Notes: generated by a model from the sequence alone, not told the origin. A stretch of DNA of 64,000 bases from Deltaproteobacteria bacterium (GCA_019310485.1 JAFDEF010000008.1:57638-121637), one strand, 5' to 3'; shown: positions 1 through 64,000, counted from the stretch's first letter. Made by a program: numbers and translations.

Positions 1-1022
1 AATGCCGTTGCAACCACAATAACCGCAATTATCGAAATGGTAAACTCCGCAAACATGGCTCCTGCTGTAACAGGCCTGACATCCAGTTCGTTCTCAAGCT
101 GTCTGGAAGTAGCGGTGCTTGAGACCAGGCTGTGCCATCCGGATATGGCCCCACATGCGATGGTGACAAAAAGAATCGGCCATAGTGGTCCCATGCCGAT
201 TGTCCAGCTTGTAAATGCAGGAAGCGTCATTGGCTTGTGGCCGATAATGATGCCGATTATTCCGGCAATGATTCCAAAATAAACCACATACACCGAAGAG
301 TAGTTATAAGGCTGGATAAAGCGCCACACAGGCAGAATGGAACTGAAGTAACCGAAGATCAAAACGCAAATAAGAGCCGTAGTGTAAGAGATCTTAATCT
401 GCCAGAGGGTGCCCAGCCAGATAGAAAGGAAAATGGCCACAATTGCAATGATAGTGGTGACAATGATATTTACCCTTGCCCTGTAAATCATGTGGCCCAC
501 AAGAAAAGCCACTCCAATTACGACGAGCAGAGGAAAGGGCAGGGCATGATTCGCGCTCACACCTTTTGTGATCACGTGCCCGAAAGCTGTTGCAATGAGA
601 AGAAGGTAGAAATAAATGAATGTGAGAAGAATCTTTCTTGCCCGGGGTGAAATCAGCTTGTATCCGAGGGCTCCGAAAGTATCCCCATCGTTCCTGATGG
701 AAACCATGGCGCTTGAAAAATCATGCAGCCACCCTATGAAGAAGACCCCCAGGCCCAGCCAGAGCAAAGCAGGAACCCAGCCCCATTGAAGCGCCACAAT
801 AGGGCCTATGATAGGAGCTGCTCCGGCGATGGAGTTAAGCTGGAAACCGTAGAGGACGTTCTTGTTAGCCGGCATGAAGTCAACACCATCCATGTACATT
901 TTGGCCGGCGTTGCCCTGTTTGGATCGACGTCAAAAACGCGCCTGGCAGCCCATTTCGCATAAACCCGGTAGCCTATGACAACAATAACCACCCACCATA
1001 CCAGTACCCATAATGAATTCAT
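1..1022 (-). CDS. cstA: Carbon starvation protein CstA-like peptide/pyruvate transporter, 3' end cut by window edge
   Basis: Minus-strand open frame from ATG at 1022 reads MNSLWVLVWWVVIVVIGYRVYAKWAARRVFDVDPNRATPAKMYMDGVDFMPANKNVLYGFQLNSIAGAAPIIGPIVALQWGWVPA..., typical of the CstA N-terminus; runs off the window. Confidence 0.9.
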   Translation of the reverse strand, partial: MNSLWVLVWWVVIVVIGYRVYAKWAARRVFDVDPNRATPAKMYMDGVDFMPANKNVLYGFQLNSIAGAAPIIGPIVALQWGWVPALLWLGLGVFFIGWLHDFSSAMVSIRNDGDTFGALGYKLISPRARKILLTFIYFYLLLIATAFGHVITKGVSANHALPFPLLVVIGVAFLVGHMIYRARVNIIVTTIIAIVAIFLSIWLGTLWQIKISYTTALICVLIFGYFSSILPVWRFIQPYNYSSVYVVYFGIIAGIIGIIIGHKPMTLPAFTSWTIGMGPLWPILFVTIACGAISGWHSLVSSTATSRQLENELDVRPVTAGAMFAEFTISIIAVIVVATA

Positions 1023-1453
1023 CTCTTCCCTCCTAGAAGTTGTTCCAAGACTTGCTAATGCTAATCAGGGGCTTACTCTGGAGCCTAGCCTCCCCTGTAA
1101 AGACTCGCTGCCTGCACTGAACAACCCTATAGAAGCCCTTCCCTCCGACCAATAGAAGTGAACAATGCAGAAGTTTTTCCCAAATAGGGGTAAAACGCGC
1201 TGAAAAACTGCTAGTTATTATTGCCTCTTCAGTCTTGGAAAAAGGGTTAAAAGGTATTTAGTTAGAAAAAGGGACCGATCGTGGAAAATGATTTACTCTT
1301 TCCTTCACCTCCTTTCTAGAGCAAAGCGCTCAAACGAACCAAGAAAAGCAATCATAAATAAATTAATGCAAATATCCTTTAACATAAAACAATCTTTGAT
1401 GTCAAGGCAAAAGATGGATATAGGAATTAGATGCTGACCCGGAAACCGTGCAC

Positions 1454-2509
1454 TTACTGGGGGATCCTAAGAACGCCTGCCCCTTGCATTTCTCCTTTCT
1501 TGAGAAGGGCTAAAGCCTCGTTTGCATCTTGGAGATCAAATTCCTGAATCTTAGGTCTAATTCCGATCTTCGCGGCCAGCGGTAAGAATTCCAGGGCATC
1601 CTGCCTGGCCACATTCGCAATGCTCTTCAGTTCCTTTTCGTGCCAGAGGTACTGAGTATACTCCAGCTCGGGGATTGGGTTGACTTTACGGATGGCGTTT
1701 ATTGCAACTCTTCCCCCTTTTCTCAGCACACGAAGGGCCTCTTTAACAGGCTCCCCCACGGGGGTGAAATCAATGGCGCTATCAAGCTTTTCCGGGGGGG
1801 ACTCACCTGTTGCGCCAACCCAGTCTGCACCAAGCTTGCTAGCAAGATCCTGGTGTTCTTTTTGCCCTGGTCTTGTAAACACAAACACCTTGCAGCCCCA
1901 GTACTTGGCTACTTGAATAGCTATGTGAGCTGATGCACCAAAACCATAAAGCCCCAAAATTTCGCCAGGTTTTATATTAGAAAGTCTTAGCGCCCGGTAG
2001 CCGATTACTCCAGCACACAAGAGGGGGGCAGCCTCTGAATCCGAAAATATTTGAGGGATAGGATAGGCAAAATCTTCTGAAACGACTATGTACTGAGCGT
2101 ATCCGCCATTTGCATGAAGGCCGGTGGCCTGGAAATGGTCGCATAGGTTCTCCTCTCCTCTCCTGCAAAATCGGCATCTTCCGCAGCTAGAGTAGATCCA
2201 AGCGACCCCGAGGCGGTCTCCTGTTTTATACTTGCTTGCCTCATGGCCCTGTTCCACTACTTTTCCCACCACCTCATGGCCCAAAACAAGGGGAAAATGT
2301 GGCGGAGCCAGCCTGCCCTCAATTTCATCAAGCTCTGTGTGGCACACGCCGCAGGCGGAGACCTTTAACAAAACCTGGCCTGGTCCAGCACTGGGATCAG
2401 GAAGATCGGTCATATCAAGAGGATTTCTCTTGAGCGGCAGGGAAGGCAGCTTGCGAACTCCATCTTTGGTTTCAATTTCGCAGGTTTCATTGAGAACCAT
2501 GGCTTTCAT
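1454..2509 (-). CDS. Zinc-dependent alcohol dehydrogenase family protein
   Basis: 351 aa; GHEVVGKVVEQG, four-Cys structural zinc cluster (CGRCRFCRRGEENLC), Rossmann region GLYGFGASAHIAIQVAKY. Confidence 0.9.
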   Translation of the reverse strand: MKAMVLNETCEIETKDGVRKLPSLPLKRNPLDMTDLPDPSAGPGQVLLKVSACGVCHTELDEIEGRLAPPHFPLVLGHEVVGKVVEQGHEASKYKTGDRLGVAWIYSSCGRCRFCRRGEENLCDHFQATGLHANGGYAQYIVVSEDFAYPIPQIFSDSEAAPLLCAGVIGYRALRLSNIKPGEILGLYGFGASAHIAIQVAKYWGCKVFVFTRPGQKEHQDLASKLGADWVGATGESPPEKLDSAIDFTPVGEPVKEALRVLRKGGRVAINAIRKVNPIPELEYTQYLWHEKELKSIANVARQDALEFLPLAAKIGIRPKIQEFDLQDANEALALLKKGEMQGAGVLRIPQ

Positions 2510-2512
2510 TTC

Positions 2513-3955
2513 TTATGCCTCCATGAATGGCTTTTGCAACGATAGAAGGAGGTTCTTGCCTGCTTGCAGGTTAATGGGCGAAAGCTTTGCCTGATAGAGG
2601 TCTCCTGAAGATTCTCCAGAGGCAAAGCGCAGTTGAGTCTGATGAAAAAGACCAGCGGCAGCATCTCTTAGGTCTGCCTCAAGCTTCGCCCTGGACTCCT
2701 CGTCAAATATTTCACCTATATAAAGGCCTGGGAGTTTGAACCTGCTCAGCCCGGTTGCCTCTAAAGCTTTGTCGTTAAAGCCCAGGACCTGCCCGTTTTC
2801 ATCTGTCAGAAAGACAATTCCTTCACCCTCTACGTGGGATCTCAACCGGTCTTTTGAATCTCTCATTCGCGCGTATGCTAGCTCCAAGTTCTTATTGGCT
2901 TCTTTTAACTGCTCATGCATTTTCTTCAGGTTTTCCTGTGCAGCCCTGTGCTCCTCAATCTCCTGCTTGAGCAATCTATTGGCGTTGGCAAGTTCATTAG
3001 TCCTTTTCTCAATGCGTTTCTCAAGCGCAATGCGCTCCTTTTCAAGCGCTTCTTCTACCAGCCCCCGCTCTGCGAACAACTTTGCATTTTCAATAGCCAG
3101 TGCCGCCGGGATGCTCAGAGCAGTAAGCATAAAAAGATCGTCCTTGCTGAATCCCTTGGGGGCCCTGACTGAATGAACATAAATAACACCATGGATTTCA
3201 GACTTGCTTATAAGGGGCACGCACATTAGGGATTTCAGCCGCATCATAACAATACTGTTTGAGAGATCCTCCTCTCCTTCAGCTCGGACATCCGCCATTA
3301 CTATAGCTTTTCCCTCTTCGATTACTCGTTTTACAATGCTGTGGCTGTATTTCGCTTCACCAGCCTCCTCATGACTTCTTGTGCGAGCAATTATTTCTTT
3401 TGGTTCCCCGCTTTCAGGATCAACCAGCAGAACAGCTCCGCTGTCAATGCCGGGAAGACACGAAAAAACTGAATCCAGCATGTCTTGGCAGATCTCGGTA
3501 ATATCGAATGACTGGAGTAATACGGTTGAAAGGTCATAGATTGTTTCCAGCTTGTCTCGGTCAGTAATTTGTTCAGCCCTGGAAAGCAGGTCTTTCCAGC
3601 TTTCTTCAGCGCGATCTGAAAGACTTATTGAGAATTGCGTCACCATTCCCTCTTCTGAAAAAGGCTTCCCAAAGCTCATGGACACGTTACCAACTCCAAT
3701 GCTATCTCCCTCTTTTATCTCGATTTGAAAGTTCGGATTTATGGGGTGCCCGTTAATCCACGTTCCGTTCTGACTGCCAAGATCTTCTGCATAAAACCGG
3801 TCGCCTTTCTTGATGATTTTTGCATGTCTTCTGGAGACCGAAGGGTCATCTATTACAATATCGCTACTGGATCCTCGACCCACAACTGTGACCTCTTTTT
3901 CAAGCAAGAAAGAGCGCTTCTCTGATGAACCGTTAAGCAGGTAAATCTTCACCAA
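2513..3955 (-). CDS. FHA domain / GAF domain / coiled-coil / PAS-like signalling protein
   Basis: N-terminal FHA signature (VGRGSSSDIVIDDPSVSRRHAKI..LGSQNGTWING), GAF-like middle, coiled coil, C-terminal PAS-like segment; no kinase or cyclase domain seen. Confidence 0.8.
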   Translation of the reverse strand: MVKIYLLNGSSEKRSFLLEKEVTVVGRGSSSDIVIDDPSVSRRHAKIIKKGDRFYAEDLGSQNGTWINGHPINPNFQIEIKEGDSIGVGNVSMSFGKPFSEEGMVTQFSISLSDRAEESWKDLLSRAEQITDRDKLETIYDLSTVLLQSFDITEICQDMLDSVFSCLPGIDSGAVLLVDPESGEPKEIIARTRSHEEAGEAKYSHSIVKRVIEEGKAIVMADVRAEGEEDLSNSIVMMRLKSLMCVPLISKSEIHGVIYVHSVRAPKGFSKDDLFMLTALSIPAALAIENAKLFAERGLVEEALEKERIALEKRIEKRTNELANANRLLKQEIEEHRAAQENLKKMHEQLKEANKNLELAYARMRDSKDRLRSHVEGEGIVFLTDENGQVLGFNDKALEATGLSRFKLPGLYIGEIFDEESRAKLEADLRDAAAGLFHQTQLRFASGESSGDLYQAKLSPINLQAGKNLLLSLQKPFMEA

Positions 3956-4489
3956 GAAGACCTCCTTTCCGATGAGCCTTTGCGAGAATATCTCGTTGCT
4001 CGTGGATTACGTGCGCATCTGCCCCATGTGCTTTGCTGTGCTTCATTTCCAAGGGAAAGTAGATAGGTGTCGGCGAGACTAAATGAAGGAAGCGGCAGGG
4101 TGGAAAGGATCCTTTTCATTTGCTTTCATGCCTTTCTCCGTTGATGGGCTATACTTTGATCTCTCAAAGTGCAGGCCACTCACAGAACCGCACCCAGGAT
4201 GTCCTCAAAACCGTATTTCGCGAAAAAGACCAGGCAACAACGTTTCTTATTATGTGCGCAGAATAGGAAAAGAAGGGGGAGATGTCAAGCGCTGAGTTGG
4301 AACCATTATGTAGGCAAACAGGGCACATATGAGGCTTTCCTTTCAAAATGCTTCACAAGTCAACACTGGCCAGGCGGGGGCATTCACAGATTGTATGCGC
4401 TTCTCTTGACTGTAAACTCACGCCCGGTGCTTCAAACCCAAAAAGGTCTGTCTTCTATTGCAGGAGGCAAACTCTTAACGGGGTTGGGC

Positions 4490-4858
4490 TCAGGCCTTTG
4501 TTTTTTCATAGTCTTCAATAGCCTTGTGCAGGACGTCCGCCCCCAGGTTGGAGCAGTGAAGCTTGTTTTTTGGAAGACCTTCCAGAGCTTCTGCCACGTC
4601 CTTGTTCGTGATTTTTTTTGCTTCTTCAATGCCTTTGCCTTTAGCCATTTCGGTCAACATACTCGATACAGCTATAGCAGCACCGCATCCAAAGGTTTGA
4701 AATTTTATGTCATCTATCCGGCCATCTTTAACTTTGATGTAAACCGTCATCATGTCTCCGCATACAGGGTTTCCCTCTTCCCCAACCCCATCTGCTCCTT
4801 CAATCACTCCAACGTTTCTCGGATTGCTAAAATGGTCCATCACAGTTTTTGAATACAT
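4490..4858 (-). CDS. iscU: NifU/IscU-type Fe-S cluster scaffold protein
   Basis: 122 aa; MYSKTVMDHFSNPRNVG...NPVCGDMMTVYIKV...FQTFGCGAAIAVSSMLTEM...KLHCSNLGADVL: three conserved cysteines. Confidence 0.9.
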   Translation of the reverse strand: MYSKTVMDHFSNPRNVGVIEGADGVGEEGNPVCGDMMTVYIKVKDGRIDDIKFQTFGCGAAIAVSSMLTEMAKGKGIEEAKKITNKDVAEALEGLPKNKLHCSNLGADVLHKAIEDYEKTKA

Positions 4859-5119
4859 TCTATGAAACCCCCTGATTTTCGGTTTCTTATATTTTAATCA
4901 CTTTTTATTCCTAGTAAAGTAGTAGATTTAAGAAAAAATCAAAAAATCGCCTTTTTTGTACCATGTTCGCCCAAAAAATTTGGGTGAGAGAATCTCATTC
5001 CTTTTATGGGCTAAGAGCGTCCAGCTACAGCCACGGTTACAACCGGGCCTTAGATTAGGGCTGAGCTTAGAATCAGAATAGGCTTTAACACTTGACTTTT
5101 AGGCAAATCTTAATATTTT

Positions 5120-5134
5120 ATAGTGAGTCACTAT
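5120..5134. promoter_or_regulatory. 15-bp perfect palindrome ATAGTGAGTCACTAT in the iscU/rrf2 divergent intergenic region; candidate Rrf2-family operator
   Basis: Direct reading; lies just after a TTGACT -35-like and AT-rich -10-like segment upstream of the Rrf2 gene. Confidence 0.45.
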
Positions 5135-5233
5135 GATTTAAAAACCATTTTCTTATGCTTACAGCCCATGGGGGTGGCAGTAGATGTTTTTGGAATCAAA
5201 TGAGAAAAAGGCCTTTCCAAAAGGAGGCCCGCC

Positions 5234-5641
5234 GTGAAGTTATCAACGAGGAGCCGCTACGGCACACGAGTGATTCTGGATTTGGCCGAGCACTACGGGA
5301 AAGGCTTTATCCAGCTCCACGAGATTGCGAAGCGGCAGGGAATCTCATTAAAGTATCTCGAGCAAATCATTATCCCTTTGCGCAAGGCCGGTTACGTGAA
5401 AAGTACCCGCGGGGCCGGCGGAGGCTACAAGCTGGCCAAGCCCCCTGAGAAAATAAGTGTAGGTGAAATAGTGACACTGCTTGAGGGGAGCGACCAGCTC
5501 ACGGAGTGCTCTGCGAGGCCCGAGACATGTGAGCGCTCGGAAGAATGCCTGACGAGGAGCTTGTGGACAGAGACTGCCGCCAGCATGTACGGCAAATTAA
5601 ACTCGGTTACACTCTCTGATGTGCTGGCATCGGGTAAGTGA
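5234..5641 (+). CDS. Rrf2 family transcriptional regulator
   Basis: MKLSTRSRYGTRVILDLAEHYGKGFIQLHEIAKRQGISLKYLEQIIIPLRKAGYVKSTRGAGGGYKLAKPP; three C-terminal cysteines. Confidence 0.93.
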   Translation: MKLSTRSRYGTRVILDLAEHYGKGFIQLHEIAKRQGISLKYLEQIIIPLRKAGYVKSTRGAGGGYKLAKPPEKISVGEIVTLLEGSDQLTECSARPETCERSEECLTRSLWTETAASMYGKLNSVTLSDVLASGK

Positions 5642-5671
5642 ATTTAGACATCCAAGGCCGCAGGTGATGCC

Positions 5672-6130
5672 TTGACGGTGGATCAGGGAAAAAGTATGAA
5701 GATTGTCTCTATCGCAGTGAGCAAGACAAAGGGAACGCAGAAAATCCCTGTAGGGGACGCGCTTTTTGAAAAGGGACATGGAATACAGGGTGATGCACAT
5801 GCGGGGCCCTGGAAAAGGCAGATCAGTTTTCTCGCATCAGAGGAGATAGCCAAGAGCCGTGCAAGGGGGCTGGATGTTGGATTTGGTGCCTATGCTGAAA
5901 ATATTGCTACCAAGGGTATTGAATGGAAAAACATTCCCCTTGGCACAAGACTAAAACTTGGCAAGTCCGTAGTTGTAGAGATTACCCAGATCGGGAAGGA
6001 ATGTCATAAGAAGTGTGCCATATACTACAAAGCCGGCGACTGCATCATGCCACGTGAAGGGATCTTTGCCCAGGTACTCAAAGGAGGCCACATACATTGT
6101 GGTGATAGCATTGAAATTCTAAGCTCCTAG
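5672..6130 (+). CDS. MOSC domain-containing protein
   Basis: GIQGDAHAG...ENIATKGIEW...LGTRLKLGKSVVVEITQIGKECHKKCAIYYKAGDCIMPREGIFAQVLKGG. Confidence 0.88.
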   Translation: MTVDQGKSMKIVSIAVSKTKGTQKIPVGDALFEKGHGIQGDAHAGPWKRQISFLASEEIAKSRARGLDVGFGAYAENIATKGIEWKNIPLGTRLKLGKSVVVEITQIGKECHKKCAIYYKAGDCIMPREGIFAQVLKGGHIHCGDSIEILSS

Positions 6131-6148
6131 CCTACGACTAACGCCACT

Positions 6149-6170
6149 TCAAAAACCTGCCGGGGTTTTT
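6149..6170 (+). terminator. Candidate intrinsic terminator after the MOSC gene
   Basis: AAAACCTGCCGGGGTTTTTT: short GC stem and T-run shortly after the stop codon. Confidence 0.4.
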
Positions 6171-6497
6171 TCTCCTGTTTCTTTCTTCTATAAAACTCAA
6201 ATCCATTGACTTTTCGCATTTTCCTTTACTCTGGATTTCCCAGAGATCCGTGCCTGCCATTGCGAGATTAAGAAAGCGCTCAAAGATCAACTCTCAGCTA
6301 TGGGCTCCATGGGGGCCGTTGAGATAAGGGCTTGAGCGTGTAAAACAGGTGGAGCCCAAATCCATAGTCAACTCTTGGTTTGTCTACCGAAACCACATCT
6401 TTTGGGGGTAGCCCGGTTCACCAGCAAGTATTACATGCAGGGCTTGCGAAATCCCGAGAAGCGAGACTTACATTCACGTACGCGGCAGGGACGAGGG

Positions 6498-6563
6498 ATG
6501 AGCGTAACGCAGCCCTTGGGCTATGCTCAGGGCCGTGAGCCTGTCGAACGGCAGAGGGCGTTT
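6498..6563. repeat. Dispersed repeat copy 1 (partner at 23481-23549)
   Basis: GCAGCCCTTGGGCTATGCTCAGGGCCGTGAGCCTGTCGAACGGCAGAGGGCGTTT closely matches the second copy. Confidence 0.75.
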
Positions 6564-6669
6564 GATGCTGAATCGGGGTGGAAGGAGCTCGGTTGACTGG
6601 ACCGAGATACTCATGTAGAGTGAAAAGCATAATGTGCAATTTCCTTCTAACCACCAAAGCGAGGCTTGA

Positions 6670-7890
6670 GTGAGCTTGGCGAGTGATTTTGAGGCATACA
6701 AAGACGAGAAGGACTCGGTCTTAACTGCCACGCTTGAGATCAGGAAAGCAAGAAAACGAGCCGGTTTTTCCGTGGCTTTAAATCTGCTGCTTGCAGTGGG
6801 CAAAGGCATCGCAGGTGTTATGTCGGGTTCATCTGCGCTTCTGGGAGATGCTATTCACTCCGGCACTGATGTTATAGCCTCTTCCGCAGCATTGGGAGGG
6901 CTGTGGCTTGCGGAGCGTGAACACCCATCCTTTCCTTACGGCCTTTACAAAGCTGAAACCATAGCCACCCTTGTGACATCTTTGGCCATAGTGTTGGCTG
7001 GATACGAAATTGCGAGAAGAGCAATCTTGGGTCACGTGATGTTGCCGCAAATTTCCATTGCCCTTCCAGTGGCACTCATATCGCTGGCAATAGCACTTGG
7101 TTTCGGACTATACCAGCTTCGCGAGGGCCGAAGGCTTCACTCCCCGGCGTTAATAGCAGATGCCCGGGATTACCTTGCTGACGGAATGTCTACAGGCGTA
7201 GTGGTAGTAAGCCTTGTTTTTGCCTCCTTTGGCTTGAATCTTGATAGATGGGCTGCCGGGCTGGTGGCAGTGTTTGTGTTCTGGTCGGGGGGCCGGCTTC
7301 TTTGGCGAGCCGTGATGGACTTGATGGATGAAGCAATTGATCGAGAAACGGAACGCCAAATTATTGAGCTTGTAAACTCCCATCCAAGGGTGGAGAGGGT
7401 GGAGCGGTGCCTGAGTCGGACAGCAGGTGGTCGGTTTATCGTTGACCTGGATGTCGCTTTGAGAACCCATTCCCATGAACTTGCAGATCGTATAACTCAT
7501 GCGCTTGAAGCGGATATTCGCCGTAACTTTCCCAGGGTTGTCATGTCCAGGGTGAGGGCTCATAGCCACCAGCCTAAAACTATCAGACGATTTACCCCTG
7601 TGAAAGCTCCAGGAGGAGACATAGAGACGCACATAGCCAAGGCACCGTGGTTCCTGCTTGAAACAATTGATAGGAGTTCTAAGAAAGTGACCAGCCAAGA
7701 ATTCCTGAAAAACCCTTACTGGCAGGAAGAGCACAAGCGCGGTTTTCTTGTGGGTAGGTGGCTCCTGGGGCTAAAGCCGGATCAGGTTGTCCTTGGTGAG
7801 GAAAAGGAAGGAACAGCAGTGGCACTGCTCAAGGAGGCAGGGGTTGAGACTATTCCTGCCCGCTCCGCCGCAAAGAGGGAAGAGACCTAG
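6670..7890 (+). CDS. Cation diffusion facilitator family transporter with C-terminal NifB/NifX-like (dinitrogenase Fe-Mo cofactor-type) domain
   Basis: CDF core with GDAIHSGTDVI and DARDYLADG motifs; C-terminus PWFLLETIDRSSKKVTSQEFLKNPYW...LKPDQVVLGEEKEGTAVALLKEAGVETI. Confidence 0.85.
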   Translation: MSLASDFEAYKDEKDSVLTATLEIRKARKRAGFSVALNLLLAVGKGIAGVMSGSSALLGDAIHSGTDVIASSAALGGLWLAEREHPSFPYGLYKAETIATLVTSLAIVLAGYEIARRAILGHVMLPQISIALPVALISLAIALGFGLYQLREGRRLHSPALIADARDYLADGMSTGVVVVSLVFASFGLNLDRWAAGLVAVFVFWSGGRLLWRAVMDLMDEAIDRETERQIIELVNSHPRVERVERCLSRTAGGRFIVDLDVALRTHSHELADRITHALEADIRRNFPRVVMSRVRAHSHQPKTIRRFTPVKAPGGDIETHIAKAPWFLLETIDRSSKKVTSQEFLKNPYWQEEHKRGFLVGRWLLGLKPDQVVLGEEKEGTAVALLKEAGVETIPARSAAKREET

Positions 7891-7945
7891 AGACCTAAGA
7901 GAAATGTCTTCAAGGTGGAGAATTCAAGAACAAAAAGGATTTTGA

Positions 7946-8116
7946 ATGAAGAATAAGGTCCTGACCATTCTGATGTGCGGAGGCGGTCTGGGAGCTGTTT
8001 TCTATGGCATGAGCAAAAATAATGATGTTGTCTTTGTTGTTGGGCTGGTTTTCGTCGCAGGGGGCTATCTCTTGATAAGGAAAAACTTGAAGGCTTCTTT
8101 TCGCGACAAAAATTAA
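7946..8116 (+). CDS. Small predicted membrane protein, 56 aa
   Basis: ATG at 7946, TAA at 8114-8116; MKNKVLTILMCGGGLGAVFYGMSKNNDVVFVVGLVFVAGGYLLIRKNLKASFRDKN; below ORF-track length cutoff, lies between CDF and sirtuin genes. Confidence 0.55.
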   Translation: MKNKVLTILMCGGGLGAVFYGMSKNNDVVFVVGLVFVAGGYLLIRKNLKASFRDKN

Positions 8117-8141
8117 GTTTTATTAACATGCAAATCTCAAG

Positions 8142-8858
8142 GTGACTACCACGGATAAAGACCTCGATCAGAGAATTCAGACCCTTGCGCAGTGGTTGTA
8201 TGAGTCTAAGTACCTTGTCGTATTTACAGGAGCAGGGATAAGTACCGAATCAGGCTTGCCGGATTTCAGAGGGCCTGATGGATTGTGGACCAGGCGCGAT
8301 AAAGGCCTGCCCCTGAAACCCATGCAGGTTTCGTGGGAGGATGTCCAACCCAATGCCGGTCACCTGGCTATTGTAGAGCTTCAAAACTTGGGAAAGCTCA
8401 AGTTCTTAATTTCTCAGAATGTGGACAATCTTCACCTAAAGTCAGGGATAAGAGCAGAGCTTTTGGCGGAACTTCACGGGAATATCACCAAGCTGAGATG
8501 CAGGAGATGCGGCGCTACGGTCAACCGTTCAGAAGGGCTCACACGCTGCAAATGTGGGGGGGAGCTCACAAAGAGTGTGGTTGACTTTGGTGAACCCCTT
8601 CCCGAAAAAGACCTCCGGCTTTCCTTTGAGCATTCTAGAAAAAGCGACTTGTTTGTCGTAGTCGGCTCAAGCCTGGTGGTGACCCCTGCTGCTGACATCC
8701 CACGTGAAGCACTCCTCTCAGGCGCCAAACTCGTGATTATTAATCAGGGACAGACCCCATTTGACCACCTGGCTTCCCTCAGATTTCACGAACGAATAGG
8801 GGAGGTGCTCCCCAGAGCCGTCAAAAGGCTTAAAAGGCTTATGGGTTTTTTTGAGTAG
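8142..8858 (+). CDS. SIR2 family NAD-dependent protein deacylase (sirtuin)
   Basis: VVFTGAGISTESGLPDFRGPDGLW, ISQNVDNLHLKSG, CxxC...CxC zinc site, VVGSSLVVTPAADIP; likely GTG start. Confidence 0.92.
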   Translation: MTTTDKDLDQRIQTLAQWLYESKYLVVFTGAGISTESGLPDFRGPDGLWTRRDKGLPLKPMQVSWEDVQPNAGHLAIVELQNLGKLKFLISQNVDNLHLKSGIRAELLAELHGNITKLRCRRCGATVNRSEGLTRCKCGGELTKSVVDFGEPLPEKDLRLSFEHSRKSDLFVVVGSSLVVTPAADIPREALLSGAKLVIINQGQTPFDHLASLRFHERIGEVLPRAVKRLKRLMGFFE

Positions 8859-8869
8859 TCAATTGTTTT

Positions 8870-8921
8870 TCACTATATGTTGTTTTTTCTTCTTGACACT
8901 CCCCAACATGTTGTGCTAGAA
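8870..8921 (+). promoter_or_regulatory. Putative tandem NrdR-box operator overlapping a sigma70-like promoter for nrdD
   Basis: tcaCTATATGTTGttt (8870-8885) and cccCAACATGTTGtgc (8901-8916), cores 31 bp apart; TTGACA (8893-8898), 17-nt spacer, CTAGAA (8916-8921). Confidence 0.6.
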
Positions 8922-9114
8922 AATCCTCGTTTTCTATGGGGCTGATTCATTGGCCCCGTTGACGTTCAGGCGAGAATGAGAGCTTTGCAAAATGGCCTAT
9001 TTTGCCGAGCTCGCCGAACCTTTTCCCATAGGGGACCCAGGTTCTATGTCCCCTTCACTGAGAGTCCTTTCAATGCTCTACACTAAAAAACCTTATACTT
9101 TGAAGGGAATGTAA

Positions 9115-11325
9115 ATGTTCAGAGAAATCAAGAAACGCGATGGTAGGCTCGTTCCTTTTGACTCCGCAAAGATTACCTTTGCAATTGCTCGCGCAGGAAG
9201 GGCGACCGGGGAGTTTGGGGAGAGGGAAGCCAAGAAACTAACCCTGAAAGTTCTGACCCTGGCCCATGAGCTTCGGCTTGGTCCGGTGCCTGAGGTTGAG
9301 GAAATTCAGGACATAGTGGAAAGGATACTCCTGGACTCCCCATACTACAAGACGGCAAAGGCATATATCCTTTACAGGGAGCAGCACGCGCAGATACGGG
9401 CAATTGTTGCCAAAGCCGGGGTTGATCTCGTGGAAAACTATATTCAAAAGCTGGACTGGAAGATCAACGAAAATAGCAACATGTGTTACTCTCTTCAGGG
9501 GCTGAACAATTACATTTCTTCGGACATCACTTCAGAATACTGGCTAAATCGCATTTACCCTCCGGAAATAAGGGATGCTCACAAGAGAGGGGATTTTCAC
9601 ATTCATGATCTGAGTCTTCTTTCGGTTTATTGCGTTGGATGGGACTTAAAAGACCTCCTCAAGCAAGGGTTCAGGGGAGTTGAGGGCAAGGTGGAAAGTT
9701 CACCGCCCAAACACCTCAGATCGGCCCTTGGGCAAATTGTCAACTTCTTCTACACATTGCAGGGGGAGGCGGCAGGTGCCCAGGCCATATCCAATTTTGA
9801 TACGCTTCTCGCACCTTTCGTACGTTATGACGGCCTAGGCTACAGAGAAGTGAAGCAGGCCCTCCAGGAATTTGTGTTTAACATAAATATTCCAACACGA
9901 GTCGGATTTCAAACCCCTTTCACGAACATTACCCTGGACCTTGAGCCTCCTTCCACACTGCGACATCAGAATGTGATTGTCGGGGGCAAAGAAAGGGATG
10001 AGACCTATGCCCATTTCCAGGTGGAGATGGATCTGATCAACAGGGCTTTTGCCGAAGTCATGATGGAGGGAGATGCCAAAGGCAGAGTTTTCACTTTCCC
10101 TATACCCACCTATAATATTACCCCTGACTTTGAGTGGGATAATCCGAATCTTGATATGGTGTGGAAAATGACTGCGAAATACGGCATCCCTTATTTCTCG
10201 AATTTTGTCAATTCCGACATGTCTCCTGAGGATGCCAGGTCCATGTGTTGCCGCCTGCGCCTGGACAACAGAGAACTGCTTAAGAGGGGAGGAGGACTAT
10301 TTGGCGCAAATCCCCTTACAGGTTCAATCGGGGTTGTTACTATCAATTTACCGCGCATAGGGTACCTATCAAGCACGGAGAACAACTTCTTCGAAAGGCT
10401 TAGAGATGCTTTGCTTCTTGCTGCTGAGAGCCTTTCAATCAAAAGGAAGATACTGGAAAAATTTACAGAGAAAAATCTTTATCCCTATTCCAAATACTAT
10501 TTAAGAGAAATTAAGAAAAGCAGCGGCCTTTATTGGAAAAACCACTTTTCCACAATAGGTATTGTGGGGATGAATGAGGCGTGCCTAAATTTCTTGGGCT
10601 CTGGAATTGCCAGCAAAACAGGGATAGAGTTTTCTTTAAAGGTAATGAATTTCATACGGGAAATTATTTCTGATTTGCAGGAGCGGACCGGTGATCTATT
10701 TAATCTCGAAGCCACGCCCGCTGAAGGGACCTCTTACAGGTTAGCAATGCTCGACAAGGAAGAGTTCTCTGATATTTTGTGCGCAAATGAAGAAGGATAC
10801 CGCAATGGCGCTGCTCCATTTTATACTAACTCCACCCAGCTTCCTGTCAATTACACTGATGACCTCTTTGAGGCACTGTTGCTCCAGGATGAGCTTCAAT
10901 CCAAGTACACAGGGGGGACCGTGCTTCACGTATATCTTGGCGAACAGGTGAGCGAGATAAGTGCCGTTAAAAAGTTGGTACAAAAAATTGTAAGCCGGTT
11001 CAGGCTTCCATACTTTACAATAACACCCACATTCAGCATTTGTCCTGCTCACGGGTACTTAGCTGGCAAGCAAGAGAGATGCCCTGTTTGCGGGACTGAA
11101 ACCGAGGTCTACTCTAGGGTGGTAGGGTATCTGAGACCGGTAAAACAGTGGAATGATGGAAAGCGAGCGGAGTTTTCGCTGAGAAAAACATTTAAGCCTG
11201 CATTTTCAAGGGAGGTTTCAGACGCAGATAGTGAGTTCTTCCCTTCTATTCATGAACCTGAAGCCCCGTACGTGAGGCGACAAACAGATCTAAACGCTTT
11301 TTCGTCCGGTGAAACAAACCCCTGA
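9115..11325 (+). CDS. nrdD: Anaerobic ribonucleoside-triphosphate reductase
   Basis: ATP-cone N-terminus, NFFYTLQGEAAGAQAISNFDT core, C-terminal CPVCGTETEVYSRVVGYLRPVKQWNDGK glycyl-radical region. Confidence 0.97.
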   Translation: MFREIKKRDGRLVPFDSAKITFAIARAGRATGEFGEREAKKLTLKVLTLAHELRLGPVPEVEEIQDIVERILLDSPYYKTAKAYILYREQHAQIRAIVAKAGVDLVENYIQKLDWKINENSNMCYSLQGLNNYISSDITSEYWLNRIYPPEIRDAHKRGDFHIHDLSLLSVYCVGWDLKDLLKQGFRGVEGKVESSPPKHLRSALGQIVNFFYTLQGEAAGAQAISNFDTLLAPFVRYDGLGYREVKQALQEFVFNINIPTRVGFQTPFTNITLDLEPPSTLRHQNVIVGGKERDETYAHFQVEMDLINRAFAEVMMEGDAKGRVFTFPIPTYNITPDFEWDNPNLDMVWKMTAKYGIPYFSNFVNSDMSPEDARSMCCRLRLDNRELLKRGGGLFGANPLTGSIGVVTINLPRIGYLSSTENNFFERLRDALLLAAESLSIKRKILEKFTEKNLYPYSKYYLREIKKSSGLYWKNHFSTIGIVGMNEACLNFLGSGIASKTGIEFSLKVMNFIREIISDLQERTGDLFNLEATPAEGTSYRLAMLDKEEFSDILCANEEGYRNGAAPFYTNSTQLPVNYTDDLFEALLLQDELQSKYTGGTVLHVYLGEQVSEISAVKKLVQKIVSRFRLPYFTITPTFSICPAHGYLAGKQERCPVCGTETEVYSRVVGYLRPVKQWNDGKRAEFSLRKTFKPAFSREVSDADSEFFPSIHEPEAPYVRRQTDLNAFSSGETNP

Positions 11326-11393
11326 TAATTCTAAAACCTCTTTTTTTCCAGCTTGGGAGCCATTGCAGGCGCTGGAGTAACCCAGAAGAGATT

Positions 11394-12095
11394 ATGATGC
11401 TGTTGGGCGGCTTGCAAAAAAATTCTCTCATCGACTATCCGGGAAAGATCAGCTGCGTGTGTTTCACATGGGGATGTAATTTCAGGTGCCCTTACTGCCA
11501 CAATCCCCAGCTTGTGCAGGCTCCACCATCCGGGCAGCCTGCAGTGGAAGAGGAGAGTTTTTGCAGGTTCCTTGAAAAGAGAAAGGGATTTCTGGAGGGG
11601 GTGGTAATATCCGGGGGTGAGCCGACCCTGCAGAACGATCTGGCCGAGTTTTGCAGCAAGGTTAAAGACATGGGTTATTCAGTGAAGCTTGACACAAATG
11701 GGAGTCGTCCTGGGACTGTTAGAGAGCTGGTTGGTGAGGGCTTGGTTGACTACATTGCTATGGACATTAAGGCGGCGCCGGAGCACTACTATGATGTGGG
11801 GGGCCGGGATTTTGACCCGGCTTCGATACTTGAAAGCATTAGCATTGTTGCTGACTCCGGTGTTGACTATGAGTTTCGAACCACATGTGCAAGGCCGTTT
11901 GTGGATGAAGAAGAAATCGAGACAATAGCAAAGATTATAAGTGGTGCCAGGCTCTATATTTTACAAAGTTTCAACGGAGAAAACGTATTGGTTCCTGAGT
12001 ATTTTGAAGGCTGCAAGCCTCGCCTGAGTAATGAGGAAATGCTTCATCTGAAATCAATTGCACAGGCATATGTTCAGGAATGTATCGTGCGCTAA
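11394..12095 (+). CDS. nrdG: Anaerobic ribonucleotide reductase activating protein (radical SAM)
   Basis: CFTWGCNFRCPYCHNPQL (CxxxCxxC), VVISGGEPTLQ, directly downstream of nrdD. Confidence 0.92.
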   Translation: MMLLGGLQKNSLIDYPGKISCVCFTWGCNFRCPYCHNPQLVQAPPSGQPAVEEESFCRFLEKRKGFLEGVVISGGEPTLQNDLAEFCSKVKDMGYSVKLDTNGSRPGTVRELVGEGLVDYIAMDIKAAPEHYYDVGGRDFDPASILESISIVADSGVDYEFRTTCARPFVDEEEIETIAKIISGARLYILQSFNGENVLVPEYFEGCKPRLSNEEMLHLKSIAQAYVQECIVR

Positions 12096-12283
12096 GAATA
12101 GCATGGCCGGAGTTTTGCCTACCAGAAATGCTGTTTTCAAAATCCAAGCCATGATCATTCCTTTTGAACTTCTGCATCACGTTCCTTAATAACCTCTTTA
12201 TCCAGGTTACAGCCTGCACATGATCAAAAAAGTACCATTGCCCTCAAAGGGTTTTCCAAAAGGGTAATTTTGACTTCCTTAAC

Positions 12284-13557
12284 TGCCTGACCAGCTCGCC
12301 ACAATGCGCACTCTCACGAAATGGGCTGCACGCATTGAACATCCCGCTCAAGCCCCGGCTCTGGTTGCCGAGGCCTTCAGGCAAATGAGAAGCGGTAGAC
12401 CCGGGCTGGTTGAGCTTGAAATGTGCTGGGATGTTATGGAAATGAAGGCTGAGGTGAGGCCGGTGCAATCCTATGAGCCTGTTGAACAGATTCCGCCTGA
12501 CCCTGAAAATGTCAAAAGGGCGGCCAAAATTCTCTCGAAGGCAAAAAAGCCGATGATGTTTGTCGGTGGCGGCGCTCTTGATGCAGCCGAGGAGATCACG
12601 GAGCTGGCTGAGACTCTTCAGGCCCCTGTCGTGGGTTTTCACAACGGGCGGGGTATAGTAAGCGATGATCACGAACTGGGAGTCAGCCCGGTAGCAGGAT
12701 ACAATCTCTGGCCTGGTACGGATGTTTTGTTGGGTATCGGTACCCGCCTTGAGCTGCCATATATGTACTGGACAGGGGGAAGAGTGTCTGGGAAGCTCAT
12801 CCGGATTGATATTGATCCGGTTGAAATGGTAAGGCTCAAGCCTGATGTAGGAATAGTGGGAGATTCAAAGGTCGCCACGGGCGAGCTTCTTAAAGAGGTC
12901 GAAAAGCTTTGCGGCACAAATGCATCCCGGAAAGATGAAATTCAGGAAGCAAAGGCGAAAGCCAACACAGAGATTAGCGGCATTCAGCCGCAGATGTCCT
13001 TTCTTGAGGTTATAAGGGACGTGCTTCCCAGGGACGGCTTTTTCGTAGAAGAGGCAACACAGGTTGGATTTGTTTCCTGGATAGGTTTTCCCGTTTATCG
13101 GCCCCGCACCTATATAAGTTGCGGATACCAGGGAACCCTGGGGTTTGGATTCCCCACCTCGCTCGGTGTTAAGGTGGCAAACCCTGACAGAGCGGTTGTT
13201 TCGGTTACGGGAGACGGTGGATTTATGTTTGGAGTTCAGGAGCTTGCTACGGCTGTTCAGTATGGAATCGGGGTTACGATTGTTCTGTTCAACAATAATG
13301 CTTACGGCAACGTGAAGCGTGACCAGCAAAGAAGATTTCGCGGGCACCTGATCGGTTCTGACTTGAAAAACCCCGACTTCATAAAGCTTGCCGAATACTT
13401 TGGAGCCAGGGCTCTCAGAGCTGAGACACCAGAGCAACTAAAGAGGGCACTTGAAGAAGCCCTGGCAGAAAAGGGCCCCTGCCTCATAGAGGTTCCTATT
13501 GAGGCAGGTTCGGAGAAAAGCCCGTGGAGATTTATTTATCCGGGCAGGAAGCTATGA
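12284..13557 (+). pseudogene. N-terminally truncated thiamine-diphosphate-dependent (acetolactate synthase-like) enzyme
   Basis: Family-like reading LPDQLATMRTLTKWAARIEHPAQAP begins upstream of the annotated ATG, right after an in-frame TAA; central and C-terminal domains intact (GDGGFMFGVQELATAVQYGI), N-terminal PYR domain absent. Confidence 0.7.
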
Positions 13558-13584
13558 AGTACAAAGGGGAGTCGTCCATGGAAG

Positions 13585-14280
13585 CTAAGAAGGAAGATAA
13601 TTGGAGAGTATGTGGTTGCCGTTTTCCAGGTGGATGTTGAAAACATCCTGAAAGTGCGCTGAAAGAGAATTCTTCACCTCTTCCATGGGGATTTTTTCCC
13701 CCAGCACTTGCTCCATGGAAGTCATCATCACACCATGAAGGCCGCAGGGATTAATCCAGCTAAATGGTTCCATGTCAGCGTTGACGTTCAGGGCGAGGCC
13801 GTGATAAGTGAATGACCGGCTTACCGCTATACCGATACTCCCTATTTTTAACATCCCTACCCATGCTCCACGATTCAAAGGGTTTCGTTCCGCCCTGATA
13901 CCCCAGGATGCCACTGTGCGGATCATCACTTCCTCGAGTGCTTCTACAAACTCAACTACCCTAAGATTTTTTTGCCTTAGATTCACGATAAGGTAGGCGA
14001 CGAGCTGACCGGGACCATGGTAGGTTATATCCCCTCCACGCTCCACCTGTATGACAGGGATACCGCGTGTTTCAAGCAGCTCCCGGGGTACCTTCAAGCT
14101 ATCCAGTCCTCCCCTGCGGCCAAGAGTGAAAACCGGCGGGTGTTCCAGCAAGAGGATGATATCTTCTTGCAGAGAGCCTTCCTTCCTGTAGTTAAGCAGC
14201 TCAAGCTGGAGCCTGTGGGCCTTTCGGTAATCAAGGAGCCCGAGGTCTGCCAAAAGCCATTTTTGTTGTTCCGAACTCAT
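13585..14280 (-). CDS. lipB: Lipoyl(octanoyl) transferase
   Basis: LLLEHPPVFTLGRRG, VERGGDITYHGPGQLVAYLIVNL, TYHGLALNVNADMEPFSWINPCG. Confidence 0.95.
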   Translation of the reverse strand: MSSEQQKWLLADLGLLDYRKAHRLQLELLNYRKEGSLQEDIILLLEHPPVFTLGRRGGLDSLKVPRELLETRGIPVIQVERGGDITYHGPGQLVAYLIVNLRQKNLRVVEFVEALEEVMIRTVASWGIRAERNPLNRGAWVGMLKIGSIGIAVSRSFTYHGLALNVNADMEPFSWINPCGLHGVMMTSMEQVLGEKIPMEEVKNSLSAHFQDVFNIHLENGNHILSNYLPS

Positions 14281-14325
14281 GAAATCCTGTGCAGCGCCTC
14301 CAGTGTTTTGAACCTCCTCTATCGC

Positions 14326-15783
14326 TCATTCAATCAGGTGTGGTTTTCTTGCGGCGCTCACCTCGTCAAGCCTTTTCATCTTGCACCTGGTGGGGGCGTC
14401 TCTTAGAAGGTCAGGGTTTTCTCTACATTCATGTGCTATGGCCCTGAGAGCATCGATCAGAAGGTCGAGGTCCTGTTTGGATTCGGTCTCTGTGGGCTCA
14501 ATCATTATCGCACCGTTCACGACCAAGGGAAAGTAGATGGTTGGAGGATGAAAGCCATAATCCATGAGTCGTTTTGCAATATCAAGTGTCCTGATTTTCT
14601 CTGCAGCCTGGTTCTTGTCAGTGAAGACACATTCATGCATGCAGGTTCTGTCATAGGGGAGATTGAACTTATCCTTAAGGCGCTCCTTGAGATAGTTAGC
14701 GTTCAGTACTGCAAGCTGGCTGCATTTCTTGAGGTTCTCTGCTCCCATGCTGAGGATATAACAGTATGCCTTTATCATTACACCAACGTTTCCCATAAAG
14801 GCATGCACTTTTCCGATAGATTGCGGAAAGTCTTCAGAAAGCACGTATTCCCCCTTTTTTCTCACTATGCGGGGAACAGGCAGAAAGGGTTCCAGGTCTT
14901 TTCGCACGCAAATAGGCCCAGCCCCTGGTCCTCCTCCTCCATGAGGGGTGGAAAAGGTTTTGTGAAGGTTCAAGTGTAAAATATCTACACCTATTCTTGC
15001 TGCATCCACTATTCCCATAATAGCATTCATGTTGGCGCCGTCACCGTAGACCAGCCCTCCTCGCGCATGCACAATATCGGCTATCTCTTTGATGTTTTCC
15101 TCAAAAAAACCGAGCGTGTTCGGGTTTGTCAGCATGATGCCTGCTGTTTCATCATCCATCACCTTGTCAACACTCTCAGCAGAAAGTATCCCTTTTTCAT
15201 TGGATTTTACCGCTACAGGGCTGTAGCCGCAAAGAGCAGCACTGGCGGGATTGGTTCCGTGAGCAGTATCGGGCACAATTATCTTGGAAGGCCTCCGACC
15301 TTGGCTCTTATGAAAAGCATGGATAAGAAGCATTCCGCTCAACTCGCCTTGAGCCCCTGCAGCAGGCTGCAAGCAGACCGCATCCATGCCCGTGATCTCT
15401 GCTAAGAAGCGTTGCAGTTCAAACATAATTTCAAGAATGCCCTGTGATAACCTGTTGGGAAGAAGGGGGTGAGCCTTTGCAAATCCCGGCAGTCCTGCAA
15501 GTTTTTCATTGATCTTGGGGTTGTACTTCATTGTGCAGGACCCCAGAGGGTAGGTGCCCGTGTCTATCCCGAAATTCCACGTGGAAAGCCTCGTGTAGTG
15601 ACGCACCACGTCTATTTCGCTCAAGTCCGGGAGTGAGGGACCTTCCCATACAAGGTCTTCGTCCGGTTGCGCAGGTTCAACGTCTGTCCTGGGAATGGAA
15701 AAACCTTGTCTTCCAGCTCTCCCTTTTTCCCACAGTAAAGGTTCGTTGAGTACCAGGCCCGTTGTGCCGGGAAAATCTTTCAT
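14326..15783 (-). CDS. gcvPB: Glycine dehydrogenase (decarboxylating) subunit 2
   Basis: SCTMKYNPKINE, DTAHGTNPASAA, LHLNLHKTFSTPHGGGGPGAGP PLP-lysine motif. Confidence 0.96.
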   Translation of the reverse strand: MKDFPGTTGLVLNEPLLWEKGRAGRQGFSIPRTDVEPAQPDEDLVWEGPSLPDLSEIDVVRHYTRLSTWNFGIDTGTYPLGSCTMKYNPKINEKLAGLPGFAKAHPLLPNRLSQGILEIMFELQRFLAEITGMDAVCLQPAAGAQGELSGMLLIHAFHKSQGRRPSKIIVPDTAHGTNPASAALCGYSPVAVKSNEKGILSAESVDKVMDDETAGIMLTNPNTLGFFEENIKEIADIVHARGGLVYGDGANMNAIMGIVDAARIGVDILHLNLHKTFSTPHGGGGPGAGPICVRKDLEPFLPVPRIVRKKGEYVLSEDFPQSIGKVHAFMGNVGVMIKAYCYILSMGAENLKKCSQLAVLNANYLKERLKDKFNLPYDRTCMHECVFTDKNQAAEKIRTLDIAKRLMDYGFHPPTIYFPLVVNGAIMIEPTETESKQDLDLLIDALRAIAHECRENPDLLRDAPTRCKMKRLDEVSAARKPHLIE

Positions 15784-17111
15784 GCTTTAATCCCCTCTAT
15801 TAACGCATCTATGTCTTCCTTTGTCTTGGTCTCGGTGACGCAAAACAGGTAATGGTGGCTAAGATCAGGGTAGTGGTGAGCAAGCGGGAGCCCTGCAATT
15901 ATTTTTTCCCGTATTAGGCGATCGCGTGTTTTTTCAAATCCGGGTGGCAATTCCACCACAAACTCGTTGAATGTTGGGGCGGAAAAGGCGATCCTGAAAC
16001 CAGCCTTTTCCATCTCTCTTTTAAGATACTCGCACTTGTCAAAGTTAAGACGGGCCAGCTCATGCATGCCCTTGCTACCCAGGAGTGCCATATACATTGC
16101 AGCGGCAATAGCACACAGGTTATTGTTCGTACAAATGTTGGAAGTTGCTTTCTCTCTGCGAATGTGTTGTTCCCTGGCAGCCAGAGTGAGAACAAACCCT
16201 GTTCGACCTTTTAGGTCTTTTGTTTTTCCGACAACCCGGCCAGGCATCTGTCTGACATATTTCATTTTGGTTGCAAATATGCCCAGCCCGGGCCCGCCGA
16301 ACGACTGCGGTATCCCTAGGCTCTGTCCTTCTCCACAAACAATATCTGCCCCAAAACAACCTGGATTCTTGTACAGGCCATAGGCTAAAGGTTCTGTGAA
16401 GCAGCACATAAAAAGGGCATTTTTTTTCTGGGCCATTTCGCTTGCAGCATCAAGATCTTCAACACAGCCAAAAAAATTCGGGGACTGAACAGCCACAGCC
16501 CCCAGATCAGCTATACCATCAAGGGGAGAAAGATCCGTTCTGCCGTTCTTGAACCAGGGGAGCTCCACCACCTCAAACCCTGTGGGTTCAAGGTAGGTAC
16601 GAACCACGCGCCTGTACAAAGGATGGATCAGAGTTGAAACTGCCAGTTTTTTCAGCTTCTTTATCCGCATAGCCATGAGCAGTGATTCAGCCAATGCAGA
16701 TGCGCCGTCATACATGGAGGCATTGACCACCTCCATACCAAGAAGCCTTGCACACAAGGTCTGGTATTCATAAAGAGCTTGCAAAGTGCCCTGACTCATC
16801 TCAGGCTCATAAGGCGTATAAGAGGTTGAAAACTCCGACCTGCTGGTCAAGTAAGACAACGCATGGGGTATGAAGTGCTCATAGTTTCCAGCCCCAAGGA
16901 AGACCTTGAACTCAGGGGCGATACTACTCTGCCGTGATAGAAAAGTCATCTTGGATTCCAGCTCCCATTCTGTCAGGGGCCCCGGTAAATTCATGTTCTT
17001 AATACGACGGCAACTCTGCGGAATAACTGAAAAGAGCTCATCAAGGGTTTTCACACCTATTAATCGGAGCATTGACTCAATTTCTTCAGGGGTATGTGGC
17101 AAATATCTCAT
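15780..17111 (-). CDS. gcvPA: Glycine dehydrogenase (decarboxylating) subunit 1
   Basis: MRYLPHTPEEIESMLRLIGVKTLDELF, FLGAGNYEHFIPHAL, SFGGPGLGIFAT; overlaps gcvPB by 4 nt. Confidence 0.96.
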   Translation of the reverse strand: MRYLPHTPEEIESMLRLIGVKTLDELFSVIPQSCRRIKNMNLPGPLTEWELESKMTFLSRQSSIAPEFKVFLGAGNYEHFIPHALSYLTSRSEFSTSYTPYEPEMSQGTLQALYEYQTLCARLLGMEVVNASMYDGASALAESLLMAMRIKKLKKLAVSTLIHPLYRRVVRTYLEPTGFEVVELPWFKNGRTDLSPLDGIADLGAVAVQSPNFFGCVEDLDAASEMAQKKNALFMCCFTEPLAYGLYKNPGCFGADIVCGEGQSLGIPQSFGGPGLGIFATKMKYVRQMPGRVVGKTKDLKGRTGFVLTLAAREQHIRREKATSNICTNNNLCAIAAAMYMALLGSKGMHELARLNFDKCEYLKREMEKAGFRIAFSAPTFNEFVVELPPGFEKTRDRLIREKIIAGLPLAHHYPDLSHHYLFCVTETKTKEDIDALIEGIKA

Positions 17112-17519
17112 CTATTTCAATCCTTTTAGCATTTCAAGATAGGCATCCCTATCCATCAGGGAATCAAGCTCGGATTGATTATTGGGCTTGATCTCGATCA
17201 TCCATCCATCCTGGTAAGGGCTTTTGTTGACCAGTTCGGGCGATTCCTCCAACAACTTGTTTGTAGCGAGAATCTCACCTCCTACAGGCATGTAGAGCTC
17301 GGATACGGCTTTAACCGATTCAACGCTTCCAAACTCATCTCCCTTGCCGAAGCTCTCTCCCTCCTGCGGCAGCTCCACGAAAACAACGTCCCCGAGCTGA
17401 TCCTGAGCATAATCACTGATACCGACCCTGATTTTTTCTCCCTCAGGCCTTGCCCACTCATGATCCTCTGCATAGCGGACATCCTCTGGAAGTTCCAATT
17501 CACTGATTTCTTTCATCAC
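17112..17519 (-). CDS. gcvH: Glycine cleavage system H protein
   Basis: YAEDHEWARPEGEKIRVGISDYAQDQLGDVVFVELP, lipoyl-lysine motif GSVESVKAVSELYMPV. Confidence 0.96.
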   Translation of the reverse strand: MMKEISELELPEDVRYAEDHEWARPEGEKIRVGISDYAQDQLGDVVFVELPQEGESFGKGDEFGSVESVKAVSELYMPVGGEILATNKLLEESPELVNKSPYQDGWMIEIKPNNQSELDSLMDRDAYLEMLKGLK

Positions 17520-17758
17520 CTATCCTCCTTCGAAGTTTTTTGCTTTATCTCTTCTGCTCCAAGTACCTCTCTCACACTCTGATTTTTCTCTAAATTTAGC
17601 AACCCAATATCTCCGGGAATTTGAAACGCAGAATCCAGCCCATCACTCCTTAATACGCTTATAACTAAAAAATGGCAAACAGCCAAGTTCAAGAAGAAGT
17701 TATGCAAAACCTGCCTATTGTTTCACGGAGCATATAACACAGGCATGGCCAAAGGCAG

Positions 17759-18220
17759 CTACAATATGTAGGGTACCTTCAAATTGTACGCTTTATAAAC
17801 AACAAATGTTTCCACTGATTGAACATTCTTGATTCTAGCGACTTCTTGGGTATAAAATTCAAGCAGTCCGAAGCCTTCCTTTAAGAAAACAACCAAGATC
17901 AGATCGTATTGGCCGGTTACCACGCTGACCGATACCACCCCCTTCAATTTGCTGAATTCTTCGCCTTTCTTGATCAGGTCCATGGTTTTTAGCTTAACTC
18001 CAACCATTACTATTCTGTGACCGGGAAGGGCTTCAGGGTCCACAAGGCCCGCTACTTCCAGGATCCCCTCATCGACCAGTTTTTGAAACCGCGTCCTCAC
18101 TGTATTTTCAGAAACGCCGAGTTCGCGGGCTATCTCTTTGAAGGGTTTTCTTCCTTTTCGGAGATGCTTAATAATGGCAATATTGGTTTCGTCCATTTTC
18201 ATAAAGTAACCCCTCCCCAA
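17759..18220 (-). CDS. Lrp/AsnC family transcriptional regulator
   Basis: IAIIKHLRKGRKPFKEIARELGVSENTVRTRFQKLVDEGIL HTH plus RAM-like domain; divergent from the gcvT-SHMT gene. Confidence 0.9.
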   Translation of the reverse strand: MGRGYFMKMDETNIAIIKHLRKGRKPFKEIARELGVSENTVRTRFQKLVDEGILEVAGLVDPEALPGHRIVMVGVKLKTMDLIKKGEEFSKLKGVVSVSVVTGQYDLILVVFLKEGFGLLEFYTQEVARIKNVQSVETFVVYKAYNLKVPYIL

Positions 18221-18442
18221 AATGCAATCATGAGAAATTCACACAGATCAGATATAATATTCTGATGATATTGTCAATATTTTTCGAATTATTGATGATA
18301 AAATAAAAAAATAGGAAAATTTTGTTGAATAATATAAATATGAGTGATAAAAATCAGAGAGATTTCTTGCCCGAATAATCAAGTGGGATATAGCGGAGGG
18401 AGAAAGTTTTGGAAACTGGATGAAAGGAAGGTGAATTTGAAA

Positions 18443-21094
18443 ATGAAGAGACCAAGACAAACAGTATTTCATGAAAAACACGTGGCTCTCGGAGCAAAGA
18501 TGGTGGAGTTCGGAGGCTGGGAAATGCCTCTTAGCTACCCAACGGGAATTGTTGGGGAGCATCTGGCGACCAGAAAGCGAGCAGGACTATTTGACGTCTC
18601 TCATATGGGAAGATTTACTTTCAAGGGCCCCGGTGCTTTAAAGTTCTTAAACCATTTTCTGAGTAACAATGTGGAAGCCCTGGATCCCAGGGTAAGAGGC
18701 GCGCAATATACCCTGATCCCTGATCAAAAAGGAGGAACAATAGACGATGCTTATCTGTATAGATTTGTCACGGACGAATTCCTATTGGTAGTAAATGCTG
18801 CCAACATTGAAAAAGATTGGAGTTATTTTAAGAAATCTCTTGAAAGTTTTTCTGAAGTAACACTTGCCGACAGCACAGATGAGATTGCCATGCTCTCCCT
18901 TCAGGGGCCGCAGTCAAGACAGATACTGAAAGATGTAATTGAAGGTTCTCGCCTCCCGGAGCCTTATAGAAATGCTGTTTGCTCTGGCAAGATTGGCGGT
19001 GCCCAGGTAATGGTCGCACGCACAGGATATACAGGAGAACCGCTTGGTTTCGAAATTTTCACCAATCGGGATTTTGGCCTTAGAATTTGGGACGAACTGG
19101 TGGCAAGAGGTGCCACTCCGGCGGGCCTGGGGGCACGGGACACCCTCCGGCTGGAAGCAGGCCTCCCACTTTACGGCCATGAATTAGGGAAAGACCCCGA
19201 AGGGAAGGAAATGCCCATGCTGGCATACCCCCTGGCGAGGACCGGAGTAAGCTTTTCTGTGCTTAAAGGCAACTATAATGGTCGCGAGTCTTTGCTAAGG
19301 CAGTTTGAAGCACTTTGCAAAATCATGGATGGGGACTATTCGATGCTTGATATTCTTCCACGCATCATTCGACCGCTGGCTGTTACAGGCAGAGGGGTCG
19401 CACGTGAAGGAGCAAGAGTTTTCAAGGGAAACAGGCACGTTGGTTATGTGACAAGCGGGACTATGGTTCCAATGTGGGAGGTAAAAGGAGAAGGGCTTGA
19501 ATCTTTTCAGGCTGACAGAAAAGAGCTTCGTTCCCTCTGCCTCGCCTGCATTGACAGCAACATCCGGGAAGGGGAAAAGCTGGAAATTGAAATACGAGCA
19601 AAGAGAGTTGAAGCTGTTGTGGTAGCATATCACCTTCGAAGCGAAGCCCCACCTTATGCCAGGCCAATAGTTTACGGGTACGAGAAGCCCCCTATAGGGG
19701 AAGACTCTGGAGACATACAGGCAAGGGTCACATCTATTTTGAAAAAAACTGTCGAAAATACCAGGTGGCGCCAGCAAGAATGCATAAACCTCATTCCTTC
19801 TGAAATGACAGCCTCGCCAATGTCAAGGCTTGTCTCCATTATGGATCCCTGTTTCAGGTATGCTGAACATAGAAACATGAAGGCATTTTATGACACGGAA
19901 ATCTACTACTACCAGGGAACTGATTTTATCCGCGAGGTTGAGGAAGCCGTGAACCAGGAAATGCGAAAATTCCTCAGATGTGCTCAAGTTGAAACAAGGC
20001 CAATAAGCGGACAGATGGCAAATATGGCTGCTTTTAGCGCTATGATGGATTACATAAATCGCCTCAATCCAAAGGCCGAACCGAGGCGGATTCGCATGGT
20101 AATGAACAACCATATCCAGAAAGGGGGTCACCTCAGCGCGCAACCCATGGGAGCATTGAAGGATTTTGTTGCCTGGGATTCGCGCACCGAGCGGCCGGCA
20201 GTAGTAGCCTTTCCTGTGCTCGCGGAAAATCCTTACAAGATAGATGTGACGGCTTCCTTTGCCCTGATTGAGGAGTATCGCCCGGAGCTGATTGTTCTCG
20301 GTAAAAGCATGGTTCTTCACAAGGAACCTGTTGCGGAAATCCGCAAGTTTCTCGACTCGCAAGGTTTGCGCTGTGTTTTGATGTATGATGCCGCCCATGT
20401 CCTGGGGCTGATCGGGCCATATTTCCAGCAACCCTTTGAGGAAGGCGCGGATCTGGTTACAGGCTCCACACACAAGACATTTTTTGGTACGCAACGGGGC
20501 ATTATTGGCTCTCGGTTCAAAGAAAAGGAGGAAGGTTACGAGCTCTGGGAATCGGTTAAGAGAAGGGTTTTTCCGGGATCAGTGTCAAACCACCACCTTG
20601 GGAGGCTGCTTGGTTTACTTATTGCCGCCTATGAAATGAACTATTTCAAGGATGAATATCAGAGGAAAGTCATCGCTAATGCAAAAGCATTTGCAAAGGA
20701 ACTTAAAGCTTGTGGCTTGGATGTGGCAGGTGATCCTGACATTGATTATACGGAAACACACCAGGTGGTGCTACGCGTTGGTTATGGCCGCGGAGCGCAG
20801 ATGGCCCGAAGGCTTGAGGAGAACAATATAATCTGCAACTACCAGGCAGGCCCTGACGAAGAAGGGTTTACTGCTGCAGGATTCCTCAGAATGGGGGTCT
20901 CTGAAATGACGCGCTTTGGAATGGAAGAAGAGGATTTCGGTGAGGTGGCTTCACTTATTCACGAGGTGGTTAGCAAAGGCAAGAAAGTGGGTGGAGAAGT
21001 GAAATCGTTCAGAAAGAGATTCAGCGAGCTAAAATTTTGTTTTAAAGCAGAAGAGTATGCTGAATTGTTGGAAACCTTGCATCACATGATTTAG
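18443..21094 (+). CDS. Fusion: glycine cleavage T-protein (N-terminal) plus serine hydroxymethyltransferase (C-terminal)
   Basis: Start probably ATG 18443 within ORF 18344-21094. N-half: VEFGGWEMPLSYPTGIVGEHLATRKRAGLFDVSHMGRF, RTGYTGEPLGFEIF, ARDTLRLEAGLPLYGHEL. C-half: NLIPSEMTASPMSR, RPISGQMANMAAF, MYDAAHVLGLIG, TGSTHKTFFGTQRG (PLP lysine). Confidence 0.9.
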   Translation: MKRPRQTVFHEKHVALGAKMVEFGGWEMPLSYPTGIVGEHLATRKRAGLFDVSHMGRFTFKGPGALKFLNHFLSNNVEALDPRVRGAQYTLIPDQKGGTIDDAYLYRFVTDEFLLVVNAANIEKDWSYFKKSLESFSEVTLADSTDEIAMLSLQGPQSRQILKDVIEGSRLPEPYRNAVCSGKIGGAQVMVARTGYTGEPLGFEIFTNRDFGLRIWDELVARGATPAGLGARDTLRLEAGLPLYGHELGKDPEGKEMPMLAYPLARTGVSFSVLKGNYNGRESLLRQFEALCKIMDGDYSMLDILPRIIRPLAVTGRGVAREGARVFKGNRHVGYVTSGTMVPMWEVKGEGLESFQADRKELRSLCLACIDSNIREGEKLEIEIRAKRVEAVVVAYHLRSEAPPYARPIVYGYEKPPIGEDSGDIQARVTSILKKTVENTRWRQQECINLIPSEMTASPMSRLVSIMDPCFRYAEHRNMKAFYDTEIYYYQGTDFIREVEEAVNQEMRKFLRCAQVETRPISGQMANMAAFSAMMDYINRLNPKAEPRRIRMVMNNHIQKGGHLSAQPMGALKDFVAWDSRTERPAVVAFPVLAENPYKIDVTASFALIEEYRPELIVLGKSMVLHKEPVAEIRKFLDSQGLRCVLMYDAAHVLGLIGPYFQQPFEEGADLVTGSTHKTFFGTQRGIIGSRFKEKEEGYELWESVKRRVFPGSVSNHHLGRLLGLLIAAYEMNYFKDEYQRKVIANAKAFAKELKACGLDVAGDPDIDYTETHQVVLRVGYGRGAQMARRLEENNIICNYQAGPDEEGFTAAGFLRMGVSEMTRFGMEEEDFGEVASLIHEVVSKGKKVGGEVKSFRKRFSELKFCFKAEEYAELLETLHHMI

Positions 21095-21164
21095 GCCTGC
21101 CCCTTCCACCATGTGAGGCCGCTGCTAGCAAAGAAAGAATGTATTTCCCTGGCCAGGCAAGCAT

Positions 21165-22079
21165 ATGTTTTGCATTCAAAAAGAAGATGTCAAGCTAGAG
21201 CTTGAGGTGGTTGAGGTAAATTCTCTCTTTATCCACGAGAAGATTTTGCCCCACATGGTGGAAAAGCTTACGTGGGAGTTTTCAAACCTCGCAGACCTGG
21301 AAAACCCCATCATAATTGAACAAAACGGCATTATACTGGATGGAAATCATCGTGCGTATGTTTTCAGGGAGCTTAAATTCAAATATATACCGGTTTGTAG
21401 AATTGACTACTTTCACAAGAATACAAAGCTTCGCTACTGGTTCCGGTTGCTCTCAAACGTGAAAGAAATGAAATTGATTGAGGATATTGCCAGAGGTATG
21501 GGTGCTGTATTTAAGGAAGTGAGAGATAGAGAGTCGCTGAAAAGAAATCTTGACCATGATCGTTACTCCTTTGGTGTTCAGCAGGGCCAGACTTTTGCGC
21601 TTATTCGTTTTGGAGGCAATAAAGTGCATGACGCGGTTAGCGCATATGAAATGGTCGAGAGAGTTCAAGAAAAACTTGTGCAAAAGGGGGCAAAAATCGA
21701 TTATATTCCATGCCAGCATGTTTATGACGAGGCTTTCTGCAAGGCTCTGAAGGAGAAAGAAGTTATCATTTGGACGCCTCAGATCACCAAGGAAATGGTA
21801 ATCTGGGCAGCAAGAGAGCAAAAGGTTTTCGCACCAAAGACAACCCGACACCTGATACCTGCAAGGCCGCTGAATGTGAATATTCCCACGCAGTGGTTCA
21901 AGGAAAATGTTTCACTGGAAGAAATAAACAAAAGGTTTTCTAGTTTTCTGAAACAAAAGGAGATAAAACAACTGGCCCCGGGACAGGTTATTGATGGGCG
22001 ATATTACCAGGAAGAGCTGTTTGTTTTCCTGGATAAAAAAAAAGAGCCTGTCTCAGGGACCCAGAGGGGGAAGAAATGA
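21165..22079 (+). CDS. ParB/SbnI-fold protein, probable free-serine kinase (SerK-like)
   Basis: N-terminal FIHEKILPHMVEKL and DGNHRAYVF (ParB/SbnI DGxHR motif); C-terminal ITKEMVIWAAREQKVFAPKTTRHLIPARPLNVNIP resembling the archaeal ADP-dependent SerK C-terminus (PKTTRH). Confidence 0.7.
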   Translation: MFCIQKEDVKLELEVVEVNSLFIHEKILPHMVEKLTWEFSNLADLENPIIIEQNGIILDGNHRAYVFRELKFKYIPVCRIDYFHKNTKLRYWFRLLSNVKEMKLIEDIARGMGAVFKEVRDRESLKRNLDHDRYSFGVQQGQTFALIRFGGNKVHDAVSAYEMVERVQEKLVQKGAKIDYIPCQHVYDEAFCKALKEKEVIIWTPQITKEMVIWAAREQKVFAPKTTRHLIPARPLNVNIPTQWFKENVSLEEINKRFSSFLKQKEIKQLAPGQVIDGRYYQEELFVFLDKKKEPVSGTQRGKK

Positions 22080-23332
22080 GCGAGAAAGACAAGATAATAA
22101 GCCTCTCGGCGACAGGCATTGACACGCCTGGCCTGGTGTCCAAAATTACAAATAGGATCTATGAGCTAGGCGGAAACATTATCGACGTGGAGGAGAACTG
22201 CCGGAGAGGCTTGTTTTCCATATTTCTGATTATCGACTTTTCCGGGTCCGAGCATCACATGGAGCAAGTAGAGAAAGCTCTTACCGTATTGGGAGACGAA
22301 ACGGGTCTGAAGACGATTTTTGGGGCATATGAAGAGGCAGAGATTCGCTACCCTGCCCGAAAGGAAAGACATATAGCAACCATTCTTGGGGAGGACAAGC
22401 CGGGCATCATTGCAAAAGTATCTGCCTTCTTTCATGCGTACAACATCAATATAGAGACATGCAAGATGATTGCCCGAGGAAAGTTTTTTTCAATGGAGAT
22501 GGGTATAGATACTGGGCGGATATTGATCCAACCGGGCCTTTCGCGGGATAAAACAATTGAGAAGATGAAAAGCGAACTAAAAGAACTGTGCAGGGATTTA
22601 AACCAGAGTGTTGTGATCCAGAGTGAGGATGTCTATAGAAAGGGCAAGAAACTTGTTGTCTTTGATGTGGAATCTACCCTCATCCAAGAGTCTTCCATTA
22701 AGAGTTTCCTAGAAAAAGTCTGTGATCAAATCAGGCCGGCTGATACAAAGCTTTCAGCGGTGGATAATGCTGGTGACAGTGTGCATGCGCTTATCGAAAA
22801 TGCGCGGCTGCTTAAAGGTATGCCCATTGCCGATTTTGAGAAGTTTAGCAGTGCCCTTGAGTTGAACCCCGGAGCCCTTGAACTCATTGGGATACTCAAA
22901 TCAATGGGCTTCAAGATAGCGCTTCTTTCCTCAGGGTTCAATTTCTTCATAAGAAAGATTTTTGAAGAGGCGGGCGTGGACTATGCCTTCTCAAATACAC
23001 TGAAGACAGATGATAAAGGGCTTATTACCGGGGAACTTGAAGAGCCTGTCATAACGAGTGACAAGAAACAGGAAATACTTGAATTCATAATGAGGGTTGA
23101 GAATCTTCAGCCTGACCAGGTTATTGCAGTTGGCGACGGATCTATTCGATCGCACTTCATAAAGAATGTGGGCCTCTCTATTGCTTTCAAGCCGGATGAA
23201 AAAAGTATTGAAACCGATGGAGTTTTAAGCAGTGATCAGATCATCAACATGCTCTACTGCCTGGGGATGCCCAAGGCGGAGCTTGACAAGTACTTGAAAA
23301 CCACTCATTCGCAAAGTCCCACTCAGGTATAG
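22076..23332 (+). CDS. Phosphoserine phosphatase (SerB)-like protein with tandem ACT domains and altered HAD motifs
   Basis: Two N-terminal ACT-like repeats; HAD region VVFDVESTLIQESS, LNPGALELIGILKSMGFKIALLSSGF, VIAVGDGSIRSHFIKNVGLSIAFKPDE; 4-nt overlap with the SerK-like gene. Confidence 0.8.
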   Translation: MSEKDKIISLSATGIDTPGLVSKITNRIYELGGNIIDVEENCRRGLFSIFLIIDFSGSEHHMEQVEKALTVLGDETGLKTIFGAYEEAEIRYPARKERHIATILGEDKPGIIAKVSAFFHAYNINIETCKMIARGKFFSMEMGIDTGRILIQPGLSRDKTIEKMKSELKELCRDLNQSVVIQSEDVYRKGKKLVVFDVESTLIQESSIKSFLEKVCDQIRPADTKLSAVDNAGDSVHALIENARLLKGMPIADFEKFSSALELNPGALELIGILKSMGFKIALLSSGFNFFIRKIFEEAGVDYAFSNTLKTDDKGLITGELEEPVITSDKKQEILEFIMRVENLQPDQVIAVGDGSIRSHFIKNVGLSIAFKPDEKSIETDGVLSSDQIINMLYCLGMPKAELDKYLKTTHSQSPTQV

Positions 23333-23480
23333 AGTAAACAAGCTAGCTCTTGTCTTCTTGCGACAAGCTATCCTGCGCTAGATTTTGGGTTCCTCTTTTC
23401 TTGCTAGGAGCCTGCAGGAAAACTGGATTCATCGGAGGCTGTTGGAGAATGCTCATCCCGGTGGTCGCAGCGGGAAGAAG

Positions 23481-23549
23481 GGTGAGGATAATGCAGCCCT
23501 TCGGCTATGCTCAGGGCCATGAGCCTGTCGAATGGCAGATGGGCGTTTT
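23481..23549. repeat. Dispersed repeat copy 2 (partner at 6498-6563)
   Basis: GCAGCCCTTCGGCTATGCTCAGGGCCATGAGCCTGTCGAATGGCAGATGGGCGTTT. Confidence 0.75.
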
Positions 23550-23560
23550 TCGACAGCCTC

Positions 23561-24970
23561 CTAGGTTTTTCGGGCGATATGGGTAAGGGCCTTTCGGATT
23601 CGTTCCAGAACTTTTTCTTTACCCAGGATTTCCATGACTTCAAATAGCCCAGGGCTTGCACTCTTACCGGTGAGGGCGACCCTGAGGGGCTGGGCAATTT
23701 TTCCCAGCTTTATTTGTTTTTCCTCAATAAAGTCCAGGAATACCTTTTCGAGGCTTTTTTGGCTAAAGACCTCCGTTTTTTCCAGGCGCTCCAGAATTTC
23801 CTCCATCAGACCTAAGATGTTCGGTTTCAAGAATTTCCTGTCCGCTTTTTCCTCGTAGCTTATTTCATCCTGGAAGTAAAAAAGAGACCCCTCTGCCATC
23901 TCATCAAGGGTTTTGCTCCTGATTTTCAATGTTTCCACTGCCCGGGCAACCTTGGTTTCATCCAGATTCTTGAGGCCGCGCTTTTCCAGGAAAGGAATCA
24001 CAGTGCGGGTTAGGTAACCTGTATCAGACTCCCGGATGTATTGGGCGTTCAAGTCAAGAAGCTTTTCTGCATTGAAAATGCCCGGGGATTTGCCAACATG
24101 TTCAAGGGAAAACTTTTCAATCAGCTCATCAATGCTAAATTTCTCCTGATCCCCATAGGACCATCCCAAACGCGCGAGGGCATTCAAAACGGCTTGGGGA
24201 AGGTACCCCATATCTCTGTACGCCAGCACGGAAGTGGCCCCATGGCGTTTGCTCAACCTTGTTCTGTCAGGGCCGAGAATCATGGGCACGTGTGCATAGT
24301 AAGGCAATGGTTCACCGAGCGCCTGGTATATCATTATCTGCCGGGGTGTGTTGTTAACATGATCATCACCGCGTATGATGTGAGTCAGTCCCATGGTTAT
24401 GTCATCTACCACCACCGCAAGGTGATAGGTTGGATTTCCGTCAGAACGCCACAGAACCAGATCATCCAGCTCCTCGTTGTTGAAAGAAATCGGTCCCTTG
24501 ACAAGATCATTGAACGAGGTCTTCCCTGTTTGGGGGGCTTTCAAGCGCACAACTGCATGCGGAGCAGGCCCCAGGCCCAGGTTTCTGCATTTTCCGTCGT
24601 ACTTGGGTTTGAGACCTTTTGCCATGGCCTGTTTGCGCCTTTCTTCAAGTTCCTGAGGGGTGCAGTGGCAGTAATATGCCTTTCCACTTGCCAAAAGCTT
24701 TTCAAGGTATTCCCTGTATATGTGGTAGCGCCGAGACTGGAAATACGGACCCTCATCCCAGTCCAGACCAAGCCATCGCAAGGATTCCAGTATTGCGTTT
24801 GTAGCTTCCTCACTTGATCTGGCCTGGTCAGTGTCCTCAATGCGAAGAATGAACTTACCCTTGTGTTTCCTGGCGAAGAGCCAGTTGAAGAGCGCAGTTC
24901 GTGCACCACCGATATGAAGATACCCCGTGGGGCTTGGTGGAAATCGTGTGACGACTTTCTTATTGTCCAT
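23561..24970 (-). CDS. gltX: Glutamyl-tRNA synthetase
   Basis: TRFPPSPTGYLHIGGARTALFNWLFAR and RTRLSKRHGATSV (KMSKS-like). Confidence 0.97.
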   Translation of the reverse strand: MDNKKVVTRFPPSPTGYLHIGGARTALFNWLFARKHKGKFILRIEDTDQARSSEEATNAILESLRWLGLDWDEGPYFQSRRYHIYREYLEKLLASGKAYYCHCTPQELEERRKQAMAKGLKPKYDGKCRNLGLGPAPHAVVRLKAPQTGKTSFNDLVKGPISFNNEELDDLVLWRSDGNPTYHLAVVVDDITMGLTHIIRGDDHVNNTPRQIMIYQALGEPLPYYAHVPMILGPDRTRLSKRHGATSVLAYRDMGYLPQAVLNALARLGWSYGDQEKFSIDELIEKFSLEHVGKSPGIFNAEKLLDLNAQYIRESDTGYLTRTVIPFLEKRGLKNLDETKVARAVETLKIRSKTLDEMAEGSLFYFQDEISYEEKADRKFLKPNILGLMEEILERLEKTEVFSQKSLEKVFLDFIEEKQIKLGKIAQPLRVALTGKSASPGLFEVMEILGKEKVLERIRKALTHIARKT

Positions 24971-25162
24971 AAAAGAGTGCTGCCTCCTGATGGCAGAAAA
25001 TTACTGTTGAGCGGAGTTTAGCACACGGACAACCGCTAAACAAGGACTGATAATGAGGCATAAATCAGAGACAGAAATAAACCCATCCCTTCGCTCCAGC
25101 AGAATGGTAGCTGAGAAAAATATTGAAGACAGAGGGGCAGCGGTGGAACTGAAAAAAGAAAA

Positions 25163-25188
25163 AGGCAGAGCCTCACCGGGCTCTGCCT
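25163..25188 (-). terminator. Intrinsic terminator on the minus strand
   Basis: AGGCAGAGCC-CGGTGA-GGCTCTGCCT followed by TTTTCTTTTTTC on the minus strand. Confidence 0.75.
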
Positions 25189-25252
25189 CGGGTGGAGGGT
25201 TAGGTTGAGGTTGGTTTGAGAAGTAAACTTTTTTGGAGGTTATGCTTTTAAG

Positions 25253-25462
25253 TTACCAATCCGCCGCGTTTGTGCCGAAAAGGACTTCCCGGGATGCCGT
25301 TTTTTTAAGCTGGCGCGATCCTCTCTCTCCTCTCAGGTAGATCCCCAGCAGAAAAGATGCACGCACATCCGAGAAGTTTTTAACTAAAAGAGCTTTTACT
25401 GCCTGATCACTTTTATAAAAATTAGGTAATATCATACTTATGTTTTCATATTTGTCAAGCAT
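25253..25462 (-). CDS. Hypothetical 69-aa protein (uncertain; could instead be a small RNA unit)
   Basis: Open frame with very AT-rich upstream DNA and a strong minus-strand terminator about 65 bp downstream. Confidence 0.3.
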   Translation of the reverse strand: MLDKYENISMILPNFYKSDQAVKALLVKNFSDVRASFLLGIYLRGERGSRQLKKTASREVLFGTNAADW

Positions 25463-25591
25463 TTTTATTAATATTAGACATAATTTATATAATTTATATG
25501 TATATGGTACATTAAAATGAATAGCTATACAATATAATGTATATTTAAATCTTGTTCCACTATCTTTCTATATGTTTTTTTGACAAATTAA

Positions 25592-25621
25592 AAAAAACAG
25601 GGCCCAAATTGACCCTGTTTT
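25592..25621 (-). terminator. Intrinsic terminator on the minus strand after the ferritin-like gene
   Basis: AAAACAGGG-TCAATTTGGG-CCCTGTTTTTTTT on the minus strand. Confidence 0.65.
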
Positions 25622-25742
25622 AACTAAGAATGCCTTTTTGTGAGCACGCCCGGGCAATCAGACTTAGAAAGGTGTATCTTTTGCCTTATCCACAGTGCCC
25701 CAGCCAAGGGGGAAAAGAGCAGGGGGAGTTTATCTCAGGCCC

Positions 25743-26376
25743 CTACGGAGCAGAAGCTTTCATTCCGGCCTCTATTCCCTTGCTGAAGTCGGTCAGCACA
25801 GTTGTCACCCGCGCTCCAAGTTCTCTATCAATCATGAAAAGTCCGCTTTTGCCTTGGGTTCCGGAGCCGACCAGTTTGAGTTTTGCTATAATGTCATTGT
25901 CATTTTCCTCTTCCTTGATTTGCTCGGTTACGTACCACTGAAGGAAAAGCTGGGTAGCGTGGTCTTTCTCTGCGATCGCGAGGTCGACTAGGTCGTTGAT
26001 TGATTTTGTGATGAATTTTTCATGTGCAAGGGTTTTTTCAAACATGTCCAGAGGAGACTCAAACTCATGGGGCGGCTGTTTTATGGGCATTAGCTTAACT
26101 TTGCCACCCTGCCTGGCAATATATTCGTAGATTTTCATGGCGTGCAGCATCTCTTCGTGCTACTGAACCATGAACCAGTTGGCAAAGCCTTTGAGGCCTA
26201 TGGAGTCACTGTAAGCTGACATTGCCATGTGGAGCCCCACGGGCAAGCCCGTGGCACCACTTAGTCTCGCCGAATTGCTTCGCAATCGGCGGGACTTAGT
26301 GGTACGACATCCCGCCCGCCCTTAACCGCATTCATCCACGGCTCGTTCAAGGCTTTTCCATTTTCTTATTTAGCAT
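25743..26376 (-). pseudogene. Ferritin gene disrupted by frameshift, insertion of a palindromic element and an in-frame TAG
   Basis: 5' piece MLNKKMEK / ALNE from ATG 26376; after the element HMAMSAYSDSIGLKGFANWFMVQ-TAG-HEEMLHAMKIYEYIARQGGKVKL...; TAG at 26160-26162. Confidence 0.85.
26237..26302. repeat. Palindromic insertion element (two adjacent hairpins) inside the ferritin gene
   Basis: CCACGGGC-AA-GCCCGTGG (26237-26254) and CCACTTAGTCTCGCCGAATTGC-TTC-GCAATCGGCGGGACTTAGTGG (26257-26302). Confidence 0.8.
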
Positions 26377-26624
26377 GCTCAATCCTCCTCTCAAGATTTA
26401 AATTAACTTTGAAATGAGTCGCTTTTAGTTATGTGTCAAATTCCTGGGCAAAAAGCCATAAGACAAGATTTTCCTTGACATGAGATCGTATTACTTTTCT
26501 ATTATGCGGATTATTTAAGGGCCAGCCATGGGCTTGAAAGGTGAGTCTGGCCAGAGTTGGAAAAATTGTATGCAATCACTAAAGAGTCCCCGGTTTGATC
26601 AATAAGAAACAGTTGGAGGACAAT

Positions 26625-27245
26625 ATGGCTGTCATTACCATGTCGAGGCATTTTGGGGCAGGTGGTACCACACTCGGTGGAAGGCTTTCGAAAAGACTGG
26701 GGTATCGCTACGTAGATGATCAATTGATTAAGGATGTAGCTAAGAATGTCGGCGTTTCCGTCGGGGAGGTCAAGACGTTTGAAAAGCGTGGAACTTCGAA
26801 ACTCATGAAGCTTCTTGATTGGGTTGTAAGTCCCGACTTTATTGAACGCCATACATCTAACCGCCGCGAGCTTGATGAGAAGCGCTATGTTGAAGAAGTT
26901 AAAAGCATTATTTTGAGGCTTTACGAAAAAGACAATGTTGTCATCATCGGCAGGGGAGGTAACTATGCTCTAAGGGGATATCCGAACACCATACATGTTC
27001 TGCTCGTTGCTGACAAAGAACATCGCATCAGGTTTCTTGCAGATAAGTATCACATGACACCTGCCCAGGCTGAAAGGGCTATAAGAAGAGCCGACATGAT
27101 AAGGGAGCGTTTTTTGAACTGCTTTTCAGAGGAAACAAACCATGATGACCCCATGCTCTACACCATCATCCTTAACATGGGTTACGTAAGTATGGACAAG
27201 GCAGAAGATTTGATCGCGAGCCTGGCTCAGGAAGTTAAGAAGTGA
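26625..27245 (+). CDS. Cytidylate kinase-like family protein
   Basis: MAVITMSRHFGAGGTTLGGRLSKRLGYRYVDDQLIKDVAKNVGVS...VIIGRGGNYALRGYPNTIHVLLVADKEHRIRF; ORF track start 26595. Confidence 0.85.
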   Translation: MAVITMSRHFGAGGTTLGGRLSKRLGYRYVDDQLIKDVAKNVGVSVGEVKTFEKRGTSKLMKLLDWVVSPDFIERHTSNRRELDEKRYVEEVKSIILRLYEKDNVVIIGRGGNYALRGYPNTIHVLLVADKEHRIRFLADKYHMTPAQAERAIRRADMIRERFLNCFSEETNHDDPMLYTIILNMGYVSMDKAEDLIASLAQEVKK

Positions 27246-27303
27246 CCTCTGGCCACCTGAACTATGGAGTCGCGGGGTGTATTTCAGCGAGGCAACATCT
27301 GCT

Positions 27304-28488
27304 TTATTTAGTTTCATAGATATTGAAGGCAAGTTTAGTTGTAAACGACACACAGGAACACACACTCAGTATCATACTTTTTATTGTGCCCTGAAGCCTG
27401 TCATACTCGCCCTCCAGGCTTCCCATGTCCAGTTTATTGACTTTGATGTCTTTTGATGCAAGAACGGCCGCATATTTGGGCTCCTGCCCTGTGCTCAGGA
27501 AAGGTATATTACCGAAATAGTCCTGTACCTCAAGCGGGAGCAAGTAAAGGGGGCCTTTCTTGCTCTGCCCCACCAAACAGGCATCTCCTTCTGCAATTAT
27601 AAACGCGCTCTTCTGTGAAGAACCTTTTTTCACAATGATCTGCTTACCTTTGGCTAAACCCGTGAGGGCGTCTTTTTTTACTGCAAGCTCGGCCGCCCTG
27701 GTGGTTATTTTTCTGAGCCTGGCATCCATGCTTGTGAGAATGCTTCGAAATTTCGGAGACAGCGATCGGAATTCAACGGAAAGCTGCTGGGTATCCAGGA
27801 GACCGAGCCTAAGGTCTCCGACTGCAGTTACTGTTGCACTTCTTGCATGTTCCTGGAACAGGAAAGATGCAAAGGTGCCTATGAAACATCCTTCCCCGAT
27901 CTGAGCCACGGTGAAGGGGCCCTTTGGCGTGTCTTTTGTTATTCTTGCTTTCCCCTCGAGGATGACCCAGATCCACTTCCCGTGACCCCCTTCAGTAACA
28001 ACCGTTGTTCCGTCAGAGAAATCCTCTTCTTCAACAACATAAAGATAGTCAACTTGCGGCCCTTTTATAACAGGAAAAGCGTCCGCTTTGCCTTCTCCGG
28101 ATACTCTTGCTTGTGCAAGGGAAAGGTCGTCAAAATCCTGCGGCCCGACTCTTTTGATCACCCCGTCGTCAAGCATTTTCATTGCATCCAGGGTTATCTC
28201 CATTCGCCCCTTCTTGATAGCACGCTCAACCGACACCTTCTCTTCCAGAAATTCGAATTTGCCTTCCATCCACCCAAACAAGGCGTAGACAGCATCCAGA
28301 CCGCGCAACTCTCCGTCAGTGGCGTTAACAGGATCTCCCTTGACAAAGTATATGATACCCGGGTGAGGGGAGTGCTTGCTCGTTATGCGCAACACTCCTG
28401 TGCTGCTGTTGCCGCCGACGATTTGAAATACTTCTGCGAGACTGTTAAAGCTCAGATCACCGGAAAGGACCACTTTTGATGTCATCAC
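27304..28488 (-). CDS. DUF4388 (PATAN-like) plus cyclic-nucleotide-binding domain protein
   Basis: N-terminus LSGDLSFNSLAEVFQIVGGNSSTGVLRIT...GIIYFVKGDPVNA; cNMP fold VVTEGGHGKWIWVILEGKARI and a second cNMP-like unit. Confidence 0.75.
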   Translation of the reverse strand: MMTSKVVLSGDLSFNSLAEVFQIVGGNSSTGVLRITSKHSPHPGIIYFVKGDPVNATDGELRGLDAVYALFGWMEGKFEFLEEKVSVERAIKKGRMEITLDAMKMLDDGVIKRVGPQDFDDLSLAQARVSGEGKADAFPVIKGPQVDYLYVVEEEDFSDGTTVVTEGGHGKWIWVILEGKARITKDTPKGPFTVAQIGEGCFIGTFASFLFQEHARSATVTAVGDLRLGLLDTQQLSVEFRSLSPKFRSILTSMDARLRKITTRAAELAVKKDALTGLAKGKQIIVKKGSSQKSAFIIAEGDACLVGQSKKGPLYLLPLEVQDYFGNIPFLSTGQEPKYAAVLASKDIKVNKLDMGSLEGEYDRLQGTIKSMILSVCSCVSFTTKLAFNIYETK

Positions 28489-28494
28489 GACCCC

Positions 28495-29133
28495 TTATTT
28501 TGTCCACTGAAGCTCTTTCTGGAGATGGCGTAATGTGACAAGCAAGGCCTCTTTTAGCGTTGCTCCAACCCCGGACCCTTTAAGAGCACTTGCTTCGTAG
28601 TAAGGAACCTTTAGTTTACTGTTCAGCTCTCGCTGCATGAGTTCAACCGGCATAAGAGGAATCCCTTTTTCTTCAAGGTCTCGCTTATTATACTGCATCA
28701 CAAGAGGTATTTTAAAAATGTTTTTGTTCTCCTGGGCCAGGTTTTCCGCAAGGTCCTTCAAAGACTCGATGTTCGCTTTCCTTTGAATTTCCAAGGAATC
28801 TGCAACAAAAACCACGCCGTCAACTCCCTTGAGTACCATTTTCCTGGTGGATTTATATTTGGGTTGGCCTGGGACAGTGTAAAGTTGAATTTTTACATCA
28901 CAACCTCTGATCTTTCCCAATCCCATTGGAAGGAAGTCAAAAAACAGCGTGCGATCCCCTTGCGTATTAATAGAAACCATCTCCGAAGACGTGTGTTTGT
29001 TGAATGCCCTGAAAATATACTCCAGATTTGTAGTTTTGCCTCCTCTGCCGGGACCATAATAAACAAGTTTGCACTCTATGATTCTGTTTTTAGCGTTGAA
29101 AATCGCCATGCGGTCAGGTTGCTGCCCCCCCAA
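28495..29133 (-). CDS. MglA-like small Ras-type GTPase
   Basis: LVYYGPGRGGKTTNLEYIF P-loop, TLFFDFLPMGLG, LYTVPGQPKY, MQYNKRDL; true start probably MAIFNAKNRIIECK. Confidence 0.93.
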   Translation of the reverse strand: MGGQQPDRMAIFNAKNRIIECKLVYYGPGRGGKTTNLEYIFRAFNKHTSSEMVSINTQGDRTLFFDFLPMGLGKIRGCDVKIQLYTVPGQPKYKSTRKMVLKGVDGVVFVADSLEIQRKANIESLKDLAENLAQENKNIFKIPLVMQYNKRDLEEKGIPLMPVELMQRELNSKLKVPYYEASALKGSGVGATLKEALLVTLRHLQKELQWTK

Positions 29134-29199
29134 ATCAGCTTACACAATAGTCAGTTCAGATTATTCAGTTTTCGAAGGGAATGTTTCTCTGCAAATACA

Positions 29200-30012
29200 C
29201 TAATCCTCTTCGATAGTGATATCTATCATATAGTCGCCTTTTCTCGGCCCTTGCTTTATAGTGGCTTTGCGGGAAACAATGCCGTTACTCCTGAAAACAG
29301 TTATAGGCGAGTAGCATTGCATGTCCTCCAATCGAGTGCCGGGTTCCAGGCAATCTGCGACGTGTTTTTGATTTGTGGAAATCACTATGCTGACTGTATT
29401 GGAGGATTGAAAATCCACATCGAAATCTACTGTCTGACCTTTCAGGGGCCCCCCATCAAAGCGTATGGAAACGCCCGATATATCGATAATCATTTGTTGG
29501 GCTTTTTTCCTCTTGGTTTTTGCCCTTGGCATGGCCGGCAGTATTTCGCCAGCCTCAGGGGTATTCATGGAAAGGTAGCATCTGATAATATTCTTAGCCG
29601 TTACGACGGGCATTATCCCCTTTTCCAACAGACTTTGGAACTCTTCGAGTGCACGCTCGTACTGTCCAAACTTGGCAAGCGCCACCGCACCCTCCACAGC
29701 AGCAGCTTCATCGGTATTGGAAAACGTAAACAAGTTTTTAATCAAATCTTGCACCTGAGTGGAGAGCTCTAACGTTTTCGGGCCCTGCTCAAATTCTTGG
29801 ATAGATTTCTCAAGTTCTTTGATTTTCTTTTCTACAGCATCGATGAGCTCTTGGTTGGTAGAGAATTTTTGGCTTTCTCTAATGTAATTTAGGAGCTCCA
29901 GGTATTTTTCTCTCGACTCTTCAAGAAGACCTTGTGTCTTGTAAAGGCTTGCTTCTCTTAAAGCACGCTTTATTTGTTCCTTTTCAGACATGTAACTCTT
30001 CACCGACAACAT
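29200..30012 (-). CDS. Hypothetical protein, helical/TPR-like N-terminus and possible PilZ-like C-terminus
   Basis: 270 aa; C-terminal beta-rich GGPLKGQTVDFDVDFQSSNTVSIVI...SNGIVSRKATIKQGPRKGDYMIDITIEED. Confidence 0.55.
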   Translation of the reverse strand: MLSVKSYMSEKEQIKRALREASLYKTQGLLEESREKYLELLNYIRESQKFSTNQELIDAVEKKIKELEKSIQEFEQGPKTLELSTQVQDLIKNLFTFSNTDEAAAVEGAVALAKFGQYERALEEFQSLLEKGIMPVVTAKNIIRCYLSMNTPEAGEILPAMPRAKTKRKKAQQMIIDISGVSIRFDGGPLKGQTVDFDVDFQSSNTVSIVISTNQKHVADCLEPGTRLEDMQCYSPITVFRSNGIVSRKATIKQGPRKGDYMIDITIEED

Positions 30013-30356
30013 CTAAGCAAGTTGATACAAAACACAAATCGTGTACTTTGCCTTAATTATTCTAAAATGTATATTTATCATATCCTTTTGGTTTAATAAA
30101 GGATTTTCTTGAACCTCCACAAAGGATCTAGCTCCAAATCAAGGTATCGGTTTCGCAGAATCATGAACAAAGATGTCCCTTATGGAGGGCATTCAAAAAG
30201 AAGCTGTGTTTTCTACATGGACTCTGTGTCCCAAGATTTCAAAGTAAACTGCTTGAAATATTGCCCGGAATATAAGAGCATTGTCACAGAGAAGTCAGCA
30301 GTTTGAAGAAGCTCGGGCTGCGAGAAAGTCAAACCGGGGAAAGACAGGGTGAGGAG

Positions 30357-30668
30357 ATGAAGATCAAAGTGGAAAGTGAAAAGTTTGTAAAAGCTGTCAA
30401 GAAACTGGATGGAGTGGAGATGATGGTGGAAAACGCTGATGATGCCAAGGAGGCTCTGGCGCTCATATTGAGAAAAACCGACATCTTTAATGCTGAGAAC
30501 TACGCTAAGCTAAAGGACGTGAGCGTATCTTCTTTCCAAGAGTACAAAACCTCTGCTGTAGACTACAAGATGGTTTTCTTGCTTGAATTCCTTTTCGAGG
30601 AAAATACTTCTCTGGATACGAAAGTGGCTGTCATAAAAGAGCTGCAAGAGTTCTTCAATAAAGTCTGA
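30357..30668 (+). CDS. Hypothetical protein
   Basis: MKIKVESEKFVKAVKKLDGVEMMVENADDAKEALALILRK..., probable internal start preceded by GAGGAG. Confidence 0.55.
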   Translation: MKIKVESEKFVKAVKKLDGVEMMVENADDAKEALALILRKTDIFNAENYAKLKDVSVSSFQEYKTSAVDYKMVFLLEFLFEENTSLDTKVAVIKELQEFFNKV

Positions 30669-30766
30669 TCTGGAGTGGTTCCACGCCGTAGCAAGTGTCC
30701 GTAAGACATGGCGGGCTAATTCCGATTCGGGAGCCTTTTACTAACTCTGCGTAAGAGCAGTCAGGA

Positions 30767-31021
30767 ATGGTACAGGAGATGCTGCCAAAAAACGTAAAGG
30801 TTTTTGCCTACTCTGGCTACAAGGCAAATGAGAGGCCTGTTTCTTTTATTATGGATGATAGGAGGATTGAAGTTAGAAGCATTGTAGACAGGTGGTACGG
30901 CATCGAGCACGACTACTACAAGATACTTGGGGATGACGGCAAGGTCTACCTGCTCAAGTGGCATCGGCTTTTGGATCTGTGGTTTGTGGTGAAAATCCTT
31001 GAAAAGATGGGGAAACATTAG
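30767..31021 (+). CDS. Hypothetical 84-aa protein
   Basis: MVQEMLPKNVKVFAYSGYKANERPVSFIMDDRRIEVRSIVDRWYGIEHDYYKILGDDGKVYLLKWHRLLDLWFVVKILEKMGKH; coherent compact fold-like composition. Confidence 0.6.
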   Translation: MVQEMLPKNVKVFAYSGYKANERPVSFIMDDRRIEVRSIVDRWYGIEHDYYKILGDDGKVYLLKWHRLLDLWFVVKILEKMGKH

Positions 31022-31147
31022 CCAGAGTATCTCGTCTCTTTTATGACACATGGCTGCGGAGGGTGCAATGCCAGATGATGCTTGCAAAGGGAAAAGTTAG
31101 GCCCCTTCGGCTTTCTAGTAGATGATAGGCGAGAAATCCAGGTTGGC

Positions 31148-32206
31148 CTACTCGGGAGTATAAACCCAGCTGTAACTGAGTGGCCTTGCGTGACGCGCAG
31201 CGTCCTTTGGGTGCAAGAATTCATCCCTGAGCTTTAGCCAGTTGTAAGCAGGATTGCATCTTCTGAGCTTTCCATCCGTAGGGGGCGTGGAAAACGGAGT
31301 ATGGGTGTATACTGCTTCGGCAATTCCCACATGGTTGCTTCCTGCAGTGTAGAGGTAGCCGGACTTCAAATCATCCGTGTTCATTGACTCTCTTTTTGCA
31401 AGATCCCTGATCTGCTGGTCAGTGAGCTTTATAAGGAAAAACTTGGAGACCCCCCGTTCGGAGTATTTCACCAATGTTCGGGACTCGGAACTGGAAACAT
31501 AAACAGTGGAAATAAAATCCTGTTTCCTCAGAAGCTGTGCTGCAATAAGGCCTGCTGTTCGCCTCCCTCCCACACTGTGGTGGCATCCATAATACTCAAA
31601 GAGCTTGTTTTGAAGTATTCGGGCTTCCTCGTCGCCTCTTTCATATATGCTGTTTTGCACATAGCGAAGCCACTTGGCCAGATCTTCTGCAGCATCAGCA
31701 ATGGGCCAGTCAATTTTTACATGCATGTGTGTCAGAGCGTATCTGTTTCTCCTCTTCACTGAGGGGTCCTGTTGTATCAGAAGTGCATAGTCTACATTCA
31801 AAAGGCTTTCCAGGAAGTCGAGGAAGTCAGGTTTGTCAAAATAGCGCAGGTTATGGCTAAAATTCTTGTGCAAGGGTAGTTCTGCAAGGTATTGTAAGTT
31901 TTTCTTGACAACTTTGTTTTCAGGGAAAAATCGGATATAGTTTTTCAGTTCAGGACTGATCGTACCCTCGCAGAAGATAACGATAAAGGTATTGTAGAGT
32001 TCAGACTCTTTTTCCATTTTTTTTGATCCTGGTTTTAGTTCGCTTTTTTCCAGGAAGACATATTCAACCCCGTTCTCCAGAAACTTGTAAAAAGAATCAA
32101 TTAGTGATATTTTCATCAATCTGATTTCAAGGGCGTCTCTTAGTATTTCATAAAGTGAGCGCCGGAGTTTTTCAAAATAGCTGAGTCTTTCCCTGTAAAT
32201 CCACAT
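31148..32206 (-). CDS. Hypothetical protein, 352 aa, no family recognised
   Basis: Long coherent ORF MWIYRERLSYFEKLRRSLYEILRDALEIRLMKIS... Confidence 0.75.
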   Translation of the reverse strand: MWIYRERLSYFEKLRRSLYEILRDALEIRLMKISLIDSFYKFLENGVEYVFLEKSELKPGSKKMEKESELYNTFIVIFCEGTISPELKNYIRFFPENKVVKKNLQYLAELPLHKNFSHNLRYFDKPDFLDFLESLLNVDYALLIQQDPSVKRRNRYALTHMHVKIDWPIADAAEDLAKWLRYVQNSIYERGDEEARILQNKLFEYYGCHHSVGGRRTAGLIAAQLLRKQDFISTVYVSSSESRTLVKYSERGVSKFFLIKLTDQQIRDLAKRESMNTDDLKSGYLYTAGSNHVGIAEAVYTHTPFSTPPTDGKLRRCNPAYNWLKLRDEFLHPKDAARHARPLSYSWVYTPE

Positions 32207-32550
32207 GTATTAGTCTCCTGAGGTGTATCTCGTAAACAAGGTTGTTATACAAATACGTCGGAAGCGCACAAAAAAGAGAGCATTTGATAGAATGATTACG
32301 ATTTTTATAATTTTTAAAATATATCAATAAGTTGGCTAAACTGTCAACAGAAAAAGGATAAAATTTGCTTTGCCAGAGAATTATAATATGAATCGTGTCC
32401 AACTGGGGCTTAAGAAAATGCGATGGTTTGCTCCAGATCATACCCTGATGGTGACTCGGAGGGGTATTAATTTGCTTGACAAACCAGCTTGAGCATATAT
32501 AGTACAAAATTTATTTTTTGCTTAGTTATGTTAAATTAAACTATATTTTA

Positions 32551-32641
32551 ATCTGCCAGAGGCGGACGAGGGTTCAATTCCCCGCCCCTTGGGGCGTTAA
32601 GAAAATTTCCGATTGATACCCCGTCCGCTTGCGGCGGGGTA
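32551..32641. repeat. REP-like palindromic segment
   Basis: CGCCCC-TT-GGGGCG hairpin followed by TACCCCGTCCGC-TT-GCGGCGGGGTA, immediately before the yceD-rpmF operon. Confidence 0.5.
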
Positions 32642-32660
32642 GTTAGTTCTAGAACTTGTC

Positions 32661-33191
32661 ATGATAATCGATCTTAAGAATATTACTGAAGAGCTCCTGG
32701 TAAAAAAGGCACTGGACAGGGACTGGTGGGTAGTCCAGGATGAGGACGACCAGATTCTGGGGCTTGAAACGCCACTGGAACTTGACATAAAGGTTTCCAG
32801 GGCGGGGGAGAAGTATCTCGTAAAAGGAGAGATAGCAGGCGGAGTCCGGGTCAGATGTGATAGGTGCCTTGAGCCCTTTCGCTGGGATTTCAAATCGGCG
32901 TTTAGCGTGTATCTTGTTGTCCCTGAACCGACGACGGACCAGGCAGATATCGAGCTTCTGGAAGAAGAGATGGAAGTAGATTTTACAGAGGGTGAGGCAG
33001 TTGAGTTGGATCAAATCATTAAAGAGCAGGTTTACCTTTCCCTGCCTATGAAATGCATATGCAAGGATGATTGCCTCGGGCTTTGTCCCGGGTGTGGAGT
33101 CAACCTTAACAGGGAAGCATGCCAGTGTAAGCAGGAGACGGGCCATCCTGCTTTCTCAAAACTACAGAGCCTTATGGAGAATAGGGGTTAA
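32661..33191 (+). CDS. DUF177/YceD family protein
   Basis: RVRCDRCLEPFRWDFKSAFSVYLV...LPMKCICKDDCLGLCPGCGVNLNREACQC; directly upstream of rpmF. Confidence 0.92.
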   Translation: MIIDLKNITEELLVKKALDRDWWVVQDEDDQILGLETPLELDIKVSRAGEKYLVKGEIAGGVRVRCDRCLEPFRWDFKSAFSVYLVVPEPTTDQADIELLEEEMEVDFTEGEAVELDQIIKEQVYLSLPMKCICKDDCLGLCPGCGVNLNREACQCKQETGHPAFSKLQSLMENRG

Positions 33192-33193
33192 TT

Positions 33194-33376
33194 ATGGCCG
33201 TACCTAAGAAGAAGAAATCAAAATCCAGGCGCGACATGAGGCGATCGCACGACCATGCCAAGCTGAACAGCACTACTTTATGCCCTCAGTGTCATGAACC
33301 TGTACTGCCGCACCATGTCTGCCCTAATTGCGGGAGCTACAGGGGGAGGACGATAATCAAAACAGAAGAGAGCTAG
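33194..33376 (+). CDS. rpmF: 50S ribosomal protein L32
   Basis: MAVPKKKKSKSRRDMRRSHDHAKLNSTTLCPQCHEPVLPHHVCPNCGSYRGR. Confidence 0.97.
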   Translation: MAVPKKKKSKSRRDMRRSHDHAKLNSTTLCPQCHEPVLPHHVCPNCGSYRGRTIIKTEES

Positions 33377-33377
33377 T

Positions 33378-34379
33378 ATGCAGATTGCCGTGGACGCCAT
33401 GGGCGGAGATCGGGCTCCGCGGGTGGTTGTTCAAGGTGCGGTGGAAGCAGCCCTTGAATGGGGCATAGACGTTATTCTTGTTGGAGACGCGAAAGAGATA
33501 CAAGGGGCGCTCAAGGATTATCCGAAAACGGATCGAGTTGAGATTCATCACTGCGACGAAAAAATCCTGATGGATGAGCAACCCCTGAAGGCGGTTCGAA
33601 AGAAGAAAAAAGCCTCGATTACTGTAGCTTTTGAGCTGGTAAAGAAAGGGCGTGCAGATGCTGTTGTCAGCGCGGGCAACTCAGGAGCAACGCTTGCTTC
33701 AGCCATCATCACTCTGGGAAAGATTGAAGGAATCGAGCGACCTGGGTTTGCAGGAATCTTCCCCGGATACAAGGACAACGTTATTGTCATTGACGTAGGC
33801 GCGAATGTGGATTGCAGGCCTGTGCACCTTTTTCAGTTCGGCATCACGGGGCATGCTCTTGGCAGTGCCTTTTTGGGCATGCGCAATCCCAGAGTCGGCC
33901 TTCTAAGCATTGGCGAGGAAGGTGGAAAAGGTAACGAGCAAGTCAGGATTGCACATGAACTGTTCAGAGACAGTGACCTTAACTTTGCCGGCAACGTTGA
34001 AGGTCGCGATATCTTCACCGGCCGGGTGCAGGTTATTGTTTGTGACGGGTTTGTGGGAAACGTTGTTTTGAAGCTGAGCGAGGGAATGGCTGAGACCGTG
34101 ACTAAAATGGTGGAAGACAGCATGACGGACTCTCTTCCCGGAAAAATAGGATTCTTGTTCGCGAGGCATGGCTTTGAGAAGTTAAAGGGGAAGCTTGACT
34201 ACTCGGAGTATGGCGGTGTTCCGATTCTGGGAATAAAAGGAGTTTGTATTGTTTGCCACGGCGGATCATCGAGTAAGGCCATAAAGAACGCTGTTAAGAT
34301 GGCAGACAGCTATGCCGCCAAGAACGTTCAGGCAGAGATCTCCATCTGCCTAGAGCGATATGGAAAAAAAGTTTCTTGA
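33378..34379 (+). CDS. plsX: Phosphate acyltransferase PlsX
   Basis: MQIAVDAMGGDRAPRVVVQGAVEA, VSAGNSGATLASAI, VDVG-type motifs. Confidence 0.96.
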   Translation: MQIAVDAMGGDRAPRVVVQGAVEAALEWGIDVILVGDAKEIQGALKDYPKTDRVEIHHCDEKILMDEQPLKAVRKKKKASITVAFELVKKGRADAVVSAGNSGATLASAIITLGKIEGIERPGFAGIFPGYKDNVIVIDVGANVDCRPVHLFQFGITGHALGSAFLGMRNPRVGLLSIGEEGGKGNEQVRIAHELFRDSDLNFAGNVEGRDIFTGRVQVIVCDGFVGNVVLKLSEGMAETVTKMVEDSMTDSLPGKIGFLFARHGFEKLKGKLDYSEYGGVPILGIKGVCIVCHGGSSSKAIKNAVKMADSYAAKNVQAEISICLERYGKKVS

Positions 34380-34415
34380 GATTTTTTGAAAGACGTTGAT
34401 GATTGGGGGAATTGA

Positions 34416-35165
34416 ATGGATGGTGCGGAACGCGTTGTAGTTATTACAGGGGGGTCCAGAGGCATAGGGCGGGCGGTTGCCATGAAATTCGCCGAAGAAA
34501 ATGCTAGGATGGTCCTTCTGCACTATGATCCCGATGAATCGGCCTCATCTGAAACACTGAAAATGCTTGCTGAAAAAGGTATTGAAAAAGTAGAAAGCCA
34601 CAAGGTTGATGTTTCGTCCTATGAAGAAGTCAGGAAAATCTTTGATGAGATTTTTTCAAGGTTAGGTCAGGTTGACGTGCTTATCAACAATGCAGGCATT
34701 ACCAGGGATACCTTCCTTATGAAAATGTCCGAACAGGACTGGGATCAGGTGCTGAACGTCAATCTAAAGAGTGTTTTTAACTGCACCCAGGCAGTCATAA
34801 GGCCAATGGTCAAGCAGCGAAAGGGGCATATCGTTAATATCTCTTCAGTTGTAGGGCAGATTGGAAACCCTGGCCAGGCAAACTATTCGGCTTCCAAGGC
34901 AGGTATCATGGGATTCACGAAGACTGTTGCCAAGGAGGTGGCCTCAAGAGGAATCAAAGTGAATGCGGTGGCCCCGGGATTCATAAACACCGAAATGACA
35001 AAGGGCCTTCCAGAAAAGGTAAGGAACTACTTTCTGTCGCAAATACCCATGGGCCGCATGGGGGATCCCAATGAAGTGGCGGAAGTGGTGTTCTGGCTCT
35101 GTTCGGAGGCGGCAAGCTATATTACAGGGCAAGTTATTCATGTTAACGGCGGGCTGTTTATGTGA
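34416..35165 (+). CDS. fabG: 3-oxoacyl-ACP reductase FabG
   Basis: VVITGGSRGIGRAVAMKFA, VLINNAGITRD, YSASKAGIMGFTK, VAPGFINTEMT. Confidence 0.95.
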   Translation: MDGAERVVVITGGSRGIGRAVAMKFAEENARMVLLHYDPDESASSETLKMLAEKGIEKVESHKVDVSSYEEVRKIFDEIFSRLGQVDVLINNAGITRDTFLMKMSEQDWDQVLNVNLKSVFNCTQAVIRPMVKQRKGHIVNISSVVGQIGNPGQANYSASKAGIMGFTKTVAKEVASRGIKVNAVAPGFINTEMTKGLPEKVRNYFLSQIPMGRMGDPNEVAEVVFWLCSEAASYITGQVIHVNGGLFM

Positions 35166-35274
35166 GCAGGTGCAGGGGTTGCATCTTTTGTATGCGGGAT
35201 AGCCGAGAGAGGCACCCGGAGAAAGGGACTGCGAAAAACAGGCAAGATTGAAGTCAGTGAGGAGGTAATCACTT

Positions 35275-35514
35275 ATGGCAGATATTTCAGAGAAAGTTAA
35301 GAAGATTATTTGTGAGCAACTGGATGTAGCAGAAGAGGATGTCGTTCCGGATGCCTCTTTTGTCGACGATCTGGGAGCGGATTCCCTGGACCAGGTGGAG
35401 CTGATCATGGCCATGGAAGAGGAATTTAATGTGTCCATATCTGATGAAGAGGCTGAAAAGATTACAACCGTCCAGGATGCCATTGACTACGTGAAAAAGG
35501 CTCTTGGTGAGTAG
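35275..35514 (+). CDS. acpP: Acyl carrier protein
   Basis: [32 protein letters not shown]. Confidence 0.97.
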
Positions 35515-35549
35515 CTCTCTGTGATGGATGCATGTAAAAAAGGAATACT

Positions 35550-36809
35550 ATGGGTGAAACCAGTTATACTAGAAGACGGGTAGTGGTTACAGGCCTGGGG
35601 ATGGTAACTCCCCTTGGGACCGGCGTTGAGAAAAACTGGGAGGCAGTTGTTTCCGGAAAATCCGGAATAAAAAGAATAGAAAAGTTTGACCCCTCTCCCT
35701 TTACTACCCAGATCGCCGGAGAAGTAAGAGACTTCAAGTCCGAAGATTTTCTCGACAAACAATCTGTAAGAAGATTCGACGTTTTTATTCACTATGCGGT
35801 GGCATCCGCCAGGATGGCCATGGAAGACTCTGGACTGAAGATTGATGATTCGAACCGGCATCGCGTTGGTTGTCTCACTGGATCAGGACTGGGTGGTCTT
35901 ACAATGCTTGAGCACTACCATACTGTCTTACTTCAGCAAGGGCCGCGCAAGATCAGCCCCTTTTTTATTCCGGGCATGATTGCAAACATGGCTCCCGGGC
36001 AAATCGCCATAGAATTTGGAGCAAAGGGGCCGAACCTCTCCATCGAGACCGCGTGTGCAGCCAGTTGTCATGCGGTGGGAGAATCATTCAGACTTATACA
36101 GGAAGGAAAGGCCGATGCGATGATAACCGGCGGCTCTGAGGCGGTTGTCAGGCCCTTGGCCTTGGGCGGTTTTTGTTCCATGCGAGCCCTTTCAACGAGA
36201 AATGACGAACCCGAGAAGGCTTCCCGTCCCTTTGACTTGAACAGGGATGGGTTTGTGATGGCAGAGGGAGCCGGTATATTGATCTTGGAGGAGATGAAGC
36301 AGGCACTGGAACGTGGCGTTCATATCTATGCCGAGGTTGTGGGGTACGGAATGTCGGCAGATGCCTATCATGTTTCAGCACCTGAACCAGACGGTGGAGG
36401 CTCCATTCTGTGCATGCAAAATGCGCTCGATGATGCCGGAATGAGGCCCGAGGAAATTGACTACATTAACGCACACGGCACGTCGACCAAGCTCAACGAT
36501 GAATCAGAGACTAGAGCCGTAAAAGGTGTTTTCGGAGACCATGCCCATAAGCTGGCAATAAGCTCCACCAAGTCTATGACAGGGCATCTTCTGGGGGGTG
36601 CTGGTGGAGTTGAAGCGATTTACACCGTCTTGACGATCAAGCATGGCATTATCCCTCCTACAATCAACTACGAGACTCCAGATCCTGAGTGCGATCTGGA
36701 TTTTGTTCCCAACAAATCCAGGAGTAGCAAAGTGAAGGCAGCGATGAGTAACTCCTTTGGTTTTGGAGGAACAAATGCTTCCCTGATTTTCAAAGAGTTT
36801 GAGCCTTAA
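35550..36809 (+). CDS. fabF: Beta-ketoacyl-ACP synthase II
   Basis: RRVVVTGLGMVTPLGTGVEKNWEA, SIETACAASCHAVGES catalytic Cys, NAHGTSTKLNDESE. Confidence 0.96.
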   Translation: MGETSYTRRRVVVTGLGMVTPLGTGVEKNWEAVVSGKSGIKRIEKFDPSPFTTQIAGEVRDFKSEDFLDKQSVRRFDVFIHYAVASARMAMEDSGLKIDDSNRHRVGCLTGSGLGGLTMLEHYHTVLLQQGPRKISPFFIPGMIANMAPGQIAIEFGAKGPNLSIETACAASCHAVGESFRLIQEGKADAMITGGSEAVVRPLALGGFCSMRALSTRNDEPEKASRPFDLNRDGFVMAEGAGILILEEMKQALERGVHIYAEVVGYGMSADAYHVSAPEPDGGGSILCMQNALDDAGMRPEEIDYINAHGTSTKLNDESETRAVKGVFGDHAHKLAISSTKSMTGHLLGGAGGVEAIYTVLTIKHGIIPPTINYETPDPECDLDFVPNKSRSSKVKAAMSNSFGFGGTNASLIFKEFEP

Positions 36810-37031
36810 TTTTCCTCAGCTAATCCTTTCCCTCATAAAATTTCAGGAATTTCGAAGATCAAAATCAGGAATTTCCCGATTTTCAACCGCTATATCACAT
36901 CTTATAGTCAAGACGTTGCGTCAGGCTCAAGCACCATGGACCCCGGCGGAGAATTCACGCTTAAGTATGCGGTAATATGCCAGAATTTGGCACAGACATA
37001 GGGGAATTTCCACAAGGGGAGGGAGAAGATC

Positions 37032-37748
37032 ATGGGAAAAGTGAGTGAGACATACAACCTTGAGGCAGTAAATCCGCAACTAGCTAGGCAATGGCATCCT
37101 ACGAAGAATGGAGACTTGACCCCCGCTGATGTCACACCTGGTTCTCACAGGAAAGTTTGGTGGGTTTGCGATAGGGGACATGAATGGAGGGCGATGATTT
37201 ACAGCAGGAATGCCGGAACCGGGTGTCCTTATTGTTCGGGTCTGGCTGTCAGCGAGGAGAACAATCTGGAGAGGGTCAATCCGGAACTAGCCAAACAATG
37301 GCACCCAACAAAGAATGGTTCCCTCACCCCGCGCGACGTAACCCCTTGCTCCCACAGGAAGGTCTGGTGGATATGTGAGAAGAACCATGAGTGGAAGGCC
37401 ACGATTGCCAACCGAAGTAACGGCAAGGGATGCCCCTATTGTAAAGGAAGGCTGGCAACCGAGGAAAACAATCTGGCTGTAAAGAGGCCGGAGATTGCAA
37501 AAGAATGGCATCCCACGAAGAATGGTTTCTTGACTCCTTGGCTGGTAACTCCGACATCACACAAAGAGGTTTGGTGGCTATGTGAAAAAGGGCACGAATG
37601 GCTGGAAAAGGTGAGCAACCGGGCTTACAATAGCGGGTGTCCTTATTGCCGCGGCAAGCTCAAAAGCGAAGATGACTTTATGCTTATAGAACCCTCTGAT
37701 CTACTTAGCAGGGCGTTGATGCGCCTCCAAATCAATGATCTGACGTAG
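37032..37748 (+). CDS. Triple-repeat probable zinc-ribbon protein (DUF4379-like)
   Basis: Three about 69-aa repeats of NNLxxxNPxLAxQWHPTKNGxLTPxDVTPxSHRKVWWxCxxGHEWxAxxxxRxxGxGCPYCxG. Confidence 0.85.
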   Translation: MGKVSETYNLEAVNPQLARQWHPTKNGDLTPADVTPGSHRKVWWVCDRGHEWRAMIYSRNAGTGCPYCSGLAVSEENNLERVNPELAKQWHPTKNGSLTPRDVTPCSHRKVWWICEKNHEWKATIANRSNGKGCPYCKGRLATEENNLAVKRPEIAKEWHPTKNGFLTPWLVTPTSHKEVWWLCEKGHEWLEKVSNRAYNSGCPYCRGKLKSEDDFMLIEPSDLLSRALMRLQINDLT

Positions 37749-37773
37749 GAAGGGAATCTAGTGTGCAGCCATG

Positions 37774-38391
37774 CTAGGGCTTGAGCAAAAGCTTCTGGCC
37801 GGGGTAGATATTCTGGTTCGCCTTCAAGTTGTTAATCTCGCGTAGCTTTTTGACCGAGACGCCGTAAATTCTGCTGATCCGGTAAAGCGTGTCTCCCCGT
37901 TTGACAATATGGTATTGAGATTCAGGTTTTAGGGAAGAGACAACGGATGCTTTTGGGGTCGCAGTTGCTTTCTTGGTTTTCAGCTTTTCCAGGTCCCGGG
38001 TGAGTTTTTCAACGCTCTGTGTCAGGCTCCTGTTGGATGCTTCCAGTTTGGATATTGACTTGTTCAAGGTCTTTACTTGCTTTTCAAGGGAGAGGAAGTT
38101 TTTCCCCACCGCCTCGACTCTTGCCACTCTGAGATCCATCTGGTCCACTTTATTCCTAAGAGCGTTCAAGTTCTTGGTAACGGGTTTTTGTCCTCCCCTG
38201 AAAAACATTGCCAGCAAGATGACGATAATAATAACACCCAGAATCCAAATTACCAGGGTATGTCCTTTTGATTTGAAACCGCGCGTGCTCTGTGTAGAAT
38301 CAAAATCTGCCTCCTGGGAAAGGGTCTCCTCCTCGGAAATGCCGGTGTCATCAAACACATCCAGGATTTCCTTGTCATTGTCCTGATCCAT
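37774..38391 (-). CDS. LysM domain protein with one transmembrane helix and a coiled coil
   Basis: TM VIWILGVIIIVILLAMFF; LysM YHIVKRGDTLYRISRIYGVSVKKLREINNLKANQNIYPGQKLLL. Confidence 0.85.
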   Translation of the reverse strand: MDQDNDKEILDVFDDTGISEEETLSQEADFDSTQSTRGFKSKGHTLVIWILGVIIIVILLAMFFRGGQKPVTKNLNALRNKVDQMDLRVARVEAVGKNFLSLEKQVKTLNKSISKLEASNRSLTQSVEKLTRDLEKLKTKKATATPKASVVSSLKPESQYHIVKRGDTLYRISRIYGVSVKKLREINNLKANQNIYPGQKLLLKP

Positions 38392-38464
38392 TTTCCCTCC
38401 TCCTTTTAAAGTGGGGTATGAAACTTGGCTGAGTACACGTGCGGAGATTATCGGTCTCCTGCGC

Positions 38465-39865
38465 TCAATCCAATAGCGATTTAATTGCCAGCGGCTTTAC
38501 CGGTATTCTTGTAGAAGCAGGGAGAATTTCATTGTCTTCTTCCTTTGTCGCTTTCGCATGGATGTGGATAAGATCACGAACTATTGGAGTGCAAATTCTC
38601 CCCTGGCAATTCCCCATCCCGATTCTTAGGGCCTTCCTCAGAGCACCGAGCGTGTTGTGGCCTTGTTGAATCGCCATGTTAATCTCTTTTATTGTGACAT
38701 TTTCGCAGCGACAAATCAAGGTTTCATCTGGAATTGCTTTAATAATCTCATCTGAACTCATGTGCAGCGAATTGAAATACCGGGCGAAGCAAAGCAGCCG
38801 CTCCCGCTTTTTTTGGTGGCGCGAAAAGACACTCTTTTCAACTTCTTTCCCCAGCCTTCGAAGTATTGACAGTGCTGCGATGTTACCTTCGTTCAAAGAT
38901 TTTGGCGCACCTCCGATGCCTGTAATTTCACCAGCAGCAAACACGTTCTCCACACTCGTTTCAAGGGTTTGATCCACCCTAACCACCCAGCCGCCTTTTG
39001 TTGTGTCGCTCTCGATTTCGCACCCCGCAACCTGGGCCAGTTCAATATTTGGGGTAAATCCATGGCCCACGGCAAGCGCCTCCGAGCTGTAGATTTTCTC
39101 AGTACCTGGCACCGCTCTCCCCAGCCTGTCAACTTTTGAAGTGACGACCTGTTCAAGCCTGTATCTGCCTCTTGCCTCGACGATTTTTGTGGCGTATCTC
39201 ACAGGAACACGCGCAAAGACTATCCTTGCTATCTGGCATGCGCTCTGGAGGAATCTTGAGGCATTGAAAAAGAGAAGCCCTGAAGGCGGAAGAGAATCCA
39301 TTAAGTGCTTCTGTTCAATTATTGACATGACCCTTCCTCTTTGTTGCAGGAGTTCCCATGCCACGGTGAAAAGAAAGGGACCTGAGCCTCCTACAAAGAT
39401 TTCCCTTGAAGGAAGTACCCCGAAACTTTTCACCAGGCTTTGAATTGCACCTGTGGAAAATACGCCCGGGAGCGTCCATCCCTTGAAAGGCAAAAATCTT
39501 TCTCTTGCGCCAGTGGCAAGGAGAATGATTTGGGGTCTTATCGTGGATATCTTTTTCTCATTGTCTTCCACCAGTAGTTCGTTTTGATCAGATATTGCCA
39601 GAACTTTTGTCCGATTCATGATGGCGACATTTTTTTCCTTGGCAAGAGTTATGAGCTTAAAACCTTTTTTTCTCATCAGATCCATAACATCCGTGAAGCT
39701 TGCTTTCCTGGTCGTGGGGCATCGTCTTAGGAACTGCCCGCCAATGTGGATATTTTCGTCCATAACCACGACTTTGACACCATACTCTGCAAGCTTACAT
39801 GCGGCGGCAATTCCGGCAAGCCCACTTCCGACAATGGCTACCTCGTATGCCAGCTTACTCATCAA
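38465..39865 (-). CDS. NAD(P)/FAD-dependent oxidoreductase with BFD-type [2Fe-2S] segment (HcnB-like)
   Basis: EVAIVGSGLAGIAAACKLAEYGVKVVVMDE, ILATGARERFLPFKGWTLPGV, LICRCENVTIKEIN...CQGRICTPIV. Confidence 0.85.
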   Translation of the reverse strand: MMSKLAYEVAIVGSGLAGIAAACKLAEYGVKVVVMDENIHIGGQFLRRCPTTRKASFTDVMDLMRKKGFKLITLAKEKNVAIMNRTKVLAISDQNELLVEDNEKKISTIRPQIILLATGARERFLPFKGWTLPGVFSTGAIQSLVKSFGVLPSREIFVGGSGPFLFTVAWELLQQRGRVMSIIEQKHLMDSLPPSGLLFFNASRFLQSACQIARIVFARVPVRYATKIVEARGRYRLEQVVTSKVDRLGRAVPGTEKIYSSEALAVGHGFTPNIELAQVAGCEIESDTTKGGWVVRVDQTLETSVENVFAAGEITGIGGAPKSLNEGNIAALSILRRLGKEVEKSVFSRHQKKRERLLCFARYFNSLHMSSDEIIKAIPDETLICRCENVTIKEINMAIQQGHNTLGALRKALRIGMGNCQGRICTPIVRDLIHIHAKATKEEDNEILPASTRIPVKPLAIKSLLD

Positions 39866-40136
39866 TCGCTATCTCCATCCCGTCTTCGACCTGCGCCATG
39901 CAGGCTCGCTCATTCGGCCTTCCGTTTATGGTGACCAGGCAATCATAGCAGACACCCATCCCGCAGAATGCTCCACGTCCCTCACCTGATCCGGGGGCTA
40001 TTCTCAATTTCACGTATCCTGAAGCAATAAGGGCTGCTAGAACACTTTCTCCCCTGCAGGCTACAACCTCACGGCCATTTACAACCAACCTAACTTTATC
40101 CTTTTTTGGAATAGGACTAATCCTCAAGCCGGCCAT
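39855..40136 (-). CDS. (2Fe-2S)-binding protein (HcnA-like)
   Basis: VRLVVNGREVVACRGESVLAALIASG...GAFCGMGVCYDCLVTINGRPNERACM; likely start 40136 rather than ORF-track 40214. Confidence 0.85.
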   Translation of the reverse strand: MAGLRISPIPKKDKVRLVVNGREVVACRGESVLAALIASGYVKLRIAPGSGEGRGAFCGMGVCYDCLVTINGRPNERACMAQVEDGMEIAIDE

Positions 40137-41292
40137 CTCTTTTTTCCTCAAATCTATCCAGAGCAAAATCCCCCAACTCAAAATCTGTCCGGCCTTCGGT
40201 AACAAGATCAGCAATCAGCTCACCTGTTATGGGGGCTAAACAGATACCGTCACCTTCATGCCCTGCAGCAATGATAAGCCCGTCAATGCCCGTAACCTTG
40301 CCCAGAATGGGCAATCCATCAGGGGTGTATGGCCTTAGCCCTGCAAAAGTCCTGATTATGTGTAAGTCTTTGAGTCCAGGGATCAGCTGTGTGGCGCGAT
40401 AGACTATAGTTTTCATGGCTTTCCATGTTGTTCTTTTATCAAAACCCACAAATTCTCGCGTAGCGCCCAGAAGAAAGTTCCCGCTCATTGTCTGCTCTGC
40501 AGATGTGCCAGCCTCCTGCGCTTCACCTAATCCAGCGGCCTGCTTCACCTCTAAATATTTTGCAGATATTAAGCCCCTTTTAAGCAACTGGGGGCCTGTT
40601 TCAGTGACAACGACCTGGCCGCGGCGCGGTATGATAGGAATTTTCGTTTTAACCATTTTGCCGACATCCGGTGCATTAACCCCGGCAGCATTAATTATGA
40701 TCGGCGTTGCTATTTTGCCTCTACATGTTATTACTGATTCTACCCTGCCTTCTCCTAATCCTATGTCAGTAACTCTTGTAAGCGGGAAAACCTTAACGCC
40801 TGATCGCTTTGCTGCTTCCAGGAAAGCAAGACTCAGATATATTGGGTTTACCTGCCCATCAAGAGGACAGTGAACAGCAGCAACGAAATTTTCCGAGAGA
40901 CAGGGCTCAAGCTCCCTTGCCTCCTGCCTGTCAAGAAAAGAGACCTCAAGGCCCAGCTTTTTTTCTCTGGCTATGTGGCAGTCTATTGATTGGAGTTCTT
41001 CTTCCTTTTCAACTATTATCAAACCGCCCTCATTCCTGTACTCGATCTCAGCGCCAAGTTCCTCGTTGAGTCCCGCAAATCTTTTCTTGCTTTCCAAGGC
41101 CAAGGCCAGATGAGCTCCGGTTTTCTTGGATTGAAGGAAGATCAGGCCCCCGCAGGCACTCGAAGTGCCGGACACCAATTCTCCCTGTTCAAGGAGCACG
41201 GCACGCACTTTTTTCTTTGAAAGGTAATAGGCTATCGAAGCTCCTATTACCCCTCCTCCAATGATGACTGTATCTGCTGTGTGCGGTAACAC
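40117..41292 (-). CDS. FAD-dependent amino-acid oxidase/dehydrogenase family protein (DadA/HcnC-like)
   Basis: TVIIGGGVIGASIAYYLSKKKVRAVLLEQGELVSGTSSACGGLIF; C-terminal RTFAGLRPYTPDGLPILG. Confidence 0.88.
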   Translation of the reverse strand: MLPHTADTVIIGGGVIGASIAYYLSKKKVRAVLLEQGELVSGTSSACGGLIFLQSKKTGAHLALALESKKRFAGLNEELGAEIEYRNEGGLIIVEKEEELQSIDCHIAREKKLGLEVSFLDRQEARELEPCLSENFVAAVHCPLDGQVNPIYLSLAFLEAAKRSGVKVFPLTRVTDIGLGEGRVESVITCRGKIATPIIINAAGVNAPDVGKMVKTKIPIIPRRGQVVVTETGPQLLKRGLISAKYLEVKQAAGLGEAQEAGTSAEQTMSGNFLLGATREFVGFDKRTTWKAMKTIVYRATQLIPGLKDLHIIRTFAGLRPYTPDGLPILGKVTGIDGLIIAAGHEGDGICLAPITGELIADLVTEGRTDFELGDFALDRFEEKRDGRLED

Positions 41293-41398
41293 TTTCTACC
41301 TCCAAAGAGGTTGCCGGAAAACGCACGTCTGCGGTACTATCCTCATCAAATCACCTAGCTCCATGATTGTAACAGATCTAGCTGCACACAGAAAGGAT

Positions 41399-41761
41399 TC
41401 AGAGAGCAATAGCTCCTGTTGTGCAAACCCTGACACATTGTGGTTTTCCTCCACAAAGGTCGCAGTGGTAGGCAATCTGGCCGGAAGAGGGAAGGGCGTT
41501 AAAAGGACAGCGTTCGGCCCTACTTTTGTCCCATATGAATTTTTTTCTCTCAGCACTCGCTTTAACCTGTTCCCCTTCAATACATGTCATCTGTTTGCAC
41601 TGGCGGCACAAAACAGGTTGGCTGAGGCTGGTATTAAGATCGTCTTTCTTGACCCTGATAGCTGATTTTTCAGTATTTATAACACCGAGGTGAAGTATGG
41701 AGCAGACCATTCCACAAAGATGGCAACCACTGCATTTTTTCTTGTCAATCTTGATTTTCAT
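41399..41761 (-). CDS. 4Fe-4S ferredoxin-type protein associated with AOR
   Basis: KKCSGCHLCGMVCSILH, CRQCKQMTC, CDLCGGKPQCVRVC. Confidence 0.88.
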   Translation of the reverse strand: MKIKIDKKKCSGCHLCGMVCSILHLGVINTEKSAIRVKKDDLNTSLSQPVLCRQCKQMTCIEGEQVKASAERKKFIWDKSRAERCPFNALPSSGQIAYHCDLCGGKPQCVRVCTTGAIAL

Positions 41762-43695
41762 TAGCCCAATCCGAGTTTTCTAAGAGTGGTTTTCCTCGGT
41801 CTCCCGTTTTTATCCCAACCATGAAGGCGGTAGTATTCATCCAGCATACTATTAAAGCCCTCTTTTGAGATAACTTCCCCCTTTGCAGGTCCTTCAGGGA
41901 TGGGTTCTTCAAAGTACCTTTTAGGAAGAGTGTCGTCCGGGCGTGATATGCCGTCGCGTACAAGCATTATTCTTTCCAGGGTGCAAATCCTCTCCCCAAT
42001 CCTTTTGAGTGCCCCAGGGGTTAGTTTAAGGCCGGTACACAGCAAAATAAGTCTCGAAAATTCATTGTATTGAGGAGCATGGGGGCTTGAGAAAACAGTT
42101 AGGAAGCGGCAAAATCCGATCGCATCACACAAGGCATTAAGAACCTCATGCCACCAGACCATTCTCCCTTTTCCTGAATAGGAATTGAGTTCCTTGCTGA
42201 TGGGGCCGCCGTAGATTTTTTTGAGGACCTCCTCTGGTAGCCCTAAGACGTCTATGGAAGGTCTGCTCCTCATGTGGCAGGCTCCACGGCTGGCGGTGGC
42301 CATTCCCAGGGCAAAACTCTTGGGGAGCCTCTCGTCGGTCATCTCAAGCGGGAAATTCTTAACCCCGAGTAGGTACTCTGATGATTCTTCCCCAAAAAAA
42401 CTCTTTGCGTAGGGACCCTGAGCCAGTATATCTCCAAAGCCCTTTCGGTTGGCAATACGGTGGATTATTTCACAAATAAGCTTTCCATCCCCCCAAATTA
42501 GAGGCACCTCAGTCAGTTCCTGATCGATAATGCCTCGCTGATAGAGCTCCATGGCCCACGCAATATATGTGCCTGTTGAAATGGTATCAAGCCCGTAACG
42601 GTTACACAACTCTGTGGCATAGATAATGTCTTGAAGATCCATGCACCCAAGCTTGGTTCCAAGGGATCCTATGGAGGCATATTCCGGGCCCTCCACTCTC
42701 ATCCCCTCGTACTTCCCTTCTTTTATCCATAGTCGGTGCCTGCAGTGAACAGGACAGCTAAAGCACGCCACCATGCCGGTAGAGTAAGGATCGAGGGCTT
42801 CTGCTTCTAGCAAGTATCCCCGGGAACCAACAGAGGTATACTGATTATTTCGCACGCTCAGAAAACCCATGGTATTTGCATTGTGAAAAAGAAGAGGGGT
42901 GCCGTTTTTCGAAAGAGCATTTGCCCACTTTGTTCCCATCAGTTTTTTCAGGTTCCCAAGGTAACACCTCAAGTATTTCTTGGGCTCTGCGACCTTCATA
43001 TCCAGGGTCCCCCTGACAGCTACAGCCTTCAAGTTCTTGGAGCCCATGACAGCACCCATCCCGGTCCTTCCGGCAGAGTTTTTCAGTCCTGAGCGGATAG
43101 AGGCAAATCTCACCAGGTTTTCCCCGGCTTGTCCGATGCATGCAACCTGGATTTTTTCATCTCCCAGTTCCAGGCGAATCTTTCTCTGCGTTTCAAGCGC
43201 GTCAAGCCCCTGAAGTTTGGAAGCATCCCGAATCTGTACCTCATTGTCCCTGATAAATAGGTAAACGGGTCTCTTACTCTTTTCCTTAATTAGAAGGTGG
43301 CTGAACCCAGTTTTTACCAGCTCGGCCCCAAACGCACCTCCCATGTTTGAATCCCCAAGGTGGCCTGATTCCGGTGACTTGGAGGTGATATTGATACGCG
43401 AGCCGAACCCTAGAGTGCCAGTGAGAAGGCCTGCGCCAAAAATGAGAGGGTTTTGGGGTGATAGGGGATCCAGGTCAGGGGTGTATCGCCGGGAGAGGAG
43501 ATACATGTTTATCCCTCTTCCGCCAAGGAATTTCTCGCGTAGGTCAAGAGGAATAGACTCGGTCTTAATAGTTTCGTTTTGAAGGTCAATAAAAGCTATT
43601 TTCCTGTCTAGCACCATGGTTGACTTCGACCACAATTCCCTTTTTTGTAAATTTATTACCTTTCTCCATGCGTGCACCATATAAGATGAAGACAT
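41761..43695 (-). CDS. Aldehyde:ferredoxin oxidoreductase family protein (tungsten/molybdopterin)
   Basis: FLGGRGINMYLLSRR, NPLIFGAGLLTGTLGFGSRINITSKSPESGHLGDSNMGGAFGAELVKTGF, CFSCPVHCRH; likely start MVLDRKIAFIDL. Confidence 0.93.
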   Translation of the reverse strand: MSSSYMVHAWRKVINLQKRELWSKSTMVLDRKIAFIDLQNETIKTESIPLDLREKFLGGRGINMYLLSRRYTPDLDPLSPQNPLIFGAGLLTGTLGFGSRINITSKSPESGHLGDSNMGGAFGAELVKTGFSHLLIKEKSKRPVYLFIRDNEVQIRDASKLQGLDALETQRKIRLELGDEKIQVACIGQAGENLVRFASIRSGLKNSAGRTGMGAVMGSKNLKAVAVRGTLDMKVAEPKKYLRCYLGNLKKLMGTKWANALSKNGTPLLFHNANTMGFLSVRNNQYTSVGSRGYLLEAEALDPYSTGMVACFSCPVHCRHRLWIKEGKYEGMRVEGPEYASIGSLGTKLGCMDLQDIIYATELCNRYGLDTISTGTYIAWAMELYQRGIIDQELTEVPLIWGDGKLICEIIHRIANRKGFGDILAQGPYAKSFFGEESSEYLLGVKNFPLEMTDERLPKSFALGMATASRGACHMRSRPSIDVLGLPEEVLKKIYGGPISKELNSYSGKGRMVWWHEVLNALCDAIGFCRFLTVFSSPHAPQYNEFSRLILLCTGLKLTPGALKRIGERICTLERIMLVRDGISRPDDTLPKRYFEEPIPEGPAKGEVISKEGFNSMLDEYYRLHGWDKNGRPRKTTLRKLGLG

Positions 43696-43912
43696 CTGGT
43701 GTCAATAATGGTGATTCCTTAAAACGGAAAAGGTTTGCTCCCCCATCAGGTCAAAGGGCAAAGGGAGTGCTCAAAAGCAAGTTCCAACAATAGAAAGGAT
43801 GAAATACCTTGACACCCGTTCCATGCTAATTAGAATAGCGGCCGTATAAAAGCAAAAGTGAGAATAAACTGTTTGACCACTTAAGCGGAATTTCTCGGCG
43901 GAAGGAAGTTCA

Positions 43913-44329
43913 ATGTCAAAAGACGGCTGGCACGAGACAAAGATCCGGGTAAGATACAAAGACACTGACAGACTTGGTGTGGTCTACTACGGGAACTACC
44001 TGACATTCTTCGAGGTGGGGCGAGCAGAATTCATGCGTGACCTAGGATTTCCCTATTCAAAGCTTGAGTCTGAAGGCTACACCCTTGTAGTGACCGAAGC
44101 TTCTGCAAAATATCACGGCAATGTGGGATACGACGCACTGGTAACTGTAAGGACAAGCGTCACCCAGTTGAAACCCGTCAGGGTGCGCTTTGATTACCAG
44201 GTGGTCAGCGACGGAGGCCGCTTGCTGGTAAGTGGGCACACGGTTCATGCGTGTATGGACTCAAATATGAAGCCTACGAGAATCCCGGCCCCTGTGAGAA
44301 AAGTCATTGAGCAAAATCTTAAACCCTGA
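43913..44329 (+). CDS. Hotdog-fold acyl-CoA thioesterase (YbgC/4HBT-like)
   Basis: IRVRYKDTDRLGVVYYGNYLTFFEVGRAEFMRDLGFPY. Confidence 0.92.
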   Translation: MSKDGWHETKIRVRYKDTDRLGVVYYGNYLTFFEVGRAEFMRDLGFPYSKLESEGYTLVVTEASAKYHGNVGYDALVTVRTSVTQLKPVRVRFDYQVVSDGGRLLVSGHTVHACMDSNMKPTRIPAPVRKVIEQNLKP

Positions 44330-44360
44330 AAAAAGAAACACTTAAGCATTACGAAATTTA

Positions 44361-44777
44361 CTACAGCTTGAATTTTCCCTTGAAATAGGTGCTTTTGACG
44401 CTCTTGGCTTTGTCTTTGGCCCATGACTCCAGGCCCATCTTCTTGATCAGACAGAGGTTGAATACCTTGGTGTTGTGGGGGAATTCTGAGGCTCGATCTG
44501 CGTATGGATGTAAATTGTCACAGGGGAAATCTCCACATTCAAAACAAAACCTGATCCCCTTTTGCTCTGTGCATTGAAAAACAGAACAGGGTTCATTCAT
44601 GCCAAGAAAAGCGATTGTGCCGCCTTCATTCCTGCACCCCTGGCAAATTGCTTTCTCAAAGGGGATACCCTGCTTTTTGGCAATAACAGTTCTAAGTTCC
44701 TGGTTTTCGTTCGCAAGGTACATGGGGCAATTAAAACAATCAAGCCCACAGGGCGCTGTCATTTGCTGGTAATCCAT
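44361..44777 (-). CDS. DUF3795 family protein
   Basis: TAPCGLDCFNCPMYLAN...CQGCRNEGGT...FCFECGDFPCDNLHPYADRA. Confidence 0.82.
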   Translation of the reverse strand: MDYQQMTAPCGLDCFNCPMYLANENQELRTVIAKKQGIPFEKAICQGCRNEGGTIAFLGMNEPCSVFQCTEQKGIRFCFECGDFPCDNLHPYADRASEFPHNTKVFNLCLIKKMGLESWAKDKAKSVKSTYFKGKFKL

Positions 44778-44902
44778 TTTCAGCCTCCTTTCATCCGGCG
44801 AATGAGTTTTCCTTGGAAACAGATAAGCCAGTTAGGGTAAAAAGTCACGCCAAAATGCAAGAATATTTTGCAAAAAAGGGCTTTTGAAAGTATTGTGGGC
44901 AC

Positions 44903-45694
44903 ATGAAGGAGCAGCAACTGGAAATAGTTTTCAACAGGCAGATAAACTCCAATGCCTGGCTGATGGGACTGAATGCCCCTGAGATGGCAAAGTCGGCAAG
45001 ACCGGGGCAGTTTGTAATGATCAGGGTAAGCAGGTCAATGCACCCTCTTCTGAGGAGGCCTTTTTCTATATGCGGCACAAAAGACACCCTCATGCTGATC
45101 CTCTACCGGGTAGTCGGACAGGGGACGGCCATTATGGCGCATGCTAGCCACGGACAAAAATTCTCTGTGCTTGGTCCATTGGGAAGGGGCTTTACATTTC
45201 CCGATGCTGAGGGAAGCATCGTACTGGTGGGAGGAGGGATTGGTGTTGCCCCCCTCTTTTTTCTTGCGCAGAATCTGAAAAAGCATAGATTCCTTTTCAT
45301 GGCCGGATTTGGTTCAGCAGACGAGATCATTCCAGTAGGCGAGGTTATTGGCACCCAAATAGATGTATCCATTGCAACGGATGATGGGTCAATAGGTCAT
45401 AAGGGCCCTGTAACGGAGCTTCTTGAAAAGTACATCGCGGGTCGGGACATCAACAAAAAGGCGATATCCCTTTTCACGTGTGGCCCAAAGCCCATGCTCA
45501 AGAGAATCGCTGATATGTCCAAAGACCAGAGGTTTTGGTGCGAAGTTTCTCTTGAAGCATCCATGGCATGCGGTGTCGGAGCGTGTCAGGGATGTGCAGT
45601 GAAGGCAGCTTCTGGCAAAGACAAGGCTTACTACCATGTTTGTAAGGATGGCCCGGTATTCGCCATAACCTCCATAGATTGGGCTAGTTATTGA
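44903..45694 (+). CDS. pyrK: Dihydroorotate dehydrogenase electron transfer subunit
   Basis: [12 protein letters not shown]...[53 protein letters not shown]. Confidence 0.93.
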
Positions 45695-45719
45695 TGAGGA
45701 ATCTTTTAGGGAAGAGAGC

Positions 45720-46655
45720 ATGAACCAACTCACACCTGATCTCAGCGTGAAGCTTGGCCCGCTGGAGCTACAAAATCCGGTTATGACATCATCAGGCACT
45801 TTCGGGTACGGGCTTGAATTTGATGAACTTGTTGACCTGAATTTGCTTGGAGCGATTGTTGTAAAGGGGATCTCCTTGAAGCCCATGACAGGTAACCCTC
45901 CCCCAAGGATTGTGGAAACACCGTGCGGAATGTTGAATGCCATTGGCCTGGCAAATGTAGGACTCGAAGCCTTTCTCAAAGAAAAACTCCCAAAGCTTCG
46001 CAAATTTCGTACCAAGGTCATCGTAAATATTTACGGCCACCACATAGATGAATACGCGGAACTTGCTTCGGCGCTAAAAGGCGTTGACGGAGTTGCGGCT
46101 CTGGAAGTGAATGTCTCATGCCCCAATGTTGAGCAGGGTGGAATGGCCTTCGGGGTTGATCCTGATGCTTCTGCCCGAGTGACAGAGCAAGTTCGAAAAA
46201 GCACTGATAAGCCTGTGATAGTTAAACTAAGCCCCAACGTGACAGATATCCGCATTATTGCTAAGGCAGTAGAGTCGGCAGGCGCCCATGCAGTTTCGCT
46301 CATAAATACACTTACAGGTATGGCCATCGATATTGAGACACGAAAGCCCAAGCTGGCCAATATTCGTGGCGGACTCTCAGGGCCTGCGATAAAGCCTGTT
46401 GCCCTTCACATGGTCTATCAGGTTGCTAACGCAGTTGATATTCCCGTTGTGGGCATCGGCGGAATCGTGGACTACAGGGATGCCCTGGAGTTTTTTATTG
46501 CAGGTGCCAGGGCAGTGGAGATCGGGACCGCTAATTTTGTCAACCCAAGGGCAACGCTGGACATACTGGAAGGTATCACCGAGTATTGCCAACAAAAAGG
46601 AATCCACCACATCACAGACATCATGGCCACCTTGGGGTCAAACCTACACATTTGA
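45720..46655 (+). CDS. pyrD: Dihydroorotate dehydrogenase, catalytic subunit; last residues and stop contributed by a MITE-like element
   Basis: [57 protein letters not shown]; ends LGSNLHI-stop inside repeat 46634-46750. Confidence 0.94.
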
Positions 46656-46750
46656 CACAATACTTCAAGAAAGGATGAGGAAAGAATTAGAGGTGGAAAG
46701 ACTCAGGGGTGTCAAAGAGCCGCTTCTGTCAAATGTGTAGGTTTGACCCC
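46634..46750. mobile_element. MITE-like element copy 1, 117 bp, 24-bp perfect terminal inverted repeats
   Basis: GGGGTCAAACCTACACATTTGACA...TGTCAAATGTGTAGGTTTGACCCC; second copy at 50409-50524. Confidence 0.88.
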
Positions 46751-47339
46751 TTCAACTTCAAGCCTCGGCGAAAAGCTTTTATGTTCAGGCCACGGAGCTG
46801 GGAAGAAGTTGATGACTGGATGATGCTTTCAAATGTACGTGGTGAAAGGGGAATCCATCCGGAACCGTAAAGAGCACCTAACATGACCATATTGAGAACC
46901 TGAATATTCCCGAGCTCTTTCGCCACCCGCGTGGCATTAATGAACGCAGTTTTTGAAGTAAGATTCTCGATGGCAGAGTGGAGCTCTTGAGCTTCAGGGT
47001 ACTGAAAGCGACCTGCCTGAACCCCAATGGGCCAAACGGGTTGATCATTAATGATGGCGCGTGTGGTTTCTCTGCCAAACTGGGTCAGGATTCTTAAAGC
47101 CTCCAGCGGCTCAAATGCGACAAGAATATCCAGGGAACGGCAGGGTATCAAGGGAGGCAAAAGGTATCCCTTGAATAACCTTACATGGCTGGCCACAGAT
47201 CCCCCTCGCTGGGTAAGACCAAACACATCACCGACCGTAACCTCCCAACCAGCCTCAAGACCAGCAGTAGCAAGAAGCTTTGCAGCCAGCACGTTGCCCT
47301 GCCCGCCAACGCCTGTGATAATGATATTGATACCCATGT
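46729..47339 (-). CDS. iorB: Indolepyruvate:ferredoxin oxidoreductase beta subunit; C-terminal residues contributed by MITE-like element
   Basis: MGINIIITGVGGQGNVLAAKLLATAGLEAGWEVTVGDVFGLTQRGGSVASHVRL; ends KGSNLHI-stop; ORF track extends upstream to 47436. Confidence 0.9.
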
Positions 47340-47348
47340 TTTCGGTAC

Positions 47349-49289
47349 TCAAGCTGATCGCCCCTCTTTCTGGATGTTGACCAAAGATATTGCCTGCCGC
47401 GGGCAAAGTTGAACACACAGGCCACAGCCATTGCATGTATCTTCGTTGATAAAGGCTCTGTCTTTGTCCTTGTCATACTGAATGGACGGACAAGCAAGGA
47501 CCCTGCTGCAAAAGCGGTTGCAGCCGCAAATCTCTCCAATACAGCTTTCAGGATCAATTCTGGCCTTCAGAATTTCTTCAGCCGCCCTTGTTTTCTTTTC
47601 AAATGTGGCGCAAGGCCTTCGAAACACCAGGAACCTCAGCCCTTCTTCCTGCAGGGCAGCATAAACGGCATGGATGCTTTCTTGAATGTCCTCAATTGGA
47701 TCAAGAACAGTGATTTTCGCTCCAACGCTCCGTGCAATATCTTCTGCCAGGACAGGTCGGGTGGCTTTGCCTGTGGCAGTGAAAGGACTTGCAGGGTTCA
47801 CCTGAAAGCCGGTCATGGCAGTAACAGCATTATCAAGCACAATAAAAAGCCCATCTGCCTTGTTGAATGCAGCATTTATCAAGGCCGGCAGTCCGGCATG
47901 AAAAAAAGTTGAATCCCCAATGACTGCCACCACGGGCTGATTAAACCCAAAGGATGCCATCTGGCTGAAGCCGCATGCGTTCCCCATGCCAGAACCCATA
48001 CAGTGAAGCGCTTTGATCTGGTTAAACCCTGTGGGCCCTGCTCCCAGTCCATAGCAACCAATATCTCCCACCACGAAACCTTTTCGCCCATCTAGTTCTA
48101 GCGCTGCCTTGATTGCAAGAAAGGAAGCACGGTGCGGGCAACCATCGCAAAACGCGACTTCCCTGGGCACAAGCAGTATTGAAGCTTGCTTTCTTGCGTC
48201 TTCATAAGGAGATGCACACGCAGAGATTTCCTTGTTGAAAATTCGCCCTAGAGCATCCAGTACGATATCGGTATTCATTTCGCCCACACCCGGCCCACTG
48301 GGGCCGTAAATATCCCCTGTATTCTTGCCATAAAAACTAACTGCACCAAGTTTTGATGCGTGTTCGGCATAAAGAACCTTAACCTGGTCTTCCAGGAAGG
48401 GATCGATTTCTTCCACGAAAAGCACGTCTTTTGCCTGCTTAAGATAAGCGCGGATCAAGTGCGAGGGAGGAGGCCAGATAGTCCCGATCTTCAAGATTCC
48501 GATTTGTTGTTCGAGATGAAGCATGTTCACAGCCTCGCGTGCATAAAGAGCACCCAGACCCGTAGCCATGATAATGAAATTCGCGTCATTTGGTCCCGTA
48601 TACTCATTAAAAGGAGATTTGTCGAAAGTTGTTTGCACTTCTTTCATCTTTTTCAGGAGGTGTGCATGATTTGGAGTCACAAGGAAAGGCAATCCAACCA
48701 GAGGTTTTTCAATGTCAAAGGACGGCTTGATCTCCTGTGATGGTACTGGCCCAAGCTTTACGGCCCCACGGCCGTGTGAGAGCCTCGAGACCGAGCGCAG
48801 AATACACGGAATTCCCATTTGCTCGGAGAACACGAGTAACCATCTCATCATTTCCTTGGCTTCGCTGGCGGTGAAAGGCTCCAGAAGCGGAACCTGGGCA
48901 ATCTTTGCAAAATGGCGTGAGTCTTGTTCATTAGTGCTTGTCATAGGTCCCGGATCATCGCACACCACAAGAACCAGGCCTCCTTTTAGCTCATTCAGGG
49001 AAACGGTTGTCAGGAAATCAGATGCCACGTTCATGCCGTTTTGTTTCATTGTCACAATCGCCCTTAAACCTGAGAAAGCAAAAGCAGCGGCAGCCTCCAG
49101 GGCGATGATTTCATTTGCCGACCACTCAACGCGAATCCCATGCTCCCGCTGATACCCGAACATTGTCTCTACAATTTCTGAGGAAGGATTCCCAGGGTAG
49201 CCCGTTGCATAAGCCGCGCCACCTTCCAGAGCTCCCCTGGCAATTGCTTCATTGCCCATAAGCAGTATACGATCAGCGCTCAGTTCCAT
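47349..49289 (-). CDS. iorA: Indolepyruvate:ferredoxin oxidoreductase alpha subunit
   Basis: LLMGNEAIARGALEGGAAYATGYPGNPSSEIVE, GDIGCYGLG, GDSTFFHAGLPALINAAFN, C-terminal [4Fe-4S] CNGCGLCVQLCP. Confidence 0.94.
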   Translation of the reverse strand: MELSADRILLMGNEAIARGALEGGAAYATGYPGNPSSEIVETMFGYQREHGIRVEWSANEIIALEAAAAFAFSGLRAIVTMKQNGMNVASDFLTTVSLNELKGGLVLVVCDDPGPMTSTNEQDSRHFAKIAQVPLLEPFTASEAKEMMRWLLVFSEQMGIPCILRSVSRLSHGRGAVKLGPVPSQEIKPSFDIEKPLVGLPFLVTPNHAHLLKKMKEVQTTFDKSPFNEYTGPNDANFIIMATGLGALYAREAVNMLHLEQQIGILKIGTIWPPPSHLIRAYLKQAKDVLFVEEIDPFLEDQVKVLYAEHASKLGAVSFYGKNTGDIYGPSGPGVGEMNTDIVLDALGRIFNKEISACASPYEDARKQASILLVPREVAFCDGCPHRASFLAIKAALELDGRKGFVVGDIGCYGLGAGPTGFNQIKALHCMGSGMGNACGFSQMASFGFNQPVVAVIGDSTFFHAGLPALINAAFNKADGLFIVLDNAVTAMTGFQVNPASPFTATGKATRPVLAEDIARSVGAKITVLDPIEDIQESIHAVYAALQEEGLRFLVFRRPCATFEKKTRAAEEILKARIDPESCIGEICGCNRFCSRVLACPSIQYDKDKDRAFINEDTCNGCGLCVQLCPRQAISLVNIQKEGRSA

Positions 49290-50394
49290 TTTTGTCCTCG
49301 TCCCTTATTTTCTTTCCCAGCTTGATAATGCGTTCGTAGTAAGGAAGTCTCTTAGCCCGGGCTTCAGCTTCCTTAAGGGCCTGTTCCTTCTTGTTCAAAG
49401 AAGCCTCCCTCAAATGATCCCATGCTTTTTGATCAAGGGATCCGGTTTCAATGATTCCCGCGCCCACGGCAGATTCGAGCATAGAGGCTCCTTGCTCTGT
49501 TCTTGTAATCACAGTGTTCCATCCGGCTTTTCCCTCAACCATGCCGATGGATATGTCCGCATTCTCAGCCGTCATGTCAAGGCATACCTTGCAGCCCGGA
49601 CGGACATGCTTGCCCACCTCGTCAAGAGGAATGGTTTTCCGCTCCCCGCCGACGTCAATAACCATGATGTTGGCAGGAGGAGGTGGTATGTCCATAGCTT
49701 TAACAAAGCGTGATCCGACATGCCTGTTAAGGAGGGCGCGCCAGCCTGCCTGGCTGAGAGCCCATGTGCAAAACAAGCCGATGATTAAACTGACGCTCGC
49801 TTTCTCAACTCCATCCTCACGAGGCTGAAGTTGTTTTTTCCTCAGGCCAGTTGCCTGGCAGGGTAGGGCAACCACGCCAATTTTGCCGGAACCTGCCGTG
49901 CAGGCCCTGTTCACCTCTTTGTTTGTTGGGGAAAGGGCGTACTTGGATCCACCAGCAGAAATGATTTCTTCTTCATTTTTGACAATCGCGGGGTGGGGAA
50001 AATTTCCGACAGCTTTGGTTACAACGGCATAGTCAATAAGGCCCTGTCTCATGGCCTCCACCAGCAGAGCAGTTACAGTTCCGCCGTATTGAAAAAAAGA
50101 GTGTTTCCCGGAAAGCCGACTCCGGGCAATCAAATAGTTGCTGTAATTGCCGACCGGCCCCCCGTAGCCAACGTCGCCGCAAAGGGCTTCTGCAATACGG
50201 GGGTCAGGTATGGTGCGGGGGCAATAACGGTAGCAATTTCCAGAAGCGATCTGGCAGTCGGCCAGGACGGCAATTCGATCCTCTATTGAAATAATGTTAG
50301 GACACAGGTTTACGCAGGTACCACAAGCTGTGCATACGTCTGTACCCAGCACTTCCTCGCGCAGTCGTTTTAAGTCGTTTTGCATACCACACAT
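49273..50394 (-). CDS. Coenzyme F420 hydrogenase/dehydrogenase beta subunit (FrhB/FdhB)-like protein
   Basis: CTACGTCVNLCPNIISIED, GPVGNYSNYLIARS, QYGGTVTALLVEAMRQGLID, KIGVVALPCQATGLRK, CLDMTAENADISIG; overlaps iorA start. Confidence 0.88.
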   Translation of the reverse strand: MCGMQNDLKRLREEVLGTDVCTACGTCVNLCPNIISIEDRIAVLADCQIASGNCYRYCPRTIPDPRIAEALCGDVGYGGPVGNYSNYLIARSRLSGKHSFFQYGGTVTALLVEAMRQGLIDYAVVTKAVGNFPHPAIVKNEEEIISAGGSKYALSPTNKEVNRACTAGSGKIGVVALPCQATGLRKKQLQPREDGVEKASVSLIIGLFCTWALSQAGWRALLNRHVGSRFVKAMDIPPPPANIMVIDVGGERKTIPLDEVGKHVRPGCKVCLDMTAENADISIGMVEGKAGWNTVITRTEQGASMLESAVGAGIIETGSLDQKAWDHLREASLNKKEQALKEAEARAKRLPYYERIIKLGKKIRDEDKNGTER

Positions 50395-50408
50395 AACCTA
50401 AGCCCTCT

Positions 50409-50524
50409 GGGGTCAAACCTACACATTTGACACAGTAAGTGTAAAATGACAAGGGAAGCATTAAATGTATGGAGACTTAAGCTCGTCAAAGAGCCGCTTC
50501 TGTCAAATGTGTAGGTTTGACCCC
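50409..50524. mobile_element. MITE-like element copy 2, 116 bp, same 24-bp TIRs
   Basis: GGGGTCAAACCTACACATTTGACACA left end and GTCAAAGAGCCGCTTCTGTCAAATGTGTAGGTTTGACCCC right end identical to copy 1; centre diverged. Confidence 0.88.
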
Positions 50525-50533
50525 CGAAGGGGG

Positions 50534-51754
50534 CTATAGCTCGAAAATTTTCTTTGGTGTCTTGTGAAGGCATTCGCTAACACCTGTATCCGTGACAAGA
50601 TAGTTATCACAAACCCATGCAAAAACCCTTCTTGAAGCCACAATGGGATGAACTGTGATGTTCATGTTGGCCATGAGTTTCATGGTTTCATCTTCCCTGA
50701 AGGCCGGTCTTTCCACGAGATCATAGCCCTGGCCGTGGGCATATAGGCGCTTTTCTTCAGGCAAGCCCCTGCTTCTAAGAAACTCATTGTTGGCGGCAAC
50801 AAGGTCCCGGGGATCCGCACCTGGTTTTATAAGCTCCAGGGTGAGCTGCTGAGCCTGCTTTGCAGTCTCGAATGCTTCCACTAGCTCATCCGATGCCTTA
50901 CCCAGAACACAGATTCTCCCAAGCTCAGTGTACAGACCACCAGGGCCACTTACTTCAATCATGAGGGTAAACTGGTCTCCATCGCTCATCCTTCTGTTCA
51001 TGAAGTGGCGTTTCAACATAGGGCTGGGGTTCCCCATGGGGGCGGAGCCTGCCATGATCAACTGCTGTTCGCTTCCCATTTTCTGAACGCTATATTGAAC
51101 AAGAGCCATAATCTCCGAGTCTCTTACTCCTGGTTTCACTTCCCTAAGAGCAGTGTCCATGGCCTTATCCTGAAGAGAAGCTGTCTTCTTGATCAGCTCA
51201 ATTTCCTCTTCGCTCTTGACTGCCTTGATATTATCAACCATGTCAGTTGCATTTACAAAACTGAAACCAGTAAGACGCTCTCGCAAGTATTTGTAAAAAG
51301 GCGCCGGTATATGGCCAGGGGCAATAAGGCCTAGGACCCCCCCTTTTATCGGCTTAAGGAGCGCTACCACCAACTCAGCATCATAGGTGCTGCTGTAGTG
51401 AAGAGAGGGAAAGTAGGGGGCCGTCCAGCGATTTTTCACTCCCCTGTAAGCCCAGCCTTTTGTGCTAAGATCAGTAAGCGAGCTTTCCTGGTCCATCCTG
51501 GGGCCAACATTTATGACCGTCATTTCTTCTTCCCTGGGAAATACCACGGTGGTGGGGTAGCCGTTAAATGCTGGTATGTCGGTAAACCATTTTACATATC
51601 CGCCCAGAAATTGGTCTCTATTCTGCATGAGGAGTATATCAATTCCTTCTTGACCCATGGTAGTCCTTACAGCCTTCCATCTTCTTTCCAATTCCTGGGT
51701 TGAAATTTGTACGTTTATCCTTTCTCCAGCCTCATCCATTTCACGTCTCCTCAA
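50534..51754 (-). CDS. M24 family (Xaa-Pro aminopeptidase/creatinase-like) peptidase
   Basis: RWKAVRTTMGQEGIDILLMQNRDQFLGGYVKWFTD; C-terminal pita-bread-like region KRLYAHGQGYDLVERPAFRED. Confidence 0.85.
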   Translation of the reverse strand: MRRREMDEAGERINVQISTQELERRWKAVRTTMGQEGIDILLMQNRDQFLGGYVKWFTDIPAFNGYPTTVVFPREEEMTVINVGPRMDQESSLTDLSTKGWAYRGVKNRWTAPYFPSLHYSSTYDAELVVALLKPIKGGVLGLIAPGHIPAPFYKYLRERLTGFSFVNATDMVDNIKAVKSEEEIELIKKTASLQDKAMDTALREVKPGVRDSEIMALVQYSVQKMGSEQQLIMAGSAPMGNPSPMLKRHFMNRRMSDGDQFTLMIEVSGPGGLYTELGRICVLGKASDELVEAFETAKQAQQLTLELIKPGADPRDLVAANNEFLRSRGLPEEKRLYAHGQGYDLVERPAFREDETMKLMANMNITVHPIVASRRVFAWVCDNYLVTDTGVSECLHKTPKKIFEL

Positions 51755-51979
51755 ACGGGCTTATTATGGGGATCATGAAGCTTCTTTCAAAAGCTTTGCT
51801 TTGCTCGTAAAGCTCTTAAAACGATCCTTCTTTTATTAGAGAAAAAAGGAAATATCAAGGAGGAAAGATGGCAACTTTTGGCTTGAAAGCTTTGACAAGT
51901 TATGTTTAGTTCTGTTTTTTGATTGTTTTTCTAATTAAGGAAGACTCCGGAACGCATTTTGAAAGGATAGGGAAAAAAA

Positions 51980-52597
51980 ATGAATAGTGAAATACAAAAG
52001 GTGAAGGAGGAAATCCTGGCTGCCGCGAAAAGAGCTTACCAGATAGGCCTTCAGACGGGTAATGGCGGCAATTTGAGCGCTCGCGTGCCGGGAACGGACA
52101 AGATCATTATTAAAGCCAGTGGATATTCTTTTGGCGAGTGTACTACCGAGAATCTGGTGACAGTGAACCTTAAGGGTGAAGTACTGGGTGAGGGGAACAA
52201 GCCATCCCGAGAAATAAGAACCCATCTGGCCATCTACAACCACAGGGAGGATATTTACGGTATTTTTCATTGTCATTCTCCTTGGGCAATCGCTTGTGCT
52301 GAAGAAGCCACCGAGATCCGGCCCATAACAGTTCACGGCAAGGCAAAAATAGGCTCGATACCGGTTCTTAGGGTACTAGGTCATGCGGATGAAGCAGTTG
52401 AAAAAGGGGTTCTTGAAATGCTGAGAGCAAACCCCGCTCTTTCGGCATTTATACAGACAAGGCATGGTATTTTCACTCTTGCAAAGACCATTACCCTGGC
52501 TGAGCATCACGCGGAACTTGTTGAGGAGATAGTCCAGATTGAGTTGCTGGCAGCACTGAGGCAATTTCTAACCAGAAATCTTAAAGAGGAATGTTGA
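51980..52597 (+). CDS. Class II aldolase/adducin family protein
   Basis: GLQTGNGGNLSARVPGTDKIIIKASGYSFGE, REIRTHLAIYNHREDIYGIFHCHSPWAIA. Confidence 0.92.
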   Translation: MNSEIQKVKEEILAAAKRAYQIGLQTGNGGNLSARVPGTDKIIIKASGYSFGECTTENLVTVNLKGEVLGEGNKPSREIRTHLAIYNHREDIYGIFHCHSPWAIACAEEATEIRPITVHGKAKIGSIPVLRVLGHADEAVEKGVLEMLRANPALSAFIQTRHGIFTLAKTITLAEHHAELVEEIVQIELLAALRQFLTRNLKEEC

Positions 52598-52629
52598 TGA
52601 TCGCGGTATTCAAAGAGGGGGTATAAATA

Positions 52630-53883
52630 GTGACCAAGAAGATCCTCGTAGTTGCTACACTTGATACTAAAGAGCAAGAGGTAGCGTTTGTAAAGGACCT
52701 CATAGAGCTAAGGGGGCATATCCCGCTGATCATGGACTGTGGTGTTTTGAAGGATCCTTCTCTCACACCTGATATCTCGAGACAGGAGGTGGCTAAAGCG
52801 GCAAATGCGACCATTGAGCAGATACTCCACAAGAAAGACAAGAACTTCGCCATCCGTACCATGACAATGGGAGCCGTTGAAGTGGCTAAGAAACTCCATG
52901 GGCAGGGAAAGATAAATGGAGTCATTTCACTCGGAGGCATTCAGGGCACCTTTATTGGAACTACAGTTATGCAAGCCCTGCCGTTTGGCGTTCCCAAGGT
53001 CATGGTTTCTGCCGTAGCAAATGGGCAGGCAACGTTTGGACCCTTTGTAGGAATAAGGGATGTCACGATTCTTCATTCAGTGGCAGACATACTGGGGTTG
53101 AACGAAGTTACAAGACACGCGTTGGCTGAAGGGGTGGGTTCGGTGGTCGGGATGGTTGAGATGGACTATGGTATTGCAGGTTCATCAAAGCCTGCGGTTG
53201 CCGTTACCTCTGCAGGCGTCACCACTCCATGCGCGAATCGTGCACGAGAGTTGTTTGAATCATTGGGTTACGAAATCATAGCATTTCACTGCAACGGCAT
53301 AGGAGCACAGGCAATGGAGGAGATGGCCGGGGCTGGGAAGCTTTCAGGAATCTTCGATTTAAGCCCACATGACATAACAGATTATCTTTATGGTGGGATT
53401 ATGCCTGCGTCACCTGAAAGAATGAAAGCTAGTTGTCTCAAAGGAGTGCCACAGGTTATTGCACCCGGGTGCGCCGATATTGTTCTCTATGGCCCGGTAG
53501 AGAAAATACCCTCTGACATATTAAAGAGAAAGTATGTAATCCACAATCCTATTCACACTCATGTCAAGGCCAATCGGGAAGAGATGATGGGGCTGGGGCG
53601 TTTTATCGGAGAAAGGCTGAGCCAGTCTAAAGGCCCGGCTACTGTTCTGATTCCAAAGAAAGGATTCAGCCAGCTCAACAATCCTGAGGGCCCGCTCTAT
53701 GAGCCGGAATCGGATGAGGGATTCGTGGAAGGACTGAAGCAAGGTCTAAAAGGCCTTCATTCTAAGAATATCAAAGTCAAGCAAGTAGATATGCATATTA
53801 ATGACCCGGAATTTGCTGAGATGGCAGTTAAAGAACTTCACGGTATGATCCAGGAAAAACAGGCACAAGGAGAATTTTTGTAG
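52630..53883 (+). CDS. Tm-1-like ATP-binding / UPF0261 family protein
   Basis: KKILVVATLDTKEQEVAFVKDLIELRGHIPLIMDCGVL, ISLGGIQGTFIGTTVMQALPFGVPKVMVSAVANG; likely GTG start. Confidence 0.9.
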   Translation: MTKKILVVATLDTKEQEVAFVKDLIELRGHIPLIMDCGVLKDPSLTPDISRQEVAKAANATIEQILHKKDKNFAIRTMTMGAVEVAKKLHGQGKINGVISLGGIQGTFIGTTVMQALPFGVPKVMVSAVANGQATFGPFVGIRDVTILHSVADILGLNEVTRHALAEGVGSVVGMVEMDYGIAGSSKPAVAVTSAGVTTPCANRARELFESLGYEIIAFHCNGIGAQAMEEMAGAGKLSGIFDLSPHDITDYLYGGIMPASPERMKASCLKGVPQVIAPGCADIVLYGPVEKIPSDILKRKYVIHNPIHTHVKANREEMMGLGRFIGERLSQSKGPATVLIPKKGFSQLNNPEGPLYEPESDEGFVEGLKQGLKGLHSKNIKVKQVDMHINDPEFAEMAVKELHGMIQEKQAQGEFL

Positions 53884-53888
53884 CCACC

Positions 53889-55211
53889 TTGTACGGAGGG
53901 GCGGCAGTTGTTGAAATGACCAAGAAGCAGAGCAAGGATTTTTTTTCAGATAGATCCTCACTAGATATGGATCAGTATCTTGTCTTTGACTATGTCTTTG
54001 AATCCTTCATAGACCCTGAAGAGGCAGCCGCACACCTATGCCAGGAGCAATCAACTGCCCAGTGGAAAAGGGTGGGAGTGGATGAGGATCTTCGCGAGCA
54101 GTTCGGAGCAAAGGTGATTGAGCTCAGTGTGGAAAAAACCCTGGATCACCCGAGCCTAAAGCTTCCATCGGTGTCGGACACTCGGTCCTATGTTTGCAGG
54201 GTAAAAATTGCTCACCCCCATGGAAATTTTGGTCCAAAGCTGCCCAATCTCCTTACCGCTGCTTGCGGCGAAGGTGCTTTTTTCTCTCCCGGTATCTCTC
54301 TGATCAAGTTGATAGATATTGAATTTCCTTCAAAGTTCCTGGAGCATTTCGAGGGGCCGAAATTTGGCGTTGAGGGACTCCGAGACATCCTGGGGATTTA
54401 CGATCGCCCTATTTTTTTTGGCGTTGTTAAGCCTAACATTGGACTTCCCCCAGAGCCTTTTGCTGAACTTGCCCGCCAGAGCTGGCTTGGCGGGCTGGAT
54501 ATTGCAAAGGACGACGAGTTGCTTGGCGATGTTCCGTGGTCACCTTTGAGCAAGAGGACGGCCCTGGTGGGCAAAGTGCGGAAGGAATGCGAGAAGGCTA
54601 CCGGCATGGCAAAAATATATCTAGTCAACATTACCGATGAGGTGGATCGTCTCATAGAACTTCACGACATTGTTGTCAGGAACGGGGCAAATGCAGTTAT
54701 GCTAAACACGATGACCGTAGGGCTGAGTGCTGCGAGAATGTTGCAAAAGCACACAAAAGTCCCCCTGGTAGCTCACTTTGACTTTATAGCAGCCTTTACC
54801 AGGATCCCAAATTATGGTGTTAGCTCTGAGCTGTTCACAAAGCTTCAGAGGCTTGCCGGTTTTGATTCGATTATATTGCCTGGGTTTGGATCCAGAATGA
54901 AGACATCGGATAGTGAGGTTTTCAATAACGTGGAGGAGTGCTTGAAGCCAATGGGCCACATAAAGCCCTCGCTTCCGGTGCCTGCAGGAAGCCAGTGGGC
55001 AGCTTCAACCGGAGAACTTCACCAAAAGCTAAATACCATTGATTTTGGAATAGTTCCCGGCAGGGGAGTGTTCGGTCACCCAATGGGGCCCAGGGCAGGG
55101 GCTGCCAGTTTGCTTCAGGGCTGGGAGGCCTACCACAGGGGTATTCCCCTTGAAGATTACGCTAAAAGTCATGTAGAACTGAGGGCTTCAATGGAGGCTT
55201 TTGGGAACTAA
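53889..55211 (+). CDS. RuBisCO-like protein (RuBisCO large-chain superfamily, form IV-type)
   Basis: YLVFDYVFESFIDPEEAAAHLCQEQSTAQW; GVVKPNIGLPPEPFAELARQSWLGGLDIAKDDELLGD (Lys-x-Asp-Glu metal-site motif); GPRAGAASLLQGWEAY. Confidence 0.93.
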   Translation: MYGGAAVVEMTKKQSKDFFSDRSSLDMDQYLVFDYVFESFIDPEEAAAHLCQEQSTAQWKRVGVDEDLREQFGAKVIELSVEKTLDHPSLKLPSVSDTRSYVCRVKIAHPHGNFGPKLPNLLTAACGEGAFFSPGISLIKLIDIEFPSKFLEHFEGPKFGVEGLRDILGIYDRPIFFGVVKPNIGLPPEPFAELARQSWLGGLDIAKDDELLGDVPWSPLSKRTALVGKVRKECEKATGMAKIYLVNITDEVDRLIELHDIVVRNGANAVMLNTMTVGLSAARMLQKHTKVPLVAHFDFIAAFTRIPNYGVSSELFTKLQRLAGFDSIILPGFGSRMKTSDSEVFNNVEECLKPMGHIKPSLPVPAGSQWAASTGELHQKLNTIDFGIVPGRGVFGHPMGPRAGAASLLQGWEAYHRGIPLEDYAKSHVELRASMEAFGN

Positions 55212-55237
55212 ACGCCCTCTCTACCAGATGATAAAAC

Positions 55238-55693
55238 CTATTTTATCCTCGCCTTGTCATTGCAGTATTCATATATCCTCCGAATCTTAGGCTCTGATCT
55301 TCCCCCCGGGATGTATTCTGATTGCATCCAGATCGTTACAAGGGTTTTCGCGAGTTCAGGACCGGTCACCTGGGAACCCATGGTCATGATGTTTGCGTTG
55401 TTGCTCTTGATTGAACGTTCAGTGGAATAAGCATTGGAGCAAAGAGCCGCGTAAGCGCCCGGAACCTTGTTGGCTGCAATGCACATTCCAATCCCTGTGC
55501 CACAAATGAGAATTCCCCGCTCGTGTTTTCCCGATGCAACGGCTTCGGCAACCTTTATTGCAACATTGGCATAGATAGGATCCTCACTTCCGTAATCTTC
55601 CCATTCATGGGCCAGATCAGTCAGATGTTTCTTGATAATCTCTTTGAGTTCTGCTGCATTCGGATCGCATCCTATAGCGATCTTTTTCATCAT
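55238..55693 (-). CDS. rpiB: RpiB/LacA/LacB family sugar-phosphate isomerase
   Basis: MKKIAIGCDPNAAELKEIIKKHL, GILICGTGIGMCIAANKVPGAYAALCSNAYSTERSIKSNNANIMTMGSQV. Confidence 0.92.
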   Translation of the reverse strand: MMKKIAIGCDPNAAELKEIIKKHLTDLAHEWEDYGSEDPIYANVAIKVAEAVASGKHERGILICGTGIGMCIAANKVPGAYAALCSNAYSTERSIKSNNANIMTMGSQVTGPELAKTLVTIWMQSEYIPGGRSEPKIRRIYEYCNDKARIK

Positions 55694-55782
55694 CTGCTTT
55701 CCTCCATCTCATCATCTTTTATGAAAAACCGCTTAAAGCAGCGGTGAGAGCGAAGGGAAACCTTCCGGCTCTGATCCTTTCT

Positions 55783-56538
55783 TTAAGGATAGACTTGCTT
55801 CTCCAGGTGCGCCGGGTCATGAGTGACCATGATAGAATCGGCCCTTCTAATGACTTCTTCCATGCTGTGCCAGAGTTCAACGATGTTATAAAATCTTCCG
55901 GGTGGATAAAAGGGCCATCCGTTCTCCTGGTCGGGCTCTAGATTTTCACGCAAAAAGAAGAGATCTCCTGCGAGCACGTAAATGCCTTTTATCGTCTGCA
56001 CGGACACGGCCATGTGCCCCGGGCTATGGCCGGGTGTCTGAAAACACCGGATTCCTTCCAAAATCTCTTCATCTCCCTGGATAAGGTTAAAGTGACACCC
56101 TTCCCACGGGCACCCGATGCCCAAAGAAGGAGTCTCATATGACTTGGCGTAAAAGGGGATTGGGTTCAGCGCAAACATATATTCCTTTTCGCTGACGAAA
56201 AGCCGGGCTCTGGAAAATTTGTCAACGTTGTAGCAATGGTCCCAGTGAAGGTGGGTAAATATAATGATTTCAATCTCCTCGAGCCCAATGCCGAGCGCCT
56301 GCACCTGTTCGTGAATGGCCTGGCCGGGATCCTGGCGTCCCTCGTGGTGGTACTTGCGGGAGCGTTGTGTATCGGCCATTCCAGTATCCACAAGTATCTT
56401 GTGGCCGCCTCCTTCGATCAAAAATGCAAATACCGGATGCTCAATGATCTGACCGTGGCCTCTGCGAAAAGTGCCGTACCATCCTTTATCAAGTAGTTGC
56501 CAGCCCGTGTTAAGGGGTTTAATAGTGTAATTTGTCAT
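55783..56538 (-). CDS. MBL-fold metallohydrolase, N-acyl homoserine lactonase-like family
   Basis: KILVDTGMADTQ, EIIIFTHLHWDHCYNVDKF, CFQTPGHSPGHMAVSVQT. Confidence 0.87.
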   Translation of the reverse strand: MTNYTIKPLNTGWQLLDKGWYGTFRRGHGQIIEHPVFAFLIEGGGHKILVDTGMADTQRSRKYHHEGRQDPGQAIHEQVQALGIGLEEIEIIIFTHLHWDHCYNVDKFSRARLFVSEKEYMFALNPIPFYAKSYETPSLGIGCPWEGCHFNLIQGDEEILEGIRCFQTPGHSPGHMAVSVQTIKGIYVLAGDLFFLRENLEPDQENGWPFYPPGRFYNIVELWHSMEEVIRRADSIMVTHDPAHLEKQVYP

Positions 56539-56611
56539 AGTTCAAATTTGCTCCTTTGGTCTTTTAGTAATAGCGGATTAAAGGGGGGAAATGCCCTTGC
56601 CATGAAAAAGA

Positions 56612-58414
56612 TTACCTCCCCCTGTACATGGCCTCTATTAGGTCAAAAAAGGCCTCGTTAACGAATTTTCTCTTCACTTTCATAGTCGGTGTTACTTCTC
56701 CATCCTCTTCGTAGAGTTTTTTTGGCAGGATGGTAAATTTCTTGATTTGCTCCACCCTGGCGAGCTCCTCGTTGACCTTATCCACTTCACCCTGAATAAG
56801 TTTTCTGATCTGCGGTGCGGTGGTTAAATCCTTGTAAGTGGAAAACTGGATCTTGTTGTCCTGCGCGTATTTAACCACATTATCTTCATCAATCATGATG
56901 AGGCATGTCAGGTATTTTCGCCTGTCACCGATCACCACTGCATCGTTTATATACGGGCTGAACTTGAGTTTATTTTCAATAAATTGGGGAGTAATGTTCT
57001 TTCCGCCGGCAGTAACAATGATATCTTTCTTCCTGTCCGTAATCTTGAGGTAGCCGTCTTCGTCAATTTCACCTACGTCTCCTGAATGAAGCCATCCGTC
57101 TTTTAAAGCCTCCTCAGTTGCTTCGGGGTTCTTGAAATATCCTTTAAAAACGCTGGGAGACCTGACCAGTATCTCGCCGTCCTCGGCAATCCTCACTTCA
57201 GTTCCGGTAAGAGGAGGGCCCACTGTTCCAAACTTTACATATCCCACTCTAGAAACGCATGTCACACCGGTTCCCTCTGTCTGGCCATATCCTTCTACAA
57301 GATTCACGCCTATAGATTGAAAGAAGCGTAGCACATCAGGTGAAATGGGGGCGGCACCTGAGTATGCTATACGCATTCGATCAAAGCCCAGCCTTTCTTT
57401 AAGCTTGCCGAAGACCGCAAAATAGGCCATCCAGTAAAGCGCTTCAAGGTAGAGGGGAACTTTGTTAAAGTCCATCTTCAAGGTGGCCCTTTTTCGGCCG
57501 ATCTTCAATGCAAGGTGAAAAACAAGCCTCTTGAACCACGTGGCGTCCGACATCCTGATGTATATAGTTGAATAGTACTTCTCCCAGATCCTGGGCACAG
57601 CGTAACCTACGGTGGGCGAGACTTCCATCATGTTATCAGCCACGGTGTCCGGGCTTTCGATGAAATTTACCACGTAGCCATGGGTAATATGGCCAAGGAC
57701 AGAAAAGAGCTGTTCAAAAACATGGCAGAGGGGTAGAAAAGACAAGACCTCATCTTTGTCATTCATCGGGTTATCATGCGTGATTGCTCTTCCCATCCAC
57801 GTCAGATTTTTGTGCGTAAGCATGGCGCCTTTTGGGGGGCCGGTCGTGCCGGACGTGTAAATAAGCATGGAAATATCTTCAGGTTGAATTTCTTCCATCC
57901 GCTTCTTGATGAGTTCTGGATCCTCCTCGGCTTTTTTCTTCCCCATTTCCAGAAAGTCCTGGTAGGTCATTACCATGGGGTCCCTAAAGTGCCTGAGTCC
58001 TTCAAGGTCCCACACGATCACTTTCTTGAGCATTGGCGCATTGTCCCTGAACTTGAGCCATTTGTCGAGCTGCTCCTCATTTTCCACAAAGAAAAACTTG
58101 GATTCTGAATTATTTATCACGTACTCCACCTGTTGCCACGCGTTGGTGGCATAAATGCCAACTGCTGTTCCACCCGCCGATTGAATCCCAATGTCCATCA
58201 TGACCCACTCGGGACAATTGTCACCTATGATAGAAGCACAGTCTCCTTTCTCAAGACCCATCGAAATAAGGGCAGCGGCCACGTAAGTGACTGTCCTGAA
58301 ATACTCATCCCATGAAATATCGTGCCAGAGGCCGTATTCCTTTTTTCTCATGGCCACGCGGCTTCCGTATTTTTGGGCGGTTTCCCTGAAAAGCATGGGT
58401 GAGGTCTCTTTCAC
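56612..58414 (-). CDS. Long-chain acyl-CoA synthetase (AMP-binding)
   Basis: MLIYTSGTTGPPKGAMLTHKNL, VEGYGQTEGTGVTC, WLHSGDVGEIDEDGYLKITDRKKDIIVTAGGKNI. Confidence 0.95.
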   Translation of the reverse strand: MKETSPMLFRETAQKYGSRVAMRKKEYGLWHDISWDEYFRTVTYVAAALISMGLEKGDCASIIGDNCPEWVMMDIGIQSAGGTAVGIYATNAWQQVEYVINNSESKFFFVENEEQLDKWLKFRDNAPMLKKVIVWDLEGLRHFRDPMVMTYQDFLEMGKKKAEEDPELIKKRMEEIQPEDISMLIYTSGTTGPPKGAMLTHKNLTWMGRAITHDNPMNDKDEVLSFLPLCHVFEQLFSVLGHITHGYVVNFIESPDTVADNMMEVSPTVGYAVPRIWEKYYSTIYIRMSDATWFKRLVFHLALKIGRKRATLKMDFNKVPLYLEALYWMAYFAVFGKLKERLGFDRMRIAYSGAAPISPDVLRFFQSIGVNLVEGYGQTEGTGVTCVSRVGYVKFGTVGPPLTGTEVRIAEDGEILVRSPSVFKGYFKNPEATEEALKDGWLHSGDVGEIDEDGYLKITDRKKDIIVTAGGKNITPQFIENKLKFSPYINDAVVIGDRRKYLTCLIMIDEDNVVKYAQDNKIQFSTYKDLTTAPQIRKLIQGEVDKVNEELARVEQIKKFTILPKKLYEEDGEVTPTMKVKRKFVNEAFFDLIEAMYRGR

Positions 58415-58420
58415 TGGCCT

Positions 58421-59215
58421 TTATCTCCACCTCTTTTTTCTTTTCCAGCGCTGGTAGCCCTTGGCGGATTCCTCGGAACGGATACCCATGTAAAACTCCC
58501 TCACGTCCTTATCTTGCATAAGATCCCTGGCAGTGCCTTTCATCACGAACCGGCCGTTTTCAAGGATAAGGCCGAAGTCAGAAATAGCAAGAGCCATTCG
58601 GGCGTTCTGCTCCACGAGAAGAATAGTGACCCCCTGGCTGTTGATGTTTTTGATGATTTTGAAAATTTCGTTGACAAGAATGGGGGACAGTCCGAGAGAG
58701 GGCTCATCCAGGAACAGTAGTGTGGGCCTGTTCATCAATGCTCTCCCTATGCTGAGCATTTGCTGTTCCCCGCCTGAAAGAGTTCCTGCCCACTGGTTTT
58801 CTCTTGCTTTCAGAGGAGGAAAATGCTCGTATATCTGCTCAAAATCTTTCCTGATTTCAGCACGGTCATTCCTCAGGTAAGCACCCATAAGAAGGTTTTC
58901 TTTGACAGTGAGCTCCTCAAACACTTCCCTCCCTTCAGGGACATAGGAAATGCCCATGCGGACAATATCCTCTGTTTCTTTCCCATCTATACGCTTTCCC
59001 ATGAACTCAATTGTTCCTTTATCAGGCTGGTCCTCTATGAGGCCCATAACGGTTTTGAGGATTGTAGATTTCCCGGCTCCGTTGGCGCCCAGTATGGCAG
59101 TTATCGTTCCTGACTGCACGGACAGGGACACCCCCCGCAAGGCATATATCAGGCCGTAAAAGGTTTCTATGTTTTTTATTTCAAGCAATGTTTTCAAGGT
59201 TGTCCTGCTCTCCAA
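58421..59215 (-). CDS. livF: Branched-chain amino-acid-type ABC transporter ATP-binding protein LivF
   Basis: ILGANGAGKSTILKTVMGL, LSGGEQQMLSIGRALMNRPTLLFLDEPSLGLSP. Confidence 0.93.
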   Translation of the reverse strand: MESRTTLKTLLEIKNIETFYGLIYALRGVSLSVQSGTITAILGANGAGKSTILKTVMGLIEDQPDKGTIEFMGKRIDGKETEDIVRMGISYVPEGREVFEELTVKENLLMGAYLRNDRAEIRKDFEQIYEHFPPLKARENQWAGTLSGGEQQMLSIGRALMNRPTLLFLDEPSLGLSPILVNEIFKIIKNINSQGVTILLVEQNARMALAISDFGLILENGRFVMKGTARDLMQDKDVREFYMGIRSEESAKGYQRWKRKKRWR

Positions 59216-60023
59216 GGTATGCCCTCAAGACTTCAGGGTGCTTTTGTACTTCCTCGGGCGATCCCTCGGTGACGATTTTACCAAAATTAATAACCAGAAT
59301 ACGGTTGGAAATATCCATAACCATTTTCATATCGTGCTCTATGAGGAGAATAGTTATGCCAAGGGCATCCTGAATATCTTTTATCCAGAATATCATGTCT
59401 TGTTTTTCTTCCGAGTTCATACCGGAGCAAGGCTCATCCAGAAGCAAAAGCTCTGGTTCCATTGCTAGGGCCCTGCCTAGTTCCACCTGTTTCTGGGTGC
59501 CATAGGGCAGGGAGCCCACAAATTTGTTCCGAACTGACTGAAGATCCAGAAAATCAATTATCTCCTCAACCTTGCGTCGGTGGGCCACTTCTTCCCGGCC
59601 GGCAAAAGAGCGCTTTGCCCACATGATGGCACCACGCAAAAGCCCGGCTTTGATATACCTGTGCCGGCCGAGCATAAGGTTTTCCATGGTGCTCATATGA
59701 GTGAAAAGCTCTATATTTTGAAATGTTCTTCCTATGCCCAGCCTGGCAACATAGTCAGGTCTCTTGCCCTGGATTTTCTGCCCTTTAAAAATGATATGCC
59801 CGCCATCAGGCTTGTAGATACCATTGATGCAGTTAAAAAGGGTGGTTTTCCCTGCTCCGTTGGGCCCAATGATTGAGAAGATTTCTCCCTTGTGGACTTC
59901 AAAGCTGATATCGTTGAGAGCATCAAGCCCGCCAAAAGAGATCGAAAGGTTGCAGACCTCAAAAAAAATCGTTCGGTTTTTCGTTTCCAAATCTGCCCTC
60001 TCCGCCGCCGACCAGACCAACAA
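59181..60023 (-). CDS. livG: Branched-chain amino-acid-type ABC transporter ATP-binding protein LivG
   Basis: IIGPNGAGKTTLFNCINGIYKPDGG, LPYGTQKQVELGRALAMEPELLLLDEPCSGMN. Confidence 0.93.
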   Translation of the reverse strand: MLVWSAAERADLETKNRTIFFEVCNLSISFGGLDALNDISFEVHKGEIFSIIGPNGAGKTTLFNCINGIYKPDGGHIIFKGQKIQGKRPDYVARLGIGRTFQNIELFTHMSTMENLMLGRHRYIKAGLLRGAIMWAKRSFAGREEVAHRRKVEEIIDFLDLQSVRNKFVGSLPYGTQKQVELGRALAMEPELLLLDEPCSGMNSEEKQDMIFWIKDIQDALGITILLIEHDMKMVMDISNRILVINFGKIVTEGSPEEVQKHPEVLRAYLGEQDNLENIA

Positions 60024-60078
60024 ATCAGGCTGGGGGCATCTGATAGCCCCCAGCCTTGCTTCATTTTTTCCTTGCTTC

Positions 60079-61266
60079 CTAATCAGGCTCCATCCAGCCT
60101 GTCAAGCTCTTTGCCTTTCCGCCCTTTTCGCACTGAATCAAAAAGAGCTCCTTTTGTCCCTGCCTGCAGTAAGGATCGTTGGGATCAAATGGAGCGTAAT
60201 CTATACGCCCAAAAATGCCTTTGAAATTTCTGATCCCCTCCATTTCCTTTACAAAGCGTTCCCTTGTTAGATTCCTTCCGCACCTTTTGAGCCCTTCCAC
60301 CATTGGCTCCACAAAACCAATGCCCGCGTAGAAAAACACACCCCATCTCTCACCCTTGGCGGCGTACTTTTCAAAAGCTTTCTTGTACTTCAGCATTAGC
60401 GGAGAGGTGGAGTCAGGCAATTGCGCAAAAGAGCCTGTTATAACGCCTCTCCACAGCCCCTTGCTGATGGCCATCATGAGCGGAAAATCAGAGCACGTGC
60501 TGGTGCTCATCCACTGAGGCGTAAATCTCATGGCACGGCCTGTACCGATGATCCGAACGGCGTGGCCTGGAGCAACCCATAGAAGCACAAGGTCGGCCCT
60601 GGCTTTTCTAAGCTGCATGATATGTGGTTTCATATCTGTATCAGTCAACTCAACGGGAACTTTCGCAACGAGTTTCATGCCGTGTTTTGCAAGTTCGACC
60701 TCTGCTCCTGAGACTCCGTTTTTGCCGTAATCATCATTCTGGTAAGCGATTGCTATCCTTTTTTTGCCGAGTTTCTCTATTGCATATTTACAAAGGATTT
60801 TTGCCTCTGAATAGTACAGAGGATAAACCGCGAAAAGGTACTTCTGCGGCGGAGAAATCCAGTGAAGGGATCCGGCCGCAGGCCCCACCCACGGAATTTT
60901 TCGCTGCATCAGGTAGTCTTTGACCGCGAGTCCTGGTGCTGTACCCACGCCTGAAGCCCAGCCGAATATTCCGATACCCTCCTGCAATTCTTTTACGCCT
61001 GCCTTGGTTTTTGCAGGATTATAGGCATCATCAAACATATGGTATTCGATCTTTCGGCCATGAATACCCCCTTCCTCGTTTATCATCTGAAACAGGACGC
61101 CCGTACCGCGGGCTACGGCACCCCATGGCGCGGCAGGCCCTGTCTGCGGTCCCCATTGCCCGATACGGATGGTGGTATCAGTGACACCCTCTTCAGCAGT
61201 ACATATAGATGCCAAACCGAGAAAAACTACCAGTACCGCCAGCAACAAAAAAGTTGTCTTTTTCAT
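60079..61266 (-). CDS. ABC transporter substrate-binding protein (Peripla_BP_6/LivK-like)
   Basis: Signal peptide MKKTTFLLLAVLVVFLGLASICTAEEGVTDTTIRIGQWGPQTGPAA...; GRKIEYHMFDDAYNPAKTKAGVKEL. Confidence 0.93.
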   Translation of the reverse strand: MKKTTFLLLAVLVVFLGLASICTAEEGVTDTTIRIGQWGPQTGPAAPWGAVARGTGVLFQMINEEGGIHGRKIEYHMFDDAYNPAKTKAGVKELQEGIGIFGWASGVGTAPGLAVKDYLMQRKIPWVGPAAGSLHWISPPQKYLFAVYPLYYSEAKILCKYAIEKLGKKRIAIAYQNDDYGKNGVSGAEVELAKHGMKLVAKVPVELTDTDMKPHIMQLRKARADLVLLWVAPGHAVRIIGTGRAMRFTPQWMSTSTCSDFPLMMAISKGLWRGVITGSFAQLPDSTSPLMLKYKKAFEKYAAKGERWGVFFYAGIGFVEPMVEGLKRCGRNLTRERFVKEMEGIRNFKGIFGRIDYAPFDPNDPYCRQGQKELFLIQCEKGGKAKSLTGWMEPD

Positions 61267-61325
61267 GATGCTCTCTCCTTTCTTGGCTAAGTGGTTAGAA
61301 GTAGGCTAGTTGAATTACCCCAAAA

Positions 61326-62201
61326 CTAAACCTTCTTCACATAGTGGCGAGCGAAGAGGCCGCTCGGTTTAATACAGAGCACAAGAACTATGATAAAAAA
61401 GGCGACTGCCGACTTAAACTCAATTGAAACATAGCCCCCAAAGAGGTTTTCCACCACTCCGATTATGTACGCGCCAAATACTGAACCTGGCAGCGATGTC
61501 ATGCCTCCCAGCACCGCTGCAGCAAAACCCTTAAGCATGGGGTCCCACATCATGTAGGGTTGCATTATGGTTGGGGCTATCAGAAGCCCGGCAGTGCAAC
61601 CCACAAGGGACGAGATTCCCCAGGTGATCATCAAGATACGGTTTGTGCGGATTCCCATGAGTCGCGCTGCCATTTTGTTTTGCTGTGTGGCCTTCATGGC
61701 GATGCCGAGCTTTGAGTATCGCAGGAAAAGGAAAAGAACGGTCATGAGTGTTAATGCTACCACAAAGGTAAGGGCTTCCAGGCTGCTAACAAATATTTCT
61801 CCCAGGCTTAAGCTGTCATAGGGAGATAGTGGAAAACGCATTGTTTTCGGTTCGGCTCCAAACTTCCAGGATACAAAGCCCATCAGGATCATCTCTAGAC
61901 CAATGGTGATAATAATCATTCCGAGCACATTCGGTTCCTTGGCCCTCCTCAGGACGGCGAATTCAAGGAAAAACCCCAGCAAGAGAGCGAAAGCCAAGGC
62001 AGAGGGAAAGGCAACATAGAAAGGGAAGTGGTAATATTCTAGAACCATGTACGTGAGAAACACTGAAAGAAGAGCCATCTCACCCTGGGCAAAGTTGATT
62101 ACCTCAGAGGTTTTATAAATGATCACCATGGCAAGTCCCATGAGAGCATAGGAACTGCCCACGGCAATACCGCTCACCAGCGTCTGCACTAACTCGCCCA
62201 C
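61326..62201 (-). CDS. livH: Branched-chain amino-acid-type ABC transporter permease LivH
   Basis: QTLVSGIAVGSSYALMGLAMVIIYKTSEVINFAQGEM...AAVLGGMTSLPGSVFGAYIIGVVENL. Confidence 0.94.
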   Translation of the reverse strand: MGELVQTLVSGIAVGSSYALMGLAMVIIYKTSEVINFAQGEMALLSVFLTYMVLEYYHFPFYVAFPSALAFALLLGFFLEFAVLRRAKEPNVLGMIIITIGLEMILMGFVSWKFGAEPKTMRFPLSPYDSLSLGEIFVSSLEALTFVVALTLMTVLFLFLRYSKLGIAMKATQQNKMAARLMGIRTNRILMITWGISSLVGCTAGLLIAPTIMQPYMMWDPMLKGFAAAVLGGMTSLPGSVFGAYIIGVVENLFGGYVSIEFKSAVAFFIIVLVLCIKPSGLFARHYVKKV

Positions 62202-62284
62202 TGTTTTCTGTTTCTCCTTTTGTTACCGTATCCTTCTTTACGCCCCACCCACATGTTGCGCAAAAAGGCCGGGGCCTCCAAAAG

Positions 62285-63334
62285 CTAAAAGGGCCACGTC
62301 TTCCAATATAGCTTGGTACGGATCCAGATGCCGTAGATACCTAAAGGTTCGAACAGCATGATGGAGACCATGATTGATCCATAGATAATAAGCTGGATAT
62401 TTGATACACCGGTAATCGAAAAATAGCTTTTTGACAAAGCTTCAAGCCACCCTCCCAGGTATGGGATGCTCAAAATATTGCGGAGTTCGAGATCCAGCCA
62501 TGAAAGCAGGCACGCGCCTGCAATGGAGCCAAACAGAGACCCCAGGCCCCCCACCACAACCATTGCAAGGAAAATGATCGACATCAAGAGGCTGAAGATT
62601 TGTGGTTCTATGAACCGAAGCACGAACGCATACAGTCCTCCGGCCAGCCCAGTGTAAAAAGCACTCACAGCAAAAGCGAGCGTTTTGTAAAGCATAATGT
62701 TAACGCCCAGGGTTTCTGCAGCAATGTCTGCGTCACGAATTGCGATAAAGGCACGCCCCACCTTTGTCTTGACAAGATTACGAGCCACAAGTGTGAGTAT
62801 AACGGTGATCGTGATAAGAAGGTAGTAAAAATCGCGGTCTGAATCGAGATGCCAGGAAAAAATAGTCAACTCTGGAGCATGGAGACCCTGGCGGCCCCCA
62901 AAAAATCCGATTCTACCGATTACCTGGGTAATCGTGAGACCAAATCCGAGCGTTGCAATGGAAAGGTAAGGTCCCTCAAGCCGTAAGGCTGGGAGACCCA
63001 GGAGAAATCCTAACAAAGCCGCCCCAATAGCAGCCAAAACCAGGGCAACCAGAAAGGGCAAATGCGCTGATGTCATGAGGGTAATGGTTCCATAGGCGCC
63101 TATAGCAAAAAAGCCTGCATGCCCAAGTGAGATCTGCCCGGTGTAGCCAACCAAAAGGTTGAGCCCGATGGCCACCAGCACGTTTATTGCCATATAGTTG
63201 GCAAGATAAACGTAGTAGTTTCTGAAAAGGAAGGGGAAAAAGCCGAGGAACGCGATCAATACCAGAAACCAGAAAAGAACCACCTTGCTGCCAAAGAGCC
63301 TGACATCCTCGTAGTAGTCTCTTTTCATGTCCAT
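62285..63334 (-). CDS. livM: Branched-chain amino-acid-type ABC transporter permease LivM
   Basis: AINVLVAIGLNLLVGYTGQISLGHAGFFAIGAYG...VVVGGLGSLFGSIAGA; likely start MDMKRDYYEDV at 63334, ORF track reaches 63352. Confidence 0.93.
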   Translation of the reverse strand: MDMKRDYYEDVRLFGSKVVLFWFLVLIAFLGFFPFLFRNYYVYLANYMAINVLVAIGLNLLVGYTGQISLGHAGFFAIGAYGTITLMTSAHLPFLVALVLAAIGAALLGFLLGLPALRLEGPYLSIATLGFGLTITQVIGRIGFFGGRQGLHAPELTIFSWHLDSDRDFYYLLITITVILTLVARNLVKTKVGRAFIAIRDADIAAETLGVNIMLYKTLAFAVSAFYTGLAGGLYAFVLRFIEPQIFSLLMSIIFLAMVVVGGLGSLFGSIAGACLLSWLDLELRNILSIPYLGGWLEALSKSYFSITGVSNIQLIIYGSIMVSIMLFEPLGIYGIWIRTKLYWKTWPF

Positions 63335-63339
63335 AAGAT

Positions 63340-63481
63340 GAGACCTTTGCAAAATGCCGTCTTTTGCCCAATCTCTTCATCAGACTCAAATTTCAGTCCT
63401 CGAAATACTTCAAGTATTCCTGTGGCTGAAATCTTCGTCTTCCTTGACCTTGAACAAAACCGAATATTTTGCAAAGGTCTC
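63340..63481. mobile_element. Fold-back (palindromic) MITE-like element, about 142 bp
   Basis: GAGACCTTTGCAAAAT...ATTTTGCAAAGGTCTC 16-bp perfect ends; imperfect internal dyad centred on AATACTT-C-AAGTATT. Confidence 0.75.
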
Positions 63482-63523
63482 AAGACGGCATCTCCGGACA
63501 GCTTTTTCTTAGGCAGTATTCCT

Positions 63524-63877
63524 TTATTTTTTTGCAACTTTCTCAACGAGCTTCCTATAGTAAATCTGTTTTTCTTCCAACAGGGGAGATTTTTTCCCCA
63601 TCATGTTTAATTTCATTATCTTGTAGTTGATCTTTTTAATCAGACGATATCTTTCTTTTTCATCGGGAATGTTTGACAGCATATCTTCCATCTGCCTGAT
63701 CTCTTTTTTTTCTGCAAGCTCCGGGGGGAGACAGTCAGAATTCTTGAGTATCTTATAGGCTAGACGGAGATCCTCGGGGACGCGCGCGTCGTCCTGGAGA
63801 GCAAGAGGTTTTCCTTTGCCGGGGAGATTATCAAACTCGCCGTTTTTTAGGGCCTCTTTGATTTTTCGTTCTACCAT
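63524..63877 (-). CDS. DUF1992 (DnaJC28-like conserved domain) family protein
   Basis: MVERKIKEALKNGEFDNLPGKGKPLALQDDARVPEDLRLAYKILKNSDCLPPELAEKKEI. Confidence 0.9.
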   Translation of the reverse strand: MVERKIKEALKNGEFDNLPGKGKPLALQDDARVPEDLRLAYKILKNSDCLPPELAEKKEIRQMEDMLSNIPDEKERYRLIKKINYKIMKLNMMGKKSPLLEEKQIYYRKLVEKVAKK

Positions 63878-64000
63878 TTTAAGGTAACCACCGATTTTCG
63901 CGCTAATTTAACCGTCACAGGAATATAAGATTTTTAAGGTCAACGAATCATCTAAATTTGAGCTTGAGGTTAACGCCTTCAAGCCAGGACAGTGAGTTTG

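Follow-up and report, generated by a model that had tools for sequence, protein, structure and literature searches.

The locus lies in a window of 64,000 nucleotides from a Deltaproteobacteria bacterium (GCA_019310485.1 JAFDEF010000008.1:57638-121637). Three ORFs were confirmed on the plus strand at 51980-55211: a class II (fuculose-type) aldolase/decarboxylase gene (51980..52597; PF00596, 137 bits), a gene for a UPF0261/Tm-1-like ATP-binding-domain protein, hereafter Tm-1 (52630..53883; PF06792 and PF23189), and a RuBisCO-like protein (RLP) gene (ORF 53889..55211, likely 53916..55211; PF00016). Convergent to the RLP gene, on the minus strand, are genes for an RpiB/LacAB-type sugar-phosphate isomerase (RpiB; 55238..55693; PF02502) and an AHL-lactonase/4-pyridoxolactonase-like MBL-fold hydrolase (MBL; 55783..56538; PF00753). 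An earlier note, made from the sequence alone, had described this layout, and all of the ORFs lie where it had placed them. It had also put the RLP gene 5 bp after the Tm-1 gene, which holds for the TTG start at 53889 only; the alignment of R. palustris RLP2 to the window RLP begins at an internal ATG (53916), and because homologs begin there, the spacer is probably 32 bp. The aldolase and Tm-1 genes are also separated by 32 bp, and distances of 32 bp and 32 (or 5) bp make it likely that the aldolase, Tm-1 and RLP genes form one transcription unit. MBL and RpiB likely make up a second unit, facing the first at a distance of 26 bp. M24 peptidase, acyl-CoA synthetase and LIV transporter genes of the window were set aside as parts of the module because they were not seen in related loci. 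Elsewhere in the window (46729-50394), an indolepyruvate ferredoxin oxidoreductase-like gene pair precedes an ORF resembling the coenzyme F420 hydrogenase beta subunit; by these names, given by eye from the translations, the region resembles a cluster for the oxidation of amino acids or keto acids.

The fold match to PF00016 (163 bits), together with replaced catalytic residues, assigns the window RLP to form IV of the RuBisCO superfamily. In form I numbering, it retains E60, W66, K175, K201, D203, E204 and H294, and carries the substitutions T65Q, N123E, K177N, R295F, H298I, H327I, K334R, S379A and G381S. The metal/carbamate site is preserved, as is one lysine, but the second phosphate site (R295, H327 and S379, here F, I and A) and the carboxylation lysine are gone, and R295F, H298I and H327I produce an apolar distal pocket with a single phosphate site left. 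A carboxylating RuBisCO of forms I-III was rejected on positions 177/295/327/334/379, which read N, F, I, R and A, and the score on the type III RuBisCO model is far under its cut-off. Judged by this residue map, the protein is almost certainly unable to fix CO2, in line with the earlier note. The motifs quoted there (GVVKPN, AKDDE and, in the loop-6 region, ILPGFGSRMKTSD) read as given in the translation. The departures from RuBisCO at KPN and loop 6 are real, but they are not special to this protein: KPN, R at 334, E at 123 and F at 295 are common to the window RLP, Chlorobaculum tepidum RLP and R. palustris RLP2, and because nearly all of the changes are common to the latter two, the odd motifs are best read as a signature of the Photo RLPs. 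Two characterized identities were also rejected: OiaX (NF042437, 230 bits against a cut-off of 700; separate clade) and MtnW (TIGR03332, 158 bits against 514; no mtn neighbors).

Among PDB entries, the window RLP matches R. palustris RLP2 (2qyg) and C. tepidum RLP (1tel/1ykw) best, with ~59% identity to both over the whole chain length. In two maximum-likelihood trees, it falls within the Photo (IV-Photo) superclade with support of 99/99 and 100/100, while OiaX-type RLPs (which are paired with DUF1537 kinases), MtnW and carboxylases branch apart. The earlier note had proposed placing the protein against MtnW, OiaX and other form IV clades, and its position proved to be in the Photo superclade and not near OiaX. 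The window RLP forms a subclade of its own with the RLP of G008, another genome of its family, and the RLPs of Chloroflexota, supported at 99/96 in the first tree and at 94/98 in the second, to which four more rows had been added. This subclade is sister to, and not inside, the clade of phototroph RLPs (100/98-99 on its own), which comprises three sequences in these trees. The window RLP thus lies outside the IV-Photo clade proper by its sister position and its other neighbors, and the case foreseen in the earlier note, in which it would group inside a characterized clade with the same neighbors, is not what the trees returned. Among the residues that are constant in the subclade and differ from those of phototroph RLPs, several lie beside the active site, namely V294, D298, K338, A366 and Q369; the subclade has HFDF and a PAGSQWA loop where phototroph RLPs have HFPF and PGGSDSA. 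The changes at 298 and 366-374 adjoin the active site. A Nitrospirae RLP encountered in the same survey (L010, 9980-11305; 41% identical) sits outside both the Photo and OiaX-type clades; it retains most RuBisCO residues (R295, H327, K334 and SGG), but K177 is replaced by C and H298 by A.

Gene neighborhoods separate the subclade from other Photo RLPs as well. In Thiodictyon, idi and YjbQ precede the Photo RLP within the photosynthesis gene cluster. Among Deltaproteobacteria-labelled MAGs of a further order (that of G443), 9 of 9 genomes have an RLP of the Photo superclade, which adjoins a polyprenyl synthetase gene in seven of the loci read, with YjbQ (UPF0047) between them in three. This pattern (L097, L101 and L103, also L096, L098, L100 and L102) mirrors the idi-YjbQ-RLP order of Thiodictyon. 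It points to a role in isoprenoid- or thiamine/DXP-linked metabolism for Photo RLPs outside the window subclade. No idi, polyprenyl synthetase or YjbQ gene was seen beside RLPs of the window subclade in the loci read, where RpiB, MBL, Tm-1 and aldolase genes stand instead; the contrast covers Thiodictyon and the G443-order loci. In relatives, the module is surrounded by genes for sugar ABC transporters, GH38, sugar dehydrogenases, a SorC/DeoR-type regulator and sugar isomerases, which supports the carbohydrate pathway proposed in the earlier note. Among the loci seen, only those of the window subclade have this sugar context. It could be argued that the protein is an ordinary IV-Photo RLP with a phototroph role (stress/sulfur or isoprenoid-linked) and incidental neighbors, given a common superclade at 99-100% support, an identity of ~59% and active-site substitutions at the same residues. 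We consider this very unlikely, as it is at odds with the separate subclade, the changes at 298 and 366-374 by the active site, the lack of idi, polyprenyl synthetase and YjbQ that the Thiodictyon and G443-order members have, the different, conserved neighbors and the RpiB fusion.

Relatives of the module were found by family- and class-level genome searches and are draft MAGs; phylum-wide sampling returned 1/396 and 1/399 genomes. Aldolase, Tm-1, RLP and RpiB recur in G008, where one contig (L037) carries the aldolase and Tm-1 genes and another (L003) the RLP gene with a convergent RpiB gene, its product 81% identical to the window RpiB. The first 84 bases of L003 encode the C-terminus of Tm-1, directly 5' of RLP; the order is that of the window, divided by an assembly gap. 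In one Chloroflexota family, RLP is present in 12 of 98 genomes, and the module Tm-1 ortholog occurs in 10 of the 12 RLP-positive and 0 of the 86 RLP-negative genomes (Fisher p ~5e-12, a value that overstates independence because these genomes are related). Tm-1, aldolase, MBL and RLP recur together in ten Chloroflexota genomes in the order Tm1-aldII-ADH-GH38-(Gfo/Idh)-sugar ABC transporter-MBL-SorC-TIM-barrel isomerase(s)-RLP, in which ADH is a Zn alcohol dehydrogenase, the regulator is of the SorC/DeoR type and the one or two TIM barrels are xylose-isomerase-like. Tm-1 and RLP share one contig in seven of these genomes, 14-15 kb apart, and the genes between them are largely constant. The Chloroflexota cluster also encodes a solute-binding protein (L005, 4146-5429). 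Beside the module, the window genome has neither a transporter nor a dehydrogenase of this Chloroflexota kind. In eight Chloroflexota genomes, RpiB and RLP are encoded as a single RpiB:RLP ORF of about 610-660 codons; in another (G908), RLP is unfused with no RpiB nearby, and in the draft assembly of G446 the RLP, Tm-1 and MBL genes are all broken. Other arrangements are RLP-RpiB-GntR-Tm1-MBL in one compact stretch in G1045, whose Tm-1 is less closely related (40%), and RLP with MBL-GntR-RpiB in G1041. A gene of the AllG (oxamate carbamoyltransferase subunit) family, an unusual neighbor, lies a few genes from RLP in the latter (L124, 16377-17624).

Because the gene set recurs in other genomes, its association is more than chance. 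The earlier note had allowed that the Tm-1/RLP adjacency might be unique to this genome, and the linkage in G008 and Chloroflexota shows that it is not. RpiB and MBL, which had been treated as bystanders, are core members: gene content across the module loci indicates that RLP, RpiB and MBL are the most conserved core, followed by Tm-1 and then the aldolase. The module is patchily distributed over two bacterial phyla and has probably spread horizontally.

The aldolase (PDB relatives 6voq/6btd) keeps its likely metal-site residues, namely E in PSREI, HxH in FHCHS and H in RHGIF, and orthologs 52-59% identical to it are paired with Tm-1 in 11 other genomes. Aldolase, RpiB and MBL all score below every specific NCBIfam equivalog cut-off. 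For RpiB, an identity as D-erythrulose-4-phosphate isomerase (DerI) was rejected, with 145 bits on NF051858 against a cut-off of 240; the RpiB of the OiaX operon of R. etli scores 258 on the same model. The window RpiB and the fusion RpiBs lack the His of the CDH/SDH motif and have Pro or Asn instead; this His is present in E. coli and Clostridium RpiB, and is likewise missing from the R. etli OiaX-operon RpiB, which has Ser. The missing His hints that the RpiB substrate may not need ring opening. MBL scores below the cut-off of the NCBIfam AiiA-like model, its orthologs in the Chloroflexota clusters are 65-70% identical, and its nearest plasmid homologs are only about 28% identical; it is the probable lactonase of the module. 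RpiB and RLP very likely act on consecutive intermediates, a view that the RpiB:RLP fusion supports.

Taken as a whole, we think it fairly probable that RLP, RpiB, the lactonase-like MBL, Tm-1 and the class II aldolase constitute a five-gene carbohydrate-catabolic module around a non-carboxylating RLP of the Photo superclade, which probably breaks down a phosphorylated sugar or sugar acid. The enzymatic steps, their order and the substrate are proposed by analogy with the OiaX-DUF1537-TIM-RpiB operon of R. etli. MBL would open a sugar lactone, and Tm-1 with ATP would activate the sugar acid or an oxidized form of it, the latter perhaps supplied by the dehydrogenases encoded nearby in Chloroflexota. 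RLP would then make the Mg-enediolate of the resulting monophosphate and rearrange or decarboxylate it, directly preceded or followed by interconversion of an aldose and a ketose phosphate by RpiB. Finally, the class II aldolase would split a ketose phosphate into a triose phosphate and a small aldehyde. OiaX and 3-oxo-isoapionate-4-phosphate RLPs with a DUF1537 kinase belong to D-apiose/apionate pathways (Carter et al. 2018, as cited in PMC6302742). The R. etli operon resembles the module in combining an RLP, an ATP-using partner and RpiB in one sugar-catabolic operon, but its RLP is only ~30% identical and in another clade, and DUF1537 and TIM stand where the window has Tm-1 and a class II aldolase. 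OiaX-type RLPs retain R295, K334 and, in most cases, H327; because these are missing in the window RLP, the OiaX reaction is not simply transferable to it, and the predicted apolar distal pocket speaks against a simple copy of OiaX. Nor can an acid-sugar decarboxylase be read from the active site, since R295, H327 and S379 are F, I and A.

That pocket, with its single phosphate site, speaks for a different reading, in which RLP is a ketose-phosphate isomerase performing 1,2- or 1,3-proton shifts like the R. rubrum 5-methylthioribulose-1-P isomerase, and the module degrades a deoxy- or other apolar-ended sugar phosphate with no sugar acid involved. The aldolase would release DHAP and an aldehyde, as the class II aldolase Ald2 does in the DHAP-ethylene shunt (PMC5893883), and both aldolase and RpiB suit such a ketose-phosphate route. 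R. palustris RLP2, of the same superclade, is a slow methylthioribulose-1-P isomerase in vitro, but no part in MTA metabolism could be detected for it in vivo, and the study assigned it no role (PMC5893883). As the lactonase-like MBL and the dehydrogenases indicate an oxidized sugar, and a DUF1537 kinase takes the place of Tm-1 in one member, we regard this reading as possible but rather unlikely. A variant of methionine or 5'-deoxyadenosine salvage, with RLP and aldolase recycling an MTA- or deoxyadenosine-derived sugar phosphate, appears highly improbable. MtnA homologs occur in 19 of 20 of these genomes and class II aldolases work in the DHAP shunt (PMC5893883), but MtnA is widespread and unlinked, the neighbors are sugar transporters and GH38, and no mtn gene was recognized in the module loci read. 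The gene context agrees with the earlier note in speaking against methionine salvage and showing no mtn genes near RLP: none is adjacent, though an MtnA homolog lies elsewhere in the window genome. The MTA-isoprenoid shunt RLP (R. rubrum/R. palustris RLP1) and the DHAP-ethylene shunt resemble the proposed pathway in using an RLP on a monophosphate and a class II aldolase (PMC5893883), but differ in that the module has no linked mtn genes or cupin; R. palustris RLP2, to which the window RLP is more closely related, is not used in MTA metabolism (PMC5893883).

We therefore regard the five-gene module as a real and conserved variant of carbohydrate catabolism based on an RLP, one not described before within the reach of our searches; the open-access literature searched yielded no account of an RLP fused to RpiB, paired with Tm-1 or occurring in sponge Chloroflexota. 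It gives a first handle on an RLP branch with no assigned function and links Photo-type RLP chemistry to a defined, expressible set of five proteins. The natural RpiB-RLP fusion limits the substrate to something that an aldose/ketose-phosphate isomerase also handles, and UPF0261/Tm-1-like proteins gain a testable metabolic role.

UPF0261/Tm-1-like proteins include the namesake of a plant virus-resistance gene, and no biochemical role for them was found in the literature searched. The PDB relatives of the window protein are 9mpy and Tm-1 (3wry), and an AlphaFold model from the single sequence, without an alignment, has a mean pLDDT of 38. The Tm-1 proteins of the module group in a separate clade (97/96), outside which lie paralogs of the same genomes, among them three further UPF0261 copies from the window genome. 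The module Tm-1 shares the UPF0261 family with plant Tm-1 and with the UPF0261 + PEP_hydrolase (TBST) pair, but has no PEP_hydrolase partner, whereas the other UPF0261 genes looked at are mostly paired with PEP_hydrolase TIM barrels; a separate, canonical pair of this kind is present in the window genome (G000:C51). The best argument for Tm-1 as an ATP-dependent activator, the role suggested in the earlier note, is indirect and comes from G868, an intact member that has an RLP of the window subclade (66% identical), no module Tm-1 ortholog, and a DUF1537 acid-sugar kinase (SBD_N + NBD_C) in its place. Genes for RLP, an FBP-type class II aldolase, this kinase, a TIM-barrel isomerase and an ABC permease follow one another there (L093, C231). 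Neither the window genome nor G008 has DUF1537, and it is also lacking in 8 of the 10 Chloroflexota genomes with the module Tm-1. From this replacement in one genome, Tm-1 can be considered a candidate kinase, but such an activity is conjectural, because the other UPF0261 proteins looked at mostly pair with PEP_hydrolase and not with sugar-acid enzymes. We suggest only tentatively that UPF0261/Tm-1-like proteins may be an uncharacterized family of small-molecule kinases, one that here replaces DUF1537 in an RLP-dependent pathway whose RpiB-RLP pair, often fused into one bifunctional enzyme, would handle consecutive steps on a monophosphorylated sugar (acid). Among UPF0261 genes outside the module, three lie together in the window genome (L036; G000:C51:1-20000), one overlapping PEP_hydrolase and the others by a creatininase or a dehydrogenase-like gene, and one in G008 (L040) adjoins UbiD.
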